From a virus, in IMG/VR virus record IMGVR_UViG_3300004154_000046, positions 1 to 24,336 of that record: a stretch of 24,336 nucleotides of DNA, one strand, 5' to 3'. Each line of letters begins with the position of its first letter. The stretch's first letter is position 1. Positions 1 through 24,336 of the stretch are shown here, piece after piece. Below the pieces are notes generated by a model, which worked only from the letters and a program-made list of their open reading frames with translations, did not search any database and was not told the DNA's origin. A program made the position numbers and the translations under genes.

Positions 1-655
1 CAAGCGGATCACCACCGACATAGACCGTTACTCCTTCAGCGTGAGCACACAGCATACATCCCGGTATTGATCCTGCCTGTAGAATGTCGAACTGATGGGG
101 GATAAATCCCTCGCCCAGATCCCACAAATCATAGGCGTATCCGATTGGTGCCGAATACTGCAGGAATCTATCAAGCCAGCCGTAAGCCCTGCTACCAAAC
201 ACAAAACCACCAGCAAACGGTGGCTGCGCCTCGTATGGTGCATCATCCAAATCGTTGGTGTTTTCACCAACGGTAGCCAGCAGAGCCGCCTGCAGCCGTC
301 CGGTACTCTTGTAAACTGCTGTATTGGTTGAGAGCCGGACATCGATAGGCGTGTGCAGCATCGGGCCGGACAACAGCGGGAATGTGTTATGGGCTGTGCT
401 GCCATCAAGTTCCAGCGTGTCGTAATCATCAGAGAAGAACAAGCGGTCCCCGGCAGACAGGCGGGTGACAGGCCGGGCATGGGAGAACATCGGAACGGTA
501 GGCGGTGCAGTCTGAATGCATCCGTCGTCAGTGATAGTCATATTCCGGCAGGCGGTCAGCTGGGTTTTGCCGGTTTTATGGTCGGCTATCTGGCTGGAAA
601 TGGCTTTGGAGTCAGTCAGGCCCAGGCATTGGCGGAAAAGGATGGCTTCAGACAT
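1..655 (-). CDS. Phage structural protein, unknown, cut by left edge
   Basis: An open frame of 218 codons starts at an ATG at 655 and runs off the left edge without a stop. The protein begins MSEAILFRQCLGL and has no motif I recognise. Its ATG overlaps the stop of the adaptor-like gene by one base (TGATG), with a GAGG ribosome site just upstream, so the two are translationally coupled. In short-tailed phages the genes after the head-completion adaptor are tail or needle proteins; that role here is inference from position only. Other frames in this stretch that do have stops are shadows of this gene. Confidence 0.7.
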   Translation of the reverse strand, partial: MSEAILFRQCLGLTDSKAISSQIADHKTGKTQLTACRNMTITDDGCIQTAPPTVPMFSHARPVTRLSAGDRLFFSDDYDTLELDGSTAHNTFPLLSGPMLHTPIDVRLSTNTAVYKSTGRLQAALLATVGENTNDLDDAPYEAQPPFAGGFVFGSRAYGWLDRFLQYSAPIGYAYDLWDLGEGFIPHQFDILQAGSIPGCMLCAHAEGVTVYVGGDPL

Positions 656-1335
656 CAGAACGTCCTCACAATCCGCTGCTGCGGCAATCTTCCGCTACGC
701 TCCTTTAGTACACGGCCACAATGGCCACCGGGAGTGTCCTCACTATCACCACGGAACTCCTTCAGGTGGAACAATCCTTTTTGAGGGTTGTATATCTCGG
801 AATCCTGTTTAATAAATGCCAGATACAGCATGTAATCTTTCAGATAATCCAGATACATTACTGGTATTTCAGGAGCCTCGGCAGCTGGATCAATCGGCAT
901 ACGGCGCACAGTAAGGCGGATCGTTCCCGCTGTTGCTACTGACCTGTTAAGCGTCAGATATCCATCAGAATAATCAAGGATATATCGGTCAGGTATACCG
1001 CTATCTGTTTGCCAGTTCTGCTGGAACTGTTCCAACTCGGCCAGCGTTGCAGGCAATAAACTCCTACCCCATGAGGTAGAGGTCAGATCTATCTGATTTG
1101 GAAGTACAGCGGGATGTAACGCCAGATGCCGACCGCCTGCAGGAACATCCAACAGGCATATCGAGTCCGTGAGGGAATCTTTTATGCAGCGGGTCAGGCG
1201 GCAAAACAGATTAATAGCCTCTACATAGTAGCTCTCCAGCTCATTATCACTCCAATACAGAGAAGATCCTGAACCAACAAGATCATCCAACAAGTACCTA
1301 ACCGATTTAATCAGCTCTGTTTTAGTGTTAGCCAC
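655..1335 (-). CDS. Phage adaptor / head-completion-like protein (DUF6682-like)
   Basis: A 226-residue protein that starts at GTG (MANTKTELIKSVRYLL), with GGGGTG upstream as ribosome site. An N-terminal helical stretch with alternating aromatic and acidic residues (YWSDNELESYYVEAINLFCR) and a following beta-rich part resemble the phage adaptor proteins that sit between portal and tail. Its place after capsid and before the next structural gene fits that job. The family call is from general resemblance and position. The last 25 residues are basic. It is 20 bases downstream of the zinc-ribbon gene and overlaps the next gene by one base. Confidence 0.55.
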   Translation of the reverse strand: MANTKTELIKSVRYLLDDLVGSGSSLYWSDNELESYYVEAINLFCRLTRCIKDSLTDSICLLDVPAGGRHLALHPAVLPNQIDLTSTSWGRSLLPATLAELEQFQQNWQTDSGIPDRYILDYSDGYLTLNRSVATAGTIRLTVRRMPIDPAAEAPEIPVMYLDYLKDYMLYLAFIKQDSEIYNPQKGLFHLKEFRGDSEDTPGGHCGRVLKERSGRLPQQRIVRTF

Positions 1336-1355
1336 CGGACACCCCGCTGTCTGCT

Positions 1356-1775
1356 TTATTTACGCTTAGTCGATGCGACAAACTCACCAGGGTTACTTAA
1401 CGGCCAGTCCCCTTCATCAGGCTCAGTATTCGGCCCATCCTCCAACACAACAGCTGGCTGATCAGGTACATATGGTTCATACAAGGAGCTTTTAAGTATT
1501 TGGAGATAGTGGCCCTGATTAATAATTTCACACACACTGTCACCAGACTGGTTACGCCTGAAGGTGTAACGGATGTTCCCAATATTCAGCTCGGTATCCC
1601 CATCCCGATCTATCAGGCATTTTACCCAGAAATTAGGGGGCATGGGTGGACGACGTGCCAGATTAGCAGCAGCTTCTGAGGCACAGAACGAACATAACAC
1701 CCCATCGTTATTGTGATTATTACGGCACTTTGGGCATATTTTTTGCTTGAATACAGTGGTTGAGGCGGATTGCAT
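1356..1775 (-). CDS. Small zinc-ribbon protein in the head cluster
   Basis: A 139-residue protein. I chose the ATG at 1775 (MQSASTTVFKQ) because AGGAGG lies six bases before it; a longer reading to 1886 has no ribosome site and would run into the preceding gene. Near the N terminus CPKC and, 11 residues on, CSFC form a four-cysteine zinc ribbon. The middle part (residues about 40-100) is beta-rich (WVKCLIDRDGDTELNIG) and the C terminus is acidic. I do not know its function; in this position it may be a minor head or assembly protein. The ribosome site lies in a small hairpin, listed separately. Confidence 0.65.
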   Translation of the reverse strand: MQSASTTVFKQKICPKCRNNHNNDGVLCSFCASEAAANLARRPPMPPNFWVKCLIDRDGDTELNIGNIRYTFRRNQSGDSVCEIINQGHYLQILKSSLYEPYVPDQPAVVLEDGPNTEPDEGDWPLSNPGEFVASTKRK

Positions 1776-1779
1776 AAAT

Positions 1780-1791
1780 GTCCTCCTGGAC
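1780..1791 (-). promoter_or_regulatory. Shine-Dalgarno hairpin of the zinc-ribbon gene
   Basis: Read leftward, GUCC-AGGA-GGAC can form a 4-bp stem with the tetraloop AGGA, placing the ribosome-binding GGA in the loop, which is the usual presentation for CsrA-family binding. The scaffold gene has the same arrangement with a different outer pair. The stem is short and could be chance, because AGGAGG is often preceded by C or UC. Confidence 0.35.
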
Positions 1792-1845
1792 GTCATGGCA
1801 GGGGGAGAGATGTCACAAACCACTCCCCCTGCGCGTGGAGCAGAA

Positions 1846-2355
1846 CTACTGACCGACAACAGCACCACGATACTGCAGCGCCACACTGACCGTACCAGCT
1901 GCCTTTGTTGCAGCTGCCGTGGTTATCTTGGCTGCAAGTACGCGATCACCGCTTTTTACATAACTGTTTTGGGTGCCTATATCAGACGCACTTACCGCAT
2001 CAACACCAACAAGGTTAAGCCCCCCAGCGCCATTAAAGGCAGCCAGAGTACAGGCAGCGCCGATAGTCGACGCCGTCAGGAAGTCGGTACCAGAAACTAG
2101 ATCTGTTCCCGCATCGTTAAGGACACCAAACGTCATGGCCACTACCGGAGATGCATTGGTATCAATATCAGTTGACGAGGCATACCCCCCCACCGGCTCA
2201 TGACCGGCAGGAATTTTGCAGAACAACAGCAGATCACCCACCGCCAGGCTGGCGTCTACCGCAACAGATTGTCGGACACACACCACCTCTGCGGCACCAT
2301 CAACGGTAATAGGTGGCAATTTTCCGGCTATGGCGTTAGAAATATATTTTGCCAT
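1846..2355 (-). CDS. Phage head protein, possible decoration protein
   Basis: A 169-residue protein (MAKYISNAIAGKLPP) that directly follows the major capsid gene in the direction of transcription. It is rich in Ala, Gly, Val, Thr and Ser, has no obvious membrane segment or signal, and looks like a compact beta-sheet protein. In many phages a small protein of this composition next to the capsid gene is a head decoration or stabilising protein; that role is inferred from position and composition. The ribosome site AAGGAG is 7 to 8 bases before the ATG and lies at the edge of a hairpin loop. Confidence 0.6.
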   Translation of the reverse strand: MAKYISNAIAGKLPPITVDGAAEVVCVRQSVAVDASLAVGDLLLFCKIPAGHEPVGGYASSTDIDTNASPVVAMTFGVLNDAGTDLVSGTDFLTASTIGAACTLAAFNGAGGLNLVGVDAVSASDIGTQNSYVKSGDRVLAAKITTAAATKAAGTVSVALQYRGAVVGQ

Positions 2356-2359
2356 GATT

Positions 2360-2382
2360 ACAACTCCTTATTTAATAGTTGT
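2360..2382 (-). promoter_or_regulatory. Hairpin around the ribosome site of the decoration-like gene
   Basis: ACAACT and AGTTGT form 6-bp arms (2377-2382 and 2360-2365) with an 11-base loop. The ribosome site AAGGAG starts in the loop and runs into the 3' arm, so its GG is exposed and the rest is paired. This may set the translation level of the gene. Confidence 0.35.
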
Positions 2383-2384
2383 TG

Positions 2385-2419
2385 TGTTCCCCTGCCAACA
2401 TGATGCAGGCAGGGGAACA
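2385..2419. other. Perfect 12-bp inverted repeat after the capsid gene
   Basis: TGTTCCCCTGCC at 2385-2396 and its exact complement at 2408-2419 are separated by 11 bases. It sits 12 bases past the capsid stop codon. No T-run follows on either strand, so it is not a standard terminator. It may stabilise the 3' end of the capsid message or be an RNA processing point that sets the ratio between capsid and downstream products. Confidence 0.6.
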
Positions 2420-2430
2420 AGGTTGTGTGA

Positions 2431-3582
2431 TTACGCATTAGGATCTTTGGCGTAGGTATCAAAGGCAACCACGCCGTAATCCAGGCCGTTAAAGGTCACT
2501 TTCTTGCATCCCCAAATGCAGCTGGAAGAAATGATCAGGCGGTTGTTGTTGTCTGCCATCTTCTCAAACCAGTCAAAACGCATATCCGTGCCAGGTGAAC
2601 CGTATGCCTCGGTAAGCGCCTGAGTACCCAAAAACAGCGCACGGGCCGCAGGCAGGTTTGCGCTGGCACCGTAATCGTTAAAGCGGATCACGTTTTCATG
2701 TTTGTGCAGCACAACATTATTATACTCTCCCAATCCGCCCTTGCAGATGGGTGAAGCCTTACCGACCGAGGTGGCCAGCGCCTTCTGAATATCCAGCCAT
2801 TGGCCGGAGGCAGCAGACGTCCGCATCGAATACTCTTGCCAGTCATGCATGACCAGCACGAACCGCTTTTCACCATCAATTCGCACCGGCTGGATACGTG
2901 GAACCTCTTGAGTACCACCGCCCATAGTGCCAGACATGGCAACAAACCGGTCAACATGGTTCAGGTTCATGGCGGTCATGCTGTTAGTGGCGTCATTTAC
3001 CACCAATGTTGATTTTGTGCAGGCAGTTCCGGGCGTGTCAAAGGTACCCAGTCGAGGCATCATCAGGTGGGCAGAGTCAGGGGCAGACAAGCTGTTGTTT
3101 GCACGACCACTCCAACCTACCGGATAAATAAATCCGCTGTTTACGCCACGGGAACCAGACAGATAGATAAATCGGATTTCATCCAGCAGACGAGCCCACC
3201 ATTCTGCCATACGCCGACGACCGATATCGCGCATTTTTCGCAGTGTCCGCTTGCGGGTCATCCGGCCACCACCATCCACACCACAACGTTGCTGGTCGAT
3301 GTAGACAGAGTCCTGGTAGAATTCCAACCCCTCTTCTGTGCCTTCCTGGGTGGCATCACCCTCAATAGGCTGTTGCTTCAGCTGCAAAGACAGGTCAAAG
3401 GTAATTTGGTCACCTTGATCGCTCTCCAGTTCCGTCAGGCGCTGAATAGGCAGAGTTGCCGGTTCGCCTTCTCCCACAAACCGTTGATCAAAATAACTTT
3501 CTTTCGGGGTGTCTGCTGCCAGTGCGGCAGAATTGCGCTTGATAGCCAGCGGGCTACCAACTCCTACTACGGTACGTGCCAT
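2431..3582 (-). CDS. Major capsid protein (DUF4043 / phage capsid-like)
   Basis: A 383-residue protein (MARTVVGVGSPLAIKR), the right size for a HK97-fold coat protein without a protease. The conserved-looking core includes YIDQQRCGVDGGGRMT, a basic stretch TRKRTLRKMRDIGRRR, and a C-terminal ISSSCIWGCKK region, as in DUF4043-type capsids of short-tailed phages. It lies between a scaffold-like gene and small head genes, the normal order for such a cluster. The ribosome site AGGAGG is well formed, but both it and the start codon fall within a strong hairpin (3580-3624). The gene is preceded by the CsrA-like gene, so its translation may be controlled. Confidence 0.8.
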   Translation of the reverse strand: MARTVVGVGSPLAIKRNSAALAADTPKESYFDQRFVGEGEPATLPIQRLTELESDQGDQITFDLSLQLKQQPIEGDATQEGTEEGLEFYQDSVYIDQQRCGVDGGGRMTRKRTLRKMRDIGRRRMAEWWARLLDEIRFIYLSGSRGVNSGFIYPVGWSGRANNSLSAPDSAHLMMPRLGTFDTPGTACTKSTLVVNDATNSMTAMNLNHVDRFVAMSGTMGGGTQEVPRIQPVRIDGEKRFVLVMHDWQEYSMRTSAASGQWLDIQKALATSVGKASPICKGGLGEYNNVVLHKHENVIRFNDYGASANLPAARALFLGTQALTEAYGSPGTDMRFDWFEKMADNNNRLIISSSCIWGCKKVTFNGLDYGVVAFDTYAKDPNA

Positions 3583-3624
3583 GAGTGCTTCCCTCCTTTA
3601 GGGATGTGATGGGCAGCACTCATG
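3580..3624 (-). promoter_or_regulatory. Hairpin covering the capsid ribosome site and start codon
   Basis: CATGAGTGCT at 3580-3589 and AGCACTCATG at 3615-3624 are perfect 10-base complements; after one mismatch three more G-C pairs follow (3591-3593 with 3611-3613). In the leftward transcript the capsid AUG is in the 3' arm and the AAAGGA part of the ribosome site is in the loop. An alternative inner hairpin (UCCCU with AGGGA) would also occlude it. This looks like a translational control element for the capsid gene. Confidence 0.6.
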
Positions 3625-3664
3625 CGCTAGAGATATTGCAGGACAGGTTTCAGCCGGTCCCCAC

Positions 3665-3829
3665 TTATGTATCCTTCTGTACCAACTCCTTTTTTACTCC
3701 CACGTTGCCCGGAGCCTCTATTTTAAGCCGGGCTTTTTTGCCTGTTTTTTGCTGCAAGCTCACCACAGCTTCGCCAATCAGCAACGTGTCTCCAACGGCT
3801 ATGTCAAAAAACATCGCCATGATCGTCAT
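3665..3829 (-). CDS. CsrA/RsmA-like RNA-binding protein
   Basis: A 54-residue protein whose ATG overlaps the scaffold stop (ATGA). Residues 12-19 (VGDTLLIG) match the CsrA start VGE-x2-x-IG, and KKARLKIEAPGNVGVKKEL matches the CsrA core, typically QVRIGIEAPKEVSVHREEI. CsrA proteins are about 60-residue dimers that bind GGA motifs in RNA hairpin loops, often over ribosome sites. The position of the RNA-contacting Arg44 of E. coli CsrA is Lys here, a conservative change. The first strand is diverged (MAMFFDIA), and the true start may be Met4 or Met6. It lies just before the capsid gene. The match is by eye; no search was run. Confidence 0.72.
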   Translation of the reverse strand: MTIMAMFFDIAVGDTLLIGEAVVSLQQKTGKKARLKIEAPGNVGVKKELVQKDT

Positions 3830-4773
3830 GCCCCGGCCAGGTATGCGGCTTTATCAGCAGGAGACAGCTTAGACACAGCGGCCTCCAGAGCCAGTCCTGA
3901 CAATTTATCCAGATGAGCATACTTATCCTGCCCAACATCAGCAGCATCAGCAGCCGGGACATCCCGTAGTGTCTGATGGGAAGGGCGCTTTGCAGCCGGT
4001 TTTGGAGCAACCTGGGCAGGTTCTGCTTTACCTTTTACTGCTGCCTTTTGAGCCTTTTTCATTGCCTTAAACTCGGCAAATTCAGCAGCTTCATCAATAT
4101 TGCGTTTGGCCAGGCAAAGCACCTGTATGCCGCTAAGCGATGCATTTGCCGGATCATTAACAACCCGCAGAACCTCACTGTTTAGTTTTGCATAGCCTTC
4201 AGGGTTTTTAGTCTGAACCAGACCAGGATTAGCCTTAAAGAATGCTGCCTGTTCAGCCCTCCATAACTGCTCAGAAATCTCCTGATTCTGACTGGATGCT
4301 TCCAGTTTGCGTGTCTCAAGCTTTAATGTGCGCTCTATCGCCCTAACCTGTGTACGACGTTCAGCCTCACCCAGATCTCCACTCGCATACTGATCATCAA
4401 GTTTATCTATTTCTGCCTGACCGGCTGTGGTAATGCGGTCAATCTCAGTCTGGTATTCCGGCAGAACATCACCAGACAGTTTAGGGATAAAGGTCACCGC
4501 AGGCACGTCATCAATAGCGAAATCATCGACACGATCAGCATCAGTATCAGCATCACCAGATACCACTGTTGCTGCAGACTCAGACGCTACGGCTGTTGAA
4601 TCAGTTGCATTTACCGCCGGACTATCATCATCAACCTGATCATCGTCACTATTATCATCTTCAGTTCCATCATCTACGTCATCAGCACCCTCCAGATCAT
4701 CTTCATCAGGGGCAGTCAATGCTTCACGTTCAGTTGCTGATAATCCTGCCAAATCTTCTTCTGTGTAACCCAT
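3826..4773 (-). CDS. Phage scaffolding protein
   Basis: A 315-residue protein (MGYTEEDLAGLSATEREAL). Residues about 20-75 are extremely acidic and low in complexity (runs of Asp and Glu), the middle is helical and charged with coiled-coil character (KLDDQYASGDLGEAERR), and the C terminus is Lys- and Ala-rich. This composition, and the position between portal and major capsid, is typical of scaffold proteins that guide procapsid assembly. An AGGAGG ribosome site lies 8 bases before the ATG. The gene overlaps the CsrA-like gene at its end. Confidence 0.75.
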   Translation of the reverse strand: MGYTEEDLAGLSATEREALTAPDEDDLEGADDVDDGTEDDNSDDDQVDDDSPAVNATDSTAVASESAATVVSGDADTDADRVDDFAIDDVPAVTFIPKLSGDVLPEYQTEIDRITTAGQAEIDKLDDQYASGDLGEAERRTQVRAIERTLKLETRKLEASSQNQEISEQLWRAEQAAFFKANPGLVQTKNPEGYAKLNSEVLRVVNDPANASLSGIQVLCLAKRNIDEAAEFAEFKAMKKAQKAAVKGKAEPAQVAPKPAAKRPSHQTLRDVPAADAADVGQDKYAHLDKLSGLALEAAVSKLSPADKAAYLAGA

Positions 4774-4780
4774 GTTTCAA

Positions 4781-4792
4781 ATCCTCCTGGAT
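4781..4792 (-). promoter_or_regulatory. Shine-Dalgarno hairpin of the scaffold gene
   Basis: In the leftward transcript AUCC-AGGA-GGAU can form a 4-bp stem with an AGGA loop over the ribosome site. Compared with the zinc-ribbon gene (GUCC/GGAC) the outer pair changes from G-C to A-U on both sides, a compensating difference. The stem is short, so this is only suggestive. Confidence 0.35.
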
Positions 4793-4806
4793 ATGGTTTT
4801 GCTGCT

Positions 4807-6921
4807 TTACTGGACTCCCGCCGGTAATGGCGGGGCAATATTATTAACCACCGGTACAGCCGATGCATCGTGCATAATCTGATCTGCCGCAACGGTCAGG
4901 TGTGGCGATGCAGAAGCACCGCCTGCCAACTCCATTGATTTTGCCAGTGCCGTAAGCTTGGCAAGCAGAGCGTCAAGTTCAGCCTTATTCCCCTTTGCTA
5001 CGGCCTCTTTTGCTTTACCCTCGATCAACGCTATATCAGCCTCAATCTTGCGCTGCTGCATCGCCATAATCTGTTCCTGTTGCTGCTGGGCCTGCGCCTG
5101 TTCCTGCTGCTGTTGCGCTGCCTGTTGCTGTTCTGCCTGCTGTTGCTCTGGAGTTACCTCTGCGTTCGGGTCAGTCATGCCGGTAATGTCACGCAACACC
5201 TTTACAAACTCATCACGCATCGGGATATCAGAGGCCTCAAAGGTAATGGCCAGCAGCTTCAGTCCCACTTCAGGAGGCAGCTTGGTAGTCATCTCCAACA
5301 TGGTGTCAAACATGGCCTGACGCTGGGTACCCCTAAAATCCTGCTGATCAACCACATAGTCTGATTGCGATGCCGTGATTGGATTCAGTCCATCCTCACC
5401 ATTTAGCTGCACAAACTGCAGGTCTGATTTACGTTCACCAGTCAACCGGAGCTGTTTTGGCTGATCGTAGAACTGTTCAATCAGAGACAACTCTTTTTCG
5501 CCCTCAATCTGAAACGCAAGCCGGTAGTTATCGAATATGTCAGAGGTAGTGGTGTAGCCCTGATTCTGCCGTGACTCTATGGCCTTGCCGCTTATGGCGT
5601 TTGTCTGGCGACCTAGGTTTTCGTCTGTCACACCACCAGCTGCCTGAATAAACTTTGCATCCCGCTCCATCAGCTGCACATGGCTGCTGGCAAGATTCGC
5701 CTGTTCCTGAATATCAAACCGCTTACCCGCATTAACTTCTATGTAACCATCGGGCCTGCTTACTTCATCCATAGCCAGATCAACGTTATCGACGGCACCC
5801 TTTTCAGCTACCACCTGTTTGCTATTCAGCAGATACAATGCTTTACTGCTTCGCTTATTAAGGTCGTCCTGAGGATCACGAACGCCGCGTGTAACTCCGA
5901 ATGGAGCGTTGTCACGGCCACGTCGATAGGCCCAGATCGGTGTGAAGGGAAACTTGTTATGCCAGTAGGGAGAAACATTATCCTGCAGCACAATGCCGCC
6001 CTTGCCACTAATACACAGCACCATCAGCCGCATCACCATCTTGACCGAATCATAGGTACTGGCCAGACCGCTACTGATTGCCCAGGAATGGATAGGATCG
6101 TCATAATTAAACACCGCACCATGATACGCAGCGCCCTCTTGCCGGATGACCTTTGTCTTTTCCGGCACCCGGTACCATGCTTCACACAGCAATACCCGTT
6201 GCCTTGATCCACACCCCATCAGATCACCAATAGAGCCATTCATCAGGCCCATTGATGCCGGATCATCATCGTACAGATACGGGTTACCAGACTCCCTGTT
6301 AACCTGATTAATACTGATGATGTTGTTAGCAGCTACCCGAAGGTCGGCGGCATGTTTAGGAAACATTATTTCAGCAATATCCAGATCAACCCACTTTTCG
6401 CGCAGCAGAAACCGGGCATCAGCCAGATCAGGAGCAATACTCAGCGGGTCGTACCACATATTGCGCCATGACTCCCGGCGCACGAATAACGGTTCATCCT
6501 CAGAATCATTGCGGATACCACTCTCAATCCACCCTAGGCCGACCGTAACCGCATCAGCAAACGCAGCAGACCGTTCAAAACTCGCCTTGTTCACGTCAGA
6601 GAGATATTTCATCAGCGACGTTTTGCTTTCTGACGACTTCCTATCCTCCGCCTTGCGAGGCATTACCCGATAATCAACCCGCGTCCGCTTTTCAGTACCA
6701 GTAATCCACCGCAGAGTAGTAGCCACCAAATTGAAAACACTGGCCGTCTGAGACCGACCCTCAACAACATCCTTATCTTCAGCATCCCACTGATCACCAT
6801 CACGATAATCCTCATCAATGGCCATCTGATAACGGTTTTCGGCCTGCGTAAGTCTGGCCTGGCTACGCCACTCCAGCACCTTTTCTTTTCGTGTTTGTAT
6901 GTCGTTTTTTGTGTCAGTCAT
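4807..6921 (-). CDS. Portal protein (P22-like)
   Basis: A 704-residue protein starting at the ATG at 6921 (MTDTKNDIQTRKEKVLEW); an in-frame TTG 12 bases upstream lies in the T-run of a terminator and is unlikely. The length, the N-terminal helical region with a DGDQWD-type segment and the central RRESWRNMWYDPLS segment agree with the large P22-type portal family, which forms the twelve-subunit ring for DNA entry. The C-terminal part has a Gln-rich helical tract (about residues 580-625), like the long helical barrel of P22 portals. A strong terminator directly upstream means expression needs read-through, antitermination or its own promoter. Confidence 0.85.
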   Translation of the reverse strand: MTDTKNDIQTRKEKVLEWRSQARLTQAENRYQMAIDEDYRDGDQWDAEDKDVVEGRSQTASVFNLVATTLRWITGTEKRTRVDYRVMPRKAEDRKSSESKTSLMKYLSDVNKASFERSAAFADAVTVGLGWIESGIRNDSEDEPLFVRRESWRNMWYDPLSIAPDLADARFLLREKWVDLDIAEIMFPKHAADLRVAANNIISINQVNRESGNPYLYDDDPASMGLMNGSIGDLMGCGSRQRVLLCEAWYRVPEKTKVIRQEGAAYHGAVFNYDDPIHSWAISSGLASTYDSVKMVMRLMVLCISGKGGIVLQDNVSPYWHNKFPFTPIWAYRRGRDNAPFGVTRGVRDPQDDLNKRSSKALYLLNSKQVVAEKGAVDNVDLAMDEVSRPDGYIEVNAGKRFDIQEQANLASSHVQLMERDAKFIQAAGGVTDENLGRQTNAISGKAIESRQNQGYTTTSDIFDNYRLAFQIEGEKELSLIEQFYDQPKQLRLTGERKSDLQFVQLNGEDGLNPITASQSDYVVDQQDFRGTQRQAMFDTMLEMTTKLPPEVGLKLLAITFEASDIPMRDEFVKVLRDITGMTDPNAEVTPEQQQAEQQQAAQQQQEQAQAQQQQEQIMAMQQRKIEADIALIEGKAKEAVAKGNKAELDALLAKLTALAKSMELAGGASASPHLTVAADQIMHDASAVPVVNNIAPPLPAGVQ

Positions 6922-6930
6922 TAAAAACCC

Positions 6931-6985
6931 CAAAAATAAAAAGGCCCGGACAATCTGAGAGTGTTAATCTCAAATCATCCGGGCC
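6931..6985 (-). terminator. Strong intrinsic terminator upstream of the portal gene
   Basis: Read leftward, GGCCCGGA and TCCGGGCC form a perfect 8-bp GC-rich stem (6978-6985 with 6943-6950). The inner bases can pair further (GATTTGAGA with TCTCAGATT), and TTTTTATTTTT follows immediately. It ends transcripts of the terminase operon just before the portal start codon. Confidence 0.82.
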
Positions 6986-7037
6986 AGAGGTTCCGCCGAA
7001 GCGGTCAAAGGGTGCCGTTTATATGGTGCTACTCAAT

Positions 7038-7184
7038 CTACTTGAATATCTCTTTACGCTCTATACCACAGACATTGCCTGCATTCATGCGTAATACTAT
7101 TTCTCCGTTCATTTCTGATGCAAATTTTACCTTCTTCAACAACGTTGTCAATTCTTTTTTTAGCTCAGAGATAGTGTATTGCAT
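7038..7184 (-). CDS. Small protein, 48 residues, unknown
   Basis: Starts at the ATG at 7184, which overlaps the stop of the preceding gene (TGATG), with GGAGG six bases upstream. The protein (MQYTISELKKELTTLLKK) has an amphipathic N-terminal helix followed by a short strand-like part (EIVLRMNAGNVCGIERKEIF). The good ribosome site and coupling argue that it is real. I do not recognise a family. It is the last gene before the terminator. Confidence 0.6.
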   Translation of the reverse strand: MQYTISELKKELTTLLKKVKFASEMNGEIVLRMNAGNVCGIERKEIFK

Positions 7185-7684
7185 CAGACCTCCATATCAC
7201 CGGTAATCTTTTGGCCGTCCACATGCGCCTCATACTCGCCCACAACCTGCTTTTTCTTTTCAAACGGCTTCATATCAAGCAGATCATCAACACCGTTAGG
7301 GCCATCACAAATGTATTCCCGAAGGCCATGCAGATTCTGATTACTCAAATCAAACCCCAGCACCGTAGCAACCCGAAACTGATAGAGCGCAACCCGCCAG
7401 GCAATATCATCACTATAATCCGGCAGGGCAGGGTGGAACACGCCGTTGCGGTTCAACATAGATATCTCGCGCAACCGAGAGAAGAACCGCTCCAGCCGCA
7501 CCAACTCATCAGCAGCCTTGTTTGGCTCGTTGTAGATCCAGGCATCATCTTTATGGATGTAGCAGGACACCTGCAGCCTTCTGTTGCGCACACGCAAGTG
7601 CGGTTCTTCCTTATCCCCAGCGTTAACCGCAAAATGACACAAACCTTTTTGAAGTAACGATTTATCAAACATACTGATAATCAT
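7184..7684 (-). CDS. Conserved-looking phage protein next to terminase, unknown
   Basis: A 166-residue protein whose ATG overlaps the terminase stop (ATGA); a second in-frame Met (MFDKSLL) four residues on could also be used. It has no membrane segment or signal. The sequence is rich in charged and aromatic residues (YIHKDDAWIYNEPNKAADEL) with a basic stretch near residues 30-37. Genes in this place, between the large terminase and the portal, are often packaging or head-assembly accessory genes, but nothing in the sequence shows a function. Confidence 0.6.
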   Translation of the reverse strand: MIISMFDKSLLQKGLCHFAVNAGDKEEPHLRVRNRRLQVSCYIHKDDAWIYNEPNKAADELVRLERFFSRLREISMLNRNGVFHPALPDYSDDIAWRVALYQFRVATVLGFDLSNQNLHGLREYICDGPNGVDDLLDMKPFEKKKQVVGEYEAHVDGQKITGDMEV

Positions 7685-9201
7685 GCCGACATCCCCCCTC
7701 GGACCCTGCTACGCCTGTTTCCACTATTCGCACCACTAACAACTTCGTAACTATCAACACCACAGGCCAGAGTCCTGAATGCATCCGCAGGGTTGCTGGC
7801 CCAATTATGCAACGGATAAGAAGCATACACACCCATCTTCTCATTCCAGGCCTTGCGGTATTCATCCAGAGCCGCAATCAAACGATTACAGTTTGCCTCA
7901 TCAATCCAACAGGACGGCAGAAAACCCCTGACCTCATCAATACCATCCTCAATATTCTTGGTTCGCTCCACCGTTACCAGATTACGCAGCCCCAGCTTCC
8001 TCAGCTTTTCCTCTCGCGTCTCCACCTCATCAGAGGCCAAACTTCTGACACTGCTATCATGTGGCAGATAATGCGTGCCATACACATAGGGTTTAGCCAA
8101 CAGTTCACGCACATAAAAGCCCAGAACCTCCCCGCAGTTTTCCAGATAATCAATGATTCGGTTTTCAGTACCAAAACGCTGCCGGAAAACAATACAGGTC
8201 GTATCATTCATCCCCAGATCCCAACCGGTATCAACCGGCAACCGTGGATCATACGCAACCACGCCCAATCTCTTGCCACCCCGCAGCTTTGCCATCTGCT
8301 GCACATAGTACGCACCATGAATAGCAGCATGAAACGCTTCTTCCGGGGTGCTGGGGTGCTCCCGGAACATATCATCGCCCATGGTATGTTTCTTGGCCAC
8401 ATACCAGGCAATCTGCGCATCATCCAGCTCAATCCCGTGTTTCAACCGCAGATCAACAAAATACTCCTGCAGCTCTTTGGTCAACACCGGCGGATGTTCC
8501 TGATCCAAACGGTTACGCGGATCTTGCCACCAGCCAAAGAAATGCAGCTTAAAATCCAGCTTGTTTAACTGGGCACCTTCCTGCAACTTCTTCAGTGCCG
8601 TCATGCAGTAATCGTAGAAATACCCGCTACGCCCTTCAGCGGTACTCTCAATCGTGATGTACTGCCCAACGTGAACCGTGTTCAGGGCACCTGTTACAAT
8701 CTCCTGCGCTTTTTTAGGGTACTGAGCACAGACCTTGCCAAACTCGGTAACATGCAGGTATTGGAACGTGCCAGACCGCAGAGAAACACCAACCCGGATA
8801 CTAGATCCATTGGCCAGCTTTAACACTTTGCCGGTTTCTTTATCCGTTGGCAGTGCCGCCTTCAGCTGTTCCGGCAGATTGTCATACGCAAACTTAATCT
8901 TGTTATCAAAGATCTCTTCAACATCGCCCAGAGTATGGGCGATGATACCGGCAGCCACGTTGCTGTTAAACAGGCAGGCATCAAGGTAAAGGATGCAGAT
9001 AAATGTGGTAACGCCATGCTGCCGAGACTTCAAAATCAGATTTAAATACCAGAAAGCCAGATACAACAGCGTTTGCACATGGTTTGGCTTAAACTTGATC
9101 TTGTTGCCTTTTTCATCCCTGATCCAGTAGAGATTATTCAGGCGCCACCATCTATCACCAAAGTTTGCAACAAGATCTGCAGGCAGCTGCTTGCGAGACA
9201 T
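7681..9201 (-). CDS. terL: Terminase large subunit
   Basis: A 506-residue protein, normal length for a large terminase, the ATP-driven DNA-packaging motor with a C-terminal nuclease. Residues 57-66 (LKSRQHGVTT) are a Walker A-like motif of the type seen in P22-like terminases. Residues 149-155 (LHVTEFG) are at the Walker B/acid position, with Thr-Glu in place of the usual Asp-Glu or Ser-Glu. TIESTAEG is the coupling motif, and DTGWDLGMNDTT in the second half carries the first metal-binding Asp of the RNase H-like nuclease. Its ATG overlaps the small-subunit stop by one base. Confidence 0.92.
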   Translation of the reverse strand: MSRKQLPADLVANFGDRWWRLNNLYWIRDEKGNKIKFKPNHVQTLLYLAFWYLNLILKSRQHGVTTFICILYLDACLFNSNVAAGIIAHTLGDVEEIFDNKIKFAYDNLPEQLKAALPTDKETGKVLKLANGSSIRVGVSLRSGTFQYLHVTEFGKVCAQYPKKAQEIVTGALNTVHVGQYITIESTAEGRSGYFYDYCMTALKKLQEGAQLNKLDFKLHFFGWWQDPRNRLDQEHPPVLTKELQEYFVDLRLKHGIELDDAQIAWYVAKKHTMGDDMFREHPSTPEEAFHAAIHGAYYVQQMAKLRGGKRLGVVAYDPRLPVDTGWDLGMNDTTCIVFRQRFGTENRIIDYLENCGEVLGFYVRELLAKPYVYGTHYLPHDSSVRSLASDEVETREEKLRKLGLRNLVTVERTKNIEDGIDEVRGFLPSCWIDEANCNRLIAALDEYRKAWNEKMGVYASYPLHNWASNPADAFRTLACGVDSYEVVSGANSGNRRSRVRGGMSA

Positions 9202-9836
9202 CAGGGCGTACTCACCAAATCCTTGGTAGTGTTGTCAATAGCTTCCAACAGCCCCTTAATGCCCATATCAACCGCTCCACTCAAGTTGATATTTTCCTTG
9301 GTCATCCCTAAAATCTTAGCCAACTCCACCCGGCTGCCATGCTTCACCGGCAGATTCACCACCGTCCGCACGCCTTCTTTACCGGCCACCTGCTCAACCT
9401 CCAACAGCTCCCGCACATCCTCCGACAGACTACTCAAATCACCACTACGCAGGTTACTCAGCATCTCCGTATGATCCAGCATCAGCACCCTCAGATGCTG
9501 ATCAATCACCTTATCCGCAATCACTGCATGCCGCTTTGATCGTTCTGCCAGTATCTCGTCAATCCGTGCCAAAATATTAGCATTGGTTAGTAATTTAGAT
9601 GCATTAACCGTTGCCGTGCTATCCTTCACATCAGGATAAACCCGCTTATACGCCTTCATCCCGTTACCAGCAGCGGCAATGTACTGCCAACAAAATTCCT
9701 CATGTTTTGGCTTCAGCTTCACCGCATCGCAGCCGACATCAGCCTGCAGTCCAGGCAGCACAGCCTGACCAGAAACCCCGGTAGGCTGTCCATCCAGCAA
9801 ATTCACGCTGCTGCTATATCCTGATTTCTCGACCAT
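9201..9836 (-). CDS. terS: Terminase small subunit
   Basis: A 211-residue protein. Residues about 40-100 match the Terminase_2 type DNA-binding domain: LKPKHEEFCWQYI, then AAGNGMKAYKRVYPD, then ATVNASKLLTNANILARI, the helix-turn-helix with the typical N-A-A-x-A-Y and A-S-K-L-L patterns. The C-terminal half is helical and likely forms the oligomer. The small subunit recognises the packaging site and is followed, with a one-base overlap, by the large subunit. A TATAAT box lies just upstream of the start. Confidence 0.88.
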   Translation of the reverse strand: MVEKSGYSSSVNLLDGQPTGVSGQAVLPGLQADVGCDAVKLKPKHEEFCWQYIAAAGNGMKAYKRVYPDVKDSTATVNASKLLTNANILARIDEILAERSKRHAVIADKVIDQHLRVLMLDHTEMLSNLRSGDLSSLSEDVRELLEVEQVAGKEGVRTVVNLPVKHGSRVELAKILGMTKENINLSGAVDMGIKGLLEAIDNTTKDLVSTP

Positions 9837-9852
9837 ATTAACCTGTTGTTAT

Positions 9853-9882
9853 ATTATAGGATTATTTGCAATAGCTATTTTC
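9853..9882 (-). promoter_or_regulatory. Candidate promoter for the packaging/head genes
   Basis: On the minus strand TATAAT (9853-9858) lies 16 bases before the terminase small-subunit start, inside the gap after the helicase-loader-like gene. A TTGAAA lies 20 bases upstream, a longer spacing than ideal. The surrounding 60 bases are AT-rich. Transcription through 9836-1335 could start here, but a late phage promoter may rely on an activator. Confidence 0.4.
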
Positions 9883-9896
9883 AACCAGATCAAATT

Positions 9897-10373
9897 TCAG
9901 GCCGAAACACCCAGCACACGGGCCTGATCCCGCAACCGCTCAACCCGCTCAGTCAGCTCCCTATCGCTCATCTTTCGCCGGTCGACCGGCTTAACCAGCT
10001 GCAAGCCGGGGGTAGAGGCATCCTCCTGCCAATTCTCCAGCCCCTCGCCCAATCGCCGCAGCGCTGCCTTGGCCTGCTCTCGCGTCTGCTCGGAAAACTC
10101 CTCAATCTGCTGCGTGTTGTACCGGCCAACCACGGCAGGTTGACGATACGGCGCCGCCCATTCGCGCAACTCAGACACCCTCGGCCAAAATTTACAGCGC
10201 TTAATCGCCTCCGTAACCGCCAGATCAAACCCGCCATCAGCCAGATCCTGCAGGCCCCGCCAATACAACGCGGTCAGTTTATCCACATCATCAGCCGCCA
10301 GCTTATCCCCGCCAATCGGCCCGTAATAAACCGTCAGCAGCTTCATCCCCGCACTAAACGCCCTGGGCTGCAT
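9897..10373 (-). CDS. Putative helicase-loader-like replication protein
   Basis: A 158-residue protein. I use the ATG at 10373 (MQPRAFSAGMKLL), with GGAGG seven bases upstream; a longer frame to 10493 runs deep into the preceding gene. The N-terminal half has the pattern of phage helicase loader/inhibitor proteins: KLTALYWRGLQDL, then AVTEAIKRCKFWPRVSEL, close to the helix and FxP-x-ExL signature of the G39P type. The C-terminal half is charged and helical. It overlaps the 3' end of the replication-initiator-like gene by 20 bases, the same order as lambda O then P. The role is inferred from pattern and context. Confidence 0.55.
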   Translation of the reverse strand: MQPRAFSAGMKLLTVYYGPIGGDKLAADDVDKLTALYWRGLQDLADGGFDLAVTEAIKRCKFWPRVSELREWAAPYRQPAVVGRYNTQQIEEFSEQTREQAKAALRRLGEGLENWQEDASTPGLQLVKPVDRRKMSDRELTERVERLRDQARVLGVSA

Positions 10374-11214
10374 AAATCGCCTCCGTAACCCGATCAATCG
10401 CCGCACAATCGCTGCGCAACCGCTCAGATCGAGACTCAGGACTATCCCTGCCACGGGCCTGCGGTTTTGGTTTTCCCTCCAGCACAGAAACAACGTATTT
10501 CAGCGTTTTACCCCCCTGCATAGCCGTTATCTCAAAAGCGTCTTTGATTTTTTGTCGGGAATGCACCCGACACAACGCACTGGCCTGCTCGTTACAGCCT
10601 CCGGGCATCATCGTTCCCAGGTTTTGATGAAACAACCCCCGAAACTCGTTGATGGAAACCAACGACGACGACTCTTCCGCCTCAGTGGGGGGAAGGGGGG
10701 TAGTTGATGCTTGAGAAGAAGAGTCGTCGTTAAAGCCTTTAGGTTTTATCTGTTCTTCTTTCTTCTCTAAAGTCTGTTCTAAAGTCTTGCACGTTCCATG
10801 CGTTACGTTGCGTTCCTCATGCGTTCCGTTGCGTTCCTCATGCGTTCCGTTGCGTTCCTCTTGCGCTTTAAGTGCCTGTTTTTCCTTCCAGCGCTCTTTT
10901 CGCTCCTTTGCCGTTTCATCCTCCCGCACCGGCTGGCGTTTCTCCCAGTTGCAAATACGATCCGCCTCAATCATGCCTTTAGCTACCATGGCATCGTAGA
11001 CCGCCACCACCTGATCCAGTTCCAAATCCAGCACTACGGACACCTCTTCAAGATCAATCCCATCCAATGAGCCACGATCATTACGAGAGCTGGTAAATTC
11101 CAGCAACGCAGGCCAACAGGCTATTACTACGTGTCTGGGCTGCTTAGACCGCTTGGCGATTATCGAAAATTTAGGGTCAGCAACCGTGCCGTGATACCAC
11201 CTGAACCATTCCAT
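10354..11214 (-). CDS. Replication initiator (O-like / replisome organizer)
   Basis: A 286-residue protein. Residues 1-95 look like the winged-helix domain of phage replisome organizers (MEWFRWYHGTVADPKF ... DLEEVSVVLDL), including the GxIEADRICNWEKRQ wing ending. A charged linker follows with three near-identical EERNGTH/EERNVTH heptads (about residues 119-139) and a Ser/Thr/Pro-rich segment. The C-terminal part (KIKDAFEIT, KTLKYVVSVLEG) is common in these proteins and may contact the helicase machinery. The linker DNA has the layout of a replication origin (see separate entries). It precedes the helicase-loader-like gene, as in lambdoid phages. Confidence 0.65.
   Translation of the reverse strand: MEWFRWYHGTVADPKFSIIAKRSKQPRHVVIACWPALLEFTSSRNDRGSLDGIDLEEVSVVLDLELDQVVAVYDAMVAKGMIEADRICNWEKRQPVREDETAKERKERWKEKQALKAQEERNGTHEERNGTHEERNVTHGTCKTLEQTLEKKEEQIKPKGFNDDSSSQASTTPLPPTEAEESSSLVSINEFRGLFHQNLGTMMPGGCNEQASALCRVHSRQKIKDAFEITAMQGGKTLKYVVSVLEGKPKPQARGRDSPESRSERLRSDCAAIDRVTEAIYAAQGV
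10665..10730. repeat. Perfect 13-bp inverted repeat in the putative origin
   Basis: ACGACGACTCTTC at 10665-10677 and its exact complement at 10718-10730 flank 40 bases that hold two runs of six G separated by AA (10687-10700). It lies within the initiator-like gene and encodes two Asp/Glu-Ser clusters. In lambda an inverted repeat also lies beside the AT-rich part of the origin. Confidence 0.55.
10742..10859. other. Putative replication origin: iterons plus AT-rich tract
   Basis: Three 21-base direct repeats with the unit CATGCGTTCCGTTGCGTTCCT lie at 10797-10859; the first differs at one base. Each holds two GCGTTCC heptamers. Next to them, 10742-10790 is AT-rich with strong pyrimidine bias on the plus strand and a repeated TCTAAAGTCTGTT-like motif. 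Iterons, AT-rich tract and then inverted repeat, all inside the initiator gene, repeat the lambda origin plan. Confidence 0.55.
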
Positions 11215-11237
11215 ACAAAAAATACCTTTCCAGTATG

Positions 11238-12266
11238 TCAGCCTGCCAGCAAACGATCCAGCGGACTCGTCACGCTTGTAGATTTACCCATCACATGCAG
11301 ATATACCATTGTCGTCTCCAAGCACGAATGCCCCAGCAGATCCTGCACCTGCCGCACGTTATAGCCATCCTCCAGCAAATGCGTTGCAAAACTGTGCCGG
11401 AAGGTGTGACAACTGCCAGGGCTGGTAATGCCAGACTTCTGCACAGCCATTTTTACTGCCTTCTGCAACACCGTCTCATGAATATGGTGCCGCAGTGGCT
11501 TTTCAGGTGACGCCGCCCAGCGGGGATCAACACACGCCTTACGTGCCGGGAAAACCCAGTACCACCCCCAGGCAAACGGATAATCAGAATACTTCCTATC
11601 CAGCGCACCCGGCAGAGAAACACCGACACCATTGGCTACATCCTGCCGGTGCTGTTCAACCACACCCAACAGATGAGCTCGTAGCGGATCTGTCAGCGAG
11701 GCCGGTAGCGAGACAACACGGTCCTTATTCCCCTTACCTGCTCGGATCGTCACCGTCATCCGCTCAAAATCGACATCCTTCACCCGCAGCCCCAGACACT
11801 CATTCAGGCGCAAACCGCAGCCGTATAGCAGTTGGGCCATCAACCTGTCAGCGCCAAACATCTGCTTAAATACGGCAACCACCTCAGACTTAGTAAACAC
11901 TTCCGGCAACCGTTTTGGCTTCTTGGCTCTCACTCCGTTAATTGCTCCTAACTCACGAGGGAAAACGTGCTTGTAGAAAAACAACAGGGCATTAAACGCC
12001 TGATTTTGTGTTGATGCAGCGACATTCGCCTGCACAGCCAGATAGGTCATAAACTTTTCAATCTCTGGCCCGCCCATCTCAGATAATGGGCGCTTGTGGT
12101 GAAACTGGCTGAACCGGCGCACCCAATCACAATAGGCGTCTGCTGTTTTTGGACTGTAGCCTTTCACCCGGATAGTGTTACGGATCAGGTCCAGAACGCG
12201 AGGCTTGCCATCGGTCTGCTGCACAGGTTGCGAATGCGGGGTTGCGTTGTTTCGTAATGCGTTCAT
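11238..12266 (-). CDS. intI: Integron-type tyrosine recombinase (IntI family)
   Basis: A 342-residue site-specific recombinase. Catalytic residues are present: Arg153 (GCGLRLNECLGLRV), Lys in GKGNKDRVV, His287 and Arg290 (CHTFRHSFATHLLE), His313 (LLGHS) and Tyr322 (TTMVYLHV). Residues about 221-262 hold the extra segment that defines IntI proteins (FAWGWYWVFPA, then DPR and LRHHIHETVLQKAV), which ordinary phage integrases lack, and the end SPLDRLL is also IntI-like. AAAGGA lies before the ATG. It follows the accessory block and precedes the replication genes, all on the same strand. No clear attI or attC site was found nearby, so its substrate is unknown. Confidence 0.85.
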   Translation of the reverse strand: MNALRNNATPHSQPVQQTDGKPRVLDLIRNTIRVKGYSPKTADAYCDWVRRFSQFHHKRPLSEMGGPEIEKFMTYLAVQANVAASTQNQAFNALLFFYKHVFPRELGAINGVRAKKPKRLPEVFTKSEVVAVFKQMFGADRLMAQLLYGCGLRLNECLGLRVKDVDFERMTVTIRAGKGNKDRVVSLPASLTDPLRAHLLGVVEQHRQDVANGVGVSLPGALDRKYSDYPFAWGWYWVFPARKACVDPRWAASPEKPLRHHIHETVLQKAVKMAVQKSGITSPGSCHTFRHSFATHLLEDGYNVRQVQDLLGHSCLETTMVYLHVMGKSTSVTSPLDRLLAG

Positions 12267-12339
12267 GGCCCAATCCTTTCAGGTAGTTAATTTGTTTTGT
12301 GATATAGTGATAGGCTGCATAGATGCGGGATAATCATCG

Positions 12340-12660
12340 TTAGCGGCTTAACTGCCCCTTCATCTCTTCGATAAACATTTTTATTTTAGCCATCAAATAT
12401 TTGTCCCTTACTCGCTCAACAACGCAGCAGCAGCCGTTGTGCATCTCCTCCCATCGCCTGCACTGGCTACCATACAGTTTCAGCAGGTCATGGAACTGAT
12501 AGACGTTCCATTCAACAGGTCGTTCATCATCCCATTTGAAATGCCAATATTTATCCAGTCCGTCTGCTGGCGTTTCCAACAATTCCTGAGCACCCGCATG
12601 TAGCATCCCGGCTAATACTGCGCCTATATCCTCTTTCGTCGCGTCTGTTTGGTCATTCAT
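12340..12660 (-). CDS. Hypothetical protein, 106 residues
   Basis: A 106-residue soluble protein (MNDQTDATKEDIGAVLAGML) with GGGGAG upstream of the ATG. The middle is aromatic and acidic (DKYWHFKWDDERPVEWNVY); a CCC triplet follows (NGCCCVVERV), and the C terminus is a basic amphipathic helix (KYLMAKIKMFIEEMKGQL). I do not recognise a family. It lies between the integron-type integrase and the radical SAM gene and is probably part of the accessory block. Confidence 0.6.
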   Translation of the reverse strand: MNDQTDATKEDIGAVLAGMLHAGAQELLETPADGLDKYWHFKWDDERPVEWNVYQFHDLLKLYGSQCRRWEEMHNGCCCVVERVRDKYLMAKIKMFIEEMKGQLSR

Positions 12661-12662
12661 GG

Positions 12663-12823
12663 TTAGTTCTCCCCTGCCCCTAACGGCTCAATCAACTCAG
12701 ACTTGCTAATTATGTCTGCAATTTCATCAGCTTCCTTGTCGTAAGTGATAACCAGTTCCGGTAGTGTCTCTTCGGTGCCGCAAGCTGGTTATCTCGGTCC
12801 TCGTTATAATGCTCTAGCCACAT
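12663..12823 (-). pseudogene. Short broken reading frame after the radical SAM gene
   Basis: An ATG at 12823, inside the end of the radical SAM gene, opens a frame (MWLEHYNEDRDNQLA) of good coding character that soon turns basic and stops. From about 12776, a neighbouring frame gives GTEETLPELVITYDKEADE and continues to a TAA at 12663 just before the next gene, but has no start codon. Joining the two by a one-base shift would give a small acidic protein of about 52 residues. It may be a frameshifted gene, a sequencing error, or coincidence. Confidence 0.3.
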
Positions 12824-13790
12824 CTTCAAATTTATGTGGCAGAGTTCCTGAAAGAATCGCGTTCCCGCATGTAATCCGCCCTGCATCCTCATCGTGGCTT
12901 GCAATGAAGGTCAGAACGTCGAACCCGACTTTCCGCAGTGCCTCTGCATGATGTTGATACGGGTACGGTGTCGTGTAGTCGCCTTCCGTCTGTATGCCGT
13001 TTTCAACAGCAACAGTCGTCTTGTGCATCGGAGTCAGCTTGCAGACAAAACGTGCGGGGTCAAATAAATCACGGAGTTTAACGGCGTCAATTTCGTAGCC
13101 AGCAACGGCAAAGTTCAGCGTGATTTTGCGGCCCTTCGGAAAATCCAGCGCCTCACCTATTCCCGCCACTTCCGACAATAACAGCGCATTGCCGCTGAAC
13201 ATGGTTTCCCGTTCTTCATCGTTTGTGGAATTGACAGAAATCTGCAACCCCGCATCGCCTCTGAAATCATGGTTCTTTATTTCCATCCAGTCAGCCAGAA
13301 AAGCAAACAGATTGCCGTTGTGTCGTGGCATCATTGTTGATACCACCGGATGAACCAAAGACCTCCCCACCAATGGTCGCACTTCATGGCGTATGTTTCG
13401 GGCGAAATCTAAAACAGCGGGGTTCCATGTGGGTTCGCCCATTCGCGCAAAATGCACGTTTAGCCGTTTTGTCGCTATTACTTCTGAATGCAGTGCCAGT
13501 CCGGTCAACACCTGATCCCGCAAATCTTCATAAGTGGCATTTATTCCCGGCCCTACTTTCGGCACGTCGCAAAACGTGCAACCCATCGAACAGCCGTATT
13601 GCGTGGAAATTGTGATTACCCATTTTTCCGACAGCGGCAAAAGCGGTGAACCGTCCGCTACCGGCTTGTTCTGGTTCAGGTTCACATCCTGCCCGTAGTC
13701 TGCTAGAGAAAGAAGCTCAAGCGGCCCCTTCGATGATTGGCACACTAGAATATTGCCTGTTGGTACTCGTAAATTTCGTATGATGTCCAT
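12804..13790 (-). CDS. RlmN/Cfr-like radical SAM protein
   Basis: A 328-residue protein from the ATG at 13790 (MDIIRNLRVP), chosen for AAAGGA upstream; an ATG at 13814 has no ribosome site. Cys67, Cys71 and Cys74 (CSMGCTFC) form the radical SAM iron-sulfur motif. FARMGEPTWNP matches the GMGEP motif of RlmN/Cfr methyltransferases, LQISVNSTNDEERETMF matches their SLHAxND region, and the late ITCGNA fits the C-terminal catalytic Cys (ACG). It lacks most of the N-terminal accessory domain and has no Ser-Leu-His match, so it is a divergent member. RlmN and Cfr methylate adenines in rRNA or tRNA; the target here is unknown. It follows the DHH gene. Confidence 0.75.
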   Translation of the reverse strand: MDIIRNLRVPTGNILVCQSSKGPLELLSLADYGQDVNLNQNKPVADGSPLLPLSEKWVITISTQYGCSMGCTFCDVPKVGPGINATYEDLRDQVLTGLALHSEVIATKRLNVHFARMGEPTWNPAVLDFARNIRHEVRPLVGRSLVHPVVSTMMPRHNGNLFAFLADWMEIKNHDFRGDAGLQISVNSTNDEERETMFSGNALLLSEVAGIGEALDFPKGRKITLNFAVAGYEIDAVKLRDLFDPARFVCKLTPMHKTTVAVENGIQTEGDYTTPYPYQHHAEALRKVGFDVLTFIASHDEDAGRITCGNAILSGTLPHKFEDVARAL

Positions 13791-13812
13791 GATTGTCCTT
13801 TCGTAGATTCGC

Positions 13813-13818
13813 ATTATA
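13813..13818 (-). promoter_or_regulatory. Candidate -10 box of the radical SAM gene
   Basis: TATAAT on the minus strand, 23 bases before the chosen start and directly after the hairpin and T-rich stretch. No good -35 box is seen 17 bases upstream. It suggests that the radical SAM gene can be transcribed separately from the DHH gene. Confidence 0.35.
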
Positions 13819-13852
13819 ACAAAACGTAGCAGCAGGCGATAAGGCCCGCTGC
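13818..13852 (-). terminator. Candidate intrinsic terminator after the DHH gene
   Basis: In the leftward direction GCAGCGGGC and GCCTGCTGC form a 9-bp stem with one mismatch and a 6-base loop (13829-13852), followed by TACGTTTTGTT. The T-run is short, so termination may be partial. It falls between the DHH stop codon and the candidate promoter of the radical SAM gene. Confidence 0.45.
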
Positions 13853-13874
13853 TGTACTAAAGCCGTTGTAACGC

Positions 13875-14587
13875 TCAGGCAGCGTCTCTTGTAAATCCGG
13901 CAGCGTTACGATGACCGCCCCCGCCGAACTGTTTGGCAATGGCGGACACGTCGAACTCTCCGATTGACCGCAGAGAATATGACCGCTTTCCGTCTGCTCG
14001 GTCGCAATAAGAGGCGCTGAAATCCGCTTCTGGGAACTTCTGACAGAGTTGGTTCCCGACCTCAGAAATGTTGTCAGAGAGATTAAGCACCGGCACTTTA
14101 TAACCGCAGATTTCCTCCCACCGTACATTCCGGCAGGCCCTGTCAACTTGTGAATCTCGGAAAGCCTTGATTGCGTCGCCAGAAATGAGAGCCTTCGACA
14201 GATCAAACTCATCCCATGCGTCAAAGGTTTGATCCAGCGTAGCAATGTAAAGGAGTCGCCATTGAAAAAATGCTCCCACGCCAAGACAGCACCGGATTTT
14301 TGCAGGGCGAAAGTGACGTAAGGCAGCCCCTCTAATTCCTTCCAAGCTGTCTTGTGGTGGTCAATGACAGTGAGTTTGTATTTTCCGGCGAGTGCCTCAC
14401 AGGTTGCACGATCATAGGAAAAATCGACAACGAACAACTCCTCTATCGTTTCTGGCAGTTCAGGCACTGGTTGCCTGTACTGGACAGGCCGGAAGAATAT
14501 CTTTTCGTCAGAGTCAAAAGCCTTCCAGCAGGCATAAGCGGCCCCGAATCCATCAGCATCATTGTGGTAAAGTACGGCTGTTTTCAT
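13875..14587 (-). pseudogene. DHH-family phosphoesterase, split by a -1 frameshift
   Basis: The frame starts at the ATG at 14587 (MKTAVLYHNDADGFG) with CAGGGGG upstream. HNDADGFG (residues 8-15), DFSYD (55-59) and DHHKTAW (76-82) are the metal-binding motifs of DHH phosphoesterases. The match breaks near residue 107, at six T in the coding strand (14265-14270), and resumes in the -1 frame with LLYIATLDQTFDAWDEFD. That frame runs to the DHHA1 motif GGGGHRNAAGF and a stop at 13875. Together they give a full DHH-DHHA1 protein of about 237 residues. The break is at U-UUU-UUC, a legal -1 slippery site, so it could be programmed, a mutation, or a homopolymer error. Confidence 0.72.
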
Positions 14588-14629
14588 GGTGGTAATTCCC
14601 CCTGTAATGGTAATCGCGTTACAACCAGC

Positions 14630-14671
14630 GGCACGACCCGACCGCTCAAAACCCGGCGGACGGGTCGTGCC
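14630..14671. repeat. Perfect 11-bp inverted repeat overlapping a gene end
   Basis: GGCACGACCCG (14630-14640) and CGGGTCGTGCC (14661-14671) flank a 20-base loop and span the stop codon of the 133-residue gene. No T-run follows in the leftward direction, so it is not a standard terminator. It could stabilise the transcript end or act as an RNA barrier before the DHH gene. Confidence 0.5.
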
Positions 14672-15047
14672 ACAGGCCCTCCAACCATGCATCTCTGGCG
14701 TCAAAACCATCATCCGTCGCAGCGATTTTGTATTCGACAAAATCCGGTTGCCCAATAGCGCCCTTTGCTATACCTCTCCGTTCCTCGGTAATCGTTATAA
14801 ATCCGATCTCCGGCAGTTTTGTAAGCCAGAAATCGAACGGCACCCACTCGCATTCAGCCTTGCCAAAAAACACATCGGCACGGTTTGAGTACTTTATGAC
14901 GTGAGTGTTTCCGCCTGCAAACCACGCCAGAAATGCGTTTCTCTCGGTGTTGGTCAAATCGAGGATGGAGGATAACAAGAGGGTGGACCGTTCTTTTGCC
15001 TCCGTTACTGCTTCCCCCCGCTCGATTGCATCTTTTTCGTTGTTCAT
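14646..15047 (-). CDS. Hypothetical protein, 133 residues
   Basis: Begins at the ATG at 15047 (MNNEKDAIERGEAVTEAK), with AAGGAGAAGG before it; a Met seven codons upstream has a poorer site. After a charged helical N terminus the protein has the pattern LTNTERNAFLAWFAGGNTHVIKYSN and then EWVPFDFWLTKLPEIGFITITEERRG, suggesting a small mixed alpha/beta or winged-helix domain. No family recognised. It is upstream of the DHH gene in the same direction and probably transcribed with it. Confidence 0.6.
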   Translation of the reverse strand: MNNEKDAIERGEAVTEAKERSTLLLSSILDLTNTERNAFLAWFAGGNTHVIKYSNRADVFFGKAECEWVPFDFWLTKLPEIGFITITEERRGIAKGAIGQPDFVEYKIAATDDGFDARDAWLEGLWHDPSAGF

Positions 15048-15078
15048 ATCCTTCTCCTTGGCGGTCATCCGCCATCCG

Positions 15079-15759
15079 TTAGGCCTCAGACCAGATTGAT
15101 TCTGCTGTCGGCTTTATGAATGATCCTGACCAGCCGTGGAGTTTACCGCAGTCGCAGGGATAATCGTATTTGAGGAGTGCGGCCTGTTTGTCGGAGTACC
15201 GGCCACAATATGAGCAACGAGCATATGCCCCGGCGTCATGGCTGCCGGATTTTTGTATTTGAGTACCCCTGATCGGAGGGCCTGTCTCTACAACCAAACC
15301 CGCATAATACCCCCTCACCCGGTTTTTAAACTCCACATCCTTCCGGATAGTCTCCAGATCAATCCCCTGCACTCGTGCCAAATTCTGCAGATTATCCCAC
15401 ACGCACTGCCGCAGCAGTCCCAGTCGCAAAGAGATGTCCTCGACAGGCGGCTGCGCAACAAAATATGCCAACCGCTGCAGCATCTCCCCCAACGTATTCA
15501 GCAGATTATGCTGATTTTCCAGATCCGGCCTCAGCCCCAGAACACTCACCGAGCCACTGCTATATTTCGCCTGCAGAATCCGTTGTGCGGTCTCAATAGA
15601 GTGATACAGGTCCATCAGTTCCATCAGCGCCTCATACGTGTTGCCGCAACGTACCTCAGCCCTAAACTCGTCAAACTCGCTCAATATATGATCCAACTGC
15701 CCAACAATCCCGTGGTTGGATACAAATATTGCACACGGAAATCGATATAATTCATCCAT
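15079..15759 (-). CDS. MazG-like protein with a C-terminal zinc ribbon
   Basis: A 226-residue protein from the ATG at 15759 (MDELYRFPCAIF); the ribosome site is weak. Residues 28-60 show the helical acidic pattern of MazG-type nucleotide pyrophosphohydrolases (SEFDEFRAEV, then EALMELMDLYHSIETA), which bind Mg through two E-x2-E/D clusters. The next helix (NTLGEMLQRLAYF) would complete a four-helix fold. The C-terminal 45 residues hold CSYC and, 18 residues on, CDC, a possible zinc site. MazG-like enzymes hydrolyse NTPs or (p)ppGpp, and phages often carry them. The assignment rests on pattern only. Confidence 0.55.
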   Translation of the reverse strand: MDELYRFPCAIFVSNHGIVGQLDHILSEFDEFRAEVRCGNTYEALMELMDLYHSIETAQRILQAKYSSGSVSVLGLRPDLENQHNLLNTLGEMLQRLAYFVAQPPVEDISLRLGLLRQCVWDNLQNLARVQGIDLETIRKDVEFKNRVRGYYAGLVVETGPPIRGTQIQKSGSHDAGAYARCSYCGRYSDKQAALLKYDYPCDCGKLHGWSGSFIKPTAESIWSEA

Positions 15760-15835
15760 AGAAATAGCCTGTTCGGTAGAGGATAAGGGGCGGCACTTCC
15801 CGGTAACCGCCCCGACTAACCCGGTTCTTCCGAAT

Positions 15836-15964
15836 TTACAGACCACTCCTTTCCGCGAGCTCACGAATTGCCCGCTTATCAATCCCGGTATCACGGGATA
15901 TATAGTTGACGCTGCGACCATCCTTCAGCAGCCTCAAAATCTCATCATGCCCAAACTTACTCAT
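15836..15964 (-). CDS. Tiny helix-turn-helix protein, 42 residues
   Basis: The ATG at 15964 overlaps the preceding stop (ATGA). The protein is MSKFGHDEILRLLKDGRSVN followed by YISRDTGIDKRAIRELAERS, with a stop at 15836. Residues about 17-40 have a clear helix-turn-helix pattern of the resolvase/Hin type (S-V-x-Y-I-S-R-x-T-G-I-D-K-R-A-I-R-E-L). At this length it can be only a DNA-binding domain, likely an oligomer or a partner for a neighbouring gene. Its coupling to the upstream gene supports translation. Confidence 0.62.
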   Translation of the reverse strand: MSKFGHDEILRLLKDGRSVNYISRDTGIDKRAIRELAERSGL

Positions 15965-16266
15965 ACCGCCCCCGCTTTTTTACGCCTGGTCTCGTTATAT
16001 TTAGCCTTATTGATCAACCTTCTGCGCTCCAGCTCGGCCATATAGTATTGCTGCAGAGTATCTACCTTAAACCGCTCGCCCGATTCATCCCGCATAACCT
16101 GGGCTATACTGGCCCATGGCATACGGCCCCTCAGCAGGCGAGTGATTCGTGAAAATTGAGCTTCTGCCAACACAGCAGCAGGGGATACCACCAGGCCCTT
16201 TCTCCATCCGCTGCCAGCAGTACCATCCTTTTTGGCGCGAGCTTTTGGCTTCATCTCGTCAGTCAT
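15961..16266 (-). CDS. Small basic phage protein, 101 residues
   Basis: I use the ATG at 16266 (MTDEMKPKARAKKDGTA), five bases after the stop of the zinc-binding small gene; a GTG at 16308 is possible but would overlap that gene. The N terminus is Lys/Arg-rich. The middle resembles a helix-turn-helix region (ITRLLRGRMPWASIAQVMRDESG), and the C terminus is strongly basic (AELERRRLINKAKYNETRRKK). A DNA-binding role is likely but not shown. Its end overlaps the tiny HTH gene, and the two may work together. Confidence 0.55.
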   Translation of the reverse strand: MTDEMKPKARAKKDGTAGSGWRKGLVVSPAAVLAEAQFSRITRLLRGRMPWASIAQVMRDESGERFKVDTLQQYYMAELERRRLINKAKYNETRRKKAGAV

Positions 16267-16271
16267 TGGCT

Positions 16272-16421
16272 TTACCGGAGGTATGTCCGGGTAGATCCGC
16301 GTACGCACGCATAACAGAAGTACAACGGCACCGACAACATGGCCGTCCCTTCTCCAGTGCCTGTTTGCCTGCCTTGATCATTGCCACCCAGCATCATTTT
16401 TTCACATTTGGGACATTGCAT
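16272..16421 (-). CDS. Tiny zinc-binding protein, 49 residues
   Basis: The frame starts at the ATG at 16421 with CAGGGG upstream. The N terminus is MQCPKCEKMMLGGND and near residue 36 comes YFCYAC, so two C-x2-C pairs form a plausible zinc ribbon with a Gly/Thr-rich loop between. The stop at 16272 is followed five bases later by the next start. Similar tiny zinc ribbons are common among phage early genes, usually of unknown role. Confidence 0.58.
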   Translation of the reverse strand: MQCPKCEKMMLGGNDQGRQTGTGEGTAMLSVPLYFCYACVRGSTRTYLR

Positions 16422-16448
16422 CCTGAACCCCTGCAATTAATTAAATTG

Positions 16449-17042
16449 TTACGGCTTATTAAGCCCCACCATTTCGCTTGTCACGATAGCCGCCGTCCTG
16501 CCTGGGCTCCAACTCAGAATAGGACGGTTAGCACTGATGAACGTGTTGATGTCGTCAATCATCCCCTGCAGCTCTTTACTGATAGCTTCAAGCTTACAAT
16601 CTTCTGGCAACTCACCAAAACAATCATCTTCCAGACCACGGGCATAGTTTGGAGTGCAGATAACCAGATCCAGATCTTCGGGCTTGGTGTCGTTGTTTTC
16701 GCAGTAGTCGGAAATATCATCTACACTGAAGAAATATTCGTCACCATTGTGCAGGCATAGCGGGGTTATCCAGTCCCATGCCTCCTTTGGCATAGCGTCG
16801 AATCTGGCCTGTTGCTTGCTAGTCCAGCAATCTGTGCAGATAGTGCCTTTGTGTTTTGGCACCAGATTATCGCAACCTTCAGTTTCACAAACCTTATGAG
16901 TGCAGCCGTCCCAACGGGCAATATGTTCTGAACTGGGGCCTTCACCGTAAAAACGACCATGACGCGAAGCCCAACCGGTGATAGTTGCCTGCTTTGCGGC
17001 CTCTTCAGAATCATACAGGATTACTTTGTCTTCTGGCTTCAT
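16449..17042 (-). CDS. Early phage protein with a cysteine cluster, 197 residues
   Basis: Starts at the ATG at 17042 (MKPEDKVILYDSEEAAKQA), which overlaps the stop of the membrane-protein gene (ATGA), with AAGGGG upstream. Residues about 45-75 contain CTHKVCETEGC, then CTDCW, a four-cysteine zinc-finger-like group. A highly acidic helical part follows (NGDEYFFSVDDISDYCEN) and then a conserved-looking C-terminal half. Proteins of this make-up occur in the early regions of many temperate phages without known function. No catalytic motif seen. Confidence 0.6.
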   Translation of the reverse strand: MKPEDKVILYDSEEAAKQATITGWASRHGRFYGEGPSSEHIARWDGCTHKVCETEGCDNLVPKHKGTICTDCWTSKQQARFDAMPKEAWDWITPLCLHNGDEYFFSVDDISDYCENNDTKPEDLDLVICTPNYARGLEDDCFGELPEDCKLEAISKELQGMIDDINTFISANRPILSWSPGRTAAIVTSEMVGLNKP

Positions 17043-17392
17043 TGGTTCCACCCCTTACAGGTATTTCCCACCAGCAACACGCCACCAAACCCGCTCAGCC
17101 CTGGCTGGCTTGCCGCACGGTAAAACGCTTCAAAATCCTTACCCTCTCTTGCCACCTCAGCCTCCACACGCTGCAGCAGCTCCAGTCTGCCTATCCGCTG
17201 GCCGTCAGCATGTGCAGTTGCCAGATCCGCCTCATTAATCACGCCGACAACAAAAAAATAGCCGAGCGTAAGCGCAAGGACCACAAATGCCAGCAGCTGC
17301 AACAGAAACATCAATGTAGATGCGCCATCATCGTTCAGCGGCAGATCAAGCTGTTCCCATTCACGTACCCATGGCAGATTTTGTTTACCCAT
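17039..17392 (-). CDS. Small single-pass membrane protein, 117 residues
   Basis: ATG at 17392 (MGKQNLPWVREWEQLDL), two bases past the previous gene's stop, with GGAG upstream. Residues about 27-51 (LMFLLQLLAFVVLALTLGYFFVV) form a clear membrane segment. The N terminus before it is short and acidic and the C-terminal part (about 65 residues) is charged and helical. It may be an inner-membrane protein of the early operon. I cannot say whether it takes part in lysis timing or exclusion. Confidence 0.62.
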   Translation of the reverse strand: MGKQNLPWVREWEQLDLPLNDDGASTLMFLLQLLAFVVLALTLGYFFVVGVINEADLATAHADGQRIGRLELLQRVEAEVAREGKDFEAFYRAASQPGLSGFGGVLLVGNTCKGWNQ

Positions 17393-17394
17393 GA

Positions 17395-17616
17395 TCAGGC
17401 TCCTTTCTCCATCAACTCCAAATAATCCGGCTCACGGTCACCGCATTCCGGCTTAGGCCGGTCCTCCAGCATTGCCGCCGTTTCCTTTTGTCTGTGCAAT
17501 ACCTCTCCCCTGCAGTAGGGAGAGAGCTTACAGCGTGCGCACTCTGAGCCATCCGGTTCTACCGGTTTTCGGCGAGCACGCTTGCGGGGGTATATGCGGG
17601 GAAGAGAGGGGGGCAT
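17395..17616 (-). CDS. Small cysteine-containing protein, 73 residues
   Basis: The ATG at 17616 overlaps the stop of the preceding gene (TGATG). The N terminus is Pro/Arg-rich (MPPSLPRIYPRKRARRKP), followed by CARCKLSPYCRGEV, with three cysteines that could form a zinc site together with a fourth Cys in KPECGDRE. Function unknown. Overlaps and spacing place it in one operon with its neighbours. Confidence 0.55.
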   Translation of the reverse strand: MPPSLPRIYPRKRARRKPVEPDGSECARCKLSPYCRGEVLHRQKETAAMLEDRPKPECGDREPDYLELMEKGA

Positions 17617-18104
17617 CAGGCCGCAAAAAACTTCAGCGTCTCAGCAATCGGCAGAACCTGTCTGTTGCCATACTGCAGCACCTGCTCAACTTTCCGCATG
17701 CTTGATGCCGCGCTCATCTGCCCGATTGCTCCGCACAGGCTCATAGTGGCGTTATGTTGCACCATCAAATCATTGGGCAGTTTGTCAAAATCAGCCACCG
17801 CAGCCAACGTAGCGCGTATTTTTTTGGTTATTCTGGTAATGCGCCGTAACTGGTCACCGGCTACCTGCACCTTCTGAGCGTCGGTCAAACGCTGCAGCCC
17901 TTGATTTTCAACCGGTGCAAATACCTTGCTATCCCGCATAAGCCCTTTACGGGCGGCTGCCATTATGTGCCGGTGCTGCCGAACATCCCGGCCTATCAAT
18001 GCAGACATCTGCTGATAGGTAAGCAGTTCACCAACTTCCAGTTTGCTGAGGGCATCTAAAATAATTTTTGCATCAATACCCATCTGAAACACCGTTGTTG
18101 CCAT
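17616..18104 (-). CDS. Early phage protein, 162 residues, possible winged helix
   Basis: Starts at the ATG at 18104 (MATTVFQMGIDAKIILDAL) with GAGAGGAC upstream. A longer frame to 18197 runs through the pentamer array and is rejected. Residues about 25-60 (VGELLTYQQMSALIGRDVRQH) resemble a winged-helix DNA-binding segment of the alkyltransferase type, and the rest is helical (LRRITRITKKIRATLAAVADF). The gene follows array A, whose end lies 22 bases upstream of the start codon. Function unknown. Confidence 0.6.
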   Translation of the reverse strand: MATTVFQMGIDAKIILDALSKLEVGELLTYQQMSALIGRDVRQHRHIMAAARKGLMRDSKVFAPVENQGLQRLTDAQKVQVAGDQLRRITRITKKIRATLAAVADFDKLPNDLMVQHNATMSLCGAIGQMSAASSMRKVEQVLQYGNRQVLPIAETLKFFAA

Positions 18105-18125
18105 AACTTGTCCTCTCTCGTTAAA

Positions 18126-18209
18126 ATCCCTTGTCTTGCCTTGCCTAGCCCTGCCGGGTCCTGCCATGCCTCGTCGCGTCCCGCCGAGCCTCTCCATTAC
18201 CTGCTATTC
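18126..18209. repeat. Degenerate period-5 array A
   Basis: On the plus strand the stretch divides exactly into 5-base units starting ATCCC, TTGTC, TTGCC, TTGCC, TAGCC, CTGCC and ending CTGCT, ATTCA. Thirteen of the 15 units after ATCCC and before ATTCA have G at position 3, and nearly all end in C, while positions 1 and 2 vary freely. Read in the leftward direction the core is GGCNN. The AACG-flanked end GCTATTCAAACG (18203-18214) is also found at the end of array B. No coding frame explains it. Confidence 0.8.
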
Positions 18210-18237
18210 AAACGTTAATATCTCAATTATTTAATAC

Positions 18238-18341
18238 ATCCCTTGTCTTGCCATGCCTGGTCTCGACCTGCCCAGTCTTGCCATGCCGAGCCGTGCCGAG
18301 CCGGGACAGGCCAAGTCCGGCCTTGCTATGCTATGCTATTC
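18238..18341. repeat. Degenerate period-5 array B
   Basis: Twenty-one exact 5-base units on the plus strand: ATCCC, TTGTC, TTGCC, ATGCC, TGGTC and on to ATGCT, ATGCT, ATTCA. All 19 units between the first and last have G at position 3; sixteen end in C and three in T. Positions 1 and 2 include most base combinations. The right end overlaps the last codons of the RAMP-like gene, whose stop is at 18336. Between A and B lies only an AT-rich spacer of 24 bases and the shared GCTATTCAAACG. Confidence 0.8.
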
Positions 18342-18893
18342 AAACGCCACTATTTCCGCATCAAACCTGCCATAGAAGCCGTTATTTCTTGGTCTGAAAC
18401 GCCCCATACCGATAAACTTGCCTGCCTGGTCCAGATGCAAATCCAGCACATCCTGGGTAATGGTTTCATCCAGTACATAAATGGTTGCAGTTGCCTGCCA
18501 CTGGGGGATAATCGGAAAACATTTCTCTACCCGGCTGCCCGATCCTCTCCGGCCATCAGAAGGAACAAACAACCACTCACCCGATACTTCATCGGCCTTT
18601 ATACCCAGATCAAGTGGTTCTAAAACCAATAAGCCCGCCTCAAAATGCTTGGTATAGTTGGCCTTGCCTTTACCAGGCACCTGAATCCCTAAAAATTTTG
18701 CACACTCAGACAGACAGTTTTTAAGCGCCATCTGAGGAATAATCACCATGCCGGTCTCGTTTACATGCAACCTGTCTCGCCATGTCCGTTTTTCGTAATC
18801 CTTTGGCAGCTCCTTTGGCAGCTTATCTGTGGTGTAATGCCTGCTTTGGCTATATGGAGATACCGATGTAAGCCTTACCTGTGCTGTTTTCAT
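18336..18893 (-). CDS. Prophage protein with suspected RAMP/Cas7-like fold, 185 residues
   Basis: Starts at the ATG at 18893 (MKTAQVRLTSVSPYSQSRHY) with GGAGGAG upstream. The N terminus has the strand-plus-SPYSQS pattern of RAMP-type RNA-binding proteins. The middle holds conserved-looking MALKNCLSECAKFLG, VPGKGKANYTKHFEAGLLV and WLFVPSDGRRGSGSRV. The end has DLHLDQAGKFIGMGRFRP and NNGFYGRFD, a G-x-G-RxRP-x3-G-x-YGRF ending that recalls Cas7-like domains. I recognise the general form from proteobacterial prophages but know no assigned function. It is the only gene flanked on both sides by period-5 arrays. The fold is a guess from pattern; structure prediction would decide. Confidence 0.6.
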   Translation of the reverse strand: MKTAQVRLTSVSPYSQSRHYTTDKLPKELPKDYEKRTWRDRLHVNETGMVIIPQMALKNCLSECAKFLGIQVPGKGKANYTKHFEAGLLVLEPLDLGIKADEVSGEWLFVPSDGRRGSGSRVEKCFPIIPQWQATATIYVLDETITQDVLDLHLDQAGKFIGMGRFRPRNNGFYGRFDAEIVAFE

Positions 18894-18915
18894 GTTTCAC
18901 TCCTCCTTTTTTAAT

Positions 18916-18977
18916 ATCCCTTGCCTTGCCTTGCCCCGCCTCGCCCGGCCTGGCCATACCAAGCCCAGCCTCGCCAC
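18916..18977. repeat. Degenerate period-5 array C
   Basis: Plus-strand units: ATCCC, TTGCC, TTGCC, TTGCC, CCGCC, TCGCC, CGGCC, TGGCC, ATACC, AAGCC, CAGCC, TCGCC, then a decayed ACACT. Ten of the 11 units after ATCCC keep G at position 3, and all end in CC. It starts with the same ATCCC-TTGYC-TTGCC run as arrays A and B. It lies in the untranslated leader of the RAMP-like gene, ending 22 bases before its start. Confidence 0.8.
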
Positions 18978-18988
18978 ACTAACACCCC

Positions 18989-19501
18989 TTAAACCCCCAC
19001 CATCCAGCCTTTCCACTGCACTTCAGCAATCAACCAATCCGGCAGCCCCACCGGACCAGACAGAGAAAACATTGTTTCATCCGGCTGCACTAATCGTTCA
19101 CTCCGACTGGCAATCGCCCGCATCTCGTCCTGTACCTCGCCCATCATCACCCGCAACACCCTCAGCTCTGAGGCAAAATCCACATCAGCAACGTAATCAG
19201 GATCAAACCGTTGATTGGCCTTTAAAAACAGATACTGCCACGGCACCAGATTTCTACAGGCCACCATATACTCCAGCCATAAGTGACTGGGCATATAGCG
19301 CTTATCTGCCCCCTTTAAACTGGTACTCAAAATGCGCTTCAGCATCTTGCCCTCATCTCGCCAGCCACAATCCCAGGCGACGTCCTGCATTTTCCTACCC
19401 GACACCTCCAGACACTTACGCGCGGCATCATCAAGCGATTTACAATCTCTCATCACCTCTTCATCAGAAACCTGTATCGGTGCCTTATTAATAAAAATCA
19501 T
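18989..19501 (-). CDS. Early phage regulator-like protein, 170 residues
   Basis: Starts at the ATG at 19501 (MIFINKAPIQVSDEEVMR), with AAAGG inside a small palindrome as ribosome site. Residues about 20-60 (LDDAARKCLEVSGRKMQDVAWDCGWRDEGKMLKRIL) look like a helix-turn-helix with the surrounding helices of CII/CP76-type phage regulators. A conserved-looking YMPSHLWLEYMVACRNLVPWQYL follows, and the C terminus is helical. A DNA-binding regulatory role is likely but not shown. It lies before array C. Confidence 0.5.
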   Translation of the reverse strand: MIFINKAPIQVSDEEVMRDCKSLDDAARKCLEVSGRKMQDVAWDCGWRDEGKMLKRILSTSLKGADKRYMPSHLWLEYMVACRNLVPWQYLFLKANQRFDPDYVADVDFASELRVLRVMMGEVQDEMRAIASRSERLVQPDETMFSLSGPVGLPDWLIAEVQWKGWMVGV

Positions 19502-19549
19502 AAAGGATACCTTTTGCCCCCTGTATTAAATTCAAGCGATCTGCCAAAC

Positions 19550-19831
19550 TCAAACCATCACATCCTGATCAATCTGCTCTTGCTCTTTCTCAACCAGCAC
19601 ACCAGCCAGCTTTAATCCGGCAAGCTGCGCCTGGAAGCTACTGCCTGGCTTATCCACGGTATTCACCGGCCACCAGCCCGCATTTAAAATAGCGGTGAAT
19701 GACCCGTATTTAAGCACTGAAGGGTAAGCCTCCCAGCACTTCACCATGTTGCCGTATTTTTCTATGATCTTTGCCTTTGTAGCGACACAATCAATAGTCA
19801 GGATAGGCAGATTCGATACAGATTCTCCCAT
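19550..19831 (-). CDS. Small early phage protein, 93 residues
   Basis: Starts at the ATG at 19831 (MGESVSNLPILTIDCVATK) with a weak GAGG upstream. Residues about 15-60 (AKIIEKYGNMVKCWEAYPSVLKYGSFTAILNAGW) have mixed helical and aromatic character; the end is acidic. No family recognised. Spacing of 32 bases from the previous gene suggests the same leftward operon. Confidence 0.5.
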   Translation of the reverse strand: MGESVSNLPILTIDCVATKAKIIEKYGNMVKCWEAYPSVLKYGSFTAILNAGWWPVNTVDKPGSSFQAQLAGLKLAGVLVEKEQEQIDQDVMV

Positions 19832-19863
19832 AGATAAAAACCTCGTGTTTCTCTATAATAGGT

Positions 19864-20202
19864 TTATGCTGCCTGCAATTTGCGCTCAAGCCGGTCTGCC
19901 TGTTGGCGATATTTACGAGCATCATCACTTCTGCCGGCCTTATTTGCCCGTGCAGCGTTAACCCGGCACCGCAGTATTTTTTGTTCTTCAGGTGGCATCC
20001 GGCCCACCCGGACTCGATACGAAAATTCATCCTCGGTAATCAGATACGGATCATCCCCCGGTCTACGCTCTGGCACAGGCAGGGGGGGTACGGCAGGCGC
20101 AGCAGCGACAACCGGAGCCAGACACCCAGCCAGCAGCGACAGCAGCGCACCTGGCTCCTGCTGGGCCAACCGAATCACTATATGCTGTTCTGCGACAGTC
20201 AT
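19864..20202 (-). CDS. Small early phage protein, 112 residues
   Basis: The ATG at 20202 overlaps the preceding stop (ATGA). The N-terminal part has an Ala/Pro/Val-rich linker (LAPVVAAAPAVPPLPVPERR). The C-terminal half is charged and helical, ending with a basic coiled segment (CRVNAARANKAGRSDDARKY). No domain recognised. It is translated together with the upstream 81-residue gene. Confidence 0.52.
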   Translation of the reverse strand: MTVAEQHIVIRLAQQEPGALLSLLAGCLAPVVAAAPAVPPLPVPERRPGDDPYLITEDEFSYRVRVGRMPPEEQKILRCRVNAARANKAGRSDDARKYRQQADRLERKLQAA

Positions 20203-20444
20203 TTAACCCGACGATCCAGCACAGCCATACAGCTACGCAGTTCCTTCATGGCCTCCCGGCAATCCCGGCCATCAGCAAAGAACTGTTCAACAGCTACACG
20301 TACATGCTTGCTTAACAACTCCAGCGCCTGCGTATCGCTGGCACGTTTAACAATCTGTTTAACCGTTCCAGACCGGGCTTTTTTGTTTCCTGCGGCCACC
20401 ATCTGCTCAACAGAATCAAATGTAGCGTTTCGTAAACTAGGCAT
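20199..20444 (-). CDS. Small basic early protein, 81 residues
   Basis: I choose the ATG at 20444 (MPSLRNATFDSVEQMVAAG) because GAGGTGA lies six bases before it; a GTG nine bases upstream falls in that site. The protein is helical and basic (NKKARSGTVKQIVKRASDT, ... FFADGRDCREAMKELRSCM). It is the first gene of the long leftward series on this side of the divergent start at 20474. No helix-turn-helix is obvious. Confidence 0.52.
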   Translation of the reverse strand: MPSLRNATFDSVEQMVAAGNKKARSGTVKQIVKRASDTQALELLSKHVRVAVEQFFADGRDCREAMKELRSCMAVLDRRVK

Positions 20445-20473
20445 ATCGGTCACCTCAAAATGGAGAAAACAAA

Positions 20474-20704
20474 ATGCATAAAGAACAGTTCAGAGCCATC
20501 TATGAAGCCCTTGATAAACTTACCGTAGCACTACAACTAAACACCGCTTACACTGCGCTTTTACTTGAAAAACAAGACGACATTACTGAAACAGAAATTG
20601 AGAACAAATACACAGAAATAGCCAGCTTGGTTACTGGCTGCTGCCATATTGAGCAAGTAAGGCGTCAACTTGCTTCCGCAACCCCGGACACCGAACAGCA
20701 ATAG
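20474..20704 (+). CDS. Small acidic helical protein, 76 residues
   Basis: Starts at ATG (MHKEQFRAIYEALDKLTVAL) with GGAG nine bases upstream. It is helical and acidic with no motif I recognise. It is divergent from the 81-residue gene with 29 bases between starts. The last 74 bases overlap the end of the leftward 106-residue gene, so the two transcripts would be antisense to each other there. Confidence 0.5.
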   Translation: MHKEQFRAIYEALDKLTVALQLNTAYTALLLEKQDDITETEIENKYTEIASLVTGCCHIEQVRRQLASATPDTEQQ

Positions 20705-20951
20705 CTTCAAGTTCATCCAGCAGCTGCTGGCGGTTCATTGATTCCAGCGGCTTTTGATAAGCCAAAACAGATGATAAGAACCGATCAGGCTCTTCAATAA
20801 TCACATTGCCAGTTGACGAATCTGAATCAGGAAGCTGCACAGTAATTCTGAGACACTGCCCTAGCAGTGTCAGTGTAGGACATTCTCCAAACTCGGTTTT
20901 TAATACTTTGATCAAATCAACCAGATCATCAACATAGGTGCTTGTTTTCAT
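20631..20951 (-). CDS. Leftward protein with start in repeat element copy 1, 106 residues
   Basis: Starts at the ATG at 20951 (MKTSTYVDDLVDLIKVLK) with AAAAAGGAG upstream. Start codon and ribosome site are inside copy 1 of the 44-base repeat. The protein is helical at both ends with a beta-rich centre (LGQCLRITVQLPDSDSS). No family recognised. It ends inside the rightward 76-residue gene. Together with the antisense gene at 21641 it shows that the repeat drives leftward expression. Confidence 0.55.
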   Translation of the reverse strand: MKTSTYVDDLVDLIKVLKTEFGECPTLTLLGQCLRITVQLPDSDSSTGNVIIEEPDRFLSSVLAYQKPLESMNRQQLLDELEAIAVRCPGLRKQVDALLAQYGSSQ

Positions 20952-20992
20952 CGGCAGGCTCCTTTTTCAGTAGTTTTTACAACAGGCGGCAA
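20949..20992. repeat. Regulatory repeat element, copy 1
   Basis: A 44-base stretch identical to 21830-21873. It holds, leftward, a start codon (CAT on plus) and an AAAAAGGAG ribosome site, then the sequence GTAGTTTTTACAACAGGCGG. A TAAAAT stands three bases after it on the plus strand and is directly followed by the start of the 112-residue gene. Confidence 0.9.
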
Positions 20993-21001
20993 GGGTAAAA
21001 T

Positions 21002-21340
21002 ATGGGCATTTCTGAACTCATACGCGATTGGCTCAAAGAACACGAAACGGCTGCCGGTCTAAACGAGCGACTGAAACTTGAGCAAGAACGCAGAGAACTG
21101 GAAAAGACCCGATACAAACAACAGCTTGCTGAACTACAAAGCAAAATTGATTCACTTCTTGAGCTTCTCAATCAGGCTAATAACCAGCTTGGGATTGAAA
21201 AGAAGCAAAACAGCAGACTGAAAGATCAGCAACAACAGCAAGAAGCACTGACACAAACACTTAAACAAGAACTTGAAGAACTGCGACAATCGACCAAACA
21301 CAAGACCCCCAAGCGAAGCACTAACTGGAAAACGGTGTAG
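21002..21340 (+). CDS. Coiled-coil protein, 112 residues
   Basis: Starts at ATG (MGISELIRDWLKEHETAAGL); AAGGG lies 6 bases upstream, at the end of repeat copy 1. After a short helical N terminus the whole protein is one charged coiled coil with heptads of Leu, Glu and Gln (KLEQERRELEKTRYKQQLAEL) and a five-Gln run. The C terminus is basic. It has no membrane segment. Coiled-coil proteins of this type can be regulators or exclusion proteins; nothing decides. The stop codon is supplied by repeat copy 2. Confidence 0.58.
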   Translation: MGISELIRDWLKEHETAAGLNERLKLEQERRELEKTRYKQQLAELQSKIDSLLELLNQANNQLGIEKKQNSRLKDQQQQQEALTQTLKQELEELRQSTKHKTPKRSTNWKTV

Positions 21341-21368
21341 TTTTTACAACAGGCGGCAATACTATAAT
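21337..21368. repeat. Regulatory repeat element, copy 2 (partial)
   Basis: Thirty-two bases identical to 21851-21882 of copy 3, including GTAGTTTTTACAACAGGCGG and TATAAT. The leftward ribosome-site/start part present in copies 1 and 3 is missing, and no leftward gene starts here. Confidence 0.88.
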
Positions 21369-21369
21369 T

Positions 21370-21807
21370 ATGAACAACAACAACTTAGACAACATGACTG
21401 ACGAAAAAATTGACGAGCTAATTCAGCACTACCCACCGGGAGGACCAACAGCAGAAACACCGTACAAAATAGCGCTGGCCGAGAAGCACCGCAGGCTCAA
21501 AGAAAAAGCGGCAGCAGAACAGGCATGGAAAAACGAAATAACCAGACAGATAGCCGAACTTAAAAAGCCACACTGGACAGTCAATCCCAATTTCTGGTTT
21601 ACATCCATTGCAGCAATATCAGGAATTATTGGTTGCATACTTACTTGGCACAGCGCCCAGCAGCCAAAGAATCCACCAATAAGCGGAGTTCAGCAACCTG
21701 CCTTGAATGTATTGCAGTTGACACAGAAGAAAACAGAGTTCCAACAGAACATATTAAAACCAGTATCCTCGTCACGCGGACCTCGTAAGCCAGGGCATCG
21801 GGATTAA
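21370..21807 (+). CDS. Small membrane protein, 145 residues
   Basis: The first ATG (21370) has no ribosome site and is one base after a TATAAT; a second, at 21394 (MTDEKIDELIQHYPPGG), may be the real start. The N-terminal half is charged and helical (EKHRRLKEKAAAEQAWKNEI), and residues about 76-92 (FWFTSIAAISGIIGCIL) form one membrane segment. The C-terminal part is Pro/Gln-rich. Its last 167 bases are overlapped by a leftward gene with good start signals. Function unknown. Confidence 0.52.
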   Translation: MNNNNLDNMTDEKIDELIQHYPPGGPTAETPYKIALAEKHRRLKEKAAAEQAWKNEITRQIAELKKPHWTVNPNFWFTSIAAISGIIGCILTWHSAQQPKNPPISGVQQPALNVLQLTQKKTEFQQNILKPVSSSRGPRKPGHRD

Positions 21808-21832
21808 TGCGACCGATAATAAAATCAAGCAT
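21641..21832 (-). CDS. Antisense small membrane protein, 63 residues
   Basis: Starts at the ATG at 21832 (MLDFIIGRINPDALAYEV), inside repeat copy 3, with AAAAAGGAG upstream. Start codon and ribosome site are identical, base for base, to those of the 106-residue gene at copy 1, which is the main argument that it is real. RILVLICSVGTLFSSV is a plausible membrane segment. It lies mostly within the rightward 145-residue gene. One of the two may be unused; the shared start region favours this one being translated. Confidence 0.5.
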   Translation of the reverse strand: MLDFIIGRINPDALAYEVRVTRILVLICSVGTLFSSVSTAIHSRQVAELRLLVDSLAAGRCAK

Positions 21833-21873
21833 CGGCAGGCTCCTTTTTCAGTAGTTTTTACAACAGGCGGCAA
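21830..21873. repeat. Regulatory repeat element, copy 3
   Basis: Identical over 44 bases to copy 1. TATAAT follows at 21877-21882 on the plus strand, 16 bases before the start of the regulator-like gene, a normal promoter distance. On the minus strand the same element gives the start of the antisense gene. It is therefore a bidirectional start region. Confidence 0.9.
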
Positions 21874-21898
21874 TACTATAATATTCTCAAGAGAGAAA

Positions 21899-22279
21899 AT
21901 GTCAAGAGATCAATTCGCATACGAGAAGTTCATTTTAGAGCTAAATAAGTACAAATCTCGGCCTGGCATGACTGCCTCAAAAATGCTTCAGGCACTAGAT
22001 TGTTCTGGCATCAGGTCTGAAGGTTTCTTAAGTGAAGTAATGAATGGCAAGAAAAAAGCAAATGCTGCCATGGTATTCGCGTTTGAGAATCTTATCGCTG
22101 AAGAAAACAAGGCAATCGGTAAACCGGTTATGCCAGACTATCAAACTGATTTTGACGACAGTGCTAAACTCAGTGAGGAACAAAAAGAAATTCTCAGTCT
22201 ATGGATGGATATTGATGAGACGGATCAGCCGATTATTAAGGCTCTGATGACAAAATTTGCTGGCAGACAATCAAAATGA
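21899..22279 (+). CDS. Putative XRE-like phage regulator, 126 residues
   Basis: Starts at ATG (MSRDQFAYEKFILELNKYK), with AAGAGAG upstream and a TATAAT in repeat copy 3. Residues about 20-60 (GMTASKMLQALDCSG, then GFLSEVMNGKKKANAAM) fit a five-helix XRE-type DNA-binding domain. The C-terminal half is acidic and helical with no peptidase motif, so it is not a full CI-type self-cleaving repressor. It could be the repressor or antirepressor that acts on the repeat element. That link is inference from position. Confidence 0.55.
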   Translation: MSRDQFAYEKFILELNKYKSRPGMTASKMLQALDCSGIRSEGFLSEVMNGKKKANAAMVFAFENLIAEENKAIGKPVMPDYQTDFDDSAKLSEEQKEILSLWMDIDETDQPIIKALMTKFAGRQSK

Positions 22280-22295
22280 AACGGAGGTAAAAAAA

Positions 22296-22817
22296 GTGTG
22301 GTTATTTGATTTTTTTAAAAGAAAGAAGAAGCCTAAAGGGTTACCACATCAGTTAGGATTAATGTTTCTGTTTAAAGATTTGGTTTATTGGGTAGATGAT
22401 GGTTTTGATTTTTTGAAGAGGGAAAACACTATATTTCTGGACAGGAATAACCTTTATCTGTTTTGCGCGGTAATAATTAAGAACTGTTATGAAATATTTT
22501 ATTTTCACCATCGCAACAAAGATCATATCGAAAAAGAATTTTTAGAAGAATATTACCAGAGCATAATAGACATAATTAAAATTCATAATAATATTGAATA
22601 TAACGAGGCTTACGATATTACTAAGAAGGGTATTGATTATTTTAAAAACATTTTTGAGGAGTCGGCTAAAAATAAAGACTGGAGTTTATTTGTTGACAAA
22701 TTCTTTTTTGCTTATACTCATCTTGATGGACTTGATGAAGAGAAACACTGTTTAGCTTCTGCGCTGCCACCAAAATGTAAAGAAATAATTGATCAAATGG
22801 TTTGTACTTTTAATTAA
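22296..22817 (+). CDS. AT-rich insert gene, unknown 173-residue protein
   Basis: I choose the GTG at 22296 (reads MWLFDFFKRKKKPKGL) because GGAGG is 8 bases before it; a frame from 22257 runs through the previous gene's end. The protein is soluble, rich in Lys, Phe, Tyr, Ile and Asp, and helical (LYLFCAVIIKNCYEIFYFHH, ... IIDIIKIHNNIEYNEAYDI). Its base composition is clearly more AT-rich than all other genes in the window, suggesting recent arrival. Genes in such lysogenic-side positions often alter the host (exclusion or defence), but no motif shows this. Confidence 0.6.
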   Translation: MWLFDFFKRKKKPKGLPHQLGLMFLFKDLVYWVDDGFDFLKRENTIFLDRNNLYLFCAVIIKNCYEIFYFHHRNKDHIEKEFLEEYYQSIIDIIKIHNNIEYNEAYDITKKGIDYFKNIFEESAKNKDWSLFVDKFFFAYTHLDGLDEEKHCLASALPPKCKEIIDQMVCTFN

Positions 22818-22846
22818 AAAAGCCTCAATTACAAGGAGACCACCCA

Positions 22847-23092
22847 ATGAAAAAACTTCTAACCGCAATCTTCCTATTCTCCACCCTTACCGCCTGCGCC
22901 ACCACCAGCCAGCAGACTGCTACAACTCCATGCCCTCAGCCAGCTGCTACTGACAGCATTGCACAACGAGGCTGCTGTTCTCATCATAGTGGCGTCTGTG
23001 GCTGCGAACATGGTAGAGTAGCTTGTTGCGATGGCACACTAAGCCCATCATGCGGATGCCATCACGACGAAACCCCACAATACCCTAACTAA
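22847..23092 (+). CDS. Small Cys/His-rich lipoprotein, 81 residues
   Basis: Starts at ATG (MKKLLTAIFLFSTLTAC) with AAGGAG upstream. A signal peptide ends in the lipobox LTAC with the lipid-bearing Cys17, so the protein would be anchored in the envelope. The rest holds RGCCSHHSGVCGC, then GRVACCDGTLSPSCGCHH, a dense Cys/His pattern that may bind metal or form disulfides. Similar small domains occur in secreted bacterial proteins; the role is unknown. It lies directly before the integrase and may be a lysogeny-expressed gene. Confidence 0.68.
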   Translation: MKKLLTAIFLFSTLTACATTSQQTATTPCPQPAATDSIAQRGCCSHHSGVCGCEHGRVACCDGTLSPSCGCHHDETPQYPN

Positions 23093-23101
23093 GGATTAAC
23101 C

Positions 23102-24184
23102 ATGGCCGTCCGCCCACACCCCTCAAAAACCACCCCTGGCATCTGGCAGATTGATTACTGGCCTACTGGTCGCAAAGGCAAGCGGATCTACGAAACATTT
23201 GAAGGCACCCGCGAAGCAGCCGAACAACGCCACACCGAACTATGTCTGCAACACTCCAGCGCCCACCGCAGCCTGATCAGCCCCAGACTGGAAGAGGTAA
23301 TTACTGAATATCTCACCTGGCTACAACTGCACCGCTCCCCGGCCTATTACAAAAGCATGGTCTGGGCGCTGGATAAACTGAAACCGGTCTTTGGCAGGCA
23401 TCCTATAAAAAATATCACCCCGGTGCTTTTTGATGAATTCAAAACCCTACACAAAGACACCCCGGCCCACTGCAACCAATGTATAGACTACCTGAAGGCA
23501 ATCATAGGCTGGATGGTAAAACGAGGATATGCCCAACCGCTGCCGTTTGCTGTTGAAAAATTGCGCCACTTTCGCAGCATCCCCCAACCACCAGACCCGT
23601 CAGAGTTTCTAAAGTTCTTTCAACAGGTACAGCACAACTTGAGCAAAGAGGGTATAACACCGCAAGAACGCGACAAAAAAGAGCTGTTGGTATTACTGAT
23701 ATATGAAACCGGGTTGCGCTGGGTAGAGGCACGACACCTGCGCTGGGAACATCTACGCAATGACGGACGCCTGTATCTGGGCAGAACAAAAACCGGTGAA
23801 GCACGGTACACCGTCCTACCCGACTACATGGTGCAGCGCCTGTGGGTATACCATCAGCCCACTGGATACATCTTCATCAATCCCAAAACCGGCAACCCCT
23901 ACACCACCATCCGTAAGCTGATCCAGGGTGCCAGAGAGAAGGCAGGCGTCAACGTAAAAGGCACCCACGGCCTGCGCCACGCAATGGGTACCGACACCCA
24001 GGAATCAAGCGGAGACATTCGCGCAACACAGGATATTCTTGGGCACTCAGACATAAAAACATCAGCAAAATATGCACATGTAGCAATAGGCAGGAAAAGA
24101 CGAATATTGGAAGAAACGCGGGTATGGCGGTCTGAACAAATCAAGAGCGCAAAAAAGGTTGACACAAACCCCTCTGCTGAGTAA
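23102..24184 (+). CDS. int: Phage integrase, tyrosine recombinase
   Basis: A 360-residue protein starting at ATG (MAVRPHPSKTTPGIWQIDYW), with AAGGAT upstream. The N terminus fits an arm-binding domain and residues 60-140 the core-binding SAM-like domain. Catalytic residues are Arg206 (ETGLRWVEARHL), Lys230 (RTKTGEARYTV), His289 and Arg292 (HGLRHAMGTDTQ), His315 (LGHSD) and Tyr324 (AKYAHV). It lies next to the attachment site and reads toward it, the usual place for the enzyme that inserts and excises the prophage. It is distinct from the integron-type recombinase at 11238. Confidence 0.92.
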   Translation: MAVRPHPSKTTPGIWQIDYWPTGRKGKRIYETFEGTREAAEQRHTELCLQHSSAHRSLISPRLEEVITEYLTWLQLHRSPAYYKSMVWALDKLKPVFGRHPIKNITPVLFDEFKTLHKDTPAHCNQCIDYLKAIIGWMVKRGYAQPLPFAVEKLRHFRSIPQPPDPSEFLKFFQQVQHNLSKEGITPQERDKKELLVLLIYETGLRWVEARHLRWEHLRNDGRLYLGRTKTGEARYTVLPDYMVQRLWVYHQPTGYIFINPKTGNPYTTIRKLIQGAREKAGVNVKGTHGLRHAMGTDTQESSGDIRATQDILGHSDIKTSAKYAHVAIGRKRRILEETRVWRSEQIKSAKKVDTNPSAE

Positions 24185-24282
24185 TATCCGGTTTCCACGC
24201 AGTATTGACGGCGATAGTAGATAAAAAAAACGGTGTAACTTGTTGGTGTAGCTAAGGATTGCCTGTTGACTGTGTTAATGGC

Positions 24283-24321
24283 ATTCAAGAGGTCGACAGT
24301 TCGATCCTGTTCAGCTCCACC
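24283..24321 (+). other. Right attachment site: 3' end of tmRNA or tRNA gene
   Basis: GACAGTTCGATCCTGTT forms a T-arm (five pairs, one G-U) with the standard TTCGATC loop, and CAGCTCC-A-CCA follows as acceptor strand, discriminator and CCA. No matching 5' half is present upstream, so this is only the 3' end. The acceptor CAGCTCC is that of tmRNA (ssrA), a frequent phage target; a tRNA with the same acceptor is not excluded. The integrase ends 100 bases to the left. Confidence 0.72.
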
Positions 24322-24336
24322 ATAAAAACAAGAAAG

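What the first reader, a model, noticed from the sequence alone, without database searches (positions are those of the whole stretch)
18126..18977. Three degenerate period-5 arrays in one early operon
Arrays A, B and C (about 15, 19 and 11 units) keep an exact 5-base phase and a G/C framework (plus strand NNGYC, leftward GGCNN), yet the first two bases of each unit vary almost freely. Slippage would give identical units; here three positions are held and two are free, which suggests selection on spacing or on a set of contacts. All three start with ATCCC-TTGYC-TTGCC. In the leftward message they are two leaders and one 3' region. I know of no described element with these features.
Basis: seen in the sequence. 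Interest (0 to 1): 0.85.

Follow-up and report, generated by a model that had tools for sequence, protein, structure and literature searches.

The report
Phage RNA-guide arrays (VIPR system)
The three odd period-5 stretches are almost certainly guide-RNA arrays of VIPR, an RNA-guided, CRISPR-like weapon that phages use against each other (described in a 2026 preprint), and comparing about 110 relatives suggests which protein residues read the fixed bases of the guides.

Summary
The window holds three degenerate arrays, leftward-strand GGC/NN, phase-exact and far above chance. The 185-aa gene between them (18336-18893, -) has a confident RAMP/Cas7 fold (pLDDT 96; the 50 best PDB entries are all CRISPR RAMPs). 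The next gene (17616-18104, -) encodes a winged-helix-like protein. Of 78 loci with this gene, 76 have the same period-5 arrays. Each phage uses one fixed triplet and two free positions. This matches VIPR (PMC13142463, bioRxiv 2026): Vipr protein, Vap protein, and vrRNA guides whose NN pairs read DNA with a 1-nt skip. The same array caller found four arrays beside the RAMP gene of phage SUSP1 (one upstream, three downstream), as that paper reports. The finding is therefore a new member of a known kind. Two results go beyond the preprint's main text. (1) The fixed triplet covaries with Vipr residues 111/126 (base 1) and 165 (base 2); this was tested on fresh relatives and against phylogeny. (2) One relative's guide (L267) matches rival vipr genes in frame, 23/24 bases, with skips at codon wobble positions. 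Targets of the window's own three guides were not found.

The parts
18916..18975 (-). Array C: vrRNA-like guide of about 12 GGC/NN units ending 20-25 nt before the vipr start codon
18336..18893 (-). vipr: 185-aa RAMP-fold protein (Cas7-like), proposed guide-RNA-binding subunit
   Evidence: AF2 pLDDT 96.4; PDB hits all CRISPR RAMPs, Z 12.4; family profile hits the SUSP1 RAMP gene
18238..18337 (-). Array B: vrRNA-like guide of about 18-20 units directly after the vipr stop codon
18126..18195 (-). Array A: vrRNA-like guide of about 14 units directly before the accessory gene
17616..18104 (-). vap-like accessory gene: 162 aa, winged-helix-like N-terminal part plus helices; homologue present in 71 of 78 related loci
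18202..18214 (-). 13-nt copy (CGTTTGAATAGCA) of the 3' end of vipr, just before array A; suggests that arrays are gained by copying a segment that began in the end of vipr
   Evidence: sequence; 12-nt core located
18334..18346 (-). Original of the 13-nt segment: end of vipr and start of array B

Best explanation
This is a VIPR locus of a phage. The leftward operon yields guide RNAs (vrRNAs) from arrays C, B and A. Vipr (the 185-aa RAMP protein) polymerises along each guide, one subunit per 5 nt. It holds the fixed GRC triplet and presents the two free bases. The free dinucleotides, read in order with one skipped base between them, pair with double-stranded DNA of a competing phage or other mobile element, and the complex represses the gene there, helped by the winged-helix accessory protein. 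Shown here: the arrays, the RAMP fold, the conserved association, hypervariable versus fixed positions, the accessory gene, homology to the SUSP1 system, and covariation of Vipr residues with the fixed triplet. Taken from the preprint and inferred for the window: guide processing, filament formation, the 1-nt skip and repression. Not shown: what the window's own guides target.
For: Arrays near the gene in 76 of 78 loci; median period-5 statistic 7.3 near the gene versus 3.0 elsewhere and 2.4-2.7 for periods 7 and 4. RAMP fold. The same array caller applied to SUSP1 finds one array upstream and three downstream of a RAMP homologue, GGT/NN, as the preprint describes. The accessory-gene profile hits the SUSP1 neighbour gene, E 4e-5 in a small database. 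Covariation: base 1 = C against residue 111 N/H or 126 Y agrees in 105 of 109 phages; all 74 phages with middle base G keep R165, and 15 of 16 that lack R165 have middle base A; none of 1000 tree simulations reaches either agreement, and both held on 38 fresh relatives. A natural guide in L267 matches rival vipr genes in frame, 23 of 24 bases at skip 1.
Against: No transcript data for this phage. No convincing target of guides A, B or C in IMG/VR. Apart from the L267 guide, skip-1 matches in the local set are at or near background level. The preprint is not peer reviewed and its supplement could not be read, so the VIPR type is not assigned.
Confidence: 0.93

Rival explanations
1. A TRAP-like autoregulatory leader: a ring or filament protein made by the operon binds the period-5 triplets in its own mRNA to control translation, and the free bases carry no information.
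For: Period 5 with three fixed and two free bases resembles TRAP sites (own knowledge); arrays often end 20-25 nt before the vipr start codon; Vipr residues covary with the fixed bases, which this model also predicts.
Against: Arrays also lie downstream of vipr and in runs of up to 7 or 8 per locus. Phages about 93% identical keep some arrays and replace others wholesale. The ordered free bases of one array spell a match to vipr genes. The fold is RAMP, not TRAP.
Confidence: 0.04
2. A DNA-level element, such as operator clusters, a replication or recombination site, or a nucleation site for a ssDNA-binding protein.
For: In L009 the operon also holds RecT-, exonuclease- and SSB-like genes (by eye); the accessory protein looks DNA-binding.
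Against: The arrays follow the RAMP gene rather than any origin or att site; the one-strand orientation, conserved 3' ends and hypervariable NN fit an RNA guide better; the related SUSP1 arrays are transcribed and co-purify with Vipr (PMC13142463).
Confidence: 0.02
3. A decaying microsatellite produced by slippage, without function.
For: Local runs of identical units (TTGCC x3, TGCTA x3) exist in the window.
Against: The same layout occurs across phages whose Viprs are only about 50% identical, with different triplets but the same period and free positions; the triplet tracks protein residues.
Confidence: 0.01

Closest known systems
VIPR of Escherichia phage SUSP1 (PMC13142463)
   Same: RAMP gene plus a small predicted DNA-binding accessory gene, flanked by intergenic arrays of fixed triplet/NN pentamers on the gene strand; the Vipr profile built here hits the SUSP1 protein.
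   Different: Triplet GRC here, GGT there; the SUSP1 RAMP is too divergent for pairwise tblastn and has Asp where the window has R165; the window's arrays have a short conserved 3' end, with no sign yet of the pseudoknotted SUSP1 tail; targets unknown.
Cas7-family backbone subunits of Class 1 CRISPR (Csm3, Cmr4, type VII Cas7)
   Same: Same fold over the whole 185 residues (Z about 12), with a conserved glycine-rich loop.
   Different: No CRISPR repeats, no other cas genes, guide period 5 instead of 6, single RAMP domain.
TRAP-binding leaders
   Same: Fixed triplets separated by two free bases on RNA (own knowledge).
   Different: Different fold, different triplet, arrays on both sides of the gene and free bases that carry target information.

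Membership tests
VIPR | Small RAMP-fold protein (about 20 kDa) in a minimal locus | tested here: met
   185 aa; AF2 pLDDT 96.4; top PDB hits all CRISPR RAMPs
VIPR | Homology to a published Vipr | tested here: met
   Family profile hits the SUSP1 RAMP gene flanked by the four arrays, E 5e-13 in a small six-frame set; the identity of that gene as the published Vipr is inferred from its position
VIPR | Arrays of about 9-16 YNNGG (GGY/NN) pentamers | tested here: met
   14, 18-20 and 12 units of GRC/NN; array B is slightly longer than the published range
VIPR | Fixed triplet, hypervariable NN across relatives | tested here: met
   Composition by phase in 76 loci; wholesale array differences between near-identical phages
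VIPR | Arrays in intergenic regions flanking vipr | tested here: met
   Arrays in 76 of 78 loci; within 200 bp upstream in 49 of 74 and downstream in 57 of 76
VIPR | Adjacent vap gene, DNA-binding in some types | tested here: met
   Homologue in 71 of 78 loci; profile hits the SUSP1 neighbour; winged-helix-like model, PDB matches weak
VIPR | Conserved 3' tail after the repeats | tested here: inconclusive
   Shared array end RCAAG(G) in most GGC/GAC arrays (127 of 160), but no structured tail was tested
VIPR | Guides match mobile-element DNA under the 1-nt skip rule | tested here: inconclusive
   One guide of a relative (L267) does, 23/24; none found for the window's three guides
VIPR | vrRNA expression, RNP formation, silencing | not testable with these tools
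   needs wet-lab work
CRISPR-Cas Class 1 | CRISPR repeat-spacer array and several cas genes | tested here: not met
   No such repeats found in the window by the tandem-repeat scan; neighbours have no convincing Cas match at Pfam or PHROGs
TRAP leader | (G/U)AG triplets and a TRAP-fold protein | tested here: not met
   Triplet GRC; RAMP fold

The most novel reading that the evidence does not exclude
Within this VIPR clade the fixed triplet is a scaffold code read by identifiable Vipr residues: positions 111 and 126 set base 1 (G or C) and R165 in the glycine-rich loop, with E106, is needed for G at base 2. Phages have switched triplets many times, so co-infecting VIPRs may use mutually unreadable guides, and some guides (L267) attack rival vipr genes at their most conserved motif.
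Probability: 0.7. Interest if true: 0.72.

Novelty: new member of a known kind. Interest (0 to 1): 0.62.

Why it matters
VIPR was reported only in 2026 and is proposed to be a forerunner of CRISPR. The window adds a metagenomic phage VIPR with three guides. Its relatives give a large clade in which the fixed triplet varies, and that turns the question of how Vipr recognises its guide into a directly testable set of residue-base pairs. It also gives a natural example of a guide aimed at a rival's vipr gene.

Tried and rejected
Targets of the window's guides: 8-dinucleotide gapped patterns for A, C and B (two halves) in IMG/VR gave 2, 12, 69 and 21 matched stretches, and extension to the full guide gave only chance-level continuation. 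Self-targeting of each phage by its own guides: no excess over shuffled guides. First local test of skip rules: 6 versus 0-2 matches, too few to be convincing. Exact search for a longer part of the L267 guide's target in IMG/VR: none. Other guides against vipr genes: only the L267 guide stands out. Pairwise search of annotated phages with the window protein: no hit; a divergent member (L012) found two weak relatives, LESphi2 and Trine, which also have period-5 arrays. Coding: the 193-aa ORF that runs through array A is a mechanical extension of the accessory gene, whose own start at 18104 has an upstream purine-rich site; a 5-base period does not fit translation. Absence of TRAP-like or other folds among the VIA rows is not used as proof. 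PADLOC has no match for Vipr.

Full report
What is in the sequence. The three arrays are real: best (NNGYC)n scores of 40.6, 32.8 and 27.4, against at most 13.2 in 100 Markov simulations, and no further array of this kind in the 24.3-kb virus record. Read on the leftward strand, which carries the genes, they are arrays of GRC followed by two free bases. All three end in GGCAA GRCAA GGGAT. Array C ends just before a 185-aa gene, B starts at that gene's stop codon, and A ends just before the next gene. Array A is preceded by a 13-nt copy of the last bases of the 185-aa gene, the same bases that precede array B, as if A arose by copying a segment that started inside the gene.

Relatives. 77 homologues of the 185-aa protein from IMG/VR and GTDB genomes were compared with it. 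The period-5 composition statistic near the gene has a median of 7.3 per degree of freedom, against 3.0 elsewhere in the same loci, and 2.7 and 2.4 for periods 4 and 7. Arrays are present in 76 of 78 loci; the two without are contigs that end at the gene. Within a phage the arrays share one triplet on one strand. Between phages the triplet differs: GGC in 40 loci, GAC 11, CGC 9, GTC 4, GTT 3, and a few others. Closely related phages keep some arrays unchanged and replace others entirely, and the alignments break at the arrays. Most GGC and GAC arrays end in RCAAG (127 of 160), so the shared end seen in the window is a clade feature.

The protein. AlphaFold2 with 69 sequences gives pLDDT 96.4 and pTM 0.88. 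The 50 best PDB entries are all CRISPR RAMP proteins (type VII Cas7, Csm3, Cmr4 and others), Z up to 12.4 over 158 of 185 residues. The accessory gene's product has a homologue in 71 of 78 loci and a confident model with a winged-helix-like N-terminal part and long helices, with only weak PDB matches, many of them DNA-binding regulators.

What it is. A library search found PMC13142463 (bioRxiv 10.64898/2026.04.26.720920), which describes VIPR: a phage RAMP protein (Vipr), an accessory protein (Vap) and guide RNAs of 9-16 YNNGG repeats whose NN pairs recognise DNA with a 1-nt skip. Running the array caller used here on phage SUSP1, the preprint's model, finds four arrays with GGT/NN, one upstream and three downstream of a two-gene unit. 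The family profile hits the RAMP gene there, and the accessory profile hits its neighbour. The window is therefore a VIPR locus, a new member of that kind. Type assignment needs the preprint's supplement, which was not available.

A residue code for the triplet. In the first set, R165 (glycine-rich loop, GxGRFRP) and E106 were invariant in GGC phages and lost in about half of the GAC phages, and C-first triplets went with P111N/H or F126Y. These two rules were then tried on 38 fresh relatives with readable arrays, fetched afterwards. All 8 without R165 have middle base A, and all 26 with middle base G have R165. All 18 C-first loci carry the residue change and none of the 20 others does. On a tree of all 110 proteins, agreement is 105 of 109 for base 1. 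For base 2, none of 74 middle-G phages lacks R165, and 15 of the 16 phages that lack it have A. None of 1000 simulations of label evolution on the tree reaches the observed agreement. Limits: presence of R165 does not exclude A (9 middle-A phages keep it), two CTC phages break the base-1 rule, two others carry the change without C, and SUSP1 has Asp at the position of R165 with middle G (by eye), so the code is specific to this clade. The triplet of each locus is itself an automatic reading of the arrays, and several loci have a poorly conserved base. Whether these residues touch the bases is inferred.

Targets. None of the window's guides has a convincing target in IMG/VR. In the local set of about 4 Mb (both strands), one relative's guide stands out. 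The array after vipr in L267 reads CG CC AG AA AA GG TA TA GG AG TT GA, which at skip 1 matches the codons for RPRNNGYYGRF in the vipr genes of other phages (23 of 24 bases in L228 and L057) with every skipped base at a wobble position; its own vipr gene matches only 19 of 24, mainly because it uses the other arginine codon family. This supports the 1-nt skip rule for the clade and fits the preprint's statement that some guides target other VIPR systems. It is a single case; the other guides are at or near background, and an exact longer target was not found in IMG/VR.

Verdict. Observation confirmed. The interpretation (contacts at three positions, not slippage) is right in spirit but missed the guide function, and the element has been described. 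What is new relative to the preprint's main text is the triplet-residue covariation and the worked example of an anti-vipr guide.

Noticed in passing
window 11238-12266 (-): An integron-type integrase (TIGR02249, 374 bits against a cut-off of 265) lies in this phage genome, in addition to a phage integrase at 23102-24184 (+).
   Followed up: partly
window 13814-14755 and 13875-14345 (-): What looks by eye like one DHH-type phosphoesterase gene is split over two overlapping frames near 14345: a frameshift, sequencing error or recoding.
   Followed up: no
window 12804-13814 (-): A radical-SAM protein with weak similarity to RlmN/Cfr methyltransferases, far below the family cut-offs.
   Followed up: no
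window 10797-10865: Near-exact 21-base tandem repeat inside the gene 10354-11214 (-) that adds NGTHEER-type heptapeptides.
   Followed up: no
L267:3589-3700: Guide whose dinucleotides match the conserved RPRNNGYYGRF stretch of rival vipr genes in frame; its own vipr uses other arginine codons, as if to avoid self-targeting.
   Followed up: partly
L044:4479-4863, L079:6043-6593, L088:5562-5760: Arrays separated or followed by conserved spacers with hairpin potential (for example GGGAAGCG...CGCTTCCC in L044), possible processing or tail elements.
   Followed up: no
L100:4294-4612 and L101:4195-4417: Pseudomonas phage LESphi2 and Gordonia phage Trine have period-5 arrays next to divergent Vipr homologues annotated as hypothetical proteins.
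   Followed up: partly
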